Shown here in pieces: positions 1-64,000 of a stretch of DNA of 64,000 nt. The stretch covers positions 186,001 through 250,000 of the forward strand of contig NZ_AP025019.1 of the NCBI RefSeq assembly GCF_019977735.1, read 5' to 3'. The position numbers and the translations under genes are program-made. The notes below the pieces were generated by a model. It saw nothing but the letters and a program-made list of their open reading frames with translations. It was not told the DNA's origin and made no database searches. Positions within the stretch are counted from its first letter, which is position 1, and every line of letters begins with the position of its first letter. The stretch comes from Calothrix sp. PCC 7716 (GTDB lineage Bacteria; Cyanobacteriota; Cyanobacteriia; Cyanobacteriales; Nostocaceae).

Positions 1-2
1 TC

Positions 3-236
3 GTGAGTCTAGATGAAGCCACTCTAGAGCTTTATTGGAGCTACGGTGGGCAGTTGGAAGATTTAGGGGTGGATATGGTTGATGATACTTTACAAGAGGT
101 TTTGAACGGACACCCTTTCAATCTGGAAGCGGCTATTTTGGCTACTATCCAGTATGGGAAAAGGCATCCTTTTGAAAGCCAGAGGCACGCAACTAATTTT
201 TTGATCAAAGCACTCCGAGAGGGTTGGAAGCCATAA
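3..236 (+). CDS. Hypothetical protein, probably the 3' end of a larger gene
   Basis: The frame is open to the left window edge, so the GTG at position 3 may be internal and the true start may lie outside. The 77 visible residues are acidic and helical, with a basic tail (ALREGWKP). I recognise no family. About 310 bases without a gene follow, and the next gene runs on the opposite strand. Confidence 0.5.
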   Translation: MSLDEATLELYWSYGGQLEDLGVDMVDDTLQEVLNGHPFNLEAAILATIQYGKRHPFESQRHATNFLIKALREGWKP

Positions 237-551
237 CCAAAAGCTTTTTCTAACTCTGTTCATACATTTGACCTGTTTTTGTTTGGCTGAAAATATACCA
301 CCTTACAGCCATAAGAATTAACAACAAAAGACTTCTAACTCACCCCCTTTGAGGCACTTATTTATTAGTTTGTAGCCTTTTTAAGCGTTTATCTTTAGTT
401 TTTAGTTTTTGCTTAAAGCTATCAGTAAACAATCTCAAGGTTGAAGCCTCCCTAAAGCGTTCCAACAGCCCGATAGCGGTGGCAACTTACCAACTGGTCG
501 AAAAACTGAGAGGAACTACCTCAGCTGCTTGATGAATCTAAAACTTAAAAT
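237..551. other. Intergenic region, no gene seen
   Basis: About 315 AT-rich bases between the left-edge gene and the 3' end of the CoiA-like gene. Both strands were read. There is no coding frame of convincing length and no clear terminator; only a weak CTGAG/CTCAG pairing lies near 506-525. Confidence 0.5.
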
Positions 552-1400
552 CTAAGGGATTTTAGGAAACTTACCATTGTTTTTTATAACAAACTCTTCT
601 TTACTAACTTTTTGCAGGCACCATAAATCTCTATAATCTTCAAGATAATACTTTTTTAACCACCATAAACATATTCCCCCAAAGTCTATATAAACAGGTT
701 TTGTAGCTTGATACCATACATCTCTTGATTTTTTCCAGCAAAATAAATGATGTCCTGCATAAGCTTTTTCAATTTCCTGTTCTATTTCACCTGCAAAATG
801 AATTTGAACCATACAGTTAAATTTTTGGTATGATATCAAACATTTTTCATATTCAGGATTTTCAGACTTTTTATGAAAGTAGTCACCTCTGTATATAGTT
901 TTTCCGTATTTTTTAAAATCACTGAAATTGCTATGATTGCTATAACCTCTAAATACAATATCATTGAATAACTGATGGTACGGTTCTGGTAACTTGTCTA
1001 AGATTGCAAAGTTCTTTTCAAAATTTTTACCGTTAACTATCCAAACCATATTTTGATAAAAATTTTCTCTAGCACTTAACTCATCAAAGTTCATAGGTGA
1101 ATTTTGAATTTCAATAACCATACCATCATCGGTTTTTATATCAGCTATGTGTTTTTCTCCAGTATTTTCTTCAAAATGCACTACTTCTTGATTTTCTTTA
1201 CTAAAATAGCTTTTCCATAATCTGTGCCAGGGTGTTTCGTTTTCCCACCACGAATCACAACTTTTTAAAGACTTATGTGCCCAGTGCCAAACTTTTCTAG
1301 TACCACATTTAGAAAGCACAGAATTATTACATAGACAACAGACCCCTTCTTGCTTTGGTTCTGGTTCTTGTTTAGCACCGTTCACAAATGCATACTTCAT
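552..1400 (-). CDS. CoiA-like nuclease-domain protein, copy 1
   Basis: About 282 aa from ATG 1400, chosen over an upstream in-frame ATG because MKYAFVNG aligns with the start of the second copy at 14747. Residues 21-48 hold a Cys/His cluster (CCLC, C32, HWAHK, C48) typical of the CoiA-like family. It is followed by a PD-(D/E)XK-like core: HIADI, then a hydrophobic strand ending in EIQNS (the E-x-Q form). CoiA proteins are known from competence, but many bacteria carry CoiA-like genes on mobile or defence DNA with no transformation role. The gene stands alone, divergent from the NACHT gene. The family call is fairly safe; the role is not known. Confidence 0.75.
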   Translation of the reverse strand: MKYAFVNGAKQEPEPKQEGVCCLCNNSVLSKCGTRKVWHWAHKSLKSCDSWWENETPWHRLWKSYFSKENQEVVHFEENTGEKHIADIKTDDGMVIEIQNSPMNFDELSARENFYQNMVWIVNGKNFEKNFAILDKLPEPYHQLFNDIVFRGYSNHSNFSDFKKYGKTIYRGDYFHKKSENPEYEKCLISYQKFNCMVQIHFAGEIEQEIEKAYAGHHLFCWKKSRDVWYQATKPVYIDFGGICLWWLKKYYLEDYRDLWCLQKVSKEEFVIKNNGKFPKIP

Positions 1401-1520
1401 ATGAAATACCTTATTTAGGACATAGGTACTATAAAGATAACACACCTGTAGCCACAGTAAACCCCAGGATATACTAATTTGTACAGTTTATGTGCGAATA
1501 TGTACTACTTGCAAACGTAA

Positions 1521-1765
1521 TGACTCACGGTTCGCCCATTTTAAATTGAGTTAGGAAAAAGCTGAACGATTTAATAAGGGTTCTAGGCTATGATTCAAAT
1601 GTACTTTCATCCCGACTTTATGCGAGCGCATAAAAATAGAGTTTTTAGAGGGGGGTGATAGTTTAAGGAGAATTTACGGAAATCGCTAAAACCATTACGA
1701 TACCTAGATTTTATGATTTTTAGCAATTTCTCAAACTCAAAAAAAAATAGGCGAACCGGGAGTAA
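1521..1765. mobile_element. MITE-like element with inverted terminal repeats
   Basis: Positions 1521-1550 and the reverse complement of 1736-1765 match over about 30 bases with few differences; the shared core is CGGTTCGCC followed by an A/T run and TTGAG. Weaker pairing continues inward. The 245-bp element holds no reading frame of note. It lies between two divergent genes, just upstream of the NACHT gene, so it may supply promoter or terminator sequence. A target duplication could not be fixed by eye. Confidence 0.55.
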
Positions 1766-1812
1766 TCATGTAACAATTTATAAAAACTATACGTGGTAAT
1801 AGTTTTCAGCCC

Positions 1813-4245
1813 ATGTTGCAGGTTTTTACACTTATCTCGGTTTCGTGTCAAAGTATTGCTGAATATGATGAATCAAATGTACTCGATGTAAAAACAGTTC
1901 AACGCTTCTTCAAAGGAGAGCCTATTGATGAAGAAAATGCCCTTACAATTTTCAAAGCGCTGGGTGTAGATGCATCACTAGGGGTTGATTATGAAGTAAG
2001 TCCTACAGACAACGACAAAAAAGGACAGTTAAGTAACGACCCATACCAAGAAACTACTGACTCTCAATCGGCGCCACAAAACAAGTCATCAAATGAAACT
2101 ATTAATATCGATGAACTAGTACGAACTGCACGCGATAAAATTGGTGCCTACATTAATGAACGTTGCGGTACTATGCGTGTACTAGGTATGGCACGCCCAA
2201 TGAAATTGGATGATATTTACACCAGTGTCAATATTTTGGAGAAAATTACCAAATTTGAATGGTCATCACCAGATGAACTTTTGCAAAACGCTAATAATGA
2301 ATATTCTGATCGATTAAGTTTAGGGAAGGTACGTGAAGAAAAAGTACTAGGTAAGACAGCGGTAACACAACACTCCAAGTTGATGATTTTGGGTAAACCT
2401 GGCGCCGGGAAAACAACGTTTCTCAAACATATAGCGATACAGTGTATCAATGGTAACTTTGAACCAAGGCGTATTCCGTTATTTATCACCCTCAAAGATT
2501 TTGCGGAAGCGAATAATCAACCATTATTATTGGAATATTTAACTCAATTATTCGACTCTGAACTTATAAACTTGCAAGCAGTCAAACAATTAATCGAACA
2601 AGGTAAATTAATTATACTATTCGATGGCTTAGATGAAGTAAATAAACTAGACAATATACGAATTGTAAAGCAAATTGAAAATTTTACAATCAAATATAAT
2701 AAAAATCAATTTATAATTACTTGTCGAATTGCAGCGTGCGAGTATATTTTTGAAAACTTTACTGATGTCGAAATTACTGATTTTGATGAAAAACAAATCG
2801 AAACATTCGTAAATAAATGGTTCGATTCTAAAAATGATACTAGTAGAGCAAAAGAATTTATTGATGAATTGGAAAGAAACAAACCTATTAAAGAGCTAGC
2901 AACTACTCCAATATTATTAACATTATTATGCTTGGTATTTGAAGAAAAAGGTACTTTCCCGCAAAATCGCGCTAAATTATACGAAGATGGTTTGGATGCA
3001 TTGCTTGAGAAGTGGGATACTACCCGTTATATTGAGCGTGACCAGCTACCATACAAAAATCTATCATTAAAACAAAGAAAAGATTTACTGAGCCAAATTG
3101 CTTACCCAACATTCAATAGTAGTAAATACTTCTTCAAACCAGAAGATGTTGAAGAATATATAATACAATATTATAATTCACTGAATATTAAAGATGACAT
3201 CGATACGAAGAAAATATTGGAATCAATCGAAGCTCAACATGGTTTGCTTATTGAACGTGCGCGCGGTATTTATTCATTTTCACATTTGACATTTCATGAG
3301 TATTTTACGGCAAGGAATATTGCTACAAGTACAACTGATAATAAGCTTTTACTTCAATTATCTACCCATATTAATGAAAGACGCTGGGAAGAAGTTTTTC
3401 TTTTAATCGCAGGATTAATGCGTGATGGAACTGACCAATTACTACTTTTGATGGAAAAAGAGGCGCATTCTTATATTAATACTCCTAAATTACAAGCGCT
3501 ATTACGTTGGGCACATGAGGAAACTGCTGGTTCTGCGGGTAATATTAAACCTTACGGTAAACGTGCATTAGCTATTGCCTATGCCGAAGCCAATGCCTAC
3601 GCCAACATCATCACCAACGCCAACGCTATCACCAACACCATTGCCAAAACAGACGCCATCGCCATCACCCACGCCGCCAACGCTATTACCTACGCCATTG
3701 GCATCGCCTTCGCCAAAACCGATGCCATCACCTTTGCCAAAGCCATCACCTTTGCCAAAGCTAACACCTTCGTCAACGCCAAAGCCATCACCTTTGCCAA
3801 AGCCAACACCTTCGCCTTCGCCAACGCCGATGCCATCACCTTTGCCAAAGCCATCACCTTCGCCTTCGCCGACACCATCGCCTTCGCCAACACCGATGCC
3901 ATCAAGAAATTTATCAAATGCGCTCAAGACCTAGAAAATCTCAAAATATTTAAAAACATAGACTTGACCGGACTAATTGCCCAAATGGAAGCACTACTGA
4001 CTCAAATTCCTAATGATGAACAGCCAGAGTCTGTGCATAAGTCATTTGCTAAATGCCTCATTGAGACATTGCTTCATGCTTTCAACCTTACCCCAGAAAT
4101 GGTTAATTTATCTGAAAAAGAAATGAAAGCACTAGATAATTACCTCTATGTCAATAGCTTCATCATTGAATGTTTTGATGCATCGGTAAAGGTGGCGCCC
4201 TCTACTTGGCAAGGTATTGAAGACAGAATGTTGAAGATTGATTAG
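1813..4245 (+). CDS. NACHT-domain NTPase (STAND/NLR-like) with alanine-alternating repeat region
   Basis: 810 aa. Residues about 14-55 look like a short N-terminal HTH (TVQRFFKG, then IFKALGVD) as in many cyanobacterial NACHT proteins; its first helix seems missing, so the N-terminus may be shortened. Walker A is GKPGAGKT (194-201) and Walker B ILFDGLDE (268-275, the NACHT DGLDE form). Sensor and winged-helix segments follow to about 550. Residues 591-698 are a low-complexity tract of alternating Ala and Asn/Thr/Phe (ITFAKA type), then a helical C-terminal domain of about 110 aa. Bacterial NACHT proteins include phage-defence NLR relatives. A hairpin overlaps the stop codon. Family call firm; the antiviral role is inferred from family. 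Confidence 0.88.
3583..3905 (+). repeat. Degenerate in-frame tandem repeat inside the NACHT gene
   Basis: Imperfect units of 6, 12 and 18 bases built on GCCATCACCTTTGCCAAA, encoding ITFAKA-like units. The segment is far richer in C than the rest of the gene, and this strand asymmetry leaves long open frames in other phases. Length should vary between strains by slippage. Confidence 0.8.
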
Positions 4246-4265
4246 TTAGGATGGAACGTCCTAAC
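4245..4265 (+). terminator. Hairpin at the end of the NACHT gene
   Basis: GTTAGGA, 7-base loop, TCCTAAC; the 5' arm begins on the last base of the stop codon. No strong U tract follows, so it may protect the transcript end or terminate weakly. Confidence 0.5.
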
Positions 4266-4576
4266 CTATACTTATTCATACATAGTGGGCAGGTGCCTAC
4301 CTTACAGGGAATTATGCAATGCACATCCCCTACTGCAAGCACACGCACACCTCAACTTCAATAGTCAATACCATTGATAACTAGTATTCAATACGATGCG
4401 TCAGTATTTCAAAGTAAAGCTTAATGCGGCACCCGAATAAATGAATCGATGTGTACATATGCATATACGTACTACATGCTTACTCAATCTATATAAAATA
4501 TTGGGAAACATTACTGGAAAGTACGTATATAAATGTGTATCATTCGTTTTGGGGTTAAGCAGAATGTTTAAGTATA

Positions 4577-4699
4577 ATGAGCAACAATTCTCCAAGCATC
4601 GATGAATTACGTGAGAGCTTTGAGCAAGTGTATGATGGACCAGACCGTTTGCGTTGGGAATACGATTTGGTAATGGAGTCCAATTCCCAACCACATTGA
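4577..4699 (+). CDS. Small hypothetical protein, 40 aa
   Basis: ATG 4577 to TGA 4697 gives an acidic, helical peptide starting MSNNSPSIDELRESF. It is the only plausible coding segment between 4246 and 4882. The codon use looks coding, but no clear ribosome binding site precedes it. It may be a genuine small gene or the start of a truncated one. Function unknown. Confidence 0.35.
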   Translation: MSNNSPSIDELRESFEQVYDGPDRLRWEYDLVMESNSQPH

Positions 4700-4882
4700 C
4701 TAAGACAGTGCCATAACGAACTAGATTTCTTTGAAATGTTCATGAACAGTACCCACCACATTGCTAATTACATACAAAACACGCATTTTACGTTTTATTA
4801 ATTTATGTAAAGCACCTGAGTGCCTTGTATTTACAGGATTATGATATCAAGATAATAATATAAAAAACGTAAATAACGTGAT

Positions 4883-5467
4883 ATGACGTATAAAAAACCA
4901 TCCACTTTAGAAGAACTCAAGGCTAACGCTGAATCACACCCTGATAGAGGGAAAATCAATGGAAAACCCGTGGTTAAACATGGTTCAATTGAACTACAAA
5001 AGAAAATTCCAAAACCATTATACGGACAATTGCTCTGCATGATAAATGCGTTCTCAATCAGTAAAAGCGATGCCGCAATAATTGGCGCCGCTTATGCCAT
5101 ATCCGAAATTTTCGACAACCAACACCCCCAAAGTTTTATAGCAGTCAACACTGGTTACGAGGGAGATACAACACTTTTTCGAGGAAATATACCAATAGGA
5201 TTACACGAATCACTCATAGCAATACTTAAAGAAAAAGGGTATAATCCAAAGGATGCCACTACCATAATTGTCAGTTGTTTTGTCAATAAAAGTGAAAGGG
5301 CATATAGAAAAAGACTGGAACAATTAAAAGAAGAATTCAACACTGACGACGAATCTATTATTAAGGCGTTCAAAGGGGAAAGCAAAAGAGTTGCAATAGA
5401 AAAGAAAATAGCGAAACTTGAATCAGGAGAAGAATTATCAGAAACAGATAAAATCAGAATAATTTAA
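4883..5467 (+). CDS. Hypothetical protein, 194 aa
   Basis: Starts MTYKKPSTLEEL. The N-terminal third is basic and polar. The middle (about 45-130) alternates hydrophobic strands and helices, and the C-terminal 60 residues are a charged, probably coiled-coil helix (RKRLEQLKEEF, KKIAKLESGEEL). No family is recognised. It converges on the gene at 5499, with a shared hairpin between the two stops. Confidence 0.7.
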   Translation: MTYKKPSTLEELKANAESHPDRGKINGKPVVKHGSIELQKKIPKPLYGQLLCMINAFSISKSDAAIIGAAYAISEIFDNQHPQSFIAVNTGYEGDTTLFRGNIPIGLHESLIAILKEKGYNPKDATTIIVSCFVNKSERAYRKRLEQLKEEFNTDDESIIKAFKGESKRVAIEKKIAKLESGEELSETDKIRII

Positions 5468-5473
5468 TCAATA

Positions 5474-5497
5474 ATTGATGGATTAATTTACATCAAT
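5474..5497. terminator. Likely bidirectional terminator between convergent genes
   Basis: ATTGATG, 10-base AT-rich loop, CATCAAT, placed exactly between the stop codons at 5467 and 5499. Confidence 0.5.
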
Positions 5498-5498
5498 A

Positions 5499-6347
5499 TT
5501 AACTACACGTATTCAAATTACTATTTTCTGACCGCTTCCCTTCAATTTGATTAGATTCAGAAGAACGACCATTTAATCTATAGTACATTTCATATAATTG
5601 CTTTGTTCGCACCTTGAATCTATTAGCCAGCAATTCCATCTCTTCAGGAGGAAGCAGTTGCTTCATATTCAAAAGTATATCCAGTAATTCATGGCAATCA
5701 CTATGATTCGGGTCGTTAATATTTCTCTTACTCCAATCAGAAAAATTATCTGGAGTAGGCGCCTCAATATCTATTGATTCACAATATTCCACTAATTGCC
5801 TACCGATAATAGCAAATTTATCCCTAGAAATGATATTCTTAACTATTGTTTTTGCATTACTTGGGTTTATATTCAATTCAATTGAACGACGTTCGCAATA
5901 ATCGATTAAGGCATCCCCAAGTGCCATCTTGTCCAAAATATCTTTTAGATTTACTTGAGGCGCCGTTGGTGAAAGCGATTTATCTTTAAGGCTTGCATAC
6001 GCCACATCTACCACCCATCCGGGTATATTACCTGGAATCGGTTCTGGTAAATTCATTATTTGCGCTGTAAAAACAATTTCCTCACCCAATCTCTCATAAT
6101 AATTAAATAATTCAGATAATTTACTATCTGGTACAAAAGATTTATTCCGTCCACGGGCATACTCAATAGCGTCAACAGCAAAAGCTACCAAATTCTGCAA
6201 AACACGAGTCAACGTATTGCCCCAATCTGGTATGAGCAACAGTAAACGTTCACGACTAGTTTTCGTGAAATCAAAAGGTATCCTTTTTTTCTGCTTATCC
6301 AAGAAAGTATCTTCTTTTGGCGTTTCCTGATTTTCTTTTGCTGACAT
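5499..6347 (-). CDS. Hypothetical protein, 282 aa
   Basis: Soluble, mainly helical protein starting MSAKENQETPKEDTF, with a polar disordered head and tail. The central region reads as helix bundles (LITRVLQNLVAF-like, DILDKMALGDALIDYCE, LVEYCESIDIE), with two similar segments around DYCERRSIELNI and EYCESIDIEAP that may be an internal repeat. No motif for an enzyme was seen. No family recognised. Confidence 0.7.
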   Translation of the reverse strand: MSAKENQETPKEDTFLDKQKKRIPFDFTKTSRERLLLLIPDWGNTLTRVLQNLVAFAVDAIEYARGRNKSFVPDSKLSELFNYYERLGEEIVFTAQIMNLPEPIPGNIPGWVVDVAYASLKDKSLSPTAPQVNLKDILDKMALGDALIDYCERRSIELNINPSNAKTIVKNIISRDKFAIIGRQLVEYCESIDIEAPTPDNFSDWSKRNINDPNHSDCHELLDILLNMKQLLPPEEMELLANRFKVRTKQLYEMYYRLNGRSSESNQIEGKRSENSNLNTCS

Positions 6348-6534
6348 ATACCAATATTACTCATACTTTTTATCTTTTATGCACACCTTCAACAACAAAT
6401 GTAAAACAATTGACAATTAATCACTACTGCTGATTCTATTTACTTGTATTTTGATTCTAGTTTGTAAATATTTGTAAATTTTTAGTAACCAAATTATCGG
6501 ATAAAGGTATATGTATAGATATACCCATAAAAGT

Positions 6535-6607
6535 AAAATCCACTAACAATACGTATGAACTCACCACCGATAGGCAATCTCCCACGTATACTCATAGCGC
6601 CACACAA
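6535..6607 (+). pseudogene. Duplicated 5' end of the gene at 7971
   Basis: About 73 bases, including ATG 6555 and the first 17 codons (MNSPPIGNLPRILIAP), match 7951-8023 (MNSPPINSLPRTLIAP) with about ten differences. Similarity stops abruptly, and the frame then runs on with unrelated sequence. This is a duplication scrap carrying the leader and start of that gene. Confidence 0.7.
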
Positions 6608-6692
6608 CATAAAGTGCTATAAAAACGAAAAAGGACGCAACACGTGTAAAATGTGTAGCGCCCGTATTCATATATCAGAAAATTCACACATT

Positions 6693-7409
6693 TCAACAGG
6701 TTGTAAATTCTTTGGGAAAAGCAGCATTCGACATTCCTAAATTGTCACAAATTTGGTAGTACTGCTTTTCAATAGAGTCGTATAACAACCGATAACGTGT
6801 AGTAAATGTTAACCAATTGCCTTCGCTTGCATCATACAATCCCAAATCTGGGTCAAATGAACGCCAAGTGTACTCGATTACATTACTGCCATCATCCCGC
6901 AGTTCTTGTTGACATATTCTTCTAAAATCTATCAAATCTTGAGGGTGCCAAAATTGTGGTCGCCTCCAAGTTGTTGCTTCTTCAAGTGTATGCCCAGGAT
7001 TTAGTATTTTACACTCGTCTGCCATGATGACTTGCAATTCATCAGAAAGCCTAACGACACCACGTCGCACTGGATTCTCTGTTAATTCAAGAGCAATCCT
7101 CAACAGCACTTTACTAGTACAACAGTTAGCAAACCACACCAACTGTTCTCTTTCCCCTTGCTCTTGACTGCTGATACTAGGTGCAATTGCCAGGGCTATA
7201 TCATCTGCGTCGATTGTCGCTGGAATCCTAACAGGTTTTTCTGGGTTGTTGAGTATTGTCTCTGATTTATTCATTACTTTCGCCCATCGTGCAAATTGAC
7301 TTTCATATTTTCTTGCAAGCAATTTGGCTGTACACCAATCAGGACAATTAATTACAAGCGCATCAACGCCAAAAGTTGCACCCATTGCCAATGTTGTTAG
7401 TTGATTCAT
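6693..7409 (-). CDS. Hypothetical protein paired with an RHH-like regulator
   Basis: 238 aa starting MNQLTTLAMGATFGVDALVI. Soluble, with Trp- and Cys-bearing segments (INCPDWCTAKLLARKYESQF, WFANCCTSKVLL). No enzyme motif was recognised. Its ATG overlaps the stop of the upstream gene by 4 bases, so the two are translationally coupled. The same pair with the same overlap was duplicated and then decayed at 13634-14117, which suggests they move and work as a unit. Confidence 0.75.
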   Translation of the reverse strand: MNQLTTLAMGATFGVDALVINCPDWCTAKLLARKYESQFARWAKVMNKSETILNNPEKPVRIPATIDADDIALAIAPSISSQEQGEREQLVWFANCCTSKVLLRIALELTENPVRRGVVRLSDELQVIMADECKILNPGHTLEEATTWRRPQFWHPQDLIDFRRICQQELRDDGSNVIEYTWRSFDPDLGLYDASEGNWLTFTTRYRLLYDSIEKQYYQICDNLGMSNAAFPKEFTTC

Positions 7410-7783
7410 TGTGCATTCTCCAGATTACGACAATGATTTACCAATTTATACAAATTATTTAATTCTGAAGCATCAATATCCAACAATTCACCCAAAACAG
7501 CGAAAGATATGCCATTCCTATCAGATTTACCAGTTAACAATTTAATAAATTTTTTTATTTCCTCAAAGTCATCACGATTCAATACAACAGTATCAGGAGG
7601 TGGTATTTTACCCGCAGATTCCAATTCATCAAGCTTCGTTTGCAACAAGTAAGACGCATTAGGCGCCTGTTTCTCATCTTTTGCAACGTGTTCCGTATAC
7701 CTTTGCAATTTTTCTATGTAGCCTTTTGGCAAGGCTATCGTTATCCTCGGCGTAACTTTCCCATCATCTTTTGATTTACTCAT
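7406..7783 (-). CDS. Ribbon-helix-helix-like DNA-binding protein
   Basis: 125 aa from ATG 7783 (MSKSKDDG). An in-frame ATG at 7801 would add six residues but would place the TATA-rich repeats at 7781-7807 inside the coding region. TPRITIALPKGYIEKLQRY followed by SYLLQTKLDELE fits an RHH strand-helix-helix; a second helical domain follows (EEIKKFIKLLTGK, LLDIDASELNNLYKL). RHH proteins often autoregulate and serve in plasmid copy control, partition or antitoxin roles. Repeats upstream (see 7898-7935) are natural operator candidates. Confidence 0.65.
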   Translation of the reverse strand: MSKSKDDGKVTPRITIALPKGYIEKLQRYTEHVAKDEKQAPNASYLLQTKLDELESAGKIPPPDTVVLNRDDFEEIKKFIKLLTGKSDRNGISFAVLGELLDIDASELNNLYKLVNHCRNLENAQ

Positions 7784-7897
7784 ATAGCGTCTATATCGCA
7801 TCTATCTAGCCAATCTTAACAAATCAGACAGGGCACTTTTTTCTAAAGGTTCGGTCTTGTTCGGTAAACCGTACTTCAAATACAATTTAGATTAGTT

Positions 7898-7935
7898 GCT
7901 ATATAGATGCTATATAGCTATTATATAGGTGCTAT
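7898..7935. promoter_or_regulatory. 11-base direct repeats, candidate operator
   Basis: GCTATATAG at 7898 and 7909, then degenerate copies (ATTATATAG, GTGCTATG) at 11-base spacing, about one helical turn. A further degenerate set (CATATAGCGT, CTATATCGCA, TCTATCTAGC) covers 7781-7807. Together they fill the divergent promoter space between the RHH gene and the gene at 7971, as expected for cooperative RHH binding. Confidence 0.5.
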
Positions 7936-7970
7936 GTTGGTCTAACAAAGAAAATCCATAAACAATACAT

Positions 7971-8564
7971 ATGAACTCACCACCGATAAACAGTCTCCCA
8001 CGTACACTCATAGCACCACGCGACTTCCTGCGCCCAATAATGATTGGCGAGGGTTTATCAGAAGAACAATACGAAAAATTTGAACAAGAGCGAGGGTACA
8101 AAACACAATGCGGAAAGGTATTGTCAGTACTACTTGGAGCGAGTTTGAATACTATCCGTTGCGGATGGGGTAAAACCCTCGATTTTGAAACAATGCCAGA
8201 ACAACATCGATATACTCTGGGTTATATCGAGAATGCAGGGATTAGTGTACGGTGTGCGATTCAAATTCGCAGTGGTGCCTATAGACCAAAATCGCTCTCA
8301 ACACAAAAGTTCTTGGCATACGCGCTAGGGCTAGATAATCTCAGCACCAGTGAACGCGATGCAAGATTATCAAGAAACGGGTTTATCTATGAATGTGCGC
8401 GCGCACTCTCAAGCGCAACAGGAATGGAATACGAGACAGTATTAGGTTGGGGCAACGACATACGTTTCCATAAAATGCCATCTGAACATGAGCGTACCTT
8501 GTACTACGCTCAAGCGGCAATGAAAGTATTAAATCAAACTACACAGCAATTGATTGCCGCATAG
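7971..8564 (+). CDS. Hypothetical protein, 197 aa
   Basis: Begins MNSPPINSLPRTLIAPRDFL. Two related segments (ECARALSSATGMEYETVLGWG and QCGKVLSVLLGASLNTIRCGWG) look like a repeated HTH-type helical module of 25-30 residues, each followed by a phrase ending in MP-E-H, TL-Y. This suggests an internal duplication, perhaps two DNA-binding-like domains. It is divergent from the RHH gene across the repeat operator. No known family recognised. Confidence 0.7.
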   Translation: MNSPPINSLPRTLIAPRDFLRPIMIGEGLSEEQYEKFEQERGYKTQCGKVLSVLLGASLNTIRCGWGKTLDFETMPEQHRYTLGYIENAGISVRCAIQIRSGAYRPKSLSTQKFLAYALGLDNLSTSERDARLSRNGFIYECARALSSATGMEYETVLGWGNDIRFHKMPSEHERTLYYAQAAMKVLNQTTQQLIAA

Positions 8565-8647
8565 GCAAAGCCCAAAAACAAAAAAATAGAGTGAATTGAG
8601 ATAAACCCAACCCACCCCTTTAAAAAAAACAAGGAACTATTATTATC

Positions 8648-9673
8648 ATGAGTACTGCAACAGTTTCAACCGTAACTGCATTCTCCCAGTTAGAAAAAAG
8701 CACAGTCGCATTACTAGATGCGGCGTTCAAACTCAAAGAACACAAAGAGTACTACGACCACGAAGAATACTTAGCCCTGCTTAAAGCGAATGGTTGGAAG
8801 TATGGAGGTACAGAAGAAAAAAGACTACTTGCAGTTGCAACTGCATTCAATCCCTTTATGCACTGCATTCAAAAATTGTCAAAAATTGAACCCAAGACTA
8901 TATATCAGCTAGCTGACGAAAAGCTGGCGCCAGTCATCACCCGAATACAAAATACACCATCTATAACTCAAGACCTAGTAGTTAAATTCATTCGCCACCA
9001 ACAGAATTTGTTAAGAAAACAAAAGAATGGAATGGCGCGCGAGGGGTGGAAGTACAGAAAGAATGGTCGGTTCTATCGTGTAGAACTAATTGAAGAAGGC
9101 GACTGGACTGGGCGAGCAATCGAAGCATTGCGCCAAAAAGGCCACGCTACAACAGAAATAGTCCGCAACGCAATGCAGCTTCTAGTCCAGCAAGAAGGTT
9201 GGGAAGTAGAAATAGCAGAAGATTCAGATAATCAAGAGGCGCCAGTAGTTGAGGAAGAAAATGTACTCGAACCAGTTCAAGTAACACCAGGCGCCATCCC
9301 CACATGTTTCCAAAATATTGAGGAAGATATTGAAGAAAAACTCTTCAACGAGCTTCTTATAGAATTCAAATTGTGTAAAGCATGGACAAACATACGTAAC
9401 GTATTGTATTGCTGCAATGCAGTTACTCGTAGCAGTGCGTGGAATGAACTAAGCCAGGATGAAAGGAAGAAAGTTTGGGCGGAAATGCCAGAAATGACAA
9501 GAGAATTAGCGCGCGCTAAAAAAGAAGGTGTGATACGCGATTACAGAGAACAGTTGTGCGGTAAGAAGTATGAAATTTATACTTGGGATGATGATGCTCC
9601 ATTTATAGTAAATGCGCTCATGGTTGAACGCGCGCTTACAGAAATCGCAGAAAACCTGTCCAACCAAAACTAA
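8648..9673 (+). CDS. Hypothetical protein, 341 aa, paralogue of the gene at 11468
   Basis: The N-terminal 130 residues (LLDAAFKLKEHKEYY, EEKRLLAVATAFNPF, LSKIEPKTIYQLADEK, ITQDLVVKFIRHQQ) align with the protein at 11468 (SIEPKVLYSLAQ, INQDLVLKLMRD). After them come a basic Trp-rich stretch, an acidic linker (about 195-235) and a second helical domain. No catalytic motif was recognised. A purine-rich AAGGA lies about 16 bases before the ATG. Paralogues 2 kb apart point to tandem duplication in this accessory block. Confidence 0.75.
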   Translation: MSTATVSTVTAFSQLEKSTVALLDAAFKLKEHKEYYDHEEYLALLKANGWKYGGTEEKRLLAVATAFNPFMHCIQKLSKIEPKTIYQLADEKLAPVITRIQNTPSITQDLVVKFIRHQQNLLRKQKNGMAREGWKYRKNGRFYRVELIEEGDWTGRAIEALRQKGHATTEIVRNAMQLLVQQEGWEVEIAEDSDNQEAPVVEEENVLEPVQVTPGAIPTCFQNIEEDIEEKLFNELLIEFKLCKAWTNIRNVLYCCNAVTRSSAWNELSQDERKKVWAEMPEMTRELARAKKEGVIRDYREQLCGKKYEIYTWDDDAPFIVNALMVERALTEIAENLSNQN

Positions 9674-9725
9674 ATATTTTGATAAAGTGCCAAAGTAACG
9701 CAAAACTTACTACAAAAAAAACAAA

Positions 9726-9953
9726 ATGATTGCTTTAGACAGAAGTGAAGCTGTAAAGCGGATGAAACGTAGAAACAAGCAGTCCGTCTCTTGGACGCTA
9801 TCCGAATTGACAGTTGAATGGAGTTATATTCCAGCAACTGAAGCAAGAGACTATAACGGTTCAGCAGGAGGATACGGACATAATCCAAGCCGCATAATAC
9901 TACAACGTATTGTTTGGCGGGATGGTGAGGCACGGTATACAAACTATTGGTAA
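9726..9953 (+). CDS. Small basic hypothetical protein, 75 aa
   Basis: Starts MIALDRSEAVKRMKRRNKQS, strongly basic, with a Gly/Tyr/Trp-rich C-terminal half. It sits 52 bases after the preceding gene on the same strand, probably in one transcript. Function unknown; a nucleic-acid-binding role is only a guess from charge. Confidence 0.5.
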   Translation: MIALDRSEAVKRMKRRNKQSVSWTLSELTVEWSYIPATEARDYNGSAGGYGHNPSRIILQRIVWRDGEARYTNYW

Positions 9954-10047
9954 GTGATAAGACGGATGCAGAATAACCAAACTAATAGCTCAATTGATTA
10001 ATAAGTAAAAAGTTCAATAAGTGAGTGAGTGAGGGAGATTTTAAATT

Positions 10048-10284
10048 TTGCGAAAGTTTCTGATTGTGATTTTACCTATATATATCACTGTGATGGTGCC
10101 ATTAAAGTTGGAAGCAGCATCTCCTCCAGCATATAAAATTGTGCAAATGGGCTGTAACAAAGGTAAAGGGACATGTGGTTATGCGCCTACAAAACTTTTC
10201 AAAGCAGGGAGTATTACAGGATTAAAACCTAGAAATAAGCCCTCTTTAGAAGAAGCACAATTAGTCACATATGTACGACTTTAG
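10048..10284 (+). CDS. Small secreted or membrane-anchored protein, 78 aa
   Basis: TTG start at 10048 with a GGGAG ribosome binding site about 10 bases upstream. An N-terminal hydrophobic stretch after a basic MRK start (LIVILPIYITVMVPL) ends near LEAAS, a plausible signal peptidase site. The mature part has two Cys (GCNKGKGTC) that could form a disulfide. It leads a run of very small genes on the same strand. Confidence 0.55.
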   Translation: MRKFLIVILPIYITVMVPLKLEAASPPAYKIVQMGCNKGKGTCGYAPTKLFKAGSITGLKPRNKPSLEEAQLVTYVRL

Positions 10285-10314
10285 TAATCAACTAAATAAA
10301 CAAGGGACAACACC

Positions 10315-10488
10315 ATGAGTTTTTATGTAGCACTAGCAGATGGTACAAGTGCCTTACTTTTGGCAAACTACGACGGTGGCAAGCCGCCCATGCCAGCAGA
10401 TGATGGGTTGCCAGCAATTGTAAATTTGCCTAACAACGGTCAAACACCATCAGCCAATCAACCTTCAAATACTACAACAGAAGAATAA
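10315..10488 (+). CDS. Small protein, 57 aa
   Basis: ATG 10315 to TAA 10488 with AGGGACAA upstream. The first half looks folded (MSFYVALADGTSALLLANYD). The second half is Pro/Asn/Gln/Thr-rich and ends TTEE. It lies 30 bases after the secreted peptide gene and 15 before the next ORF. Unknown function; likely real given the tight row of genes. Confidence 0.55.
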   Translation: MSFYVALADGTSALLLANYDGGKPPMPADDGLPAIVNLPNNGQTPSANQPSNTTTEE

Positions 10489-10503
10489 GTAATCACATTA
10501 GAC

Positions 10504-10623
10504 GTGCCTATCAACAACCAAAACAAATCACAGGATATGACAGATGAGGAATTTCTTCTTGCTGCCCAACAACTAGCGGGGCAGGCACCGATTGATACAA
10601 CTGATTCAAATAAAAAGGAGTAA
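10504..10623 (+). CDS. Very small protein, 39 aa
   Basis: GTG start at 10504; an alternative is the ATG 11 codons in. The product is MPINNQNKSQDMTDEEFLLA and onward, an acidic helix with a polar head. Its stop overlaps the AAGGAG ribosome binding site of the next gene, so translational coupling is likely. Confidence 0.5.
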   Translation: MPINNQNKSQDMTDEEFLLAAQQLAGQAPIDTTDSNKKE

Positions 10624-10629
10624 ACACAA

Positions 10630-10803
10630 ATGGCTAACAACACAAGTCAAACCAGTCCAACTAATCAACAAGTAATTGAACTAGTTAAAACTGAAGTTGA
10701 AGTTCAAAATAATGAAAGCACCTCTAATTTACCATTGACTCATCAACAAGGAGAAACAATAAGGGCTAATGCATGGGGTTATAAAGAATGGTCTGATAGT
10801 TGA
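10630..10803 (+). CDS. Small protein, 57 aa
   Basis: ATG 10630, preceded by AAGGAG at the expected distance. The polar N-terminus (MANNTSQTSPTNQQ) resembles other MSNN/MANN-type small polar proteins in this window (33349-33501 and 34049-34222). The C-terminus ends with the aromatic stretch ANAWGYKEWSDS. Function unknown; the precursor-peptide idea is raised under findings. Confidence 0.55.
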   Translation: MANNTSQTSPTNQQVIELVKTEVEVQNNESTSNLPLTHQQGETIRANAWGYKEWSDS

Positions 10804-10916
10804 ATATTCGGCACCAAATATTAAAGAGTATTTAATTTAACCTTTGTACTGTACTGGTGCCATTATTCCACGCTTTCAACAAACCACGATAACCACATAT
10901 CAAACGGAGAATTTAA

Positions 10917-11414
10917 ATGGAAAGAGATTATACTGACGGCGACTATATGCAAGTATTAGCATCAGACTGGAAAAAGATAGTTTGCGATGAAAACGGCAAC
11001 ATCATTTTAGGCAAAGTAGCGCGCGAGTTACACGATTACAGTTTATTAATGCAATGCACATCAATTGTTTACGACAACATTTGTAATGTGTCACACCCGT
11101 TTACTGACCCTGACCATATATTGAAAGCGATTGATGAGTCAATTGAAAGACGCGCGGAGAAATTATTTGAAGAAAAGAATCAAATTAAACTTGAGAGAGT
11201 CACTAACCCAGAATGGGATTATGCAAAAGTTTACAGAGAGTTGCACAGTACTCTTCAAAAATTAATTGCTCTACTAAATTATCTTGCACAACAAGATAGC
11301 GCAACAATGGCATCTATAGCTGCTGCTAGTGTAAAACTAGTTGTAATTAGCACAGAAGTAGTAAAGACTCATAAAAATTTAGAGTCAATTGCGATAGATA
11401 ACTACGCTAATTAA
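10917..11414 (+). CDS. Hypothetical helical protein, 165 aa
   Basis: Starts MERDYTDGDYMQVLASDW after a GGAG site. Acidic and almost all helical (SIERRAEKLFEEKNQIKLE, KVYRELHSTLQKLIALLNYL), with a more hydrophobic helix near 125-150. No family recognised. It ends the small-gene run and precedes the paralogue at 11468 by 53 bases. Confidence 0.6.
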   Translation: MERDYTDGDYMQVLASDWKKIVCDENGNIILGKVARELHDYSLLMQCTSIVYDNICNVSHPFTDPDHILKAIDESIERRAEKLFEEKNQIKLERVTNPEWDYAKVYRELHSTLQKLIALLNYLAQQDSATMASIAAASVKLVVISTEVVKTHKNLESIAIDNYAN

Positions 11415-11467
11415 AATATTTTCTGCTAAAAACACTAATAGATATTTACAAATGTCAAAACTGTTCC

Positions 11468-12079
11468 GTGTCTAAAAAACGTAAACTAAAGTGTCAAATC
11501 AACAATTTAGTTATTTTAAACAATGAACATGAACATAATATGGAAGAAATTGATTTGAATTTTAATAGTGTCACACTCAGTATTCTAAAACAATCTTTCC
11601 AATTATACGAATACAAAAAAAGTCATTCGTGTAGTGAATATCGAATATTCTTAGAATTAAGAGAATGGACTAAAGGTAGCGCAAAAGAAAGACGTGCAAT
11701 CCGTGTAGCAAAGGCATTATATAATCATTTCAGCTATTGCCCACAAGCACTTGCAAGTATTGAACCCAAGGTATTGTATTCACTCGCACAAAGCCGATAT
11801 GAAGTAGTAATCGACGCTTTATCAGAATACCCAGTTAACAAAATAAATCAAGATTTGGTATTAAAATTAATGAGAGATGCTAGAAAGCAGGATAAGAAAG
11901 AAAATCAAAAACTACCTTTGCTAGACAGAAGGTCACAAGTTTATTTACAAGAAATAGCAAGTATTACTAACCTTAGTATTGAACAAGTACTAGCAAACGC
12001 TATTTCCGAATATCACTCCAAAACATTAGTAGAAAAAGAAGTCAAAGAAACAAAGGGAATAAATGTTTTTCAATATTAA
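11468..12079 (+). CDS. Hypothetical protein, paralogue of the gene at 8648
   Basis: 203 aa from GTG 11468; the ATG 24 codons in (MEEIDLNFNS) is an alternative start and better matches the domain edge of the paralogue. The shared core includes SIEPKVLYSLAQ and NKINQDLVLKLMRDARK. The C-terminus carries an RHH-like tail (SQVYLQEIASITNLSIEQVL). Function unknown. Confidence 0.65.
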   Translation: MSKKRKLKCQINNLVILNNEHEHNMEEIDLNFNSVTLSILKQSFQLYEYKKSHSCSEYRIFLELREWTKGSAKERRAIRVAKALYNHFSYCPQALASIEPKVLYSLAQSRYEVVIDALSEYPVNKINQDLVLKLMRDARKQDKKENQKLPLLDRRSQVYLQEIASITNLSIEQVLANAISEYHSKTLVEKEVKETKGINVFQY

Positions 12080-12125
12080 TTACAACAGCTACGCAGTAAA
12101 AACAGAAAATTAATTCCACTAAGTA

Positions 12126-12431
12126 ATGTGTGAAATTAAGTCAACTAGTTGTTGCTACCTTATTAAGCTATCCGAGCCATTAGGCAGCAGTAAGCATAAA
12201 GCGCAGTACTACCTCGGCGCTACCAAAAACCTCTCACAACGTTTCAAAGAACATTGTAGTGGTGTAGGCGCCAGGTTTACACAAGCCGCAGTTGAACGAG
12301 GCATCAAATTAGAAGTCGTACATATCTGGTACACACGTACAGCTAAGGAAGCGTACCACTTAGAACGCAAACTAAGGCGCCAAAAAAACAACCGCAAATT
12401 ATACGAACAAACACAAAAGGGGAAACCATGA
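12126..12431 (+). CDS. GIY-YIG-like nuclease domain protein
   Basis: 101 aa, basic. CCYLIKL (about 9-15) and QYYLGAT (about 27-33) match the paired GIY and YIG strands. R39 and H43 (SQRFKEH), then a conserved-position Glu in YHLERKLRRQKN, fit the catalytic residues of GIY-YIG nucleases. The first motif is degenerate (CYLI instead of GIY), so activity is uncertain. The stop overlaps the next ATG by four bases (ATGA), showing coupling. Confidence 0.6.
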   Translation: MCEIKSTSCCYLIKLSEPLGSSKHKAQYYLGATKNLSQRFKEHCSGVGARFTQAAVERGIKLEVVHIWYTRTAKEAYHLERKLRRQKNNRKLYEQTQKGKP

Positions 12432-12772
12432 AATCGGAATCAATATCAACTATCAGCAGCAGTGGGCACCGTAAAAGAAAAAGTGTCAAAAGAAAAAAGA
12501 CTGGTTATCGAATTTTAAACACTATTCCTCATTATCAAGTGGATAACGCAAACTCGAACTCCAAAGCGGTCACGCGCGCACGTAAATTTATATCTGAACA
12601 AGGAATAGTGCCCAGCGCAGTAATCGAAGTATTTGGCAAGAAGAAAACTGATAAGTTTTTCTGGTCGAAAGCCGGTTTATATTCGCTAGAGCATGTTGCC
12701 GCTAACTATGCTGGTTTCCCAGAACTCAACGAGCATGTCAGGCAATATAACGAAATGCTAAATACAAAGTAA
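12428..12772 (+). CDS. Hypothetical protein coupled to the GIY-YIG-like gene
   Basis: 114 aa. The basic, disordered head (HRKRKSVKRKKTGYR) is followed by a folded region (ARKFISEQGIVPSAVIEVFG, FFWSKAGLYSLEHVAANYAGFPEL). The head suggests nucleic-acid binding. It overlaps the preceding gene by four bases and is followed by a hairpin. Confidence 0.6.
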   Translation: MKSESISTISSSGHRKRKSVKRKKTGYRILNTIPHYQVDNANSNSKAVTRARKFISEQGIVPSAVIEVFGKKKTDKFFWSKAGLYSLEHVAANYAGFPELNEHVRQYNEMLNTK

Positions 12773-12780
12773 AACATCAA

Positions 12781-12803
12781 GGCAAGTAATTGTAAAACTT
12801 GCC
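12781..12803 (+). terminator. Hairpin after the GIY-YIG operon
   Basis: GGCAAGT, 9-base loop, ACTTGCC, nine bases after the stop codon. No U tract follows. Confidence 0.45.
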
Positions 12804-12976
12804 TCAACACAATTGACATTGGTGTACCACGCATAGCGGTCATACCAAGTTCATCCAATCTTTACCATCGTTTAAAATCTTCTGTAGTTGGCTGATATTT
12901 TTGATTTATCATTATCTTTTTTCTCTATTTGTTCATAACTTAGAATGCAATTAATTATTTATTTATGAATGTAGTT

Positions 12977-13228
12977 TTATTCTTGGATACTCTCTACTAA
13001 TTGTGTTTCCATTGTAGATAATGAAGCTAGCTTTTCTTCTAGAGCTTGCTTGCGTTCACGTATCCCTTGTAAACGTGTCATTTTAGCTTCTTTACTAAAG
13101 AACTGGTCGAAAAGGATGTCTTTTTCTTCTTTTGTCATTCTTCCTATACATGGGTCTTGGTCGATTTCATCAAGCGCGCGCCATATTTCAAGCGTTTCGG
13201 CTGTTGGGGTGCTGTCAGTTTGATTCAT
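12977..13228 (-). CDS. Small helical hypothetical protein, 83 aa
   Basis: Acidic head (PTAETLEIWRALDEIDQDP), then a coiled-coil-like tail (RERKQALEEKLASLSTMETQL). It follows the gene at 13250 on the same strand by 21 bases, probably one operon. Such pairs often encode toxin-antitoxin or scaffold proteins, but nothing in the sequence settles this. Confidence 0.5.
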   Translation of the reverse strand: MNQTDSTPTAETLEIWRALDEIDQDPCIGRMTKEEKDILFDQFFSKEAKMTRLQGIRERKQALEEKLASLSTMETQLVESIQE

Positions 13229-13249
13229 GATATTAGTTTAATCAGGTTG

Positions 13250-13462
13250 TTAATCAAATGTTTGCGAGTCACGTCGCTGTTGTTGCCTACCTAGAAATTC
13301 ATCAGAGGCTGCCTCTATTAGTATCATTTCTCCTGAACCATCAGTGTCTTCAAATCCAATTTTAGCGTAGCGAGATTTTGCGCGCGGGATGGTAAACAAC
13401 TTGACGACTCCACCAAATTGTTTTGATTTACTTTCCTTAACAATTTCCTCTATTAGTGACAC
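13250..13462 (-). CDS. Small hypothetical protein, 70 aa
   Basis: GTG start. MSLIEEIVKESKSKQFGGV leads into a short beta-rich segment (KLFTIPRAKSRYAKIGFED, EMILIEAASDEFLG). First gene of a likely two-gene operon with 12977-13228. Unknown function. Confidence 0.5.
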   Translation of the reverse strand: MSLIEEIVKESKSKQFGGVVKLFTIPRAKSRYAKIGFEDTDGSGEMILIEAASDEFLGRQQQRRDSQTFD

Positions 13463-13633
13463 TTCTGATATTATATCTCTACTATAGGTAAATTATATTT
13501 TAAATATTTTACCGACAATACTAATTTTTTTATTAATATTTTAAATCCAGAAAATTCTGGCTATTTAACTTTCTAAGTTGCAATTATAAGTTTTGAAACG
13601 TAAGCTTACTTTTATATAGCAAAGGAGGTAAAC

Positions 13634-13844
13634 AACTGTTGATGGAATCCTAACCGATTTTTCTAGATTGGAAAGTATCGTCTCCGATTTATCCATATGC
13701 CTCACCCAAAGTGGAAACTGACTTTCGTATTTCCTCGCAAGCAACTTAGCTGTTGTCCAATCGGAACAATCTATTACAAGTCGATCAATGCCAAAAGTTG
13801 CTCGCATCGCTAAATTTGTCAGTCCATTAATTTTCTGAATTCAT
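13634..13844 (-). pseudogene. Decayed copy of the gene at 6693
   Basis: The ATG at 13844 and its 4-base overlap with the upstream copy are kept, but an in-frame stop comes after five codons. Later codons still match (ATFGIDRLVIDCSDWTTAKL against ATFGVDALVINCPDWCTAKL) up to VRIPST, where homology ends about a third of the way into the gene. Confidence 0.8.
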
Positions 13845-14117
13845 TGTGCATTATCCAAGCTACGACAATGTTTTACTAGCTTGTATAAATTATTTAGTTC
13901 AGAAGCATCTATTTCTAACAACTCAGCCACAACAGCAAAGGATATGCCATTACGCTCAGATTTACCAGTTAACAATTTTATAAACTTTTTTATTTCTTCA
14001 AATTCATCACGATTTAATACAATTGTACCAGTAGATGGTATTTTACCGGAAGACTCAAGTTCATCAAGTTTCGCTTGCAGCAAATAAGATGCTGATGGCG
14101 CCTGTTTCTCGTCGATG
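13841..14117 (-). pseudogene. 5'-truncated copy of the RHH-like gene at 7406
   Basis: The last 90 or so codons match the gene at 7406 at roughly 85 percent identity (for example EIKKFIKLLTGKSERNGISF). The copy starts at the equivalent of DEKQAP, so the DNA-binding RHH segment is missing. If still translated it would be only the C-terminal domain, which could act as a dominant-negative partner; simple decay is more likely. Confidence 0.8.
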
Positions 14118-14203
14118 TTTTTTAAAAGGCGCCATTCGCACGGCGTACAATTGTGCGTAGTGGTAACTAAACGAATGTTCGTATTTGATGCAATTATTTA
14201 GAT

Positions 14204-14246
14204 AAAAACTCTACCTGAGATTTAAAGCACCAACAGTAGAGTTTTT
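14204..14246. terminator. Perfect 11-base inverted repeat with A/T ends
   Basis: AAAAACTCTAC, 21-base loop, GTAGAGTTTTT. The T run at the 3' edge works on both strands. Confidence 0.6.
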
Positions 14247-14746
14247 GTAAGTTACTCACTCGCGATAGACGCGACTATAACCTTTATTTACATTGTGAAT
14301 CAAGTGCGCGCGTTATGATAGTCTGACATTGATGTTGCTATTTTTAAACTTAGTTAATCAATCATACAGGGCATCAGCAGCTTTGATTCTATCTTGAAAT
14401 ATTTTAATCAAAGGTTTTATTACAAAGTTTGTAAGTTCGACTCCTGATTTATGTTTACTTGTTTGTGATTTTTCATTTAATCGTGTCCAAGTGCCTGGAC
14501 TACAGAATCTATTGTTATTATGCAGAGTTATCGAGGATAAAAAGATACTGTAAAACGCTACAATATAGACACAGTGACACTAATACTTTTAGAAATAAAA
14601 TAATAAACGTATCATTTAATAATTTAGAACCTGAAATTACCGCTGTAAGGTAATTACAATATAATAATCGTGTGTACAAGCTCACACAAAAATTATTGAT
14701 ATATTGCTACAATAGTAGTATCAATTTAACTATTATAAAAAAAATA
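14247..14746. other. Intergenic region, no convincing gene
   Basis: 500 AT-rich bases. A 64-codon frame at 14459-14653 has no ribosome site and a non-coding composition, so it was not called. The last 100 bases are the leader of the CoiA-like gene. Confidence 0.5.
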
Positions 14747-15514
14747 ATGTTTTATGCATTAAATGAAGATGGTGAGAGGATAAAACCAAAGCCGAAAACA
14801 AGGGCATTTTGTCCAGGCTGTAACAAAGAGGTAATTTCAAAGTGCGGAAAACAAGTTGTTTGGCATTGGGCACACTTAAACCTTGTAGACTGCGATTCTT
14901 TTCATAAGCCAATGACCAAATGGCACTACGACTGGCAGATGAAATTTCCCGAAGAAAACCGCGAAGTTATTTTCACCGACCCGGAGACTGGGGAGAGGCA
15001 CAGGGCTGATGTTTGTATCGATGGTTTCATCTTTGAGTTTCAACACTCACAGATTAGTTGTCGTGAGATTGAATCTAGGGAGAAATTCTATAATAGATTT
15101 TCAAAATTAATCTGGATTCTAGATGCACATTTATGGTTTAAAGAACCTTACTGCCTTATAAGCATGAATTCACCCTGTGAACAAAACCATGTAAAGGCGC
15201 GTCCAAAGCCCAGTTTAGATAACTTTGACAGCCCAATAATTCTTGACTTTGGGGGTTCTCTTGAACTCGTTCTCAGGCATTATTGTTATTGCTCTAGATG
15301 GTATGTATATTCTGCAATCGGTTCCTTCCCCGTAGAGAGCCTAACCAAAGAGGGCATTGAAAAAGCTCTGGAAATAAAACGCAGGGAGGACGAAAAAGAA
15401 CAGCAACGGCAGGAGCAGTGGAGAATAGGTGCAGAGAAGCAACGTAGAGAAAAAGCAGAAAAAGAAGCCGAGGTTATTGAGCTACTAAAAAAGTACCACC
15501 AAAAAAATATGTGA
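14747..15514 (+). CDS. CoiA-like nuclease-domain protein, copy 2
   Basis: 255 aa from ATG 14747 (MFYALNEDGER), chosen because the 25 codons upstream are AT-rich leader with no match to copy 1. Near the N-terminus are CPGC, KCGK and VWHWAHL. The nuclease core is HRADV then FIFEFQHSQIS (E-x-Q). After about residue 200 the tail is a highly charged coiled coil (RREDEKEQQRQEQWR) absent from copy 1. The two copies share the domain order but are clearly divergent, so this is old paralogy or separate acquisition rather than recent duplication. Role unknown; competence or mobile-element defence are both possible. Confidence 0.78.
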   Translation: MFYALNEDGERIKPKPKTRAFCPGCNKEVISKCGKQVVWHWAHLNLVDCDSFHKPMTKWHYDWQMKFPEENREVIFTDPETGERHRADVCIDGFIFEFQHSQISCREIESREKFYNRFSKLIWILDAHLWFKEPYCLISMNSPCEQNHVKARPKPSLDNFDSPIILDFGGSLELVLRHYCYCSRWYVYSAIGSFPVESLTKEGIEKALEIKRREDEKEQQRQEQWRIGAEKQRREKAEKEAEVIELLKKYHQKNM

Positions 15515-15706
15515 TGGCACCAGCCCTTAGTTCATTTCATAGAAATTCATTCTGTGAGGTCTACATCTAAGGGTGGAAACCCTGAAACTGGGATACAAGA
15601 GGATATAGCTTAAAACAAGAGTGTGAATCTCCTAGCTTTCAAGTCAAAAGAGTACATTACTTATGGCGCCTGTTATTATGGGAAATAGTGATTTTTTCTG
15701 ATAGTT

Positions 15707-16348
15707 ATGACTAATACAAATCAAACTGGTAAGTACGACGCAGTATTAGGAAACCATTATATTAATACAGGCTCTGGAGTGCTAGGAGGGATTCAAGGAG
15801 TTAAGCGGAGATTGTTGGCGCCTGAAGTTTCCTATCGAATCGCAGCTTTAGATGAAGCTCTTAATTATGGACAAGAAGGGTTAAATTTGATTGAAGAAGC
15901 TCTTGATAGTCCAAATAGATTTGTTAGGGTTTATGCATATGAGATTTTGGATAAATTAGATAAACCGGAGATTATAGCTAAATTAATTCAATTCCGCGAA
16001 CGGCATTATTTAATTCATTTCAACGGTATTTATCAATGCGATGGCAGTAAGCATTATAGTTACCTGAGATTTTATCCGGATTATACGGTGATTACCACAA
16101 ATACAATGGATACTCCTGAAAAAGTACTAACGTGGTTCAACAAAGAAAACAATGATATCTATAGTGATATTTACATCGTCGAAAACAGAAAGGAAATAAT
16201 TAGATTTTCTTATCAACTTAATAATAAAATAGTCGATTTTGTTGCTAAAACAAATATTTATGGTACTAATATTAACCTCAAATGGTTCAGTCGTAGAAGT
16301 AAATCTAGAGGCTCGGATGAATACAGATTTATAAAAATATTATCTTGA
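15707..16348 (+). CDS. HEAT-repeat protein of the cyanobacterial KYDAVLG type
   Basis: 213 aa. The N-terminal motif KYDAVLG followed by GVLGGIQGVKRRL and one or two HEAT-like helices (YRIAALDEALNYGQEGLNLI, VRVYAYEILDKL) is a cyanobacterial module I know from HEAT and WD40 proteins. Residues 100-213 form a beta-rich domain of unknown function (YSYLRFYPDYTVITT). Likely a protein-interaction factor in the cytosol. A truncated copy of its first exon-sized piece follows directly at 16364. Confidence 0.7.
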   Translation: MTNTNQTGKYDAVLGNHYINTGSGVLGGIQGVKRRLLAPEVSYRIAALDEALNYGQEGLNLIEEALDSPNRFVRVYAYEILDKLDKPEIIAKLIQFRERHYLIHFNGIYQCDGSKHYSYLRFYPDYTVITTNTMDTPEKVLTWFNKENNDIYSDIYIVENRKEIIRFSYQLNNKIVDFVAKTNIYGTNINLKWFSRRSKSRGSDEYRFIKILS

Positions 16349-16363
16349 ACAATACCTGTTATA

Positions 16364-16468
16364 ATGAATAATAACTTTTATTGTAATATAACTAATATAA
16401 ATCAACCTAGTAAATACGATGCGGTGATAGGTTGGGAGGATATAAATACAGGCGCCGTTTGTAAATGA
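16364..16468 (+). pseudogene. Truncated second copy of the KYDAVLG N-terminus
   Basis: MNNNFYCNITNINQPSKYDA and on (VIGWEDINTGAV) mirrors the start of the gene at 15707 (TNTNQTGKYDAVLG, NTGSGV) but ends after 34 codons. It is left from a tandem duplication. Confidence 0.65.
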
Positions 16469-16476
16469 AACTTTCC

Positions 16477-17121
16477 TTATAAAGCAGTAGGAATCTTGGC
16501 ATAGAAATCTTCATCCGCGCGCGTGAAAGCAGGGCGCCGTATTAAGTTGTCCAAGTAATTGCTCAAAGGGTCATTCAAATCAAGCATCCCTAACTTTTTT
16601 GCCCACAGTAAGACTCCGCCAGTAATAATATCAGCGGTACTAAATTGATTACCAACTAAGTAATCACTATTAACTAATACGTTTCTCAAAGGTTCAGCGA
16701 CTTTGTTAAACCATTGCAAAGCTTCTTGGCTAGAAATTGCTTCGCGTACTTTAGTAGGAAGTATTTTTTCTGGTAAATGTGGGAGAACAGCAAACATAAA
16801 ATGTTCAACAGGCGCCTCTAAAGTAACAGATGCGTAAAATAACCATTGGTAGTAATAAGCACGTTCTGGAGAATCAATTGCAGGCGCCAATCCAAAGTTT
16901 GGATATTTATCAGCTAGGTAAGTACAAATTGCAGTTGATTCAAAAATCGTTACTTCTCCATCAATTAAAACAGGTACTTTTTGATGAGGATGTAGGTTTT
17001 GATACTCCGGTTCTTGGGTGATCTTCATATCAACTTGTACTAGTTTACATGTAATCCCCATTTCTTCTAAAAGCCAGCGAGGACGTACTGCCCTAGTTGT
17101 TGGAATATAGTACAACTTCAT
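16477..17121 (-). CDS. Glutathione S-transferase family protein
   Basis: 214 aa from ATG 17121; a TTG three codons upstream is less likely. N-terminal thioredoxin-fold (LYYIPTTRAVRPRWLLEEMG), the cis-Pro segment KVPVLIDG, and the glutathione-binding ESTAICTYLADKYP at about 62-75. The C-terminal all-helical domain has the GST hallmark NQFSTADI. Length is typical. Cytosolic conjugation or thiol chemistry; substrate cannot be read from sequence. Confidence 0.9.
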   Translation of the reverse strand: MKLYYIPTTRAVRPRWLLEEMGITCKLVQVDMKITQEPEYQNLHPHQKVPVLIDGEVTIFESTAICTYLADKYPNFGLAPAIDSPERAYYYQWLFYASVTLEAPVEHFMFAVLPHLPEKILPTKVREAISSQEALQWFNKVAEPLRNVLVNSDYLVGNQFSTADIITGGVLLWAKKLGMLDLNDPLSNYLDNLIRRPAFTRADEDFYAKIPTAL

Positions 17122-17221
17122 ATTTTTCAATCTGACAGTTTCTACATTTCTTATTTTCTGCTGTAGGTTGTCATAAAAATATTAAAACTTAAAGAAATTT
17201 GTAGGCGCCTATGATTCGTTT

Positions 17222-17314
17222 AAAAATGACATAGCTGCCCAATCTGCCTATAAAACTATTGGATTTGTGCCAGCCAGGAAGGAATACGGCTTATTGCTAT
17301 TGCAGGAAGGCTGA
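17222..17314 (+). pseudogene. C-terminal scrap of a GNAT acetyltransferase
   Basis: Thirty codons (KNDIAAQSAYKTIGFVPARK and on) match the end of the GNAT gene at 18119 (KNNIAAQSAYRAIGFVPTGE), including the terminal LLLL, with its own stop at 17314. It lies about 0.8 kb upstream of the intact gene's start, so a former tandem copy was deleted down to its tail. Confidence 0.85.
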
Positions 17315-17428
17315 AAAGGAATATATTCAGATACGAGATAAAAGGGTAAAATAATCAAAAACTTGTATTTAATGGCAGTACTAAATAATTAATTAGTAAT
17401 TATGTATAAAAATTAAGGGCAGCATCCT

Positions 17429-17518
17429 ATCTCAGCAGAAAACTTCACACTTCCATTCAAAGGTAAGCTAGAAGAAGATAATCGTTGGGTGATTATGGCT
17501 TCTTCAATACTTTTTTGA
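17429..17518 (+). pseudogene. N-terminal scrap of an IS5/IS1182-type transposase
   Basis: The 30 codons include ENFTLPFKGKLEEDNRWVIM, the conserved opening of many IS5/IS1182-related transposases. The frame then stops and nothing of the DDE domain remains. Together with the neighbouring GNAT scrap it marks a deletion scar. Confidence 0.65.
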
Positions 17519-17547
17519 TTCATGACGCTAAGTCGATTTTATAATCG

Positions 17548-18039
17548 CTATTTTGCACGTAAACTAATTGGGCGGATATCGCGGACTTTAAGGGTTCTTT
17601 TGCCTGCATTATCGTCATCATCAATCGTGAGTAAATACTTCACGACTGTGTGGTTTGTATTCCCACCTGTTACGGTGGAAATAAATGTTGAGTAACTGTT
17701 GCTATTGGCGCCGCAACCACTTCGGTCATGGAAGGTTTGATTCCATTCACCAATATAAACACCTTCGCCTCGTGGCTCGTCACCACTTTTTTTAATTTCC
17801 CCCCAGAGAGCTACCTTCAGTTGAGATAGCTTTGATTTTTTATTAGCGAGCATAAGTTGAAGAAACTTATCGCGATTTTGTTTGTCAATATTGGCGCCGT
17901 TACTGCATTTATCTTGGTAGTTCGCGGTTGCTGAATCAGGGCTAGTCATAACCAATGCTGGTAAAGGCGCGGACTGAGCAGCGTGTCCACTACGAGCAAA
18001 GAGTCCGAGAATACATAAAGTGAAAACAGCAAGGCGCAT
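17548..18039 (-). CDS. Secreted hypothetical protein
   Basis: 163 aa from ATG 18039, chosen because GGAGGA sits just upstream and the signal peptide then starts correctly (MRLAVFTLCILGLFA, cleavage near GHAAQS). The longer start at 18075 would bury the signal. The mature domain has paired Cys, a Lys-rich segment (KKSKLSQLKVALWGE) and an acidic turn (IDDDDNAGKR). Periplasmic or extracellular; function unknown. Confidence 0.7.
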   Translation of the reverse strand: MRLAVFTLCILGLFARSGHAAQSAPLPALVMTSPDSATANYQDKCSNGANIDKQNRDKFLQLMLANKKSKLSQLKVALWGEIKKSGDEPRGEGVYIGEWNQTFHDRSGCGANSNSYSTFISTVTGGNTNHTVVKYLLTIDDDDNAGKRTLKVRDIRPISLRAK

Positions 18040-18118
18040 AAAATCCTCCAAGCGTAAATCAATGTGTACAATCAAGATTAACCTTTATTAGCATTAACGC
18101 ACTTATTGGACATTACAA

Positions 18119-18997
18119 ATGCCCACTATTAAGACTTTAAAACCCGGTGACGAAGAAGCTCTTGAGACGTTTTTAGTACAACATGCGTTTACCTCGATGT
18201 TTCTACGGTCAAATTCGCGCGCGGTTGGGTTACGGGATGAGGGCGAAAGATTCCAGGGCACATATATTGCAGCGTATGAAAATTGTCAAATCGTTGCAGT
18301 TGCATCACATTATTGGAATGGGATGGTAATTCCCCAAGCTCCCATATATCTTGAGGAAGTGGTTAAAGCCGCTGTAGCTCGGTCTGGTCGAATGATTTCT
18401 GGAATTAGTGGACCAGCGAATCAAGTTGAAGCTACAAGAGATATTCTAGGACTTAAAGAAACACAAATTTGCCTTGCTGAACGAGAAATCTTATTTTCTC
18501 TACCACTTTGTAATTTAAAAGTTCCTGGCGCCTTAACAGATGGAGAAGTTATGTGTCGCCTACCTGAACTGCACGAGTTAGAATTGCTTGATAAATGGTG
18601 TGCTGCTTTTAGCGTAGAAGCTCTAGGTCAAACTGAGACACCAAAGTTGCTGTCAGAGTGTCAACAAACCGTACAACGGCGCCAAGCTGACAAAGTTCAT
18701 TTTTGTTTGATTAAAGAACAAAAGCCCGTTGCTTACTGCATTTTTAACGCTCAATTGCCAGATATTGTACAAATTGGGGGAGTATTCACACCTCAAGATA
18801 TGCGGGGTAATGGATATGCAAAGTGTGTTGTTGCAGGCGCCTTATTACACGCGCGCTCTTGTGGAGTAACGCAAGCCATCCTGTTTACTCGTAAGAATAA
18901 TATAGCCGCCCAATCTGCTTATCGAGCTATTGGATTTGTGCCAACCGGGGAAGAATATGGTTTGTTGCTATTACATGATGCTGTTACAGGTAGATAA
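18119..18997 (+). CDS. GNAT-family N-acetyltransferase
   Basis: 292 aa. The C-terminal half carries the acetyl-CoA motif A (QIGGVFTPQDMRGNGYA, about 218-234) and the motif B region (KNNIAAQSAYRAIGF). The N-terminal 140 residues look like a second, degenerate GNAT fold, as in two-domain GNATs. Cytosolic; acceptor unknown. Divergent from the secreted protein at 17548 and preceded by relics of a former copy. Confidence 0.85.
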   Translation: MPTIKTLKPGDEEALETFLVQHAFTSMFLRSNSRAVGLRDEGERFQGTYIAAYENCQIVAVASHYWNGMVIPQAPIYLEEVVKAAVARSGRMISGISGPANQVEATRDILGLKETQICLAEREILFSLPLCNLKVPGALTDGEVMCRLPELHELELLDKWCAAFSVEALGQTETPKLLSECQQTVQRRQADKVHFCLIKEQKPVAYCIFNAQLPDIVQIGGVFTPQDMRGNGYAKCVVAGALLHARSCGVTQAILFTRKNNIAAQSAYRAIGFVPTGEEYGLLLLHDAVTGR

Positions 18998-19130
18998 TTT
19001 AACTTTTTTGTACGCGCACACAGGTTCTACTTAAAAGGCATAGGTACAGGTTTTACTTTAAATGCATAAACGACTCAAACAGAACCTGTAAGAGAAGTAA
19101 CACGTTCGTGGTTTTCAATGAAGGAAAAAT

Positions 19131-19772
19131 ATGATATACGAAGATGTTCTCAGGTTCTGGTTTCGGGTGGAAGGTAACACTGATATTACGGCGATGGTTC
19201 GTCAATGGGAATGGTGGTTTCGTGGAGGTACAAGCAGCTACATAGCCGAAAATTTTATACCTTTACTGGAACAGGCAGCGCGCGGTGAACTTGATATTTG
19301 GTCAAGTCAACCACAGTCCCGACTCGCACTTATAATCGTTCTCGACCAGTTCTCACGAACTATATATAAAGGAACTGCTCAAGCATTTGCACAGGACTCG
19401 AAAGCCCGCGCGTTGACTCTTGAAGGAATCGACATTGGGCACTACGCTGCACTCGAAACACCTTGGGAAAAAACTTTCTTTTTCCTGCCGTTGGGACATT
19501 CAGAGGATATAAAGCATTTAGAGTTAGCGGTTGAGCTTGCAGATCAACTTGTTTTAGAGGCGCCTGTTGAATACCGAGAGTTGCTAAAATTCTCAGCCGA
19601 GCAAGCGCGTAGACATCGAGATGTAATTGCAAGATTTGGGCGCCATCCTCATCGCAATGAGGTTTTAGGGTGCCTTGCAACACCCGAAGAACTTGAGTAT
19701 CTAGCAAATGAACAACTTGTGCATACTCGTTCTATGCCGCCCCACCTGTCCCAATTTCTCTCTAATAGTTGA
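19131..19772 (+). CDS. DUF924 family protein
   Basis: 213 aa, the normal family length. Hallmarks: VLRFWF at the N-terminus, VLDQFSRTIYKGTAQAF at about 81-97 (family LDQFPRNIYRGT), EKTFFFLPLGHSED, and RRHRDVIARFGRHPHRNEVL near 165-182. The helical TPR-like protein family is widespread in bacteria with no settled function. Start at ATG 19131 agrees with the family N-terminus. Confidence 0.88.
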   Translation: MIYEDVLRFWFRVEGNTDITAMVRQWEWWFRGGTSSYIAENFIPLLEQAARGELDIWSSQPQSRLALIIVLDQFSRTIYKGTAQAFAQDSKARALTLEGIDIGHYAALETPWEKTFFFLPLGHSEDIKHLELAVELADQLVLEAPVEYRELLKFSAEQARRHRDVIARFGRHPHRNEVLGCLATPEELEYLANEQLVHTRSMPPHLSQFLSNS

Positions 19773-19951
19773 GGTAGGTGTGCATTTATAAGGTTGTTAC
19801 AGGCGCCTGAATTTCTGAAACAATAACTTTAAATGGTGTTTAAAAACTTGAAAGCACTCACTTCTTAATTCGTAGCGCCGAATACTTTTTGTATTTAAAA
19901 ACTAAACGTATTGAATCTGTAATGTTGCTATAGGCGCCTTCTTAAAATATT

Positions 19952-20494
19952 TCATCGTTTTGGTGTAAGAAGAGTGGCAATGTGGTCTGCAACATCTTTG
20001 GCAGAACGGTATTCTGTATCAATTAGTTCACCAAAAGAATTGTCTAGATAGGCATTTGAACATTCTACAATCCGTCGGGCAATCCACTCAGACCCCTTAC
20101 CCTCAATTTTAGTACCTCTTTGTATAAGGCGTGTTTTAATAGTATCGAGGCTTGCCGTTAAGCAAAATATTCTAAGTATAGGCTCAAAACTTTTAATTCC
20201 CGTAACAATTTCATTAAAATAATCATGGTGACTAAATGTCATCGGGACTATTACTGTACCAGGGGTGAACCAATGGTATAGACGGATGCCTGTAATTGTA
20301 GATTTTCTCCACAGTTCTATATGTTGAAAGTCGTTCGCTCCTGTTCTTTTCAACTTAATCCATTTGGGAGCGCGCATCAAAACCGACCCTACCCATTCAG
20401 GATTATATATAGCACTACCTCGAAGGTGAGTACGCAAGATTCTTGCTACAGTTGTTTTACCAACTCCGAATGAGCCATTAAGCAATATAATCAT
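19952..20494 (-). CDS. TmrB-like P-loop nucleoside or nucleotide kinase
   Basis: 180 aa from ATG 20494, where MIILLNGSFGVGKTT opens the P-loop exactly as in TmrB-type proteins; the 11-codon TTG extension is unlikely. Further TmrB landmarks are NPEWVG, VPMTFSHHDYFNEI and the lid RLIQRGTKIEGKGSEWIARR. TmrB gives tunicamycin tolerance in Bacillus; most homologues are small-molecule kinases of unknown substrate. The resistance role is inferred only. Confidence 0.75.
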   Translation of the reverse strand: MIILLNGSFGVGKTTVARILRTHLRGSAIYNPEWVGSVLMRAPKWIKLKRTGANDFQHIELWRKSTITGIRLYHWFTPGTVIVPMTFSHHDYFNEIVTGIKSFEPILRIFCLTASLDTIKTRLIQRGTKIEGKGSEWIARRIVECSNAYLDNSFGELIDTEYRSAKDVADHIATLLTPKR

Positions 20495-20561
20495 AAAAAG
20501 TTGTTGATGCAAATTCGCTTTACGCAATAAGTTCTAGTATCGAGTGGCGCCGTTTTAACAA

Positions 20562-21083
20562 TCAGTTCAGATTAGGGTCTGTGGAGCGCACAGTTCGACT
20601 TAACCCATTTTTGACAAGCCAGCTATCAATGATTTCGTAGATTTTATCTATGACTTCCTGAGAATAACCGTTTTCTAGCATCCAGGTTTCAAATGGATTG
20701 GCGCCAGATGCAATTTGTTCGAGCATTGCATCAAACTCTGATTCGGAAATACTGCAAGTCGCTAAAAAATCAGCTTGATTCCAAGGAATAATACCATTAG
20801 CCATTAGTTGCAATAAAGGACGTTGGTTTCCTTGTACTAATTGTCCTAAAAAATCGCGAATTTCTTCTTGATGACTTTCTTCTAAATCGCGATATTCCAT
20901 TTGTCGGTCAAGTTGAAGCTTTACACGACTAACACCACCAATTGCTAACCAGCTTTTAACATCATCGACAGCACTAGAACATCTACCAAAACGGTCTGTT
21001 TGTAGTAGATGAAGCGCTCCCTCAAAGCTTCTACGCAGGGCGCCGCGCCAATCACCATGTTCTAAATATTCGATTAGTGACAT
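20562..21083 (-). CDS. Hypothetical protein, 173 aa
   Basis: Soluble helical protein starting MSLIEYLEHGDWRGALRRSF. The C-terminal half looks like a small HTH-containing domain (ISESEFDAMLEQIASG, NGYSQEVIDKIYEIIDSWL). It precedes the kinase gene on the same strand by about 70 bases. No family recognised. Confidence 0.65.
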   Translation of the reverse strand: MSLIEYLEHGDWRGALRRSFEGALHLLQTDRFGRCSSAVDDVKSWLAIGGVSRVKLQLDRQMEYRDLEESHQEEIRDFLGQLVQGNQRPLLQLMANGIIPWNQADFLATCSISESEFDAMLEQIASGANPFETWMLENGYSQEVIDKIYEIIDSWLVKNGLSRTVRSTDPNLN

Positions 21084-21180
21084 CTTTGGTGAGTATAGGT
21101 GTTTTACCTCTCCTATTTTACTGCTTGATAGGAAAACGGCGCCTGAACTTTTGAAACCATAACTTTAAATGGCGCCGATT

Positions 21181-21603
21181 TTAAACTACCCCATTGACAT
21201 TCAAAAACTTTGCAATCTGTTGGGATGCCAACGTAAAAGCTTCCTGCAATTCTCTACTATTGGCGCCCCAGAATATAGCTTGTTTTCCTCTTACATCTTC
21301 CACTGGTTGCTCAAATAAAACTGGACTATTTAATTGATACGCCCAATTACCATCAGTACCTGTACAATCAGTGATTTGTACGGCGCCGATAATTGCCCCT
21401 CGCTTTACCCCACTTTTATCGATATTGTAAGTTATAAAATATTCATCACTTGCCTTTGACTGAGACGCATGTATTAATACCCAGCCTCTACGCTTGGTCG
21501 GTTGCGTTCGATACTCCTCTGTTTTCAAGCCAAGACAGATTGCATAAGCAAATGGTGCGTGGATACTGATAGCTTTTAAATTAGTTGGGTAGTTGATTGG
21601 CAT
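21181..21603 (-). CDS. ASCH/PUA-like domain protein
   Basis: 140 aa. LKAISIHAPFAYAICLGLK with EEYRT, followed by RRGWVLIHAS and RGAIIGAVQITDC, is the ASCH beta-barrel pattern: the G-K/E-R segment, strand, then a hydrophobic strand with acidic end. The family binds RNA or modified nucleotides. A scrap matching its C-terminus lies at 38014-38085. Start at the ATG giving MPINYPTNLKAIS is the only good one. Confidence 0.75.
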   Translation of the reverse strand: MPINYPTNLKAISIHAPFAYAICLGLKTEEYRTQPTKRRGWVLIHASQSKASDEYFITYNIDKSGVKRGAIIGAVQITDCTGTDGNWAYQLNSPVLFEQPVEDVRGKQAIFWGANSRELQEAFTLASQQIAKFLNVNGVV

Positions 21604-21757
21604 TCATAAACAATAGCTGATAGAACAGTATTTTATTGCAGGCGCCTGTAAATATGTTGATTCGTATGAATGTGGGCGCCGAGTTAAAAATGGCGCCTAC
21701 CTCACCTCTAAGAACAGTGCTAAAATAACCCTTGAGCAATGACTTCAGGGTTTATTC

Positions 21758-21784
21758 AAGGATGTATATACTGTATACATCCTT
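21758..21784. promoter_or_regulatory. Perfect 11-base inverted repeat in a divergent promoter region
   Basis: AAGGATGTATA, TACTG, TATACATCCTT. It lies between the ASCH gene and the membrane gene at 21905, about 120 bases before the latter. Without a T run it looks more like an operator than a terminator. Confidence 0.5.
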
Positions 21785-21795
21785 TACAAAAAGTC

Positions 21796-21832
21796 AATAC
21801 TTATAAATACTTAGGTATTTAAGTATTTAATA
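21796..21832. repeat. Dispersed TAAATACTTA-type AT-rich repeat, copy 1
   Basis: Several overlapping TACTTA/TAAGTA half-sites (AATACTTATAAATACTTAGG, then TATTTAAGTATTTAA). Related copies are at 37941, 42550, 46450, 48531 and 49335, all between genes. Confidence 0.6.
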
Positions 21833-21904
21833 TTCTGCCAAAATAACGCTTGTTTTGATGATGCAAGACATAAGCAGTGTTAAATAAAAAAGTCAAAGAA
21901 CATC

Positions 21905-22354
21905 ATGATTGAAAAGACAGATACTTTATCACCAGAGGAATACAGAGATTTATATCTGAAAGTTTGGGAAAAAGAGCAAAGTTATATTCAGATTCGATGG
22001 ACAGTAGTAACATTTTTTATAAGTGTTAGCTTTGCAATCATGGGTTTCTCATTCAATATAAGTAATCCGAAGCTACCTATTATTATTCCTCAGTTGATTG
22101 GCTGTGGTATTTATTGGTTCGCATTCCTGGTTCATCTCGTTCTGTATGATTTAACTGAATACTATAGAGAATATTTATTGAGCATGGAAAGAGAAGGTTT
22201 GGTTAAGTATGACGTAAGAACAAGAGCTAACAAATTTTTTAGTGAGCGAAGAAATAAGCTAGGGAGACCGCATCCAACTGCATTACTAGCTTATTTTGGC
22301 ATTGGTTACACTTTGGTGGTTGTATTAATCGCTATCAAATTATACTTATTTTGA
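21905..22354 (+). CDS. Small membrane protein, three predicted helices
   Basis: 149 aa. A charged N-terminus (EEYRDLYLKVWEKEQSY) precedes hydrophobic segments near 31-51, 58-80 and 126-148. A cytosolic loop holds EYYREYLLSMEREGLVKY. It resembles small membrane effectors or accessory proteins in general shape, but no family is recognised. Confidence 0.65.
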   Translation: MIEKTDTLSPEEYRDLYLKVWEKEQSYIQIRWTVVTFFISVSFAIMGFSFNISNPKLPIIIPQLIGCGIYWFAFLVHLVLYDLTEYYREYLLSMEREGLVKYDVRTRANKFFSERRNKLGRPHPTALLAYFGIGYTLVVVLIAIKLYLF

Positions 22355-22597
22355 TGAGCAATGTTTCCAAAACTAAACGTATTGTATTTTTGTGATACAT
22401 AGAAGCTTTAATCGCAGTTGTTATTCGCTTGTGCGGTAGAAAAAGTTATTGGTGGGCAGGCGCCTTTTCGTATATTGGAGGCGCCTTCAATGTCTAGAGC
22501 TATACATAATAACTATTGCTTTGTAGTGCTTGTAATTCCAATAATATATAGGTAAACTAAAAAGGCTCTGCGGCATTTACTGAAATTAAATAAGTTA

Positions 22598-24037
22598 ATG
22601 TATAACTCGGCTACAAGCGCGCTGATTGGTAAAACGCTACGTTCCAGATATAAAGTTATTCAAAAATTGGGTAGTGGGGGTTTTGGCGATACCTACCTAG
22701 CTCAAGATTTAGATTTGCCGTTCAAACCTTATTGTGTCGTCAAGCATCTCTCACCAAAAGGCGCCAGACAAGAACATTTAGTGACTGCTAAAAGATTATT
22801 TAATTCCGAAGCAGAAGTTCTTTACCGTTTGGGAAAGCATAATCAAATACCTTGTTTATATGCCCACTTCTGTGAGGATGACGAATTTTACCTTGTGCAG
22901 GAATTTATCGATGGGCATGATTTGAGTGAAGAAATTACACCAGGTCAAGTTAAGAGTGAAGCAGAAACAATTGAACTGTTGCAATCAATACTATCAATTC
23001 TAATATTTGTTCATCAGCAAGGGGTTATCCATCGGGATATTAAACCGCAGAATATAATACGGCGGAAACAGGATGGGAAATTAGTGCTAATTGATTTCGG
23101 CGCCGTAAAAAACATTAGTACTCAAGGAGTTGCAATAAGCTCCACTATTGCAATCGGAACTCCTGGCTATATGGCGCCGGAACAAGTGAGCGGACACCCT
23201 AAATTATGCAGCGATATTTATGCTGTAGGAATGATTGGTATTCAAGCTCTTACTGGTTTAACACCAAACTCATTATTAAAAAACTATGATACGTTGGAAG
23301 TAATTTGGCATAACAAAGTACGAGGGTGCAATAAGCTTAAATATATTTTGGATAAGATGGTAGCATATCATTTTAATCAGCGTTACCAAAATACATCTGT
23401 TGTATTAGAGGCACTTTCGACGCTTCAAGCAGAGCAATCACGAACACAACCTATAACTGTAAATTTATTAGCGGCGCCAACACAGCAGGTAATAGTAACA
23501 CAAAATCTAGATGCCACAACTTCATTAGTAGTGATACCCAAAGCTGGCGCGACTTTACAACAAACAAAAGAATTTGAATTGACTTCTGAAAAAGTAATTA
23601 ATTATGCTCCCTTACGTGACTTCCTGAAAGCAGGCTTGTTAAAAGAAGCTGATAGAGAAACAACTAAAGTTATGCTTCAAGCGTCTGGTCGAGAGTCTAA
23701 AAGCTGGTTACGGGTAGAAGATATAGAAAAATTTCCTTGTCACGATTTATGTACAGTTAATAGTCTTTGGGTTACTCATACTAATGGACGTTTTGGTTTT
23801 AGCATTCAAAAGCAGCTATTTCAAAGTAATGGTGGTACAAAAGAGTACGACCCCAAAGTTTGGGAAGCTTTTGGCAAGCAGGTAGGTTGGTTTCAAGAAG
23901 GAAAGTGGTTAAGCAATCGCAATGTAAACTTTGACTATGATGCTCCTATGGGATGCCTTCCCACGTTTTTAGGAGGCGCCTGGGGATTTAGAGTAGGAAC
24001 CGGAGGTAGTTATCTTCTCACGCGCGCGGACTTGTAA
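22598..24037 (+). CDS. Serine/threonine protein kinase with C-terminal GUN4 domain
   Basis: 479 aa. Kinase domain about 18-285: Gly loop LGSGGFGDTY, K49 in CVVKH, catalytic loop HRDIKPQN with D147, DFG 166-168, and GTPGYMAPEQ in the activation segment. A linker of about 50 residues leads to a GUN4 domain (about 339-475) with NYAPLRDFLKAG, WLRVEDIEKFPC and DYDAPMGCLPTFLGGAWG. GUN4 binds porphyrins and assists Mg-chelatase; kinase-GUN4 fusions are a cyanobacterial design, so this protein may couple tetrapyrrole level to phosphorylation. No membrane segment. All key kinase residues are present. Confidence 0.93.
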   Translation: MYNSATSALIGKTLRSRYKVIQKLGSGGFGDTYLAQDLDLPFKPYCVVKHLSPKGARQEHLVTAKRLFNSEAEVLYRLGKHNQIPCLYAHFCEDDEFYLVQEFIDGHDLSEEITPGQVKSEAETIELLQSILSILIFVHQQGVIHRDIKPQNIIRRKQDGKLVLIDFGAVKNISTQGVAISSTIAIGTPGYMAPEQVSGHPKLCSDIYAVGMIGIQALTGLTPNSLLKNYDTLEVIWHNKVRGCNKLKYILDKMVAYHFNQRYQNTSVVLEALSTLQAEQSRTQPITVNLLAAPTQQVIVTQNLDATTSLVVIPKAGATLQQTKEFELTSEKVINYAPLRDFLKAGLLKEADRETTKVMLQASGRESKSWLRVEDIEKFPCHDLCTVNSLWVTHTNGRFGFSIQKQLFQSNGGTKEYDPKVWEAFGKQVGWFQEGKWLSNRNVNFDYDAPMGCLPTFLGGAWGFRVGTGGSYLLTRADL

Positions 24038-24129
24038 TATTTTTAAAGTGGAACATCAAGCTACTACGGGTGCTTATTAATAGTATGACCAAACTCAATT
24101 GAAAACGGCGCCTTCTCCACACCATAAAA

Positions 24130-24381
24130 CTACTCTGAAGTATCAAAGTTAACTTCAAAATCAACACCTAGTACTTTTTCAATCTTACGAAGCGTATCCT
24201 CTGGTAATGCATTTCTAACTTTTTCTGCCTCGATGTCGTACCAATGAACACGAGACAATTCAGCGAGCGCGCAAATCACCTCAAGCGGGCGCCCGTCAGC
24301 AACTCTTGCTTCTCGAATACGCTGTCCTAACCCAGGAGTTTGTTTATCTATAGTACGCCTAACTTTCATTTTTACTTTCAA
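24130..24381 (-). CDS. XRE-type helix-turn-helix regulator
   Basis: 83 aa. GLGQRIREARVADGRPLEVICALAEL followed by SRVHWYDIEAE and LRKIEKVLGVDFE matches the Cro/C1 five-helix fold. The first ATG gives MKVKMKVRR; the ATG four codons later is also possible. An inverted repeat about 60-90 bases upstream (24442-24471) may be its own operator. Confidence 0.7.
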   Translation of the reverse strand: MKVKMKVRRTIDKQTPGLGQRIREARVADGRPLEVICALAELSRVHWYDIEAEKVRNALPEDTLRKIEKVLGVDFEVNFDTSE

Positions 24382-24441
24382 TACACTCTAAAGTTAAACT
24401 ATTTGCTTTCGCGAAGTGTACCTACCGAAGCCAATCTTAAT

Positions 24442-24471
24442 ATTGTAAGACGTTAGCTTACATCTTACAAT
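24442..24471. promoter_or_regulatory. Inverted repeat, candidate operator of the XRE regulator
   Basis: ATTGTAAGA, 12 bases, TCTTACAAT, with a third half-site (CTTACA) inside the spacer that also pairs with the left arm. Three TGTAAG/CTTACA half-sites upstream of an HTH gene suit autoregulation. Confidence 0.5.
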
Positions 24472-24629
24472 AATAGATATAAAAGAATACGTTCCGTTCG
24501 TATTGGTGCCGAATCAAAAGGCGCCTGAAACAATATATAGTCGTGTCAAGTATTTAAGCATCATATAAGCACTGGCGAACACAAACTATATAGTTCAAAG
24601 TAGTTTAAATTCGGTAGTTGGAGCATTTC

Positions 24630-24914
24630 TTACTTTTCTTCGTTCGTACTAGTATTATCGTGTTCATTTGGCAAATCGGGTTTTAGCGGTGGCTCCGCTA
24701 CATTAGATACTTCGAGGCTTTCTAAAGGTATATCTGGTAAATCGGGTTTTAGCGGTGGTGCCGATACGTCAGATACTTCGAGGCTTTTTAAAGGTATATC
24801 TGATGAATCGGGTTTTTTGCGTGTTTTTATTCCATTGAACATTTCCTTTGTTGTAAGTTCAAACTTTCCTAGGTTTTTTGGCGAGAAATCATCGCCTGAG
24901 TTTTTACGAGCCAT
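24630..24914 (-). CDS. Small proline-rich repeat protein
   Basis: 94 aa. A head with MARKNSGDDFSPKNLGKFEL precedes two 22-residue repeats of the form DIPLKSLEVSDVSAPPLKPD, with part of a third, and an acidic tail. The matching 66-base DNA repeats are nearly identical, so the array can expand or contract. Likely disordered; function unknown. Confidence 0.6.
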   Translation of the reverse strand: MARKNSGDDFSPKNLGKFELTTKEMFNGIKTRKKPDSSDIPLKSLEVSDVSAPPLKPDLPDIPLESLEVSNVAEPPLKPDLPNEHDNTSTNEEK

Positions 24915-24976
24915 ATTTTATTACTGGTGCAGGTCAATTAAATACGATACATAAGCTTTAACTGGCTATGTGGTAA

Positions 24977-25249
24977 TTAGCAATACATCTGTTTGTTTCT
25001 GTGATCAGTGTAAGCAGTGATATATTTTACTGACTCTGAAATTTGACGAAACTGTCTAGCCAAGGTACTTTTTCCAACACCACCTTGGCCCGATATGCTA
25101 AAGATAAAACGGCGCAGGCTATTTTCTGGATCTAACGATAAATTTCGGCGAAACAAGGAGATTTGCTCCTGGCGCCCGACAAAAGCCAATTGCTGACGTT
25201 GTTTATTGATATCCTGTAAGCTTTTGCGCTTATTTTGTGAATCTATCAC
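24977..25249 (-). pseudogene. N-terminal relic of a STAND-type P-loop ATPase
   Basis: QLAFVGRQEQISLFRRNL and SISGQGGVGKSTLARQF are the start and Walker A of AAA/NB-ARC-type signalling ATPases. The frame ends after 90 residues with an unrelated tail, so Walker B, the sensor and all repeats are gone. A complete protein of this kind would be several hundred residues. Confidence 0.7.
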
Positions 25250-25431
25250 CGAATTTATACTGACGTGTTGTTACTTAGATAAATAATAACTACATTTAAA
25301 GTACTTTTGATTTCAGATTGTATTATTTTTTGCATTTGTATAAGATTATTAGTTAAAATTCAGCAAAATCTCTTAGTATATTTACTTAGGTATAGGAACG
25401 AGGCGCCAATGCTCTGTTCTCCAGGCTCCAG

Positions 25432-25875
25432 GTGTCGCAGATGCTTGACCCAGCTATAAAAAGTAAGAAGTCAGCAGTTGAAAAGCATCACTTGTTTCCT
25501 AGAGCGCACCTGAAAAGTTTGCAAATTACTGAGGTGAGGCAAATTAACCAAGTTGCTAACTTTGCTTTCGTTGAGTGGTCAGATAATATAGCTATCAAAG
25601 ATAAGGCGCCGTATCTGTTTCTTTTCCTGAGTATCGTGATTTGTACAAGGATAACGCTGCGGAGTTAGAGCTTTTAATGCAGTGGCACCATGCAACCTGA
25701 TGGTTGGGAGAAGATGGAGTACGATGAGTTTTTAGGCAGGTGCCGGGTTTTAATTGCTGGTGTTATCCGCTTCATGGGTGGAGAAGCTGTTTGGTTAGGT
25801 GGGCACCTTATCGATGTGGCGCCGATATTTATTTGGTTGAGAATGCCATCAGCTTTTTATATGCAAGAAAATTGA
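25432..25875 (+). pseudogene. Frameshifted C-terminal relic of a DUF262/DUF1524 (GmrSD-type) protein
   Basis: AVEKHHLFPRAHLKSLQITE is the HNH-like motif of the DUF1524 domain, followed by INQVANFAFVEWSDNIAIKDKAP. A frame change near 25610 moves the continuation (YRDLYKDNAAELELLMQWH) to another phase, and a last piece (PDGWEKMEYDEFLGRCRVL) is in a third. GmrSD-type enzymes are type IV restriction systems acting on modified DNA. The DUF262 NTPase part is absent. Confidence 0.75.
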
Positions 25876-25897
25876 TAGGTGCCTAACGTCAGTTAAA

Positions 25898-26152
25898 TCA
25901 ATTAAATTTATTGACAAAATTACTTATATCATTTAATGCTTTCTCATAATTACTAATAGGAAGTCTTACCTCTGTTTTGTCTGGCATTGTGTATTTAGAT
26001 TGTATAGGAAGCTTAAACATAGGAATTCCTAGAGATGCTGATACTTTGCCTGATGTATGAAAATCTTTTATATTTGAAACATAGGTATTGACCCAATCTT
26101 CAAGAGATATTGGTGTACCTCGTAAAGCAAATAATTGAGGGAATTTTTTATA
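25898..26152 (-). pseudogene. Displaced C-terminus of the ParA-like gene
   Basis: One base out of phase with the ParA frame, beginning YKKFPQLFALRGTPISLEDW and running 84 codons to TGA 25898. It continues the ParA sequence smoothly (IRDELTV, then YKKFPQ). The switch lies beside an A6 run, so it may be a recent mutation, a sequencing error or a slippage site. Confidence 0.7.
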
Positions 26153-26954
26153 CTGTTAACTCGTCTCTTATAGAATCATAGGCTGTTGCTACACCATCTT
26201 TAATAGTATAGTTATTAAAAGCAAATTCATAAATAGATGGTAATTTAAGTTTAAATTGTTCGACTTGGCTTTTGAAAGTAATTATTCCATCAGCATACTG
26301 CTGTAAAGCAGCAGAAGGATACTGACCATAAAGTAACATAAAAAGACTTTTTATTCCCTCTAATGAGCTAAAATCAGCCATCATCGGAATCACAATCTTG
26401 TCTGAAGATACTAAAGCCATCTGTGTGTAAATAGAAAAACTAGGGTTGCAATCTATAAAAACAACCATATTAGTATATTTTTCAACATCAAACTCACATT
26501 CACATAATCTTCTTATCGCCGTCATATACTCTGACCAAGCTTTAATATTAGCAGGATTAATAACAGCATAATTTAATGCTAATGAAAGAGATTCTAAAAA
26601 GGAATCACCAGCTATTAAATATAAATTTTGCGAAATATTTTGGTTATAACGGGCAACAGAAATACGAAAGGGATTAGTCAGCCTACGAAAACTTGAATTT
26701 CCTTTTAAAAGCCAATCCATAAATCCAACTATATTTTTTCTGGTAGCAGAAGATTGTATTCTCTGATTTGTTCTATATCCAACTCTTCCTCCTCCTAATA
26801 AAAATTGAGATATATTTGCTTGAGGGCACATGTCAATTACCAATACTTGAGTGTCAGGATGAGTTTCTGCATATAGAGTTGCAGCATTAAAACAAAGTGT
26901 AGTTTTTCCTACACCACCTTTATTGTTATAAAAACTATAGATATCAATGCTCAT
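26148..26954 (-). CDS. ParA-family Walker ATPase, C-terminus frameshifted
   Basis: 268 aa in the open part; about 352 if joined to 25898-26152. MSIDIYSFYNNKGGVGKTTL carries the deviant Walker A (KGGVGKTT) of ParA/MinD ATPases. VLVIDMCPQANIS is switch I/A' and MVVFIDCNPSFSIY is Walker B. ParA proteins position plasmids, chromosomes or other cargo. No ParB-like gene follows, and the neighbours are decayed defence genes, so it could be an orphan or a defence-linked ParA. Confidence 0.85.
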   Translation of the reverse strand: MSIDIYSFYNNKGGVGKTTLCFNAATLYAETHPDTQVLVIDMCPQANISQFLLGGGRVGYRTNQRIQSSATRKNIVGFMDWLLKGNSSFRRLTNPFRISVARYNQNISQNLYLIAGDSFLESLSLALNYAVINPANIKAWSEYMTAIRRLCECEFDVEKYTNMVVFIDCNPSFSIYTQMALVSSDKIVIPMMADFSSLEGIKSLFMLLYGQYPSAALQQYADGIITFKSQVEQFKLKLPSIYEFAFNNYTIKDGVATAYDSIRDELTV

Positions 26955-27058
26955 AATGTTTTTGAATAAACAAGGTAATGGTTCAAAAATGTAAACTTAT
27001 TTTAATTCATTAGTGCTTGTATTTTGTGATGTTTTGACTACAAAAATAAGCAGTAAAT

Positions 27059-29665
27059 TCACGCGCGCATCAGAACAGCAGCGAGCGAAACCGTCAGACT
27101 AGTTGCTTTTATTCCATCCCCTGCAAGAAGGCCAAGCTCATCAGTATCTTCGACCAACTGCCGCAGAAAACTATCGTCATCAAGTTTAGACTTGGCACCT
27201 TCGGTAAAATCGCGAAGCAACTTCTGAACATTTTTGTGTGTTGCTTTCCACTGACCTAGCTTTTTGAGTGTGTCTCGAACAGTTTTTCTATCCAAACCAT
27301 CAGGCAAAGCATTAATTTGTTGAATACGTCTTTGTATCCTAGTTATACGTTCAGACGTTGTGTTAGTAACTTCGCCACTATCTTCTTGCTGTAACTCACT
27401 TTGGAGTTCTTGCTTATACTCAATCAGCGATTGGTATAAATTATCAGCATTTTGGAGTAAATGCTTAGTAGAGAAAATATCTCCTGCCTCTGGAGTTTTA
27501 GAAGCGGTTGCAATTGCTGTACCATACCCATCTTTGTCCCCAGTTTGGTCATTCCAAAAGACAGTTTGGTTTTGGCTATCGATAGCTTCGCCATTGGGAC
27601 CGAAGTACTTAACAGTCATTGCTATTAAACCAGTCGGCTCATTATCACCAGTCCGGCGCCCAAGTGTAATTGGGTTAGCTTGATAATCATCGCCCAACTC
27701 TTTCATTAGTTTACTTAGCTCCTCACCATATAAAATCTCAGTTTGAGTATATACATTGGTACTAGTTTCTTGCTTCTTGTAAACTTCCTCTTCCTCCTCA
27801 TAATCTTCGTCCCATGCTTCCCGGTCGTCTAGATCAAACAACGTAGGTTGATTTTTAGAAAGTGATTCAAATTTATAGTGGACAAGGAGAAATTGTTTTA
27901 ACCCATCAGCATCAGGGGTAACTTGCTGTAGAAGGTTTTGTAATTCACGAATTCTATTACCAAAAGCTTTGATAGTACGTTGTAATGCGTACATCGATGA
28001 CTCCGCGCGCTGGAGAAACAGGCGCCGTTGGTTACGAAGTAATGACCGCTGTTCAACGTTTTCTCTTAAATAACGAATTGGGTCAGCAAACGGAATAAAT
28101 AAACTGTCTTCAAATTGGGTAAATATTTGTTCTAATGCTTCTTCTGTACTAACCTCGAACTCTACTGGGAGCCATTCAGCAATACGTTTAGCGTATAAAT
28201 TCATATCAGGTGTAGCTTCCCGTAGCATTTGACGGGTACGCTGAAGGAAAAGCTCTTTATAAACACGCCTAAATATTTCAGTATTATCTGTAAAATTTTC
28301 TACTCCTACGTCCCGATTTTGAAACCAGTGTACTAGTTCAGCAGGTAAATTTAATTTATTAAAACCTTCGGGACGGTTGAGGAATGGGGACAATATATTA
28401 TAGATATCCTCACGGCGGTTATTCCAAGGGGTAGCAGTTAACAGTAAGAAGTAACGTTGTCTACCAGACTTTCTATCTTGTTCTTGAATTTGTAAGCAAG
28501 TTCTGTGAATACGGTTTCTATAATTACGGATACCTTCATGTGCCTCGTCAAGGATAATAATATCGGCGCCACCATAACGATTAAACTCTGTAAGAAAATT
28601 ATTTCCCTTACGACTCATCAAGTTTTTATTGTATAGTTCATAATTATTACTATTAAAACCAAGTTCAGACATTTCTCGTTCCCAGTTATCATGCAGCTTC
28701 TTCGCGGCGATGATAGCTACTTTGACGCCGTTGTTTTGTTCTCCATATAATTTAGCAACAGTTGCTGCGAGTCTAGATTTTCCTAAACCTACGGAGTCAG
28801 CACACACAGCTACACCAAAATCTTGCATGACTCGTAAACAATGCTGGGCGCCTGATTTTTGGTGTTCAAACAACACACCATCGTAAACGAGCTTGTCTAA
28901 AATATCGCTGCTTTCTACTTGGAACTGATGCGGTCGCTGCTGTGCTAACCAATAAAGAAAATCGTTGGGTTTACCATAGGCGCCACTTAGAATAATTTCC
29001 ACAGCTTGTTTATAGCCAACGATTTCTGGATATTCGGATATCTCTAAAGTTGGAGTGACAGTAGGTGGCGCCGTGGGGGAGGTTATATAAGTACCGTCCC
29101 CAGTGATAATTTGGAATTCAGTTAATGTTGTTGGTGGGTGGTCAGGGTCAACACTAACGGTAGCAGTAATACTTTCCGGTTCTTTACTTTCGATTGTTAC
29201 CGTTACTAAAGTATCATCAGGAATAATAATATTTTCGACTTTATCAAGATTTTTACCTGTAATTTCTACTGTTGTGGTTTCACCAGGTGGTAGTTCTGGA
29301 GGCGAGATGCTTTCGATAACTGGTTCGTTGAGTTTTTGGCGCCGTTCTCGTTCGGTAAGTACTTGCTGTAAAAATTCTTGGCTAAGGTCAAATGATAAAT
29401 CTTCTCGTTCCCATTCCGAGTCAAATTGACGAATAGCATCGTTAATAGCTTCGCTGTCTAACTTAGAATCCCAAGAATAAAAAAATGTTACTGCCTCAGC
29501 ATTTTTAGAATGTGCTGCACGAGTAAAGTTATCTGACCCTTCATGAAGAATGTGGTTTTCTAGTACGTCTGTAAGGATACCAGTTTTCTTATGATAAATA
29601 CCCCGTCCCGAAGCCATTTTGACAAGCTTGATTTGCAGCATATTCAACCACACAAGCTCTGCCAT
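27059..29665 (-). CDS. PLD-like, TIG and SF2 helicase N-lobe protein, truncated
   Basis: 868 aa. Residues 20-60 hold a phospholipase D half-site: H25, K27, D33 (YHKKTGILTD) then GSDN 43-46. Residues about 113-190 read as an IPT/TIG beta domain. The SF2/SNF2 N-lobe follows: Q-like FEHQKSGAQH, Walker A ADSVGLGKS (290-298), DEAH 373-376 and TATPWNN. No helicase C-lobe motif comes after it; the protein ends abruptly at LAAVLMRA after a long coiled-coil region, so it should not translocate alone. Its N-terminus continues, one frame away, into the ORF at 29712. Related PLD-helicases occur in restriction-like defence loci. Confidence 0.75.
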   Translation of the reverse strand: MAELVWLNMLQIKLVKMASGRGIYHKKTGILTDVLENHILHEGSDNFTRAAHSKNAEAVTFFYSWDSKLDSEAINDAIRQFDSEWEREDLSFDLSQEFLQQVLTERERRQKLNEPVIESISPPELPPGETTTVEITGKNLDKVENIIIPDDTLVTVTIESKEPESITATVSVDPDHPPTTLTEFQIITGDGTYITSPTAPPTVTPTLEISEYPEIVGYKQAVEIILSGAYGKPNDFLYWLAQQRPHQFQVESSDILDKLVYDGVLFEHQKSGAQHCLRVMQDFGVAVCADSVGLGKSRLAATVAKLYGEQNNGVKVAIIAAKKLHDNWEREMSELGFNSNNYELYNKNLMSRKGNNFLTEFNRYGGADIIILDEAHEGIRNYRNRIHRTCLQIQEQDRKSGRQRYFLLLTATPWNNRREDIYNILSPFLNRPEGFNKLNLPAELVHWFQNRDVGVENFTDNTEIFRRVYKELFLQRTRQMLREATPDMNLYAKRIAEWLPVEFEVSTEEALEQIFTQFEDSLFIPFADPIRYLRENVEQRSLLRNQRRLFLQRAESSMYALQRTIKAFGNRIRELQNLLQQVTPDADGLKQFLLVHYKFESLSKNQPTLFDLDDREAWDEDYEEEEEVYKKQETSTNVYTQTEILYGEELSKLMKELGDDYQANPITLGRRTGDNEPTGLIAMTVKYFGPNGEAIDSQNQTVFWNDQTGDKDGYGTAIATASKTPEAGDIFSTKHLLQNADNLYQSLIEYKQELQSELQQEDSGEVTNTTSERITRIQRRIQQINALPDGLDRKTVRDTLKKLGQWKATHKNVQKLLRDFTEGAKSKLDDDSFLRQLVEDTDELGLLAGDGIKATSLTVSLAAVLMRA

Positions 29666-29711
29666 GATTTGTGTTCCTGTGAAGGCGCCGTCTTCTAATC
29701 CCTGAAGAAAC

Positions 29712-30080
29712 TCACGTCGGTAGTACTAATGGAATACGCCCTGTACCTTCCTTTGTAGGAAGCAAAAGATACATTACTGGTTTGTTGACAATATCATCTA
29801 TATCTAAATAATGCCCATATACTGCTTGTTTTTTTTCCTGTGTCAGCAGTTGTTTTATTTGGGCATCAGTAGCATTATTTAATTCTTCTAAGAAACCTAC
29901 GGCAATTGGGAACGTCTCTCGTGCTTCATCCTCGTCTTCACCAGGACGTAAATACCAAAAACTATCTTTTTCTGGGTCGCGTTGAAGAACAGGATATCCT
30001 AATAATTCTTTTAGTGCTGTAACACGATTTTGCTCATTACCCACTGAAATCGCGCGTAAATTCTCCTTGGTGAAAGTCAT
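29712..30080 (-). CDS. N-terminal part of the PLD-helicase, split by a frameshift
   Basis: 122 aa ending GRIPLVLPT. If the frame shifts by one base at the stop, reading continues as RREFLQGLEDGAFTGTQIMA and joins the PLD half-site of the next ORF without a gap. I therefore think the two were one gene. Alternatively it is a small separate protein just upstream. It follows the XRE gene at 30280 by 200 bases. Confidence 0.65.
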   Translation of the reverse strand: MTFTKENLRAISVGNEQNRVTALKELLGYPVLQRDPEKDSFWYLRPGEDEDEARETFPIAVGFLEELNNATDAQIKQLLTQEKKQAVYGHYLDIDDIVNKPVMYLLLPTKEGTGRIPLVLPT

Positions 30081-30279
30081 AAAATATAAGCCTTATAGAT
30101 ATTACAAAATAATTAATGATGTCAAATATGCAGCGCAATATATCTGCAATCTGTAACGGAGCAGAATCTACAAATGTACGTTCACAACTAATAATGCTCA
30201 CAACAATACGTCTAATGCTGGAAAACAATAGTTGTAAAGAATAACTATAACTTTTCGCTCAATTTTAATAGGGAATTTT

Positions 30280-30522
30280 TTAGGACACTAAGTATTTATC
30301 AAGTAATTCTTCTCCACTGGCACCAAGCTCAAGAAGTTTCTGTTCAATAAGCTTGAATGCCATTGGTGAAGGTGTAGAGTGTCCATTTTCCCAGCGGTTG
30401 ACGGTGGGATATGTAACTCCAACAGACGCAGCGAACTGCTCTTGCGTGAGTTCGCACAAAAGACGCAATTCACGAATGAACTGACCAACTTCTGGTTGTT
30501 TTGTTATTAAGTTTTTCTTCAT
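30280..30522 (-). CDS. XRE-type helix-turn-helix regulator
   Basis: 80 aa. VGQFIRELRLLCELTQEQFA, then GVTYPTVNRWENGHSTP, is a textbook Cro/C1 HTH with recognition helix YPTVNRWE. It lies at the head of the PLD-helicase genes on the same strand and is probably their local repressor, as is common in defence operons. Confidence 0.85.
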   Translation of the reverse strand: MKKNLITKQPEVGQFIRELRLLCELTQEQFAASVGVTYPTVNRWENGHSTPSPMAFKLIEQKLLELGASGEELLDKYLVS

Positions 30523-31435
30523 TTAGCTCTCCGCAAAAGGGCGCAGCAAGTAGCAAATAGTATATTATCTGCTATATAGAACATTATATTTACAGCATTT
30601 TTTTACGCCATCAGCAATATCCGAAGATATTTCTTGGCGCCTTAATAGTGCTTATGTTTCTTATTAAAACATTTACACCCTGTAAGTTTGAATTGAACAG
30701 CTTATAGCAGTACAGTTTTGCACACTAAATTAAAGTTTATTAGTGGTTACTACTAAGTAATTTCAGTAAAAGTAAAATCACTTAGATAGCTTGTAATTAT
30801 TGCTAAATAATCAGTGATAATTACTTTGATTATTTAGTTTAACTTTGGGCAAATATCTCCCATTGACAATAGGTGAGCTTACATAGGATGTAAAATATCG
30901 TAAGCAAGTTACACACCAGCAATTATCAATTGCCACTCTATCAAACTAGCTAAAAGTCAGCATATCTGCTGAGTTTTCGCGGGCTGGTTGGTTATATAGA
31001 GTAATGTGTCACTTGATATGTTCCCAGTCTAGTGGAAAATTCTGAGATTGACTAGTTTTATTAAATACCTCTTGTTAAGCAAATTTTAATACTAAGTATT
31101 TATGCTAATACTATATAGCCGCCTCGTCTATAGTGGCGTAACAAAGACATCGCTCGCGATATGTAGCTGCTCTTGAGGTTACTCAAAATATATTTCGTTA
31201 GAGAAAAAGATTTGGTTATTGTTCTCTGAAAATAAAACCAATTAATTCTTCCGGCACCGTCAAATAGTTCTAAAGCTTCGATGGCTCGTCTTATTTCATG
31301 GCAGCACCTATATATATAAATCTTTCATTCTCTCTCCCCTGTAAATGTCTACCTAGTACAGATGCCTTCAAACAATGCTGCATAAAGCTGCTCTGAGATG
31401 ATATATATAGACATACGTCGTCTTCACTTAAATTA
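30523..31435. other. About 0.9 kb intergenic region without a gene
   Basis: AT-rich, no coding frame of note. It holds the promoter side of the XRE gene, and near 31300-31360 a partial copy of the CACCTATATATA-type repeat seen at 34294 and 40356. It probably replaces deleted defence genes between the helicase and the DrmC-like relic. Confidence 0.5.
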
Positions 31436-31693
31436 TTGAGTGTTTATCAAAGATACTTTATGACCCGCACGCTGAAAATCGGTACTGGCGCCAAAGCTTG
31501 CCTTCATGCCAAATGTGTTGTTGTAGATGAAGAACGGTTATTTGTAACTTCCGCAAATTTTACCGAAGCTGCACATGAGCGTAATATAGAGGCTGGTGTA
31601 CTTATTGCTGATACTGTTGCAGCTAAGGCAATGCGCGCACAGTTTGAGACGTTGGTTACTAGGGGAGTGTTGCGAAAGGCACCGGGGATATAA
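31436..31693 (+). pseudogene. C-terminal relic of a DrmC-like PLD protein
   Basis: The frame carries CLHAKCVVVDEERLFVTSAN followed by FTEAAHERNIEAGVLI: the H-x-K-x(4)-D and S-x-N pieces of a PLD site, in the wording I associate with DrmC of DISARM. Only the last HKD half (about 75 residues) survives; DrmC is normally over 200. DrmA and DrmB were not found here. Confidence 0.7.
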
Positions 31694-31768
31694 GTTGGTG
31701 ATTGAGATGATAGCTATATATTTTATATTGAAAATTACTACTTACTAAGTTTATTGGAGATATAGTTA

Positions 31769-32899
31769 ATGTTTAGAAAACAAAAAAACGTTTTTATTAA
31801 AAAGCAAAAACAATCAAAGCTTACTTTATTAGATTTAGTTGGGTTTCGCATCTCATTAGCTGTAGTGATTGCTTCTCTTCTTATTATATTAGTCAGTGTG
31901 GTAGAACAATCACAAAAAAAAGAAGTAATATGTTCACAACTAAATTGGCAATGTCTGTCACAACAAGTCTTATATATTATTGGATTAAGCAATATAGAAG
32001 GCTTTAGTATTTTAACAGCAGCAACTTTATATATACTTGAAAGCTGGGAGCGCAAACAAAGACTAATTTATGAAGCATGGCAAGTTATTGATAATGCACA
32101 GGTTTCTTTCTCAACCAGCTATGCTAGAATCCAAGCTCTAGAGGATTTAAATAAATATAAAGTTTCTTTGGAAAATATAAAGTTTCCTGGTGGCGCCGAT
32201 TTAAGCAATATTAACCTTGCATATGCTAATCTTATAAATACTCGTTTAAGCCAAACAAACCTTAATAACGCAAATCTCAGTAATGCCAATCTTAGTAAGG
32301 CTAATCTTAAGGATGCAAATCTTTATGGAGCAGATTTAAGTGGAGCTACTCTTAGTAGAGTTGATCTTAGAGGAACTGACTTACGAAACACAAACTTAAA
32401 CAATACTAATTTAGCAGGAGCTTTATATAACCAGGAAACAAAATTTTCTCAAGATTACCCTCTCGCTAACAAGCAAATGTATTTAATAGCTTCTAACAGT
32501 AACTTAAAAAATGCAGATTTAAGCAATGCAGACCTTAATAGTACTAAACTTCAAAATTCTGTATTAGACCAGGCTAATCTCAAAGACGCTGATATTTCAT
32601 TCTCTCAACTTGCTAGTTCTAGTTTAATTAATGCCAATCTTTGTGGTGCAAAATTAATACAAGCTAATCTTCAAGATACAAATTTCACCAATGCCATATT
32701 GCATCATGCTGATTTTAGAAATGCAAATCTTGATAACGCTGATTTTAGTTACGCGGACTTTCAAAATGCTCTCTTTGAGAAAGCGAGTATTACTGGTACT
32801 TGTTTTTGTAAAGCGACAAATTTAGAGCCGGAAAAAATAAAAACAGCTATTGGTTGGGAGAAAGCGATATATGATGATGAATTTAGAAAAAAGCTTTAA
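31769..32899 (+). CDS. Membrane-anchored pentapeptide-repeat protein
   Basis: 376 aa. Two hydrophobic helices (about 29-46 and 66-90) anchor the N-terminus. From about 140 come pentapeptide repeats of the A(D/N)LxX form (ANLSNANLSKANLKDANLYG), a gap near 212-240, then a second repeat block to 350. The repeats fold as a right-handed quadrilateral beta-helix. Such proteins are abundant in cyanobacteria and mostly of unknown role. Confidence 0.88.
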   Translation: MFRKQKNVFIKKQKQSKLTLLDLVGFRISLAVVIASLLIILVSVVEQSQKKEVICSQLNWQCLSQQVLYIIGLSNIEGFSILTAATLYILESWERKQRLIYEAWQVIDNAQVSFSTSYARIQALEDLNKYKVSLENIKFPGGADLSNINLAYANLINTRLSQTNLNNANLSNANLSKANLKDANLYGADLSGATLSRVDLRGTDLRNTNLNNTNLAGALYNQETKFSQDYPLANKQMYLIASNSNLKNADLSNADLNSTKLQNSVLDQANLKDADISFSQLASSSLINANLCGAKLIQANLQDTNFTNAILHHADFRNANLDNADFSYADFQNALFEKASITGTCFCKATNLEPEKIKTAIGWEKAIYDDEFRKKL

Positions 32900-32989
32900 A
32901 TATTTTTAATACTGCTGTGCGTAACCTATCGCCTAACCTCCAGAGATGACAAACAAGCGGGCGCCTGCAAGCAGCACTTCCACTCATTA

Positions 32990-33307
32990 TTGCTAAAAGT
33001 ACAAACTGCTTTAACCCAAGCTAACCAATTTGAGGAAGAGTCAGCAGAAGCAGAAGCCAAAGAGCGGGTACTATTAACTATTAAGGAAGTCAACCTGCGT
33101 ACTTATGAAAAAGACATTAAAGCAATTTGGGATAAGTACGCTGATAGTAAAGACATCGGTGCCTTGCTAACAGAACTTGATGAGTTATTCGTTGACCAGC
33201 AGCTATATAACGAAATTGAGGAGCAGCAAGAGGATACAAGCACACTATCCTTAAATAAGGAGGAGGAAGTACAACTTGTTTGTTACCAGTGGTTCAAACC
33301 AAAGTAG
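32990..33307 (+). pseudogene. C-terminal fragment of an unknown larger protein
   Basis: TTG start at 32990, but the frame is open upstream to about 32905 without a ribosome site, suggesting a 5' truncation. About 105 residues, acidic and helical (KERVLLTIKEVNLRTYEKDI, LLTELDELFVDQQLYNEI). It may be the lost C-terminus of a helicase such as the one at 27059; this is inference from position and style only. Confidence 0.45.
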
Positions 33308-33348
33308 TAGCAACAGGCAGTAATATAATGGTTTACTTTAATATAAAA

Positions 33349-33501
33349 TTAGTCAGCGCTGTCATTTCTAGTTTGTGTTCTCATGCTACTTTCGGTAGCC
33401 TTGGGATGTTCTGGAGCGCCTTTTCTCTGATTCTCACTATTTGTTTTTTCTTGCTTTGTTTCAGTCTTAGCACTAGATTGTTCTTTTTGGTTATTAGACA
33501 T
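33349..33501 (-). CDS. Small polar, probably disordered protein, 50 aa
   Basis: ATG 33501 with AGGAG at good spacing. The product begins MSNNQKEQSSAKTETKQEK and is almost free of hydrophobic residues. It resembles the broken ORF at 34049 (QSKNQSSNGKASQENSKNKG). Its start codon overlaps the start of the plus-strand gene at 33500 (CATG), so one of the two starts may be wrong; this one has the better ribosome site. Confidence 0.5.
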   Translation of the reverse strand: MSNNQKEQSSAKTETKQEKTNSENQRKGAPEHPKATESSMRTQTRNDSAD

Positions 33502-34036
33502 GGAAAATTCTCCTGAAGAAATAAAAAGCTCGGAACATACAAATATCAATTTAATCCATAGCTATACTGATTATAGAGTCAAACTTGCTAATGATAGTAT
33601 AAATGCTTTAAACACAAAGCTTGCCTCAATTATTGCGTTTAGTGGCGCCTCTATTAGTTTTTCAATTAATCTCCCAAATAAACCTTTTATTCTTTCAGAG
33701 GCAACTCAACAATATTTATGCTATACCTGTTTAATACTGAAAATACTTGTTTGTATATGTTTAGTCATTGCTATATGTATAAGTACATTAGGTTTTTTAC
33801 CCAAGTCTGGGGGAGGAATGACACCCCCAAATCTTCTAATGAGCGAGAATTACTATGATTCAGATGAAAACATTAGACTTATAATTACCAAAACTGAGAT
33901 AGAAGCTTTAGAAGAACTTGAATCTATCAGAGATGACAAAGCCAAGCTTGTTACTAAAGCAATTCTTGCACTAGCATCTGGGGCTATACTAGCAGCCAGT
34001 AGCATTATTTTAGCTTCAATATTATCAATGCTTTAA
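33500..34036 (+). CDS. Membrane protein with 2+1 transmembrane layout
   Basis: 178 aa. Hydrophobic segments near 42-60, 74-96 and 152-176 flank a cytosolic region (EIEALEELESIRDDKAKL). The layout of two helices, a soluble segment and a C-terminal helix resembles SLATT- and Pycsar-type membrane effectors of nucleotide-signalling defence, but there is no nucleotide cyclase nearby. The ATG at 33500 lacks a ribosome site; translation may start slightly downstream. Confidence 0.6.
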   Translation: MENSPEEIKSSEHTNINLIHSYTDYRVKLANDSINALNTKLASIIAFSGASISFSINLPNKPFILSEATQQYLCYTCLILKILVCICLVIAICISTLGFLPKSGGGMTPPNLLMSENYYDSDENIRLIITKTEIEALEELESIRDDKAKLVTKAILALASGAILAASSIILASILSML

Positions 34037-34048
34037 TAGGATAAAAAC

Positions 34049-34222
34049 ATGTCATAACAAAGCAAAAATCAATCTTCTAATGGTAAAGCATCTCAGGAAA
34101 ACTCAAAAAATAAAGGCTCCAAAAAATCAGCTTCGGAAAACCCACCTGCTACTAATCGCAGTTTAAGAACAAGTGCAATAAATTTTGGTGAAGGTAAATC
34201 GAATGATATAATTGATTTTTAG
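34049..34222 (+). pseudogene. Small polar protein gene with stop at codon 3
   Basis: A good AGGA site and ATG 34049 lead into MS, then TAA, then 54 open codons (QSKNQSSNGKASQENSKNKG, ending SNDIIDF) to TAG 34222. The kept composition and its likeness to 33349-33501 indicate a recently broken gene, read-through, or an unrecognised start after codon 3. Confidence 0.5.
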
Positions 34223-34293
34223 ACAAAATTAAGTTCTAAGAAGTCGAACTTTTCAAAAAGTGTATGAATCGTCACCCAACATCTTTAAACAAT

Positions 34294-34420
34294 ACAGGCA
34301 CCTACAAAGCTTGCTCAACACATTAGAGTGTTTGTACTGATAAAATTACGTTAAGGCTTTAATTGCTGCTTTTGTTTCATAACAGGCATCTATATATAGA
34401 TATATTTTCCATTCTCCAGG
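34294..34420. repeat. About 125-bp dispersed repeat, copy A
   Basis: Shares long blocks with 40356-40475: AAAATTACGTTAAGGCTT, TTTCATAACAGG and CTATATATAGATA, then CATTCTCCA. It lies upstream of the three-gene nuclease operon; copy B follows the reverse transcriptase locus. A part-copy is near 31300. Confidence 0.7.
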
Positions 34421-34630
34421 TTGTTACCTAACACAAGCGCCGTACCATAACTGTATATGTTATTATTGAATTTAGCTTATTTAAAGTAGCTATACTTAAG
34501 GGTTATTGTATAAAAATGAACTCCTTATAGTAAAAGCTATAGAGGCTTTAAGCATAATAAGCATAAATTATTTCGGAAGTAAGCACGTTTATTGAGTTCA
34601 TTAATTAAAATTAATTAGCAAATATACTTA

Positions 34631-35710
34631 ATGTCTATATCTATTTTACTTAATAGCTTTCGTCAAAAAATTTCATGGGTGACAATGAGAAATCTTTTAC
34701 GTAAATGTAAATTACCAATAGGAAATGGATGGGATAATGCAATAAAAACATTAGAGACATACAAAGGAGAAGATATTAATGATAAAATTATAGAGTTAAA
34801 AAAACTGTATTGTGAACAAATATATGTTAGTGAAAAAGCTATTAAATTTTTTCAACTTCAGGAAGAAGATATCCTTACATTAATCAGATTATTTCAGTCA
34901 TACAGTATTGAAAAAACAATTTTTCAAGAAACCTACCCATTTCCACTTCCTGAAGAAAATCTAAAAACAACTGACTTAGTACCAAGCCTAGTTGAAATTA
35001 AAGAGACTGATGAAAATTTAATACTCGTTTTTTGTACAAGACGTTCATTTATTGAACAAACTCAAATAGATATTAAAGATTTTAACACCGAAACTCAAGA
35101 GAAGCTAGTGCATTATGATAAAATTATTGGAAAGAAAAAACATATATATCAATTCTTTGATGTTGTTGTTATTTGGAAGCATACTAATATTGTAGAACTT
35201 AGAATTGATATTGTTAATAGAGCTTCATCACAAGAGCGTGATATATCTTTTACGGCACTTTTAGATAAGTTTAATAGTTTAGTTAGTGATAAATTAAAAG
35301 TTGAATGGCGCTTAAATGAATCTATTAACTTATTCACATTAATTAATAATTTGTACAAATGCAATAATGAAGGAAAAGTTATTGAATTACGTTTTGTAAC
35401 GGATGAAGGCTCAATGAAATCAGAGAGGATGAGAAAGGATAAAGTTGATCTTAGATCTGAGACATATCATAAAGCAGGTAAGAATGCAGTAGACCATATT
35501 ACTCCATATCATCTTACAGTGTTATGGGATTTTCCAGTTTCGACAAAAATAGAAACTCAAATTGAGCTTACTTTACCAGGAAAGGTTTATCATGTAAATA
35601 GCTTAAATCCACGTTTGGAAGAATTTATAGTACAAAAGTGTGGTCTTGTAGAAGAGTACAATTTTATACTTAACAAAATTATTACGTATTTAGCTAATGT
35701 CAATCAGTAA
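34631..35710 (+). CDS. Unknown protein, first gene of the nuclease operon
   Basis: 359 aa starting MSISILLNSFRQKISWVTMR. Residues 1-80 form a helical domain. The remainder alternates beta strands (NLILVFCTRRSF, FFDVVVIWKHTNIVELRIDI, VIELRFVTDEGS, LTVLWDFPVSTKIETQIELT), suggesting a sensor- or PIN-less barrel-like fold. I recognise no family. It overlaps the next ORF by 14 bases and is followed 8 bases later by the nuclease, so the three are one operon. Position suggests it is the recognition or regulatory part. Confidence 0.7.
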   Translation: MSISILLNSFRQKISWVTMRNLLRKCKLPIGNGWDNAIKTLETYKGEDINDKIIELKKLYCEQIYVSEKAIKFFQLQEEDILTLIRLFQSYSIEKTIFQETYPFPLPEENLKTTDLVPSLVEIKETDENLILVFCTRRSFIEQTQIDIKDFNTETQEKLVHYDKIIGKKKHIYQFFDVVVIWKHTNIVELRIDIVNRASSQERDISFTALLDKFNSLVSDKLKVEWRLNESINLFTLINNLYKCNNEGKVIELRFVTDEGSMKSERMRKDKVDLRSETYHKAGKNAVDHITPYHLTVLWDFPVSTKIETQIELTLPGKVYHVNSLNPRLEEFIVQKCGLVEEYNFILNKIITYLANVNQ

Positions 35711-36107
35711 AAAATCTCTAGAAACTCAAATTTATGAAGATTGGGGCAGTAATCCCGAATCAGAGATTTGTATTGCACTACTAAATTATTTGCTTCGCAT
35801 ACCGATGGATCGCTCATGCCATATTACATTTGGTAGTTTAAAAATAGCTATTAATAATGAGCATACAGATGTTGAATTGTTAAAAGCAGTTCAATACTTA
35901 TGTGGAGACCGTACTAAATTGCTGGAAGTTAATTTTGAACTTATTGAAAATGAAGAAAACATTTTTTCATTGTCGAAGAGTGATGTTGCTGCTGCTCGAA
36001 AAACAGGTATGCTTATTCATCCAGAAACAGGAGAAATAATTGAAGACTTTGAAGAAAAAGTTTTTATGTATTTCGAGCCAAGTTATTTAGTAAAAAATAT
36101 TAATTAA
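35697..36107 (+). CDS. Unknown small protein, second gene of the nuclease operon
   Basis: 136 aa. The ATG lies inside the end of the preceding gene (14-base overlap), giving tight translational coupling. The first half looks like a winged-helix-type domain (EICIALLNYLLRIPM, DVELLKAVQYLCGD). The second half contains SKSDVAAARKTGMLIHPETG, a turn seen in small adaptor-like domains. No enzyme motif. It could bridge its two partners. Confidence 0.7.
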   Translation: MSISKKSLETQIYEDWGSNPESEICIALLNYLLRIPMDRSCHITFGSLKIAINNEHTDVELLKAVQYLCGDRTKLLEVNFELIENEENIFSLSKSDVAAARKTGMLIHPETGEIIEDFEEKVFMYFEPSYLVKNIN

Positions 36108-36115
36108 TTTTTGAC

Positions 36116-36778
36116 ATGACGAAGAATGATTTTTCGATTAAAGATTTAAGTTTACGTGAATTACAAAAATTTGAGTCATTGATTCCAGAGCTTGCTGGTT
36201 TCCCGTCAAGAATTTTAGTAGAAACTTATGAAGAATTTATAGATGAACTTTATAAGAGCATTGATAAAATAGTTTATCTTAGACAAGAAAATCGTGAGCT
36301 TTATCAGCAGGATAAAGAAGATAGAATAACAATTGAAATAAAAAATGCTTTATGTTTAATGGGTTACAATGCTTCTCATGACCAAAAAATTGGTGGTCAT
36401 GCTGATATTGTTGTAAAGAAAAATGAATATTTGTGGATTGGCGAAGCAAAGATTCATAAAGATTATAATTATTTATGGGAGGGATTTCAACAGCTTAACA
36501 CTCGATATTCGACAGGAGACTGCAATCAAAAAGATGGTGCATTATTAATATATATTTTTGTTCAAAATGCAAAAAGTGTTATTGAAAATTGGAAAGAATA
36601 TTTATTTTCTAAAAATTTATTAAACTACAGCGTTAAACCTTGTTGTGATAGAGAGTTAGCGTTCTTCTCAAATCATACGCATGATACTTCTGGAAACCAG
36701 TTTAGAGTTAAACATATTGGAATCATGTTTTATTTTAAACCTAAAGATAAGAGTGCAATGAGAAGGAATAAAAATTAG
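36116..36778 (+). CDS. PD-(D/E)XK-type nuclease-like protein, third gene of the operon
   Basis: 220 aa. Residues about 75-130 show a restriction-endonuclease-like core: helix DRITIEIKNALCLMGY, then GGHADIVV (catalytic Asp), then EYLWIGEAKIHKDY (E-x-K), then GFQQLNTRYSTGD. The C-terminal half is beta-rich. The N-terminal helix may contact the partner proteins. It is the only clear effector in the operon. The nuclease call rests on motif spacing and is moderately sure. Confidence 0.72.
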   Translation: MTKNDFSIKDLSLRELQKFESLIPELAGFPSRILVETYEEFIDELYKSIDKIVYLRQENRELYQQDKEDRITIEIKNALCLMGYNASHDQKIGGHADIVVKKNEYLWIGEAKIHKDYNYLWEGFQQLNTRYSTGDCNQKDGALLIYIFVQNAKSVIENWKEYLFSKNLLNYSVKPCCDRELAFFSNHTHDTSGNQFRVKHIGIMFYFKPKDKSAMRRNKN

Positions 36779-36908
36779 TAGTAAACTATTATTTGGTAAA
36801 TTTATAGCTTTTAAGACATTACGGGTGTCATTCAAACAATGCCGGATGCTTCTTCACGAAAACAAGTTTTTTTTAATTGCATAACAGGCGCCCATTTAAC
36901 TCTCACCA

Positions 36909-37115
36909 TTATCTCTGATAGGAGTAATTATTTTTGATGTACGCATGAAAATACTTGCCATGTGACGAGGCGCTCATCAAACCTTTGTAAACAGATAGTG
37001 GAACACAGCTATATTGATATACACCCCCACTATAAAATCTAATTTCAAGCGTGCGTGTTACTTCGTCATAGCCCACGCTTTCCAAATCACTTGAAGTTAC
37101 TAATGTTCGTATCAT
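36909..37115 (-). CDS. KTSC-domain protein
   Basis: 68 aa. [31 protein letters not shown], then [20 protein letters not shown], is the KTSC domain first noted at the C-terminus of lysyl-tRNA synthetase-like proteins; stand-alone copies of this size are common on bacterial mobile DNA. A frameshifted copy lies at 39948-40107. Function not established. Confidence 0.85.
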
Positions 37116-37319
37116 ATTTCGTTACAGACAAGTAAAACTGATGTATTATACATTAGTTTCACAAGTAAACACCAAAATTATGAGCGCGCAGGCACCAACG
37201 TTTATTAACATCCAGATACTTATTCCTTCCAAATGGAAATAAAAGAGCAAGTTTGTAATCGGCGCTCACACTAAACAGCAGGTGCCATTAACTTGACAAA
37301 TTAAAACTACGGGACAAAT

Positions 37320-37366
37320 CTAAGTAATACTACTTAGTTGACATAAAAGTATTAATATATACTAAT
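37320..37366 (+). promoter_or_regulatory. Promoter with palindromic operator before the gene at 37406
   Basis: TTGACA at 37338-37343, with a -10 candidate TACTAA/ACTAAT at 37360-37366 (spacing 16-17). The palindrome CTAAGTA-ATAC-TACTTAG (37320-37337) abuts the -35 box and could bind a regulator. Confidence 0.45.
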
Positions 37367-37405
37367 GCTGCGTTATAATTGAGGCGACGTTTTTAACTAC
37401 TTTAT

Positions 37406-37840
37406 ATGTATATCGATAGAAGGGCTGTTGCTTTAATTTTAAAAGTTAAAATAGGTAATATTAGAAAAGTAAATAAGATAGAAGAAAATATTTGTGTTCA
37501 ATTATGGGATTCAAAAGAGAAGGTAACTATTTCTGTCCAAGAATATAAACAATTTATTGCTGAACTTAAAGCAAATCCAAAATTAGCAGTATCCATTTCT
37601 CCTCAAGAAGGTGCTGCTACACCAAATAATACAAGTACGCAGAGAACAATCGGTATAATACTTATAATAATTGGGGCAATTATTGGTATTAATGGTTGTA
37701 CAATGGATACTACAGTATCAACAAGCTTTGGAAGTGTTAATAATATAGGGTTGCTAAGTGAAAAGAATAATCGTATACAAACGGGTGGAATGATTTTTCT
37801 TGGCGGAGTATTACTTTATGCCTTAGACAAGAGACAGTAA
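37406..37840 (+). CDS. Small membrane protein
   Basis: 144 aa. The soluble first half (RAVALILKVKIGNIRKVNKI) is a small beta domain. Hydrophobic helices follow near 80-97 (IGIILIIIGAIIGINGC) and 126-140. The short loop between is probably outside. Family not recognised. Confidence 0.6.
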   Translation: MYIDRRAVALILKVKIGNIRKVNKIEENICVQLWDSKEKVTISVQEYKQFIAELKANPKLAVSISPQEGAATPNNTSTQRTIGIILIIIGAIIGINGCTMDTTVSTSFGSVNNIGLLSEKNNRIQTGGMIFLGGVLLYALDKRQ

Positions 37841-37940
37841 TATTACAAATTTTTAATGCATCTATTACAGCTTTACTTATACTATGCGTGAAGGTGCAGG
37901 CTTAAGCTATACCTTAATTAATTTAAACAAGGTGCCGATA

Positions 37941-37980
37941 TTTATAAGTACTTAGATATTTAAACATTTAGGTACTTGAT
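37941..37980. repeat. Dispersed TAAATACTTA-type repeat, copy 2
   Basis: TATAAGTACTTAGATATTTA followed by a GGTACTTGAT half-site; shares the AAGTACTTAGATATTTAAA core with 48531-48560. Confidence 0.65.
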
Positions 37981-38013
37981 AACAGGCGCCGCTTTTAAGG
38001 ACAGGTGCCTATT

Positions 38014-38085
38014 TTAAGATAGCTACTTTGCATTTAAAAACTTTGCAACCTGTTGAGATATCAAAGTAAAACCTTCTTACAAGCA
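38014..38085 (-). pseudogene. Scrap of the ASCH gene C-terminus
   Basis: AAAAACTTTGCAACCTGTTG and flanks on the plus strand match 21187-21245 (AAAAACTTTGCAATCTGTTG), the last codons of the ASCH gene, 17 kb away. Frame is broken. Confidence 0.65.
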
Positions 38086-38162
38086 TTGTTGGATACAAAA
38101 ATTTTAATCTATTACCTTGCCAATCTGTGGTGTTGATGGTTATGCTTAAAAAGCCTGTATAA

Positions 38163-38315
38163 ATGTGTACAGGGAATGTTATTCAATTTGATAAAGATAG
38201 CAAGGCGCAGTATGCGTTGAGAAATCTGGATCAGAAGCAATACCTCTACATTGTAATTCACTTTACGGGCGCCTCTAAGGAGTATCCTGAGAAGCGGTTT
38301 GTTAACGTGCGCTAA
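38163..38315 (+). CDS. Small protein or gene remnant, 50 aa
   Basis: ATG 38163 to TAA 38315: MCTGNVIQFDKDSKAQYALR, then QYLYIVIHFTGASKEYPEKR. It looks like a folded beta-rich peptide rather than random sequence. No ribosome site is clear, so it may be the tail of a lost gene. It ends 227 bases before the reverse transcriptase and may partly overlap the RNA leader. Confidence 0.4.
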   Translation: MCTGNVIQFDKDSKAQYALRNLDQKQYLYIVIHFTGASKEYPEKRFVNVR

Positions 38316-38498
38316 AGGTATTGGGTATAAAAGCTCAAAACGATGCCGTCAGTCTTACCTTTAGCTTTGTGAAATAACAACTTATTTATAAAGCTATTAG
38401 CGGAGCAGCATTTTATTGCTCTGCTTATGCTTTAGTTTTGAATTTATACTTATATATTCAACTATACAAATTATGTCAGATATATCTGAAACTTTTTT
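38316..38498 (+). ncRNA. Candidate structured RNA upstream of the reverse transcriptase
   Basis: At 38389-38434 an outer stem TAAAGC/GCTTTA encloses an inner 8-pair stem GCGGAGCA/TGCTCTGC with a 9-base loop; all 14 pairs form, with one G-U. A further AAAGCT/AGCTTT pairing lies at about 38335-38374. A hairpin and T6 run end the segment at 38498, leaving a short gap to the RT start. DRT2 systems are known to need a non-coding RNA directly upstream as template. The boundaries here are guesses. Confidence 0.5.
38476..38498 (+). terminator. Terminator-like hairpin before the reverse transcriptase
   Basis: TCAGA-TATA-TCTGA followed by AAC and six T. It would end a leader RNA 44 bases before the RT start codon. 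Confidence 0.5.
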
Positions 38499-38542
38499 CT
38501 AATCATTTTTATTATTAAAAATTATAATTTTGTTTTAAAGCT

Positions 38543-39808
38543 ATGACGTGTAATTCCGATAATAATTTAGAAAAATGGTTAAGAACTCGTGGTTATATTC
38601 ATTTTGATCATAAGAGGTCTTTAAACTTTGCGAAGAAGTATGTTCAAAATTTACAAAACATAGAAAAGCATTCTTTCTTACCATTTTTGAAATATATCAA
38701 AAAAAAAGATAGCTATTGTGCGAAAGAAAATAAAACAAACTCAAAACCAAGACCAATAATGTATGCTAGTCACTTAGACTCTCACATTTACTCTTGGTAC
38801 TCGCATCAACTTAGTCAACATTATGAAAAATTTATTCAAAACAATGGCATCGCTGAATGTGTTTTAGCTTATAGAAGTTTAGGAAAATGTAATATTAATT
38901 TTTCTAAAGAAGTATTCGATGAGATTGTTCGTAAAGCACCTTGTACTGTACTTACTTTTGATATATCTAAATTTTTTGACAATATTGATCATAAAATCTT
39001 GAAACAAGCTTGGTGCAACATTCTTGGAGTTACAGAATTACCCTTAGACCACTATAAAGTTTATAAATCCATTACTAAGTATTCATACGTGAATTTAGAT
39101 GCTGTTTTCAAAGAGTTACAAATAGATAGAGAACAGCTAAAAGAAAAGAAACGTATTTGTTCGTCCCAAGAATTTCGAGAGCGTGTGAGAGGAAAAGGAC
39201 TAGTTCAAACGAATAAACTAAATTATGGTATTCCACAAGGCTCTCCAATTAGCGCTGTGTTCTCTAATATTTTTCTTATTCACTTTGATGAGCTAATGCA
39301 AAAACATGCAAATCAAATAAATGGTGTATATAGAAGATATTGTGACGATATTCTTTGGATATGTCCTAACGACGATGTAGAAATTATTAAAAGTTTAGTA
39401 ATTAAAGAAATATACACAATGGGAGGACAACTGACTATCAATGATAAAAAAACAGAAATTAGTGTATTTAAGATAGATAATGACAAATTGATAGGAACAC
39501 CTGCTTTACAATACCTAGGTTTTACGTTTGATGGTCAACGTCGCTTAATACGCTCTCAAACAGTTGGTAGATATTGTAGAAGAATGAAAACAGCAGTTAG
39601 ATTTGCAGGAGTAGCAGCCTTAAATGCAGGATATTCACAACTTTATCGCAAATCTATCTATAGAAAATATAGCCACTTAGGTAATAACAATTTTATTAGA
39701 TATGCTAATAGGTCTGCCGAAATTATGGCATCGAAAGAGATTCGTCGCCAGATACGCCGTCATTGGAAAAATCTGCACAAGGAAATCGGAAGAATAAATT
39801 TAAAGTAG
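38543..39808 (+). CDS. drt2: Stand-alone reverse transcriptase, DRT2 (UG2) type
   Basis: 421 aa. N-terminal RGYIHFD near 16-22, and RPIMYASHLDSHIYSWYS at 70-87, are phrases I associate with Drt2. Motif A is LTFDISKFFDNIDH with D140, motif B GIPQGSP 229-235, and motif C YCDD 266-269. The C-terminal 90 residues are a basic helical thumb. There is no maturase, integrase or group II intron structure. DRT2 systems make repetitive cDNA from an upstream RNA, which after infection yields a long translated product that stops growth. The structured leader fits that design. RT certain; DRT2 assignment likely but not searched. Confidence 0.8.
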   Translation: MTCNSDNNLEKWLRTRGYIHFDHKRSLNFAKKYVQNLQNIEKHSFLPFLKYIKKKDSYCAKENKTNSKPRPIMYASHLDSHIYSWYSHQLSQHYEKFIQNNGIAECVLAYRSLGKCNINFSKEVFDEIVRKAPCTVLTFDISKFFDNIDHKILKQAWCNILGVTELPLDHYKVYKSITKYSYVNLDAVFKELQIDREQLKEKKRICSSQEFRERVRGKGLVQTNKLNYGIPQGSPISAVFSNIFLIHFDELMQKHANQINGVYRRYCDDILWICPNDDVEIIKSLVIKEIYTMGGQLTINDKKTEISVFKIDNDKLIGTPALQYLGFTFDGQRRLIRSQTVGRYCRRMKTAVRFAGVAALNAGYSQLYRKSIYRKYSHLGNNNFIRYANRSAEIMASKEIRRQIRRHWKNLHKEIGRINLK

Positions 39809-39947
39809 AATAGATTTCAATTACTAATTCGACAACAAACCTGTTTTATTATCTCATTTCACTACAGGCGCCCACTATATACAGATACACCTCTCCAATT
39901 GACAATACACACGCACGCTTGCACAGGCGCCCATCTCAACCTCAACT

Positions 39948-40107
39948 TATTCTTTGACAGGAGTAATTATTCTTCGTGTGACAAGGCGCCCATCAATCCT
40001 TTGTAAACAGATAGCGGCACCACTATGAAACTTAATTTCATGCGCGCGAGTTGCTTCGTCATAGCCCACGCTTTCCAAATCCTTGAGGTTACTGGTGTTC
40101 GTATCAT
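39948..40107 (-). pseudogene. Frameshifted copy of the KTSC gene and its flanks
   Basis: Bases 39926-40190 match 36889-37200, including the start codon region and the upstream GAGCGCGC site. The copy has a one-base loss near codon 9 and a missing block of about 30 bases in the middle, so no KTSC protein is made. Confidence 0.8.
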
Positions 40108-40355
40108 ATTTGACCACAGACAAGTGAAACTGATGTGTAATAAATTAGTTTCACTGTAAATATATAAAAATTATGAGCGCGCTGGCGCCAATGTTATCTA
40201 GTCGAAAGAAGAGGTAAGTTTGTAATCGGCGCCTATACCCATATATATAGATACCTATAAACGCACCACCCACCACAACCACGAAGCAGAGCGCCTTCTT
40301 CATAACGAATATCTTGACCAGGCGCCCTTTCTAAAACCAAGCTGTTCTATTTGGA

Positions 40356-40475
40356 TAGGCGCCTACGAAGCTCAAAATATTAGAGTATTTGTACTGTTAA
40401 AATTACGTTAAGGCTTCAATTGCTATGTTTCATAACAGGGCACCTATATATAGATACGTTCTCCATTTTCCAAGA
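40356..40475. repeat. About 120-bp dispersed repeat, copy B
   Basis: Matches copy A at 34294-34420 with roughly 80 percent identity. Neighbouring bases 39860-40350 hold more short CCTATATATAGATA-type pieces and many GGCGCC sites, and no gene. Confidence 0.7.
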
Positions 40476-40549
40476 CAGGCGCCACTACATATAAATCATT
40501 AGTACTAGCACAGGCGCCGTTTCCATATTGGGAAAACCATATGCTGCAC

Positions 40550-40846
40550 TCATGGTTGTTCCAAAATATCCTTAGTAACCAAGCAACCAACGAACAACAG
40601 CATCAAAAACTGTGTAAACTCAAAATCCACACCCAGGCGCCAGCCTTGAAATATCAGTATAAAACCGTTTAATAACAGTGCAGATGCTCCAATTACCAAT
40701 TGCGCTATATCTAAAGTAGAGGCAGTGCGCTGATTAAACTTGTTCCAGAGTATCAGATAAGCGAGTCCGGCAATTACATAAATAATGCCTATACCACTGG
40801 CGCCTGTATTCCCCGGAACAACATTGACTTGAGAGAAAATAATCAT
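40550..40846 (-). CDS. Ycf66-like membrane protein, short form
   Basis: 98 aa from ATG 40846 (MIIFSQVNVVPGNTG); the ATG nine codons upstream is an alternative. Three hydrophobic stretches. LLNGFILIFQGWRLGVDFEF followed by TQFLM is the signature of the Ycf66 family, found in cyanobacteria and plastids. Full-length homologues are longer with a soluble tail; this copy ends right after the last helix. Function of the family is unknown. Confidence 0.7.
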   Translation of the reverse strand: MIIFSQVNVVPGNTGASGIGIIYVIAGLAYLILWNKFNQRTASTLDIAQLVIGASALLLNGFILIFQGWRLGVDFEFTQFLMLLFVGCLVTKDILEQP

Positions 40847-41094
40847 ACAATGTCTCGAATGTACGCGAGTCATATATATAGTTCCCTGTCCCAGACGTGT
40901 AGCATCAATATGTATAGGCGCCGTTTGACAAACTCGAACTACCGAGGCGAGCTAATCTACAAACAATACTCTTAACTATTGACCACGCATTAAAGGATTG
41001 AGTGTTGATTTTGTAATACTGGCGCCACAATTAATTAGCAATCAGTGAATTGGCACCGACGTTCATAAATCGGTGTCTTTACATGGCGCCTGGT

Positions 41095-41286
41095 ATGAGC
41101 GCTTCGGTAGTCAAGTATTTCAAAACACATCGCATTTCAACATTGGCATTAACAAGTTACCTTTATCAGGCTACTTTTAAGGCTTTATATTTGTTGCTGA
41201 TAGATTTTGATATTGTTTATCATGTATCTAATACTACTCGTTGGTGGGCATCTAAGCGTTTGAAGGAGTCGAACAACAAAGCGTAA
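41095..41286 (+). CDS. Doubtful small hypothetical protein
   Basis: 63 aa from ATG 41095 (MSASVVKYFKTHRISTLALT). One hydrophobic helix (KALYLLLIDFDIVYHV) and a basic tail. It could be the remnant of a membrane protein. Start and reality are uncertain. Confidence 0.3.
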   Translation: MSASVVKYFKTHRISTLALTSYLYQATFKALYLLLIDFDIVYHVSNTTRWWASKRLKESNNKA

Positions 41287-41312
41287 ATAGTTCTATCATT
41301 GCTTTTTTATTA

Positions 41313-41579
41313 ATGAACCACAAAACTCTAAACTACATTTTAGTAATTGTTGCAGTACTTGCCGCAGTGAATGGTTATTTTATTGGTTACGGGAAAGGTT
41401 ACACGCAGTTAGCTATTGACGAAAAAGATTCTATTAATAAGTGTATGAAGAGAAATATAGAAACAGCAGCAATTAGCAACGCAAATGATTACCGAGCTTT
41501 TTTGAACAGTGGTTCCCTTGGTGTGCTTTTTTGTTTTACGGAAAGCCAAGAGAGGTTGAAAAAAACATCCTCTCAGTAA
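41313..41579 (+). CDS. Small signal-anchored protein, 88 aa
   Basis: An N-terminal hydrophobic helix (LNYILVIVAVLAAVNGYFIG) and a polar domain with two Cys (KCMKRN, LFCFTES). Probably inner-membrane-tethered. Unknown family. Confidence 0.5.
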   Translation: MNHKTLNYILVIVAVLAAVNGYFIGYGKGYTQLAIDEKDSINKCMKRNIETAAISNANDYRAFLNSGSLGVLFCFTESQERLKKTSSQ

Positions 41580-41862
41580 TTTTCCCGCTTCCGTATTTTT
41601 AATTGTAATTATTTATACTTTACTGAGCATGACTATAACCTTTTGTTTAAATCATATAAAAATTATGGTCGTGCAGGCGCCATCCAAGGCGCCTGAAATG
41701 CATCAAAAGTAAATTGTTCTCATCCTCTCTGTATTTTCCCGGATTGAGGAGTAATCTTCCCGTAGCTAATACGCAGCGCAAGTGATGTATAATTCGCCGC
41801 GCGCTTCGTGTTCCCTAATTAAAGGCGCCATTTGTAATTCATAGAATAATATCTTTAAGGTA

Positions 41863-42507
41863 ATGGTACAATTTTATAACTCTACTACTAAACGTGAGCA
41901 AGATATTCAAGCATTTCTAAAAATCATTGGTATCTCAGATTTAAATAAAGAACTAATCGAAATAAGTTTAATGCATCCGTCATACTTACATGAGTTAACT
42001 ATAGATAGAGAGAAAAAAAAATTACAAGAAAAAGAGTACAGGCGTCTAGCTCACCTGGGAGATGCCATAATTGGCGCCATTGTTACAGATTATTTATATG
42101 AACAATATCCAGATTTAGCAGAGGGTGAACTAACTCAACTTAAACAACAACTGGTAAATAAAGTAAAATTATCTAAGTTCGCTTATCAAATAAACTTACA
42201 TCAATACTGCTTATTAGGTAAAAGTTTAAAAGGAAGTATTTTAAATAAGCAAGGAAAGCTTTTTTCAGAAATGTTTGAAGCTGTATTTGGTGCTATTTAT
42301 TTAGGGTTAAAGCGTGACTTTTCTTTTTCTAAGTCATGGTTGATTGAAAACTTGCTTGCAAGTACATTGGATAAGGTTATTGATTTAGATGAAACAGATG
42401 ATGAATATGAAGATTACGATTATGTTTTAACTACTGGAGAATACCTAGACCCGATTAGATTAAAAGACTTTCCTGATTATGGATGGGCACCGGGTGTTGA
42501 TGACTAA
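41863..42507 (+). CDS. RNase III-domain protein with altered active site, no dsRBD
   Basis: 214 aa. The signature RRLAHLGDAIIGAIVTDYLY (60-79) and LAEGELTQLKQQLVNK align with RNase III, as does SEMFEAVFGAIYL (135-147). In RNase III the signature reads ERLEFLGDA; here the first metal-binding Glu is Ala63 and the later Asp is Glu136, while Asp67 and Glu139 remain. No double-stranded-RNA-binding domain follows, only an acidic tail (DLDETDDEYEDYDYV). It may bind RNA without cutting, or be a mini-III-like variant. Confidence 0.8.
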   Translation: MVQFYNSTTKREQDIQAFLKIIGISDLNKELIEISLMHPSYLHELTIDREKKKLQEKEYRRLAHLGDAIIGAIVTDYLYEQYPDLAEGELTQLKQQLVNKVKLSKFAYQINLHQYCLLGKSLKGSILNKQGKLFSEMFEAVFGAIYLGLKRDFSFSKSWLIENLLASTLDKVIDLDETDDEYEDYDYVLTTGEYLDPIRLKDFPDYGWAPGVDD

Positions 42508-42549
42508 TGTTAGTAAGGTTCCTGTACAGAAAGAAAACAGGCGCCAATC

Positions 42550-42590
42550 TTATAAATACTCAGATACCGCGCATATCTAAGTACTTATGG
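42550..42590. repeat. Dispersed TAAATACTTA-type repeat, copy 3
   Basis: TATAAATACTCAGATA and ATATCTAAGTACTTA arranged as inverted arms about the GCGC centre, 40 bases, just left of the IS630 insertion. Confidence 0.55.
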
Positions 42591-42652
42591 GTAGGCGCCG
42601 CTGTTACAGATAAGTAGGTGGGCGCCAAAATTTTCCGTTATGTAACAAAATC

Positions 42653-43314
42653 TTAACCTGATGGCTTAGAGTTAAATTTTACACGCCGTGTACTGTGATT
42701 GCTTTTTTCCCCTCTAGCTTGAACGCCATTTATGACAGCGTAAGCAAGGTCTAATTCATCATCAAATGCTTGACCAGATAATTCATCTTTTTTTATATGT
42801 TGCCATTCCAATTCAATTGGATTCATTTCTGAGCAGTACTTTGGTAGAAAAAACATGTATAAACCCTGACTCTCCCATTTTTTCCACAATTGTTGAACCT
42901 CTTGGCTTCGATGTACTGGTCCATTATCCTGGACAATAACCCTTGTACGTCCCGTTTGTTGTGCTTCTTGGGCTTCTTGCTCCATCATTTCTATATAAGT
43001 TTTACGGTTAACGCCACCAATAATTAATCCGTAAACAAAACTAATTAAAGGTTGGAGAAGCCCTATAATGCTTAATCTACGACCACGACGTTTTGTTTGT
43101 TCTAAGCGTTTTTGCTCACCTCTAAAGTAATAAGTGTAACCAGGCTCGCTCCACGCACAAAACCCTGATTCATCCAGATACTTTAAATCGATTTCACCAC
43201 TTGCAGCAGCCAATTCCAACATATCCAAGTCTGCTTGCTTGTTCGCGCGCGCTACCGGGTCTTGTTTTCCTTTATGACTTTTTCTTGCACGCTTCCAATC
43301 GACCCCCTTTTTTT
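42653..43314 (-). CDS. IS630 transposase ORFB (DDE domain)
   Basis: Read from the slippery A7 (43308-43314) in the -1 phase: KKGVDWKRARKSHKGKQ, then LDMLELAAASGEIDLKYLDE. The first ATG is at 43228. DDE triad: D of KYLDESGF, D of VIVQDNGPVH, and E of MNPIELEWQH. Made as a fusion with ORFA. Confidence 0.88.
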
Positions 43315-43707
43315 GAGTACCCGTCTTAACCTGTCGGGACTCAATTGCACGTTGCGTTCTGTTTTTAACCTGAGAGCTAACTGGGAACTATTGTATGTAC
43401 GTGGTTCTATTCGTAGGCATTCTTCTAAAAATACTATGTCGTCCTCTTTCCACCTCGGTTTTCCCCCTCGACCAGGTAATTCCCAAAGACCCTCTAAACC
43501 TAGATTGTTCCATTCATGCAAAACTTTTCTTACTGTTTTTTCGTTCCAGTCAAAGTGGCTGGCTATGTTCTCCACATACCAACCGTGTGCATTTAGCCTG
43601 ATTACTTCTGCTCTGTCTTTAACTTTCTGTGGTACATCCTGTTTTCTGAGGTTTAGCAAAGTTCTGTCTTGCTCATGAGTTAGGAATACCCTTAAACGCG
43701 CGCCCAT
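43252..43707 (-). CDS. IS630 transposase ORFA (HTH domain)
   Basis: 151 aa from ATG 43707 (MGARLRVFLTHEQ), the same start as in copy 2. Two HTH motifs (VIRLNAHGWYVENIASHFDW, LSPDRLRRVLKKRG). At CTCAAAAAAAGGGGG the reading frame can slip by -1 into ORFB; without the slip it ends 20 codons later at KENKTR. Confidence 0.88.
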   Translation of the reverse strand: MGARLRVFLTHEQDRTLLNLRKQDVPQKVKDRAEVIRLNAHGWYVENIASHFDWNEKTVRKVLHEWNNLGLEGLWELPGRGGKPRWKEDDIVFLEECLRIEPRTYNSSQLALRLKTERNVQLSPDRLRRVLKKRGSIGSVQEKVIKENKTR

Positions 43708-43844
43708 ACACAAACCACCTTGTAGATGCATTCTCAGTATTTATATATCTTAACATAGTTGACTTTTTTGGCGCCCACCTACTTACTGATAGCAATACAT
43801 TTGGAAATCAGCCCGGTGCGAACGCTTACAAAGAATGGGGCGGT

Positions 43845-44195
43845 ATGTATTTCCGCTCGCAAGCTGAAATTAAGATTGCTGAAGAATTAGATAAACAACA
43901 GCTACTATTCTTTGCTAACGCACGCGGTCGTTTTGGTAGCCAAGGTTCACCTGTAAGCGAAGCAAGTGGTTTGCTAACAGGTAGGGTTGAAGTTGATTTT
44001 TTAGTATTCCACAAACGTAAGTGTGTAATTTTGGAAGTAGATGGTCAACATCACAACGAAGGTTCGCAAACATCGAGAGATTATTTGCGAGATCGCATTC
44101 TATTACGCGAGGGTATTCCCACAGTTAGGTTTGCAGCGAGGGAATGTTTTGAACGCGCTTCGGATGTTGTCACTGAGTTTTTAAATATTTTTTGA
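43845..44195 (+). CDS. DUF559-like PD-(D/E)XK protein, 5' end cut by IS630
   Basis: 116 aa from ATG 43845, but in-frame codons upstream (NTFGNQPGANAYKEWGG) look like genuine protein and run up to the IS edge at 43784, so the original gene was longer. The core VEVDFLVFHKRKCVILEVDG followed by QHH and a long helix (SRDYLRDRILLREGI) is the DUF559/VSR-like nuclease fold: Asp, E-x-D. Expression after the insertion is doubtful. Confidence 0.75.
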   Translation: MYFRSQAEIKIAEELDKQQLLFFANARGRFGSQGSPVSEASGLLTGRVEVDFLVFHKRKCVILEVDGQHHNEGSQTSRDYLRDRILLREGIPTVRFAARECFERASDVVTEFLNIF

Positions 44196-44359
44196 ATTCG
44201 TTGTGAAGAAAGCACGTTCGGTAAAGCGGTAGTCAAAAACATCCTTGGGAGCGCTCTCACATGTTTATTTTACGTTTTACAGGCGCATTAATCTATGAAA
44301 ATTGTATTGTCAACTGTAACGAATATTCTCTCTTTATATTGAAATAATAGGAGATTAGT

Positions 44360-44716
44360 ATGAACGATGAATTTACACCGCTAAACAATGGAGAAATTAT
44401 ATCTTTTAATTTTGGTAATCAGTTAAATCTACCATCAAATGGTTTTTCAGAATTGCAACTTAAAACACAACAATTTACAGAAGTTATTACTAGAAGGTTA
44501 AATGTAACAGATAATAACAATCAAAGCTTATTCGATAAAGGTGTAAATTGCGAAGTAATAAAGTTTGGTGCTTCTGGCTGGCAAAAAGGAAAATTGAGAG
44601 CCAAAATAGTTTTAGAATTTTGCCCTGACGAACCACCTGTTGAAAAAAAGCCTTCAATCAACCAATCAGAACCGCCCTTGGATGATATTAGCCGACCAAT
44701 GGGAGAATCTCTATAG
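44360..44716 (+). CDS. KGK-domain family protein
   Basis: 118 aa after a clear TAGGAG site. The motif GWQKGKLRAKIVLEFCPDEP near 76-95 defines the KGK family, found nearly only in cyanobacteria. The N-terminal part (EIISFNFGNQL) fits too. The tail is Pro/Ser-rich. Function unknown. Confidence 0.85.
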   Translation: MNDEFTPLNNGEIISFNFGNQLNLPSNGFSELQLKTQQFTEVITRRLNVTDNNNQSLFDKGVNCEVIKFGASGWQKGKLRAKIVLEFCPDEPPVEKKPSINQSEPPLDDISRPMGESL

Positions 44717-45060
44717 TTATACTCAAAACGGGTTATAACTTTACCTTTAAATAAGCGTCAAAATCTTTAAGATGCTTCGTACCTCAGCATGACATAAGTT
44801 CACATTTTACCCGTTTGGAGTATATTTGAATTCTCGCGCTCTTGTACGTGGCGCCGACCGAAGAGACGATTGATACAGACCTACGAAAGGCACCGTATCA
44901 CAGGCACTGCTTACTTTCGTGCTGTATAAACGTTCGTTTATTAAATATAATTGCTTTCAATATAATTTAAGTAAATACTTTAAGCATTGTATTAATTTTA
45001 TCACTAATAATGGGAACACTGAATATTAAGACATAAAGCTATGCCATAAAGGTTATCAAA
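44717..45060. other. Intergenic region, no gene seen
   Basis: 344 bases between the KGK gene and the membrane gene at 45061. AT-rich, no frame of note, no strong hairpin seen. Confidence 0.5.
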
Positions 45061-45567
45061 ATGCGTGCAAATAATAATGTAACTGAAATCACTGGTTCAC
45101 CTGCACAAGTCTGGGGTAATGTACTAATTCCAGCGAACGGTAAGATGAGTTTAAAAATATCAGGGGATGTTCTCCAAGCTACACATACAACCACTTTAGA
45201 AAAGAAAGAATCTTGGACACGCATCCAAAACATTGACTCAATAGAAATAATGGAGGCGCCGATATATCCATTACTCGCGTTTGGAGGATTTCTTTGTTTA
45301 TTCGGTATAAGAGGATTGTTTGCAAGTGACGGATTCCTGTTATTCATATTGCTTATAGGAATTGCTTTAGTTTTGATTGCTATTCTTAAAAAACGGCGTT
45401 ATTTAGCTATCATGAGTCACCGCAATACTATCGTTGTGTTTATGAATAGACCTCCTGAAATGTATCAACAGTTTGCAACCAATCTACTTTTAATTGCGCG
45501 GCAATTAAATCTAAGTAATAACCAGTCTTCATCTAACAGACAAAAGTCTAGAGCAGAAGCTGCTTAA
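45061..45567 (+). CDS. Two-helix membrane protein with PH-like ends
   Basis: 168 aa. A beta-rich head (ANGKMSLKISGDVLQATH) is followed by a pair of adjacent hydrophobic segments (79-93 and 98-112) and a second beta segment (YLAIMSHRNTIVVFMN). The split-PH-around-two-helices layout is common in small bacterial membrane proteins. Start at ATG 45061. Role unknown. Confidence 0.65.
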   Translation: MRANNNVTEITGSPAQVWGNVLIPANGKMSLKISGDVLQATHTTTLEKKESWTRIQNIDSIEIMEAPIYPLLAFGGFLCLFGIRGLFASDGFLLFILLIGIALVLIAILKKRRYLAIMSHRNTIVVFMNRPPEMYQQFATNLLLIARQLNLSNNQSSSNRQKSRAEAA

Positions 45568-45609
45568 TACAATCATTTGTAAATAATATCAATAATCAGG
45601 GATTAAAAA

Positions 45610-46419
45610 ATGAAATTACACAAACATCTCAATTCTTTTTTATTAATGTCGTTATTCCTTAGCGCACAGACTGTAGTTATTAATCCATCTTTAGCAGAAC
45701 CAAGTAAGCACAGCGTTATGCCATCACAACAAGAAGCGCTTGCACTTTTGGAGGGAATCTGTGGCGCCGATAATATTAATGCAGAAGGTACGTGTAATCA
45801 ATGCCCATCTTGGACAAGTGGTAGTAGTACACCAGTTATAGCTTCCGTTGTCTACGGTAGTTTTACAAAATCCGGTGTTAAAGAAGCATTTATCGATTTA
45901 GAGGGTTGTGAGCCTCATGCGTACAACTGGGGAGGAAGCGTTTTACTAAGTAGTACTAACGAAGGTTGGTCATTTGTACACTACGAACCAGGATTACGTT
46001 CTGAACGCTGTTTAAAAGCGTCGAACAATGGGCGCCCCAGACTTGTTTGTGAAGGTTCTTATACTCAAGGAGGCTATGTAATGTCTTGGTTAGACGCAAT
46101 TGATTTTAGTGGCGCTAAAATTAATAAATCTCAATTAGTAAAAGTTGCTTCCAATACAGGAAGTTGTAGGCCTCCTTACTACGCGGTAGAAATAAAAGAT
46201 TTTACCTTACAAGATGTAAATAAAGACGGTCGCCCCGACCTTGTTGTTAAAGTTAGAGAAGCAAGAGAACGGAAAGGTGCGAAAAGACCCAATGGTGAAC
46301 AATGTGAAGGAAATCTCTCTAAACCTAAATTTCATCGTCTTACTTTTCTCTCCAATGGTCAGTCACTCCGCCCAACACCTGAGACTGCAAAACTTGTGAA
46401 ACGCTTCGATACCAATTAA
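45610..46419 (+). CDS. Secreted protein with FG-GAP-like Asp-rich motif
   Basis: 269 aa. Signal peptide MKLHKHLNSFLLMSLFLSAQ, with cleavage near SLAEPS. The mature part has several Cys (GTCNQCPSW) and, near 200-216, LQDVNKDGRPDLVVKV, the calcium-binding D-x-N-x-D-G pattern of FG-GAP or dockerin-like loops. Likely periplasmic. Follows the membrane gene by 42 bases and may share its transcript. Confidence 0.7.
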   Translation: MKLHKHLNSFLLMSLFLSAQTVVINPSLAEPSKHSVMPSQQEALALLEGICGADNINAEGTCNQCPSWTSGSSTPVIASVVYGSFTKSGVKEAFIDLEGCEPHAYNWGGSVLLSSTNEGWSFVHYEPGLRSERCLKASNNGRPRLVCEGSYTQGGYVMSWLDAIDFSGAKINKSQLVKVASNTGSCRPPYYAVEIKDFTLQDVNKDGRPDLVVKVREARERKGAKRPNGEQCEGNLSKPKFHRLTFLSNGQSLRPTPETAKLVKRFDTN

Positions 46420-46449
46420 TTATTATTACTTGCATGGCGCCAACATTAT

Positions 46450-46485
46450 AAAAATGCTTAAGTACTTAGATATCTAAATACTTAT
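46450..46485. repeat. Dispersed TAAATACTTA-type repeat, copy 4
   Basis: TTAAGTACTTAGATATCTAA then ATACTTATT, close to a perfect palindrome about GATATC; 30 bases after the secreted protein's stop. Confidence 0.65.
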
Positions 46486-46631
46486 TGCAGGCACCAGCAC
46501 AAAAGTTAATACGATTTTTTACTTAAAACTATATAAGCATAAAAATATATTTAAGTATTTTCTACATTTCAGGTAATAAGATAATCAGGTTAATTTTGAT
46601 ATTGTTAAACATCAGCTTTTTACTATAAAAT

Positions 46632-47228
46632 ATGGAACGTTTATCAGATAAAGAAGCTCTAATTAAGGAAGCTAAACAGCTTTTTTTTAAAGGCATAGAG
46701 TTACATTGTACTAATCAATCAAAAGCAATTTCTAATTTTAAGGAATCTGCTAAAATATTTGAAAGTTTACAATCTAAGTATTACAACAATCTTGAACTTT
46801 ACTTTTATCTACTGGAAGTTTACGAAGGTTTGAATAAAGATATAGCTATTCAACATGGTTATAAATGTTTGAATATATTAGAAAGTAAATCAAATAGTAA
46901 ACGTCAACTAGGAGAAGTTCTTACTGAATACGACGTTCTTCGTAAACTATACAAATTATTAGTAAAAAGAGGTAGAGCTAAGGAAGCTGAGGAACATATT
47001 TATAAATTATTAGCTATACTTGAGGCAGTAATACCTATATTACCGAAGGCAAATTATCCTTCCTCTGCACAAGAAACTCTTTCAAGGGAAATGCAGATCG
47101 CTGATTATTTTTTACAAGGAATTGAATCAGGCAAAGATATGTCAGCAAATTTAGTTGATGGATTTGAATTTGGTAGTGCAGAATTATTTTATCAACTTAG
47201 CAATACAAAATATTTTGCTAATTATTAA
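46632..47228 (+). CDS. TPR-like helical protein
   Basis: 198 aa of paired helices with TPR-like spacing (KEAKQLFFKGIELHCTNQSK, YYNNLELYFYLLEVYEGLNK, LYKLLVKRGRAKEAEEHIYK). No signal peptide or membrane segment. Likely a scaffold in the cytosol; partner unknown. Confidence 0.65.
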   Translation: MERLSDKEALIKEAKQLFFKGIELHCTNQSKAISNFKESAKIFESLQSKYYNNLELYFYLLEVYEGLNKDIAIQHGYKCLNILESKSNSKRQLGEVLTEYDVLRKLYKLLVKRGRAKEAEEHIYKLLAILEAVIPILPKANYPSSAQETLSREMQIADYFLQGIESGKDMSANLVDGFEFGSAELFYQLSNTKYFANY

Positions 47229-47336
47229 ATTCAATCTCAACTTGAACAGGCGCCACTGGACGTTAGTTTCGTTCTAGACCTGGGTATCCTAACTGTATAG
47301 AATAATCAGTCTCAGTTAAAAAACATACAGGGATAT

Positions 47337-47735
47337 ATGACAACATACTGCCGAGACCAAGCTAGAGAAGAATTGACATTGATGATGGGAGGTGGCGCCT
47401 TATGTGGAGTTGCTGGTGGCATTCCCGTTGTGGGGGCTGGAGTTTTTAATGCCAGTCTAACTGCGGTACAAGCTGCTGTTGTTACTCGCATTGCTCAAGT
47501 TTATGACGTAGATATTATTGCGGCAGGTGGAGCAGGCGCCCTTGCCGGAGCAATCATTGCAGCGGGTGGAGGACAATTATTAGCGAGGGTTGGGGGAACA
47601 CTTGCTGGAATGATTCCTGGTGTAGGAGGACTTGTACAACCTGCAATTGGAGCAGGTGCGGTTAAAGCATTTGGGGAAGCTACGATTGCCTATTTTGAGA
47701 ATCTTTATCCCAACAAGGTTTACGTGAAGAAGTAG
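47337..47735 (+). CDS. DUF697-like hydrophobic glycine-rich protein
   Basis: 132 aa. Amphipathic Gly/Ala-rich helices (GGGALCGVAGGIPVVGAGVF, GGAGALAGAIIAAGGGQLLA), then GMIPGVGGLVQPAIGAGAVK and FGEATIAYFE, the closing pattern of DUF697 domains that accompany membrane-associated GTPases. A P-loop protein is encoded next (47884), so the two may work together at a membrane. Confidence 0.6.
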   Translation: MTTYCRDQAREELTLMMGGGALCGVAGGIPVVGAGVFNASLTAVQAAVVTRIAQVYDVDIIAAGGAGALAGAIIAAGGGQLLARVGGTLAGMIPGVGGLVQPAIGAGAVKAFGEATIAYFENLYPNKVYVKK

Positions 47736-47883
47736 AGGCGCCGCTACTTACAGGCATTCAAATATCCAGATACTCATAGATTTAGGCATAGTTGTCTCTC
47801 CGGAAGGCGCCTAACTTCATATGATTAATCACATTCTATGAATACAACACAGAACTTTTATACAAATAATTTGAGTAGAAAAT

Positions 47884-48429
47884 ATGACTGAACATTTACT
47901 TGTTGGTGTTTTGGGTCATTGCAATGCAGGCAAAAGCTATACATGGGAGCATTTGTTTGACCAAAAAAATTTAAAAACTAGTAGTTATGGAAACGAACGC
48001 CGATTGTACTTATCAAAAGATAAAAGAGAATGGGTAAGCGTCTTTCTAATTAATGGCTCTCCCGCAGAGCGTGAAAAGGATATCTATGATATTCTTAACC
48101 CCAAAGGTATTGTCAACTTTCAAAATCCGCGTATTGTTCTTTGTTCAATGGGCTACCCAAATGATGTTGTCAGAAATAACAATGCAAAAACAACACTACA
48201 ATATTTTGTTGAGCTAAAGTATCACTTATTTATTCATTGGTTAAATCCTGGTTATGAAGATTTTGAAGAATACAATGATGAATCTCAATGCATACCATAT
48301 ATACTTAAACAACCAAATTCACATTTAAATATTAGAAATGGAAAAGAGCCTTTTGATTCGCGTGTAAATGAAATTAGAGATTTTATATATGACTGGAGCG
48401 ATAAAAGAGGTTTACTCAGTCGAGCATAA
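47884..48429 (+). CDS. P-loop NTPase-like protein
   Basis: 181 aa. LLVGVLGHCNAGKSYTWEHL (5-24) contains a G-x4-GKS Walker A (GHCNAGKS). A candidate Walker B is PRIVLCSMGYP, lacking the usual Asp. The rest (YFVELKYHLFIHWLNPGYED) does not match a known GTPase or kinase by eye. It follows the DUF697-like gene and precedes a glycine-zipper protein. Confidence 0.6.
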   Translation: MTEHLLVGVLGHCNAGKSYTWEHLFDQKNLKTSSYGNERRLYLSKDKREWVSVFLINGSPAEREKDIYDILNPKGIVNFQNPRIVLCSMGYPNDVVRNNNAKTTLQYFVELKYHLFIHWLNPGYEDFEEYNDESQCIPYILKQPNSHLNIRNGKEPFDSRVNEIRDFIYDWSDKRGLLSRA

Positions 48430-48530
48430 TAAAACCCTATAAAGCTTAGATTAACTATTTTAGCTTAGTTTCCATACGCTCTTTTCAAACAGGCGCCTGT
48501 TTTTATAACTGGCGCCATGTATCTTCTCGC

Positions 48531-48560
48531 TTTTAAGTACTTAGATATTTAAATACTTAC
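48531..48560. repeat. Dispersed TAAATACTTA-type repeat, copy 5
   Basis: TTTTAAGTACTTAGATATTT then AAATACTTAC. The surrounding 48430-48725 holds no gene; a tiny ATGGCTAACAAATAA after an AGGA site is only four codons. Confidence 0.65.
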
Positions 48561-48725
48561 AATAACCTATTAATATAAATACTATATTATCTTTTAAAAT
48601 AGGAATATTATGGCTAACAAATAAAAAAAAGATAAACTTTTAAAATATAAATATAAGTGTAAATGCGGTGTTATGTTGAGCAATAACTATGTTTATATAC
48701 GATTATCCTCTTAACAAAATAATTT

Positions 48726-49310
48726 ATGAACTTTGAAGATATTACCGATAAAGTTGTTGACAAAGCAGTAGAAAAAACCGTAGAAAAAGCCACGGGTGTT
48801 AGTGCTAGCGATATAAAAGTGGCAAAAGCAGTAGTAGAGACTGGTGCGGCTGGTGCTGCTGCTGTTAGTGCTGCTACAGGATTGACTGTTGCTGCAACTT
48901 CGGGGGCTGGAATTACTTCAGGTCTAGCTGCGGCTGGTGGTGTTGTTGGTGGTGGTATGGCAGCGGCGCCTGCGGTACTAGCTGCTGGTCCTGCTTATGC
49001 TGGCGCCAAAATACTCAATAACACTTGGTTTAAAGACGAACCAAATCTATCTGAAGAAGAACGTGATGCCCGCGCTAGTGCAAGAACAGCTACAAACATT
49101 GCGGCAACAGCAGGTGTAGCAGGTGCTGGACTTGTTACTGTAGCTGGTGGTGCTAGCGGCGCCGCAATTATGAGTACACTTGCTGGGGTTGGTAGTCTTG
49201 TTGGGGGAGGCGCCATTGCTGGTACTGCAATAGTTGCTGCTGCTCCTGTTGCTGCTGCTGCCGCTGTTGGATATGGGATATACAAGCTTTTTGGTGGTAA
49301 AAAGAGATAA
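48726..49310 (+). CDS. Ala/Gly-rich glycine-zipper membrane protein
   Basis: 194 aa. The charged head (DKVVDKAVEKTVEKATGVSA) is an amphipathic helix with a KAVEKTVEKA repeat. Two long Ala/Gly blocks (45-95, 125-185) with G-x3-G spacing flank a soluble loop (WFKDEPNLSEEERDARASAR), and a basic tail GGKKR ends it. The form fits small pore-like or membrane-inserting proteins. Possibly functionally linked with the DUF697-like gene. Confidence 0.6.
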   Translation: MNFEDITDKVVDKAVEKTVEKATGVSASDIKVAKAVVETGAAGAAAVSAATGLTVAATSGAGITSGLAAAGGVVGGGMAAAPAVLAAGPAYAGAKILNNTWFKDEPNLSEEERDARASARTATNIAATAGVAGAGLVTVAGGASGAAIMSTLAGVGSLVGGGAIAGTAIVAAAPVAAAAAVGYGIYKLFGGKKR

Positions 49311-49334
49311 AGTAACTCTAAAAAAAGATTTTCA

Positions 49335-49378
49335 CATTTAAGTATTTAAATACTTACATATCTAGATATTTAAATATC
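49335..49378. repeat. Dispersed TAAATACTTA-type repeat, copy 6
   Basis: ATTTAAGTATTTAAATACTT then ATATCTAGATATTTAAATAT; two nested palindromes. Confidence 0.65.
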
Positions 49379-49451
49379 AAATCTACTGCGTGCGGCGCCA
49401 TTCTAAAAAATGTTTTAGTGGCGCCTATTTTTTGCACTACGTATTTGTAAA

Positions 49452-49877
49452 CTATTGTGAAGCTTTATTTTTGTTAATTGATTGAACCGCGCGGTTGAAT
49501 ATTGCTCCTAATGGCTTAACTTCTGAAGATATTTTTGGTTCTTCCATCTGTGATGAACTATTCTCATTCTTATAATTCTGGCGACCTTTAACAAATCTGT
49601 TTATACTATTAATTGTTGATTTGACATTTTTAGCTTCTATATGGTCTTCTAATTCTTTTTGTTTTTTTTCTTGTAATGGTGATAGAAAATCAACAATTAT
49701 TTCATAAATCCAGGCTATTCCTAAAACCACAGAGCCAACTACCAGTAACGGCAGTGCCAGAATAAAAATTATTCCTACGAGTCCAGTTTTAAACAACGTC
49801 ATTAATAACAATGTTAAAAGACCTTCCTGCCAAGTGCAGCCCCAGCGTCCACAGAATTCTGCAAAAAATAACTGCAT
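49452..49877 (-). CDS. Small membrane protein with charged tail
   Basis: 141 aa. Two adjacent hydrophobic segments (about 20-62), then a basic cytosolic tail (LQEKKQKELEDHIEAKN). Two Cys in the N-terminus (FCGRWGCTW). Unknown family. Converges toward the glycine-zipper gene. Confidence 0.6.
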   Translation of the reverse strand: MQLFFAEFCGRWGCTWQEGLLTLLLMTLFKTGLVGIIFILALPLLVVGSVVLGIAWIYEIIVDFLSPLQEKKQKELEDHIEAKNVKSTINSINRFVKGRQNYKNENSSSQMEEPKISSEVKPLGAIFNRAVQSINKNKASQ

Positions 49878-50028
49878 GTTATAACCTCATAGCTTTTATT
49901 AACTATGATTATCATTCCCTAGTAATTTCACTTTCTAACATTAAAAGTATTTGAAGAACGGCGCCAAACATTTTTGTAGAAGTATCAATTCGTGCTGCTT
50001 ATGGCACCGATACTTGTATCATATGTGC

Positions 50029-50247
50029 TTACGCTGTACCACCCAAACGTCCGCCTGCGCGAACACTTGCGGCTCTTTTACCACAGCGACGACCTGCGGA
50101 ATCAACTTGATCGGGATAATCGCAATTTCCTCCTACGCCACTACTAGAACTACTGTGAGTGTGGCTGCTACTAGAACTATGATGAGACTTGGTACTATGG
50201 TGAGTACTATGAGACTTATGGCTATGACTGCTATGAGTTTTAGCCAA
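50029..50247 (-). CDS. Ser/His-rich small protein beside an IS630 insertion
   Basis: 72 aa from TTG 50245-50247, immediately next to the IS630 end (TA at 50248). The first 36 residues are almost only Ser, His, Lys and Thr (SHSHKSHSTHHSTKSHHSS). The tail carries CDYPDQVDSAGRRCGKRAAS, a two-Cys module. The His run could bind metal. The insertion has probably removed its promoter or natural ATG, so the gene may be silent. Confidence 0.5.
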   Translation of the reverse strand: MAKTHSSHSHKSHSTHHSTKSHHSSSSSHTHSSSSSGVGGNCDYPDQVDSAGRRCGKRAASVRAGGRLGGTA

Positions 50248-50289
50248 TAAGTAGGTGGGCAGAAAAATTTATAAGTATGTAACAAAATC

Positions 50290-50951
50290 TTAACCTGAGC
50301 TATTTTTATTAAATTTTACACGTTGCGTACTGTAGTTTCCTTTTTCTCCTCTAGCCTTAATACCATCAATCACAGCATAAGCAAGGTCTAGTTCATCATC
50401 AAAACTTTGCCCCCGTAACTCATCTTTTTTTAGGTGCTGCCACTCTAACTCGATTGGATTCATCTCAGAGCAATATTTGGGTAAGAAAAAAATGTATAAA
50501 CCCATCTGTTCCCACTTTGTCCACAATTCTTTAACCTGTTTGCATCGATGTATTGGTCCATTATCTTGCACAATTACTCTCATGCGTCCTAATTCTTGTG
50601 CTTCCTGCGCTTCTCGTTGCATCATATTGATATATGACCAACGGTTAACGCCTCCGATTACAAGCCCATAAACGAAACTTATCAACGGTTGGAGAAACCC
50701 AATAATACTTAACCTGCGACCACGACGTGCTGTTTGTTCCACACGTTTTTGCTCACCTTTGAAGTAATAGGTATAACTAGGCTCACTCCACGCACAAAAG
50801 CCTGATTCATCCAGATACTTTAAGTCTATTTCTCCGGCGCCTGCCGAAAGTTCTAGCATATCTAGGTCTGCTTGTTTATTCTCTCGTACTATCGGGTCTT
50901 GTTTCCTCTTGTGGCTTTTCCTTGTTCGCTTCCAATTGACCCCCTTTTTTT
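50290..50951 (-). CDS. IS630 transposase ORFB, copy 2
   Basis: From the A7 slip site (50945-50951) the -1 phase reads KKGVNWKRTRKSHKRKQ into MLELSAGAGEIDLKYLDESG. The DDE residues are intact (LDES, QDNGPIH, NPIELEW). First ATG in phase is at 50859. Confidence 0.87.
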
Positions 50952-51344
50952 GAGTACCCGTCTTATTCTGTCGGGACTCAGCTTTATCAAGTGTTCTTGT
51001 TCTAATTTCTGGGCGAGTTGAAGGCTATTGTATGTGCGTGGTTCTTCTCTTAAGCATTTTTCCAAAAACACGATGTTAGCTTCTGTCCATTTTGGTTTTC
51101 TCCCTCTACCGGGCTTCTCCCAAAGCCCTTCCAAACCATGCTTCTCCCATTTGTGCAAAACCTCTCTTACACTTTGAGCAGTCAAATCATAGTGAGAAGC
51201 TATATTCTCCACGTACCAGCCATGCGCGTTCAACCTAATTATTTCTGCTCGGTCTTTGACCTTGCGTGGTGCGTCTGCTGTTCTTAGATTTAACAGCGTT
51301 TGGTTTTGCTCAGAAGTCAAAAATACTCTTAGACGGGCGCCCAT
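50889..51344 (-). CDS. IS630 transposase ORFA, copy 2
   Basis: 151 aa from ATG 51344 (MGARLRVFLTSEQNQ). HTH domains as in copy 1. The same CTCAAAAAAAGGGGG slip site is kept, and the zero-frame tail ends GNKTR, nearly as in copy 1. Confidence 0.87.
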   Translation of the reverse strand: MGARLRVFLTSEQNQTLLNLRTADAPRKVKDRAEIIRLNAHGWYVENIASHYDLTAQSVREVLHKWEKHGLEGLWEKPGRGRKPKWTEANIVFLEKCLREEPRTYNSLQLAQKLEQEHLIKLSPDRIRRVLKKRGSIGSEQGKATRGNKTR

Positions 51345-51429
51345 ACTTTTTGTTACCTCGGTAGATGCTTTTTCCGTATTTATCTATCTTTACATAGTTT
51401 GGTTTTATTTTGCCTACCTACTTACATAA

Positions 51430-51603
51430 GTTTTGGATGATAAATTAACTAGTCCATTTGTTGATGAGAATAGTGAGCTAGCGAAGGCTGGTGGGGTTAA
51501 AAACACGCATACAGCAGAAATAGTCACTACTATAAAAGTTAGAATTTTACGCAAGGCTTATTTCCTCAAATTAATTCATCTTTTTCCAACTTATTTGCTC
51601 TAA
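51430..51603 (+). pseudogene. Possible gene remnant at the right flank of IS630 copy 2
   Basis: An open frame with no start, beginning at the element edge (VLDDKLTSPFVDENSELAKA), ending FPTYLL at TAA 51603. It may be the tail of a gene cut by the insertion. No family recognised. The 255 bases after it hold nothing recognisable. Confidence 0.3.
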
Positions 51604-51858
51604 GCCGCTGTGTCCTCGGTAAAATTATGTAAAGCTTGTACCCATGCAATTTAAGGTTAGTTTTGTTTTAATCGTGGGTGAAGTTCAAAGGCACCACAGT
51701 TAAAATATTACCGTTTATCATTCATACAATATTTAATAATTATTAGAACTATTGTTATAATACAAATGTTCTAATAAGTAAGTGTTTATATTTCTAGTTG
51801 GCGCTATGTATACACTCGAACGCGTGCTTTTACCAGAAAAAACATTCAATCAAGCAGA

Positions 51859-52281
51859 TCATTTTTGAAAATTTCGGTATGTGGCTGCCAGAGGAATTAT
51901 AAAAAGTACGAGAAATATAGCATTGAAGACAGCATTTTGCCAAAACCCTGCTGATATCGATAATGAACTATCCAGCATAAACCATACGAGTACTGATGCT
52001 GTTATGGCATACCATGCTTCGCGTTGTCCTCGACGAAATGGTCTTGCAATGATGAAGAGTAAGGTAACACTCCAACCAATCATTACAGCACCAAGCACGC
52101 CATACAAAAATTTGATGTAAGAATATGCGACTTCACCAAAGGTAGTGTGTGCTTGGGAAAGTGAAAAGAACATCGCATTAAAGAACAACTGCATGAAATC
52201 CGGTAAGATAATCAAGCTAATGCTAAATATAGTTACTCCACAGGTAACAACAACTAACCAATACCACCATAGAGAAGCCAT
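51859..52281 (-). CDS. Four-helix membrane protein
   Basis: 140 aa with hydrophobic segments near 4-26, 28-40, 57-82 and 92-134, linked by short loops (RPFRRGQREAWY). Compact hydrophobic protein with Trp-rich ends. Family not recognised. Confidence 0.65.
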   Translation of the reverse strand: MASLWWYWLVVVTCGVTIFSISLIILPDFMQLFFNAMFFSLSQAHTTFGEVAYSYIKFLYGVLGAVMIGWSVTLLFIIARPFRRGQREAWYAITASVLVWFMLDSSLSISAGFWQNAVFNAIFLVLFIIPLAATYRNFQK

Positions 52282-52916
52282 AAATTCATCATTTAACTCC
52301 TGTGAACAGTTCTCAAATACTGAGTAATAATTTTGTAAGCCCTCTATATTTGTACTTAATATCCAACCGCGCGCTGTTAAATGCCATGTTGCACAATATA
52401 TTTCCTTGAGCCGACTCTCAGCACCTAAAGTTATCTCTTATTAAATCATGAGTAACAACACAAAGTTTTCACATATAAGTATCAAGCGTCATTGAAAGCA
52501 GCTTTTTATACTTGTATGATCAACTTCGGCTTGGTTACAAGCCGATAAGGTAGGTTAGTAGTTAGTAATTAAATCAACAAAAATCCTACACATGAGAAAA
52601 GGTGACAAGTATTAATAGTCACATATTAATAGGATTTTACAGTTTCGGATATTAGACAGGGAAGGCGCCTCCTTAAGTGAATCACGTAGTTTGTCCCAAT
52701 AGTACAGAAGCTAATACAGAATGTAACTAGTGAATATGGATGTTTAAGATATTTCATAGTTGGTAATTGTACAATACTCTTATCGTTAAAATGAACGGCA
52801 CCTTGCTACAAATTACAGCTAAGATTAGGAAAGCTGTTTGAATGATTATAAATAATTGCGTTCCTAAAAAGGCGCCACTTGCCTCACTAAACAGTATGAA
52901 ATGCGTGCGTTCTCAC
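52282..52916. other. Intergenic region with one hairpin and a short repeat
   Basis: No gene. TCGGCTT-GGTTAC-AAGCCGA at 52526-52545 is a 7-pair hairpin. Bases about 52754-52815 (ACAATACTCT, then AACGGCACC) recur in altered form at 53545-53595. Confidence 0.5.
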
Positions 52917-53516
52917 TTAATAAAAAATAAAATCTCTTATCCAAGCAAAAAGCTCATGGAAGACGGCGCCTACTTTCCACACTAAAAGAGAGAATGGTTT
53001 ATAACTAACAACAACAAACGCGCGCTTGCAAACATCTGGACGCTGCTTGCATAAATATCGTCTGCCTCGATACGGATGGATTGTATCTGAAACAATAAAA
53101 ATAATATTATATTTTTCTACTAAAGGTATGGAATATTTGATATTTTCCCAAATGTTAAGAGCGCGCGTTTCCTGCATAATTCGCTTTGGTTCGCCGCCTA
53201 ATTTAACTGCGAGCTTTGACATTGTTTGTGCTTCAATGATTTTATTTGCTACCGCAGAACCAGAAAATACAATTACAGAGCAACTGTTTTGACGATAAGT
53301 TTGAACACCAAATTGAACACGTAATTGTTGTACTTTTGAGGGCGTACCATCATTTTCTGAGGGATAACCAAGTACTTAAATAGCACAGTTCCCAAACTTT
53401 GGTGGACTAAAAGCAAGCCAATAACTAGTGTAGCAAATTATCTCACTAATAACTATCAACGATAGTAACCCGAACAAAACTCCCCATAACAGTCGCTTCC
53501 ATCTAGAAATAGCCAC
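52917..53516 (-). pseudogene. DUF218/YdcF-like protein gene with an in-frame stop
   Basis: From GTG 53516 the frame gives a signal anchor (RLLWGVLFGLLSLIVISEII), then GNCAI, then TAA (53376-53378), then directly VLGYPSENDG, VIVFSGSAV, TRALNIWENI and FIVSDTIHPYR to the stop at 52917. The family reads CAIVLG without a gap, so exactly one extra codon, a stop, was inserted. The downstream part has an internal ATG at 53222 that lacks the first strand of the fold. Likely inactive unless the stop is read through. Confidence 0.75.
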
Positions 53517-53732
53517 AGAGTTTTAATTACACCAATATTGTTAGTAATCATACAATACTCTCATTATTCAGGTTAACGGCGCCACACTACAATTTCCTGT
53601 AAACATCTCGTATGGAATATAGAAACAACAGGCGCCTCCAGAGTAAAAAATTATTGCCATAAGGTAAATATCATCTATACAATAAAGAAATTCCATTAAA
53701 TTGTTAATTAATTTCGTAACTGAACTGTCAAA

Positions 53733-54266
53733 ATGGCGAAAAAGAAAATAACAAAGTCCCCAGAACCCAAGGTATCAGCTAAAAAAGCTAAACAAAGTGA
53801 AGCCTCTAAAAATGAGGCGCCTGCCCAGGAAGTAAAAGCAATTAAACCCAAAGTAGAAGAGGCACCTGCTAAAAAAGCTAAACAAATTGAGGTGTTAGAA
53901 GGTAAGGCATTAGTTGATAAAGTCAAAGAAATGCCCAACAGCAGTAAAGAAGAAAAAGCTAAGGCGTGTGGCTACTATATCGTCACCAAAGATGGTCAAG
54001 AGCGAGTTAGCATAATGAAATTTCTCAATGCTCTACTTGATGCAGAAGAGATATCATTTGATACTCCCTCGGATAAGAGTAGTCGCGGACGTAGTGCTAG
54101 TTACCGAATTGCAGTGCAGTCTAACGGCGCCTTACTAATAGGTTCTGCTTATACAAAACAATTGGGCTTGAAGCCAGGGGATGAATTTTCCCTCAATATA
54201 GGTAGAAAGCACATTAAGTTGATAGCAATTTTTGAGCAAGAAAATCAAGACGACATCGCTGCTTAA
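53733..54266 (+). CDS. CyAbrB-type transcriptional regulator with Lys-rich extension
   Basis: 177 aa. Residues about 58-170 match cyanobacterial AbrB-like regulators: ALVDKVKEM, KAKACGYYIVTKDGQERVSI, RGRSASYRIAVQSNGALLIG, and AYTKQLGLKPGDEF near the end, the AbrB swapped-hairpin DNA-binding part. The first 55 residues are a Lys/Ala/Pro/Glu tract with repeats of AKKAKQ, longer than in typical cyAbrB. CyAbrB proteins control carbon and nitrogen balance genes; the plasmid-like setting suggests an extra copy. Confidence 0.88.
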   Translation: MAKKKITKSPEPKVSAKKAKQSEASKNEAPAQEVKAIKPKVEEAPAKKAKQIEVLEGKALVDKVKEMPNSSKEEKAKACGYYIVTKDGQERVSIMKFLNALLDAEEISFDTPSDKSSRGRSASYRIAVQSNGALLIGSAYTKQLGLKPGDEFSLNIGRKHIKLIAIFEQENQDDIAA

Positions 54267-54421
54267 TTAGTCAATAGTGATGGGCGCCTGAGAGTTATGT
54301 ATTTTGGGGCGCCTATCTTTACATAGGGTTTGCTGAAGAAGGCAAAAAAGCTGACACCATAAGATTATCATCCCAAAGAAATATATTCACGTGCAAGATA
54401 AGAAGGTATGATGCCCTAAAA

Positions 54422-54732
54422 GGGTGTTGGCCGACGAGATAACGGTAAAATGAGACACGTTGTAAAGTTATGTGAAGCTTGCCTGACAAAACCTTTGATA
54501 CATGGTTTTTTCAACATGACGTGCGAAAAGCTCACCTCCAGATAAAAACATTCCCAATTTGGGTCATATATAGGCGAGAGTGAGGGATGATTTGGGATAT
54601 CGCTTTGTTTTAACGTTTGATTTGAAAATTCATCTAATATCATTTTTGGGAAAATTAGTAAATTCACAAGGCAGACTCTGCAATATTTATTTACAATGTG
54701 TCCCTTTTTACCGTTATCTCGACCAACACCCA
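54422..54732. mobile_element. MITE with about 43-base terminal inverted repeats
   Basis: The left end (GGGTGTTGGCCGACGAGATA at 54422, on through ACGGTAAAA and GACACGTTGTAAA) matches the reverse complement of the right end (GGGTGTTGGTCGAGATAACG ending at 54732) over about 43 bases with one 2-3-base gap and a few changes. It is 311 bp with no transposase. A minus-strand frame spans the entire element but starts in the repeat and looks non-coding. Confidence 0.85.
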
Positions 54733-54793
54733 ATCTGCTTTGATATTATGATGTAATCGTAAAAAAAAGTACTCAAATCAAGGTGGATTTATT

Positions 54794-56020
54794 ATGCCAA
54801 AAATTTTTACAATCCCGCTGGTCGAGCAGGCATCGCCTACAAAAATGCTCGGTCAGTACGATTATTACTCGCTTGTGGCGCCAGTGGCTACAATGCCTAC
54901 TGACCTGCCAAGCTATCCGAATATACGGGAACCAAACCCAAAAGCTGATGTTTGTAAGGATATAGTTTATACTCTGATCACAGCCCCCGAAAAATTCCTT
55001 CAGTACAATGGTGGGATTGTCATTACAGCAAAATCAGTACGGGCGTACAAAGAGAAAGGTCAATACAAAATAGATATTGAGATACTTGAACCCAGTGAAG
55101 GCTACGATTGTTATGGAATATGTAATGGCGCCCACACCTTAAAAGGAATCGAATTAGCACATAATAAAGGTGTTAAGCCCCAAAATGCTTTCGTTAGATT
55201 AACGATTTATTCAAACTTTAGTGATATAGTTACAGCAAAAGAAATTGCTTTAAAAATAAATACAGTAACCCCAATTGATAAAAGGTCTAAAATTAATGCT
55301 GCTGGCGGTTTCGATGACATCAAAATTATTATAAATAATCTTAAAACTCACGAAGGCAAGTCATTTAGCCATATTGCGTACTACCAAAATCAAGGTGAAG
55401 TTGAGGGCGATAAATATAGGCATTGTTCCATTAACCACACGTTTAAGTTAGTCAATCCACTCGACTACCTAAAGTACAATTACAATATTCCTGGCAAACC
55501 TCATCCCAAATCACTACCTACACTAACCAGTAAAGAATTGGAAAGAATGGAACGATTAATGCTACTTCTACCAGACGCATTTTGGGTTGAAAAACGTTTG
55601 TTTGATGAAATTAATAGAAATTTAAAAAGCCAACAAATAAATGGCATATCATCATTTGCTGGTGTTAGTATGGGTAGAAAAAATGATATTACAAAGTTGA
55701 TAGATGGTTCGATTTATGGATTTAAAGCAATAGAAGCATTATCAACTCCAATTATCGCAGCATATAGGGTAATGCTCCAAGCTAATTATGAGTGGATTTT
55801 ACCCTTTAAAGAATTACGAGAACCGCTATTTAATATACTATGGCGCCGTTATCAAAAAGAATTAAAAGAGTTAAAGATAGCAGGCAACGCTTCAAGTGCT
55901 GCCATACAACGTAATGAAAAATTATGGAACAATCTGTGTGAATTAGCAATCAATTACAAAATTCAATTATTAGAAGGAACCCCAAATCTAATTAATGTCC
56001 CACAACTAGTTTTGAAATAG
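54794..56020 (+). CDS. AIPR-like (abortive infection phage resistance) family protein
   Basis: 408 aa. LQYNGGIVITAKSVRAYKEK (about 75) and YGICNGAHTLKGIELAHNKG (about 114) fit the AIPR signature of an NNGI segment followed by an NG-(Q/H)-T segment; a helical C-terminal half follows. AIPR proteins are linked to phage resistance and restriction-like systems. It heads a block of plasmid- or phage-style genes. A promoter probably lies in the MITE edge or the short gap after it. Confidence 0.7.
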   Translation: MPKIFTIPLVEQASPTKMLGQYDYYSLVAPVATMPTDLPSYPNIREPNPKADVCKDIVYTLITAPEKFLQYNGGIVITAKSVRAYKEKGQYKIDIEILEPSEGYDCYGICNGAHTLKGIELAHNKGVKPQNAFVRLTIYSNFSDIVTAKEIALKINTVTPIDKRSKINAAGGFDDIKIIINNLKTHEGKSFSHIAYYQNQGEVEGDKYRHCSINHTFKLVNPLDYLKYNYNIPGKPHPKSLPTLTSKELERMERLMLLLPDAFWVEKRLFDEINRNLKSQQINGISSFAGVSMGRKNDITKLIDGSIYGFKAIEALSTPIIAAYRVMLQANYEWILPFKELREPLFNILWRRYQKELKELKIAGNASSAAIQRNEKLWNNLCELAINYKIQLLEGTPNLINVPQLVLK

Positions 56021-56080
56021 ATAGTTAATATAACTGGCGCTAACGCGCTTTTTTGTAGGTAAATTACAAATCACAACATC

Positions 56081-56326
56081 ATGGAACCTACAAAACAAGC
56101 AGCGTTAGTTAAAATTTCAAGTAGAGTGGCTCTGGAGCGCCACACCAATATTCAATCGGTGGCGCCAGTTCAGGATATTGATATTGACGTTCCAACTAAT
56201 ATTGAGCTTATCAAGCCACTTCCAGAAATTGAAGTCAGCGAAGAAGAAGCACAATACTTAGAACAAGAATACCTTTTAAGAGAAGAAAACAATCAATATT
56301 ATCACATGGCATACAGCCAATATTAG
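56081..56326 (+). CDS. Small acidic hypothetical protein, 81 aa
   Basis: Starts MEPTKQAALVKISSRVALER. The second half is acidic (EVSEEEAQYLEQEYLLREE). It sits between the AIPR-like and Gp157-like genes with short gaps, so it is probably in the same operon. Function unknown. Confidence 0.55.
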   Translation: MEPTKQAALVKISSRVALERHTNIQSVAPVQDIDIDVPTNIELIKPLPEIEVSEEEAQYLEQEYLLREENNQYYHMAYSQY

Positions 56327-56377
56327 GAAATAAGCGCTATCCAATAAATAGATAGCGCGCCTCTATTATCTACACTC

Positions 56378-56983
56378 ATGTTAACTGAAGAAAGAAAAAT
56401 AAGCGAATTATCGCTACGTGAACTAAGCCTTGACGCAGTAAAACTGTGGCAGGAAATTGAAGAAGCGCAACTTAGTGCCGAAGAAAAAGAAGACAAAGAC
56501 AGCAACAGAACTAACGATGTTGGCTTAGTTATTCAAAAACTGATGGAAAACCAAGGCGCCATAGAAGCAAAAGTCGATGCTATAGTCTGGGTTAAAGAAA
56601 AGTTAGAAGCCGAGCTAGTAGGGTGGAAAGCACGAATGGAAAGCGCGCTTAAATTGTACGAAAGTGCGATTCAAGTTCGAGAAAGCGCCATCAGTGAGAT
56701 TAAGGCAATGCTTCTGCATCTACATAGCGTTGGGTTGATTCCCGAAAAGAATATCGGGAAAGAATGCGAAATTGAGATACGGCAAAATCCTCCAAAAGTA
56801 GCATCCATCGTTATGGATGTTGAAAGCGAAGAGTTCCCGCCTCAGTTCAAGAAAGTAACAACATCCCCTGACAGTAAAGCTATCCTCGAAGCTTACAAGT
56901 TAGGCATAGATATCAGCCCCTATGCCGAAATAACAATAGGCGAACATGTACGCTTTAAAATCAAAAAATCAAAACAGAAGTAA
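56378..56983 (+). CDS. Siphovirus Gp157-like protein
   Basis: 201 aa. A helical half with a coiled-coil stretch (AIVWVKEKLEAELVGWKARM, ESAISEIKAMLLHLHSVG) leads to a compact beta part (CEIEIRQNPPKVASIVMDVE, EFPPQFKKVTTSPDSKAILE, YAEITIGEHVRFKIK). The order matches Gp157-family proteins of siphoviruses and phage-resistance plasmids. The exact role in the family is unclear; it often sits beside recombination proteins. Confidence 0.75.
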   Translation: MLTEERKISELSLRELSLDAVKLWQEIEEAQLSAEEKEDKDSNRTNDVGLVIQKLMENQGAIEAKVDAIVWVKEKLEAELVGWKARMESALKLYESAIQVRESAISEIKAMLLHLHSVGLIPEKNIGKECEIEIRQNPPKVASIVMDVESEEFPPQFKKVTTSPDSKAILEAYKLGIDISPYAEITIGEHVRFKIKKSKQK

Positions 56984-57006
56984 ATCCATAGATTCAACTT
57001 TAACGT

Positions 57007-57037
57007 AAACTGCATATCAAGTGCAGTTTATTTTTTT
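57007..57037 (+). terminator. Intrinsic terminator after the Gp157-like gene
   Basis: AAACTGCA-TATCAAG-TGCAGTTT then A and seven T: a textbook Rho-independent terminator closing the AIPR-Gp157 operon. Confidence 0.85.
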
Positions 57038-57213
57038 ACAAAAAAAATAACATAACTAGCAGACTCGTTTTATTTAATCATTAACAATGTGTTAAGCATT
57101 TTAGCAAAATTAAGCATTATAGTATACAATTATTTTTCAATGTATATTAATCATCATTCAGGCATATGCCTTTAGAAATATAAGAAAGAATAAGCAAACT
57201 AACTAAGCAATTT

Positions 57214-57660
57214 ATGACTGATTACAGAAAAAACCGAATAGGTATTATTAGAAGTAACATATTCGACTGCTTTCTGATTATATTAAACCTAACCTGGCGC
57301 CTTTTCGCCGGGATAATAATGTCAATACTGGCATGTGGTTTCGCCATAAGGCAAGCTGCTGGACATCCATACCAGTGGGTCGTGTATCTAACAGCATTAG
57401 TGTTATTCTTCTGCCCTTGGGGTAGCCCCATCAGAAATGAGCTAGCAGAAGAAAGTCGCCAAAAACAAATGGAAAGGCAAGGTATCATATTTTGGATTAC
57501 GTTTATTAGACCTCGTTCATTAATTGTTAGACTAGTGCTATTAATCATTGATGTTTACGTTAATGGTGTATTTGGCATTGTTCTGGGATGGAAGTACTTC
57601 TTTGCATTAATCTACAATTTTATTGAGAATATTAAGCAAATTAAAAGACTTTGGTACTAA
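57214..57660 (+). CDS. Membrane protein, 148 aa
   Basis: Hydrophobic segments near 17-43, 54-68 and 101-135. The cytosolic loop is charged (RNELAEESRQKQMERQ). No family recognised. Stands alone between a terminator and the macro/SLOG fusion gene. Confidence 0.6.
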   Translation: MTDYRKNRIGIIRSNIFDCFLIILNLTWRLFAGIIMSILACGFAIRQAAGHPYQWVVYLTALVLFFCPWGSPIRNELAEESRQKQMERQGIIFWITFIRPRSLIVRLVLLIIDVYVNGVFGIVLGWKYFFALIYNFIENIKQIKRLWY

Positions 57661-57763
57661 AATCATCAAATTAAATTATTATTTATTTATCAAATATAAA
57701 ACCGAAACTAATACAACTACTGCCTACGCAGCAAATCTATGTAGAATTTGTTTGATAAACAGT

Positions 57764-58729
57764 ATGCCTATTAAAATTGCACCTAATCACATCCAAAAAC
57801 TAGAACTAAATCAAGTATTTGTATTCGGCTCAAATAATGAGGGGAGGCACGGCAAAGGCGCCGCTCTCCACGCGCGTAGATTTGGTGCCATCTGCGGACA
57901 GTCATCGGGACTACAAGGTAGTACATACGCAATAGTTACTAAAGACTTGAATAAGGGTGTGCGCTCAATTCCACTGTCTCAAATCAAATCACAAATCGAG
58001 CAATTGTGTGATTTGGCACAAAATACGCAAGATAAACAATACCTACTTACTGCAATCGGCACGTCAAATGCTGGGTATAAAGTTCAAGAAATTACTAATT
58101 TACTGCCGTCGTATATCCCAAAGAATATTTGGTTGCCCCAATGCTTTGCATACAAACATCTGTCTAAAAATATAATGACAGTCATGTTTACTGGCAATAG
58201 AATACAAAGTTTTGAGTCAAATGCCGAACGTGAAAGTGCATATTCACATCTTGATAAACTAATTCAACGTGCAATTAAGCGCGCGATTGAATGGGGTTAT
58301 GAAGCTATTAACTTTATTAGTGGCATGGCTCTAGGTATCGATACTGCGGCATGTAAATATGTACTTGCTCAAAAATGCAAAAATCATTCGATAAAAATAT
58401 TGCTCACGGCTGCCATCCCATGTCTCAATCAAGACGCAAAATGGCGCCAAAGTGATAAAGACAAGTATAAGTATTTACTATATAATTGTAATTTTACACA
58501 GTATGTATCAAATTGCAATTACTCAAATGCTGGTGGTGCCAGTTGTTTAGATACGCGCAATAAATGGATGGTATCTCAATTAACTGGAATTCATGATATG
58601 GCAATAAGTATACATCACGGTAAAGCAGGTGGTACCCAAAATTGTATTAATGATTTGTCTAGTGCTGGCAAAAAAACAGTAATATATAATTATCGCTCAA
58701 ATCAATATATACGACTAGGTAACTGGTAA
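57764..58729 (+). CDS. Macro-like domain fused to a SLOG-type nucleotide-sensing domain
   Basis: 321 aa from ATG 57764; a longer start at 57623 would overlap the upstream gene and adds a non-matching head. Residues about 16-110: VFVFGSNNEGRHGKGAALHA, the glycine loop of macro-like phage proteins of the A1S_2505 type. Residues about 140-290: VMFTGNRIQSF, then WGYEAINFISGMALGIDTAA and KILLTAAIPC, a DprA/YpsA-type SLOG Rossmann fold. Both folds handle ADP-ribose or nucleotide ligands; SLOG domains act as sensors in bacterial conflict systems. Fusion is clear; function inferred. Confidence 0.78.
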   Translation: MPIKIAPNHIQKLELNQVFVFGSNNEGRHGKGAALHARRFGAICGQSSGLQGSTYAIVTKDLNKGVRSIPLSQIKSQIEQLCDLAQNTQDKQYLLTAIGTSNAGYKVQEITNLLPSYIPKNIWLPQCFAYKHLSKNIMTVMFTGNRIQSFESNAERESAYSHLDKLIQRAIKRAIEWGYEAINFISGMALGIDTAACKYVLAQKCKNHSIKILLTAAIPCLNQDAKWRQSDKDKYKYLLYNCNFTQYVSNCNYSNAGGASCLDTRNKWMVSQLTGIHDMAISIHHGKAGGTQNCINDLSSAGKKTVIYNYRSNQYIRLGNW

Positions 58730-58739
58730 TTATATACAG

Positions 58740-58770
58740 ACTCTGCTATAGTGGCAGAGTTTATATTTTT
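58740..58770 (+). terminator. Terminator after the macro/SLOG gene
   Basis: ACTCTGC-TATAGTG-GCAGAGT followed by TTATATTTTT, ten bases after the stop codon. Confidence 0.75.
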
Positions 58771-58798
58771 CATCAGGAATAAAAATACAATATTAAAC

Positions 58799-59095
58799 AT
58801 GGAAACATTAACAGTCAACGAATTAAAAGCTATCGCGGTGACTCTAAGCGACATTAAATACCCACCCGATGCCGAAAACTTTATTATGGAAATATGGACA
58901 GGTATATTTTTTGATAAACTAAATGAAAAATTCGAGAATGTTAACGACACTATAGTTAAGCAAAAGCTGGAAAATATGTTAAACAATCATCCCCAGCAGT
59001 TTCAAATATTGTACAATAAAATGAAAATAGTGCTATTAGCTAAATTAAATGAACAAGAATTAGTGCCAAAGTTTTTAGAATTAAACTTAATTTAA
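58799..59095 (+). CDS. Small helical protein, 98 aa
   Basis: ATG 58799 (METLTVNELKAIAVT) is chosen over an upstream codon because the latter would start inside the terminator hairpin. Acidic helical peptide (KLNEKFENVNDTIVKQKLEN). Its stop overlaps the stop of the convergent gene by four bases (TTAA). Confidence 0.55.
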   Translation: METLTVNELKAIAVTLSDIKYPPDAENFIMEIWTGIFFDKLNEKFENVNDTIVKQKLENMLNNHPQQFQILYNKMKIVLLAKLNEQELVPKFLELNLI

Positions 59096-59727
59096 GGAAA
59101 ATCACTCAAACTGTCCGCATTACTAAGATGATTATTATAAAAAGCTAAATCTACTTCTCTTGACAAGGCTTTAACTATTGACTGTTGATAAATAAAAGAA
59201 TTAGAAATACTGCTTATTGGACAAATATAATATAATCTATCACAATTAATGGTTGAACACCTTAATCTATCTACAATTGAATTACGTAAGTCGAAAAGTG
59301 AAAAGTAGAGGTTTTTCAGTAGCATGTACAATCTTGAATTATCCCCATACTTTTCCTTGGCACCTGCTGATACTACAATAACCTCTAACATAAATAAGCG
59401 AATTGTTTCTCCAATGAATTGATGGTCAGCAACGGAAAGATTTTTAGTAACGATAAAAACCTTATTATTGAATATAATAGATGCATCAAACTCAGTACCT
59501 CCACGACTAAAATATTTTAAGATATTTTTTAAACACAAGCCTAATTTACTTACTCGAAGCGCCACACGCGACAATAATCCATAAACATTTATAAGAAGTG
59601 AGCGCAGCTTATTAAAAAATATAAATTGCGAACAGACTGTTTGAAATGCCGCCTCATCAACCGAAATTGGGCTACCAGTAAATTTTTGGAATGGCATAGA
59701 GTTAAGATAATCTAATGTTGATATCAT
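59092..59727 (-). CDS. Hypothetical protein, last gene of a three-gene operon
   Basis: 211 aa starting MISTLDYLNSMPFQKFTG; the ATG overlaps the stop of the nuclease-like gene by four bases. Mostly helical with a central beta part (FDASIIFNNKVFIVTKNLSV) and several Cys near the end. No family recognised. Confidence 0.6.
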   Translation of the reverse strand: MISTLDYLNSMPFQKFTGSPISVDEAAFQTVCSQFIFFNKLRSLLINVYGLLSRVALRVSKLGLCLKNILKYFSRGGTEFDASIIFNNKVFIVTKNLSVADHQFIGETIRLFMLEVIVVSAGAKEKYGDNSRLYMLLKNLYFSLFDLRNSIVDRLRCSTINCDRLYYICPISSISNSFIYQQSIVKALSREVDLAFYNNHLSNADSLSDFP

Positions 59728-60296
59728 TTGCGCGCTTCTAGATAATTTTGACGATATTTACTTTTTTTCAATTTCAAAGCTTGAGATTTTGTCCATTGTT
59801 GCACTTTATCAACTCGTGGTACATCAACTAACTTCACCGCAGCAGCAGCATTACCAGTAAATTTATCGATGACATTCGCAATAAACCGACAGCAACGTAG
59901 TGGCTGGCTTGAAACCTGCTCCTCAGCAAACCGAATTACTACCCAACCCGCATCGACAAAACATTTATTACGATAATCATCATCTCCAATGAAGTGCGTG
60001 GCGCCACCAGTCGAAAAACTAATAGGTTCATCAACTTCAATATCAAAATGCAAACCCGTAGTTGGTTCAACTATGAGAAAATCTGCCGTGTAATGCAATT
60101 CATGTCCAGGTGGGAGCATCATCTGCTGCGGTTTCACCCAATCACCAAAACTATGCAGCAACGCATCGCCAAACAATTTCTCTGAAGCACCAATCGGCGC
60201 CGTACCAGTACCCATAGGTAGAATGGTCGGTATGTACTCACGACTATTAACGGTTGGAGGAATCAAAACTATAGGAAATACTGGTTTTTCATTCAT
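59724..60296 (-). CDS. PD-(D/E)XK-type nuclease-like protein
   Basis: 190 aa. YTADFLIVEPTTGLHFDIEV followed by D gives the D and E-x-D pair of a VSR/DUF559-like core; RNKCFVDAGWVVIRFAEEQV is the usual following strand-helix with R and E. The basic tail (KLKKSKYRQNYLEARK) may bind DNA. It is coupled to the gene at 59092 and follows the 447-aa gene by about 50 bases. Confidence 0.65.
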   Translation of the reverse strand: MNEKPVFPIVLIPPTVNSREYIPTILPMGTGTAPIGASEKLFGDALLHSFGDWVKPQQMMLPPGHELHYTADFLIVEPTTGLHFDIEVDEPISFSTGGATHFIGDDDYRNKCFVDAGWVVIRFAEEQVSSQPLRCCRFIANVIDKFTGNAAAAVKLVDVPRVDKVQQWTKSQALKLKKSKYRQNYLEARK

Positions 60297-60347
60297 ACAT
60301 GTGTATTATGAATTTCAAAGGAGAGAATATTATATATACAGCCAGTA

Positions 60348-61691
60348 CTAGATTTCGAGTTGTTTTTCTTTTTCTTTTTCTTTTTGTTGCTCTACTTCTC
60401 GCATATAAGCAGCAGTATGTTCAACTGACCTAGATAAGGAGTTAATGTCTAAGTCACTCATCAAATTTATAGAAGCTTGTTTAATATTAGGCAGACCATC
60501 ATAAATAACACCTGATGTACTCCTCAGTAAAGCGCTACCATCACTACCCAGTTCAACTACGTACTCTCCACCCTTAGTCTTTATCTCATCTTTTCCACTT
60601 GCCATACCAATAGCAACAATAGCGGCCATAAGTTTGTGTGCTTGCTGGTTACGCAAAGAAGCGTCAACCTCCAAATTTACGTCTTTCGCTATCAACAAAT
60701 CTCTATAAGCTGCATCCACTGCTTCATTGTCATCAGTATAGCTAGTCTCAGCAATCGCAGTCGCTAAATTATTCTCAGCCGCTTGAACAAACAACCGCGA
60801 GGCGCCTGAATTTATACTTATGTCATCAGCTATGGTAAGTGCAATAACAGATGTTTCAGCTTGTTCAGTTACATCAGGCTTGCCGCTGCCTGCATCAGAT
60901 ACTGCCGCTTGCTCATCAACCACAGACTCAAAAGCATTATCGGTAATATTGTTCGAGCTTGGCTGCAAATCTTCACCTGAAACAACTTTTTCAATTAATG
61001 GCTGCTTTTGTTGTAATTCAGGCAATGCTTGTGCTTCTAAGCCAAGCTCGATACCATATTGCACATCCATTTGAGTATTGGACACAACTACGAAACGCTG
61101 TCTCAATACTTCATCCTCCAATATTCGTAACGTCTCAGGGCTTGCATTAACTTGCCAAGAAGTCATCTCCACACCGTTAATTTCTTCAGCAACAGGCATC
61201 ACGCTCGCTTCATTTAGCTCCTCAGAAATCAAAATATCAGACGAATTTAAGCCTTCGCCGTGAGCTAGAGCATTTGCATTTGATGAAGCTACAGCCGTAT
61301 CGGCTTTATCCTTAACAGCCACAAACGCTTCTTCCAACTTCTCGTCTTCACGCAGTTGCTCAAGTAATAATTTTTCTTTGTATATACCATTACAATAATT
61401 CAGTACTGTAAACCCATTAACTTGAATATCTATGGGTTCATTTAATACCTTATCTTCGAGAGCAAGTTCAAGCGGTGGTTTTTCATCAATCGCAACAGCA
61501 CTAAGTAATGCCACAACATTCGGGTCAAGCTTATTTACAACGGCGCCATTATAATCCTTGCCATAAACCAAATCGTCACCTAAACGTATACTCAATCGTT
61601 CCGCAGGATGTTCAACCCCATTTAAATTATAAGCCAACTCCAATGCCTCGATAAAGGAATTAGCGGTTGAATCCTTTACAAGTGTGTTCAT
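60348..61691 (-). CDS. Large acidic hypothetical protein, 447 aa
   Basis: Acidic, low in aromatic residues, with segments AFVAVKDKADTAVASSNANA, IALTIADDISINSGASRLFV, and a folded C-terminus (LRNQQAHKLMAAIVAIGMAS, GEYVVELGSDGSALLRSTSG) ending in a basic/acidic tract KEKEKEK. Parts read as repeats of about 20 residues. Likely a structural or scaffold protein. First gene of the minus-strand operon and divergent from the AAA+ gene. Family not recognised. Confidence 0.6.
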   Translation of the reverse strand: MNTLVKDSTANSFIEALELAYNLNGVEHPAERLSIRLGDDLVYGKDYNGAVVNKLDPNVVALLSAVAIDEKPPLELALEDKVLNEPIDIQVNGFTVLNYCNGIYKEKLLLEQLREDEKLEEAFVAVKDKADTAVASSNANALAHGEGLNSSDILISEELNEASVMPVAEEINGVEMTSWQVNASPETLRILEDEVLRQRFVVVSNTQMDVQYGIELGLEAQALPELQQKQPLIEKVVSGEDLQPSSNNITDNAFESVVDEQAAVSDAGSGKPDVTEQAETSVIALTIADDISINSGASRLFVQAAENNLATAIAETSYTDDNEAVDAAYRDLLIAKDVNLEVDASLRNQQAHKLMAAIVAIGMASGKDEIKTKGGEYVVELGSDGSALLRSTSGVIYDGLPNIKQASINLMSDLDINSLSRSVEHTAAYMREVEQQKEKEKEKQLEI

Positions 61692-61897
61692 AAACCCATC
61701 AAATAATCAACTATATATAGAATTGCATCAATCACTCAAAAGACCAATCTAACAAATTGTTTATTTTTTATACTCGAAAGTCTCAATTAAGCCAAATTAC
61801 AAAAATATGAGGAATATTAGATGCTAGCAGCACTACAACCTTAGTATCTTTCTTTTAAGGACAGCGTACTTTGTTCAATTTAATACCTCCTACACAA

Positions 61898-63538
61898 ATG
61901 ATAAAAACAAGCTTTGACTCACTTATATCAATCATTCAAGACAAGCATTCAATTATTGCTTGTGAAAATCCTTTGCAAGAAAGATATCGATTCCTACTTA
62001 ACACTGCAAAGTGGTGTGAGACAACCAGCACACCCTGCTATCTATGGAATCTTAATGAAGATAAATTAATTCAATTGAATTGCGAAGAAGATAGATTATC
62101 AATATCTAAATGTGATGAATATCAACCGTTGTCAAACAAACAAAATCGTGAAGACTATTTTCAAATTTTGAATTTTTGGAAAAACTATGAAGGGCAAGGC
62201 ATTTTAATTATTGAAAACTTGTTCCCTTGGATTCAAAGCGTTGACATGCGGGAAACTGAATTTTTCATAGTATCTGAGTGGGTTAAATCATCTTTACTCA
62301 ATATAAAATTACATAACCAGAATCAAAATAAAACAACATTGCTTCTTGGTTCATCACTACAAATATCAAACGACATCGCAGCCGAAATTCCAACATGGTA
62401 CAACGAGTTACCAACAATTGGAGAAATAATTAACGAATTACAACTTAGCAGGTTGTTACCTAACTCATACACAGATACTGATTACATAAAAATAGGTAGT
62501 GCAGGAATTGGCTTATACTTATCAAATATATTAAACGGTATCAGAGAAATCAAAAAAAATATTGATTTAAATAATATTGATACCGCAACTCAATCATTTC
62601 TAAAATACAAAGTAAACTTGCTTAATAAGCTTTACAATATTGAATTTGTTCAACCACCTAAAATAGAAATAGGTGGATTAGAGTTAATGCAAGAATCTGT
62701 CAAAAAATTTAAACGATTACTTACTCCGCGCGCCAAACAATACAATCTAAAAGTACCAAAGGGTATGATGTTGGTGGGTCCCCCAGGTACAGGTAAATCC
62801 CATTCGGCAAAAGCTTGCTCTCAACAGATGGGAATTCCTTTAATCATGGTAGATTGGGGCAATTTCCGCAGTTTTGGCATAGCAGCTGAAGCAAAGTTAA
62901 CTAAACTACTTAAACTAGCTGATACACTCAACCAAACTATTATATATTTTGATGATTTTGACAAAGGTTTCGCTGGTGATGACGACTTATCTAAGCGACT
63001 TGCAGGTAAATTACTAACTTGGATGCAAGAACGTACTAGCGACGTGTTTGTAATCGCATCAGTAAACCGTATGGAATGGTTGCCCCCAGAATTAACGCGC
63101 GCTGGACGATTTGACTATATATATAAAGTTGACTTACCTAACAATGGTGAGCGACACACTATTTTTAAAATTAACGCAGCAAAATTTGATAAACGTTTTC
63201 AGAATGGTGGTGACCCCTGGAGTGAAGACGATTGGCGCCGCATTATTAAAGCGTCTTATCGTTGTGTAGGTGCAGAAATTCAAACAATGGTTGAGCGTGC
63301 CGCATCAACAATCTTCCACAACAATATTAGTGGCGATAAATGGGATGAATTTGATTATCCCCCACTAGAACTAACTATCGAAGCAATCCTCGAAGAACGG
63401 CGCCAAATGAACCCACTAGCTATTCGCGAAGCAGATAGAGTTGAAAGTATGCGCGATAAAGCAGATGCACAAGGCTTACCCAGCAGCCCAATAGATGACT
63501 CAATTTACGCAAACAACAATATAGAAATTTTTGGGTAA
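61898..63538 (+). CDS. Ycf46-like AAA+ ATPase
   Basis: 546 aa from ATG 61898; a TTG nine codons earlier is possible. The first 200 residues form a non-catalytic helical/P-loop-like domain (ILIIENLFPWIQSVD). The AAA+ core has Walker A GPPGTGKS (294-301), Walker B IIYFDDFDKG (348-357), the sensor-1 stretch VFVIASVNRMEW, and the arginine finger in LTRAGRFDYIYKVDLP. This order matches Ycf46, a plastid/cyanobacterial AAA+ protein linked to carbon-limitation responses. Here it sits in an accessory setting just before a DUF192 gene. Confidence 0.82.
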   Translation: MIKTSFDSLISIIQDKHSIIACENPLQERYRFLLNTAKWCETTSTPCYLWNLNEDKLIQLNCEEDRLSISKCDEYQPLSNKQNREDYFQILNFWKNYEGQGILIIENLFPWIQSVDMRETEFFIVSEWVKSSLLNIKLHNQNQNKTTLLLGSSLQISNDIAAEIPTWYNELPTIGEIINELQLSRLLPNSYTDTDYIKIGSAGIGLYLSNILNGIREIKKNIDLNNIDTATQSFLKYKVNLLNKLYNIEFVQPPKIEIGGLELMQESVKKFKRLLTPRAKQYNLKVPKGMMLVGPPGTGKSHSAKACSQQMGIPLIMVDWGNFRSFGIAAEAKLTKLLKLADTLNQTIIYFDDFDKGFAGDDDLSKRLAGKLLTWMQERTSDVFVIASVNRMEWLPPELTRAGRFDYIYKVDLPNNGERHTIFKINAAKFDKRFQNGGDPWSEDDWRRIIKASYRCVGAEIQTMVERAASTIFHNNISGDKWDEFDYPPLELTIEAILEERRQMNPLAIREADRVESMRDKADAQGLPSSPIDDSIYANNNIEIFG

Positions 63539-63542
63539 ATAC

Positions 63543-64000
63543 ATGCACAATTATCATCAAACTAAAAAAACAATTAGCACTGAAGAATTATTTCTCAAAT
63601 TTCTAAATGTAATAGGACCAATTGCCGCAATACTGCTCGCTACAGTGCCTGTTACGTTAGCTCTTTACAATAGGCAACCTCAAAAACTACCAATAGGCGC
63701 CACTTTTACAAAAAATTATCAAACAATCAAACTTGAAGTTGCTAGAAGTCGAAGAGAACTAGCACTAGGACTAAAATTTCGTAAATCAATCCCTGAAAAC
63801 ACTGGAATGCTTTTCATTGTTGATAATCCTGAACCCATCCGCCTTTGGATGAAAGACACTTACATCCCCCTCGATATGATTTTTATGCGTGATGGTGTAG
63901 TAAACGATATCGTAAATAATGCTCTGCCATGCAAAAAAGAACCATGTCCTGACTATGGCGGCAAACTTCCCGCAAACCAGATTATCGAAATTCCATCAGG
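63543..64000 (+). CDS. DUF192 family protein, 3' end outside the window
   Basis: ATG 63543, five bases after the AAA+ stop codon, open to the window edge (152 codons visible). A transmembrane anchor (IGPIAAILLATVPVTLALYN, about 24-43) precedes a DUF192 domain: RRELALGLKFRKSIPENTG, RLWMKDTYIPLDMIFMRDG, then NALPCKKEPCPDYGGKLPAN and IIEIPSG. The family makes a small secreted or periplasmic beta-barrel of unknown function. Its close spacing suggests co-transcription with the AAA+ ATPase. Confidence 0.82.
   Translation, partial: MHNYHQTKKTISTEELFLKFLNVIGPIAAILLATVPVTLALYNRQPQKLPIGATFTKNYQTIKLEVARSRRELALGLKFRKSIPENTGMLFIVDNPEPIRLWMKDTYIPLDMIFMRDGVVNDIVNNALPCKKEPCPDYGGKLPANQIIEIPS

Follow-up and report, generated by a model that had tools for sequence, protein, structure and literature searches.

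We identified on a plasmid of Calothrix sp. PCC 7716 what is probably a two-part DRT2 anti-phage system, in which a predicted ncRNA and a reverse transcriptase (RT) would together perform a shorter variant of gene synthesis, with the enzyme jumping by means of 4–8 nt alignment repeats. The locus lies within the 64,000-nt stretch analyzed here (NZ_AP025019.1, positions 186,001–250,000; hereafter “the window”, whose numbering is used throughout). Usable upstream DNA was available for four photosynthetic cyanobacterial loci: the window, its nearest relative on plasmid2 of Calothrix sp. NIES-4105 (L001, also recorded as L062; RT 94% identical), and two more distant loci, L207 and L219, with RT identities to the window of 53% and 56%.

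The RT gene (38543–39808, + strand) encodes a single protein of 421 aa, in which Pfam at E 0.01 finds RVT_1 only. By sequence, it is a DRT2 (UG2) enzyme, a class that is itself already known: it scores 525.7 bits against NCBIfam NF041746 (cut-off 390) and 532.5 bits against the PADLOC Drt2 model, compared to 76.1 bits for the best non-Drt2 model, and residues 8–415 align with the solved chains of DRT2 from Klebsiella pneumoniae (Wilkinson et al., PMC12039810; Tang et al., PMC11100668; PDB 9c0i, 9lje) at E ~1e-105, i.e., a full-length match. The initial annotation of this DNA had proposed a DRT2-like RT partly from three motifs, all of which are present in the open reading frame (D140 in motif A, GIPQGSP at residues 229–235, YCDD at 266–269), so that the catalytic motifs are intact; the PADLOC, NCBIfam, and structure matches bear this assignment out and place the enzyme inside UG2.

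Directly upstream of the RT, a structured ncRNA with predicted ends could be delineated in all four loci, always with the same order of parts: a handle hairpin, a variable stretch, CGTGCGCT, and a terminal stem. Based on this order and on conservation, we place the predicted DRT2-type ncRNA of the window at 38150–38367 (+ strand, ends estimated), preceded by a promoter-like site, TTGCCA-18-TATGCT, at 38117–38146 (+, 9 of 12 consensus matches). The TTGCCA of this site is kept in L001, and the site is weak when taken alone since eight such sites occur in 38000–38700, compared to a shuffle mean of 3.4. The 5′ handle hairpin CCTGTA/TACAGG (38154–38173, +) occupies a matching place in the four loci, with 6, 6, 6, and 8 pairs in the window, L001, L219, and L207, while the terminal stem domain (38311–38365, +) pairs GCTAAAGGTA at 38311–38320 with TACCTTTAGC at 38356–38365 through 10, 10, 11, and 10 standard pairs in the same loci, including one bulged base in L207. 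Its inner pairs are changed on both sides across the four loci. Arms of both elements were picked by eye; for the terminal stem, MAFFT misplaced the 5′ arm in L207 and L219, and pairs were counted by script from the eye-picked arms. In the three loci folded, the whole RNA was weakly more stable than shuffled sequences (z of −2.04 for the window, −1.37 for L001, and −0.88 for L207), and Rfam returned no match up to E 1 across 37000–41000.

The extent of the conserved unit can be read from the comparison with NIES-4105. When 36884–40240 was compared in three pieces with the NIES-4105 plasmid stretch, a single match was obtained at 38103–39916 (89.8% identity), and no match for the outer pieces 36884–37260 and 39923–40240. 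Homology thus begins at 38103, just ahead of the promoter-like site, and the shared unit therefore consists of promoter, RNA, and RT. Within it, the two Calothrix loci are 94.4% identical in the RT gene, 91.4% in the terminal stem, 90.3% in the handle, and 54.7% in the predicted template (41 of 75 positions).

The initial annotation had instead taken two hairpins closer to the RT as the leader RNA of the system: a two-tier hairpin at 38389–38434 (+), and a second hairpin followed by T6 at 38476–38498 (+). Both exist in the sequence. A terminator scan recovers the inner part of the first (38399–38425, 10 pairs), and the second consists of TCAGATATATCTGA at 38476–38489 with T6 at 38493–38498. 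The stretch 38316–38542 is structured somewhat above chance, since its fold has z = −2.60 and 2 of 200 shuffles were equally stable; in its minimum-energy fold, some outer-tier bases of the first hairpin pair elsewhere. Both hairpins are also kept in L001, the one close orthologue, with pairing-preserving changes and with T6 retained. However, neither was found upstream of the RT in L207 or L219, which both have the handle, the repeats, and the terminal stem, and in which the spacer between terminal stem and RT measures 24 and 23 nt, respectively, compared to 177 nt in the window. We thus consider it extremely unlikely that 38389–38498 is the DRT2 leader RNA, and 38316–38542 was rejected as template RNA because it is absent from L207 and L219. 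Lying between the likely ncRNA and the RT and lacking in the two distant loci, the hairpins are probably not the template RNA; a role within the spacer fits better, and they may represent an attenuator or a processing site. The likely template RNA is 38150–38367, most of which lies 5′ of the start marked in the initial annotation (38316), so that only the 3′ end of the ncRNA fell inside the stretch it had delimited.

The ncRNA of the window contains a predicted 75-nt template unit at 38181–38255 (+; 38180–38254 is an equal alternative), defined by the spacing of two flanking repeats and coinciding with the least conserved stretch. The 5′ copy, GTTATTCAATTT (38178–38189, +), is identical at 10 of 12 positions to the 3′ copy, GTAATTCACTTT (38253–38264, +), and the two share an exact core, ATTCA, at 38181–38185 and 38256–38260. 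To define repeats uniformly, we used the longest exact repeat starting 6–8 nt after the handle with a copy at least 45 nt away, a rule chosen after the loci had been looked at. This yielded ATTCA in the window, TTACTTAT in L001, GTTTAT in L207, and GTTT in L219 (lengths 4–8 nt), with spacings, and hence units, of 75, 75, 57, and 60 nt. A looser repeat listing gave the same result in three loci, while L219 was then led by a 6-nt repeat at a spacing of 35, reflecting a smaller minimum distance. In an ungapped scan of the Calothrix pair, spacing 75 came top (19 of 26 matches; runner-up 119, 17 of 26), whereas spacing 57 was not singled out in L207. Between the two Calothrix loci, the two repeat copies carry matching changes at two sites (TATTCA to TACTTA, and AATTCA to TACTTA), a parallel change which we regard as suggestive only.

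A rolling read of this unit, a check put forward in the initial annotation, gives a stop-free, Neo-like frame on the antisense strand of 38181–38255, with the unit peptide YNVEVLLLIQISQRILRLAIFIKLN; the corresponding peptides are NQSMLFWIRITQHSPRIVIVTKISN in L001, YVMSLFGHLLDTGVAFVIN in L207, and YMCDKFLKPALLFAGKSVVN in L219. In each of the four loci, the unit, with its predicted boundaries, is a multiple of three and the antisense frame is open across the junction. In L001, L207, and L219, the other five frames all contain stops; the window has two further open frames. Dinucleotide shuffling (3000 per locus) put the probability of a unit that is both open and a multiple of three at 0.089 for the window, 0.062 for L207, and 0.130 for L219; the product over these three loci is 7.1e-4, or 2.8e-5 when repeat length under the post hoc rule is added, and both figures are optimistic because the rule was fixed after the loci had been seen. 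Sharing of an open antisense frame by the two Calothrix loci is not rare, being reproduced in 4322 of 20,000 column shuffles. Their peptides are identical at 9 of 25 residues and positive-scoring at 15 of 25, the highest score sum of the six frames. In all four loci, hydropathy exceeded the open-shuffle mean (fraction as high: 0.09, 0.21, 0.09, and 0.09), with another frame scoring higher than the antisense one in L001 and L207.

These observations also have to be weighed against a working DRT2 which makes cDNA, but from other template ends or as an untranslated nucleic-acid product, so that the open frame would be incidental. The 34 template differences between the window and L001 fall evenly over codon positions (12, 10, 12), hence show no sign of purifying selection, a flat pattern that speaks for an incidental frame; the L219 repeat is short, the promoter across the repeat junction (see below) is weak, and TTG is the only start codon near the −10 in the antisense frame of the window. 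Wilkinson et al. further expect quite different ccDNA from other DRT2 systems (PMC12039810). What speaks for a coding unit is the conjunction of length and openness in four of four loci, at 7.1e-4 over three independent ones, and a frame register common to these loci, provided that the L001 junction is placed 8 nt after the handle, as the 8-nt repeat of L001 allows. On balance, an incidental frame appears unlikely, though it merits consideration, and we favor a template that would encode a short Neo-like repeat.

If the unit were copied head to tail, its junctions could also supply a promoter. In the window, a possible −35 (TTGCTA, 38198–38203, − strand) would come to lie 17 nt from a possible −10 (TACAAT, 38250–38255, −) in the concatemer, and the best or tied-best promoter site of the concatemer spans the junction in all four loci. 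The number of shuffles (of 1000) matching the score of this site was 218 for the window (800 for its alternative unit), 30 for L001, 16 for L207, and 512 for L219, i.e., above chance in L001 and L207 only. By comparison, four Klebsiella-type control loci had 12, 12, 12, and 11 matches of 12. At the jump point, where SL2 pairs in Klebsiella DRT2, a possible counterpart in the window is GAAT in the left flank, which could pair with ATTC; pairing is weak or wobble-rich in the other three loci.

Overall, the Calothrix locus resembles Klebsiella DRT2 in its RT, which belongs to the same family over its full length, in its upstream RNA with a 5′ handle hairpin, a poorly conserved central template, and a 3′ terminal stem, and in the antisense stop-free frame of a unit whose length is divisible by three. 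The template is likewise the least conserved part among close Klebsiella homologues (Wilkinson et al., PMC12039810). In contrast, the cyanobacterial unit of 57–75 nt is about half as long as the 111–129 nt of 42 close homologues of Klebsiella DRT2 (PMC12039810), the jump repeats are longer (4–8 nt) than ACA, a 177-nt hairpin-bearing spacer precedes the RT in Calothrix, and its junction promoter is unsure. A covariance model built from six Klebsiella-type 3′ scaffolds was run on three further sister-group loci, of which it recovered two (L095, 29.2 bits; L059, 19.0 bits); at the ncRNA of the window, L001, L207, or L219 it had no match, whether filtered or unfiltered. It was rejected as a proof of homology. 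As judged from these comparisons, the cyanobacterial ncRNA is not of the Klebsiella RNA type, and the initial annotation, which considered that the RNA of a cyanobacterial DRT2 might differ, looks right on this point: its view of the locus holds for the DRT2 class and apparently for the distinct RNA, and probably fails for the hairpins as template RNA.

Units bounded by ACA were rejected for the cyanobacterial loci for want of a fitting pair: ACA pairs in the window gave no open unit with a length divisible by three, and no ACA unit with a junction promoter was found in L001, L207, or L219 (one open 219-nt ACA pair in L001 does not fit). As a control, the same approach was applied to six Klebsiella-type loci. 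The ACA-bounded unit measured 117 nt and its antisense frame was open in four (L093, L096, L097, and L098) and, in a second reading, in L094; the approach failed for L060 (113 nt, no open frame, provisional end). A stricter filter combining ACA and promoter was passed by 2 of 15 loci, L093 and L094. For the DRT2 of a Psychrobacter plasmid (L061), ACA motifs bound a unit of 105 nt (2728–2832) whose antisense frame is open, and which fails the promoter filter. Three DRT2-like RTs under the curated cut-off (L064, L065, and L067; family f42, same phylum) are preceded by ACATTGTCAAG-like and AACATTATTATAC-like stretches that recall the Klebsiella type, and none of their ACA units passes the strict filter.

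Next, we evaluated the distribution of this DRT2 across genomes. Counting the source genome itself, long RT matches (E 1e-20 or better) occurred in 3 of 217 family genomes, and in 2 of 388 for both the order and the class draw. Some RT match was detected in 159 of 386 genomes of the phylum draw, with 1 of 386, the source genome, over the curated cut-off; among 60 relatives, 25 matched the RT and 2 did so over its full length. The families of two distant relatives yielded no new DRT2 (1 of 11 and 1 of 42 genomes, each the already known one), and no genome of the 398 from the phylum of G421 was above the cut-off. A search of viral contigs with the alignment of the cyanobacterial sequences gave 16 stretches, with no relative among them, and an 18-base ncRNA pattern had no occurrence there. 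In the RT tree, the window, L001, L207, L219, and a truncated copy from Mojavia (L002/L206) form a clade of their own (support 100/99), beside a nine-row group (97/94) to which the Klebsiella-type loci belong, with weak support for the fork joining the two (80/77). No upstream RNA was readable for the Mojavia copy, and a DNA search of its genome with the ncRNA gave only short matches (best E 0.011). Beyond one general review (PMC12593503), the literature searched yielded no paper on DRT2 in cyanobacteria, and supplements may list cyanobacterial members.

Such rarity (3 of 217 family genomes) would fit a DRT2 gene that is a decaying plasmid passenger and no longer works, and so would the Mojavia copy, whose homology is lost before residue 77, near a contig end. 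Yet the catalytic motifs are intact, the RT is nearly unchanged in L001, and the handle and terminal stem remain ~90% identical while the template changes, all of which makes a defunct gene very unlikely and a functioning DRT2 system the preferred reading.

The surroundings of the unit hold further repeats and candidate defence genes. Imperfect direct repeats at 36884–37202 and 39923–40195 (76.6% identity over 244 bp and 78.8% over 52 bp), which include a KTSC-domain ORF (36909–37115, −), flank a 2.9-kb segment with the DRT2 unit and an ORF at 37406–37840; no match to the NIES-4105 plasmid stretch was obtained for either repeat copy. A separate 79-bp repeat (75.9% identity) links 38004–38082, just 5′ of the ncRNA promoter, with 21171–21249, 17 kb away. 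Two kb downstream of the RT, 41863–42507 encodes a small RNase III-like protein, which might be a processing enzyme. An 85-aa ORF at 31436–31693 matches the C-terminal third only of DrmC (132.5 bits), the PLD-like protein of DISARM, and appears remnant-like. At 22598–24037, a kinase-GUN4 protein strongly matches PD-T4-6 defence kinase models (384.4 bits), while 1813–4245 and 54794–56020 encode a NACHT-domain ATPase and an AIPR-family protein, two groups often tied to defence. In L219, the ORF adjoining DRT2 (2786–4078) resembles, by eye, a type I restriction specificity subunit.

RT class, clade, order of parts, repeat-bounded template, and open frame were all computed from the cyanobacterial DNA, while each mechanistic step that follows is carried over by inference from Klebsiella DRT2. 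The enzyme would hold the ncRNA in a complex and, upon infection, copy the 75-nt template from an RNA-primed start. On reaching the handle, the end of the cDNA, complementary to the 5′ repeat, would re-anneal to the 3′ repeat and copying would restart, the 4–8 nt repeats taking the place of ACA-1 and ACA-2. Successive restarts would give head-to-tail cDNA. After second-strand synthesis and transcription, this would be translated into a Neo-like protein, repetitive, toxic, and mostly hydrophobic, that arrests the cell, i.e., abortive infection. For Klebsiella, Tang et al. report that defence is abolished when the two ACA motifs are no longer homologous (PMC11100668).

This scheme recalls telomerase RNA, in which a partial repeat lies beside the template where the new DNA end re-anneals, a comparison drawn by Wilkinson et al. 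(PMC12039810), who hold the likeness convergent and offer the alignment-region model as speculation. Cyanobacterial repeats of 4–8 nt are nearer than ACA to the length of the telomerase alignment region, whereas the unit is far longer than in telomerase RNA and would code for protein.

The studies of DRT2 gene synthesis considered here were built on the Klebsiella system and its relatives, in which ACA/ACA serves as jump signal (PMC12039810, PMC11100668). Against this background, the RNA and its short Neo-like unit likely constitute a new variant of DRT2. We also lean, by a modest measure, toward a subtype proper to photosynthetic cyanobacteria, with templates of 57–75 nt, lineage-specific repeats that change together, and Neo units of 19–25 residues evolving far faster than the RT. 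If so, the jump signal would be a replaceable alignment repeat rather than a fixed motif, and the natural repeat swaps between loci would directly test the alignment-region model. Template repetition would be more telomerase-like than in Klebsiella, which could explain the greater difficulty of annotating Neo in divergent DRT2 clades, a difficulty that Tang et al. took to suggest alternative mechanisms (PMC11100668). The Calothrix unit would then be one more gene that exists only after reverse transcription.
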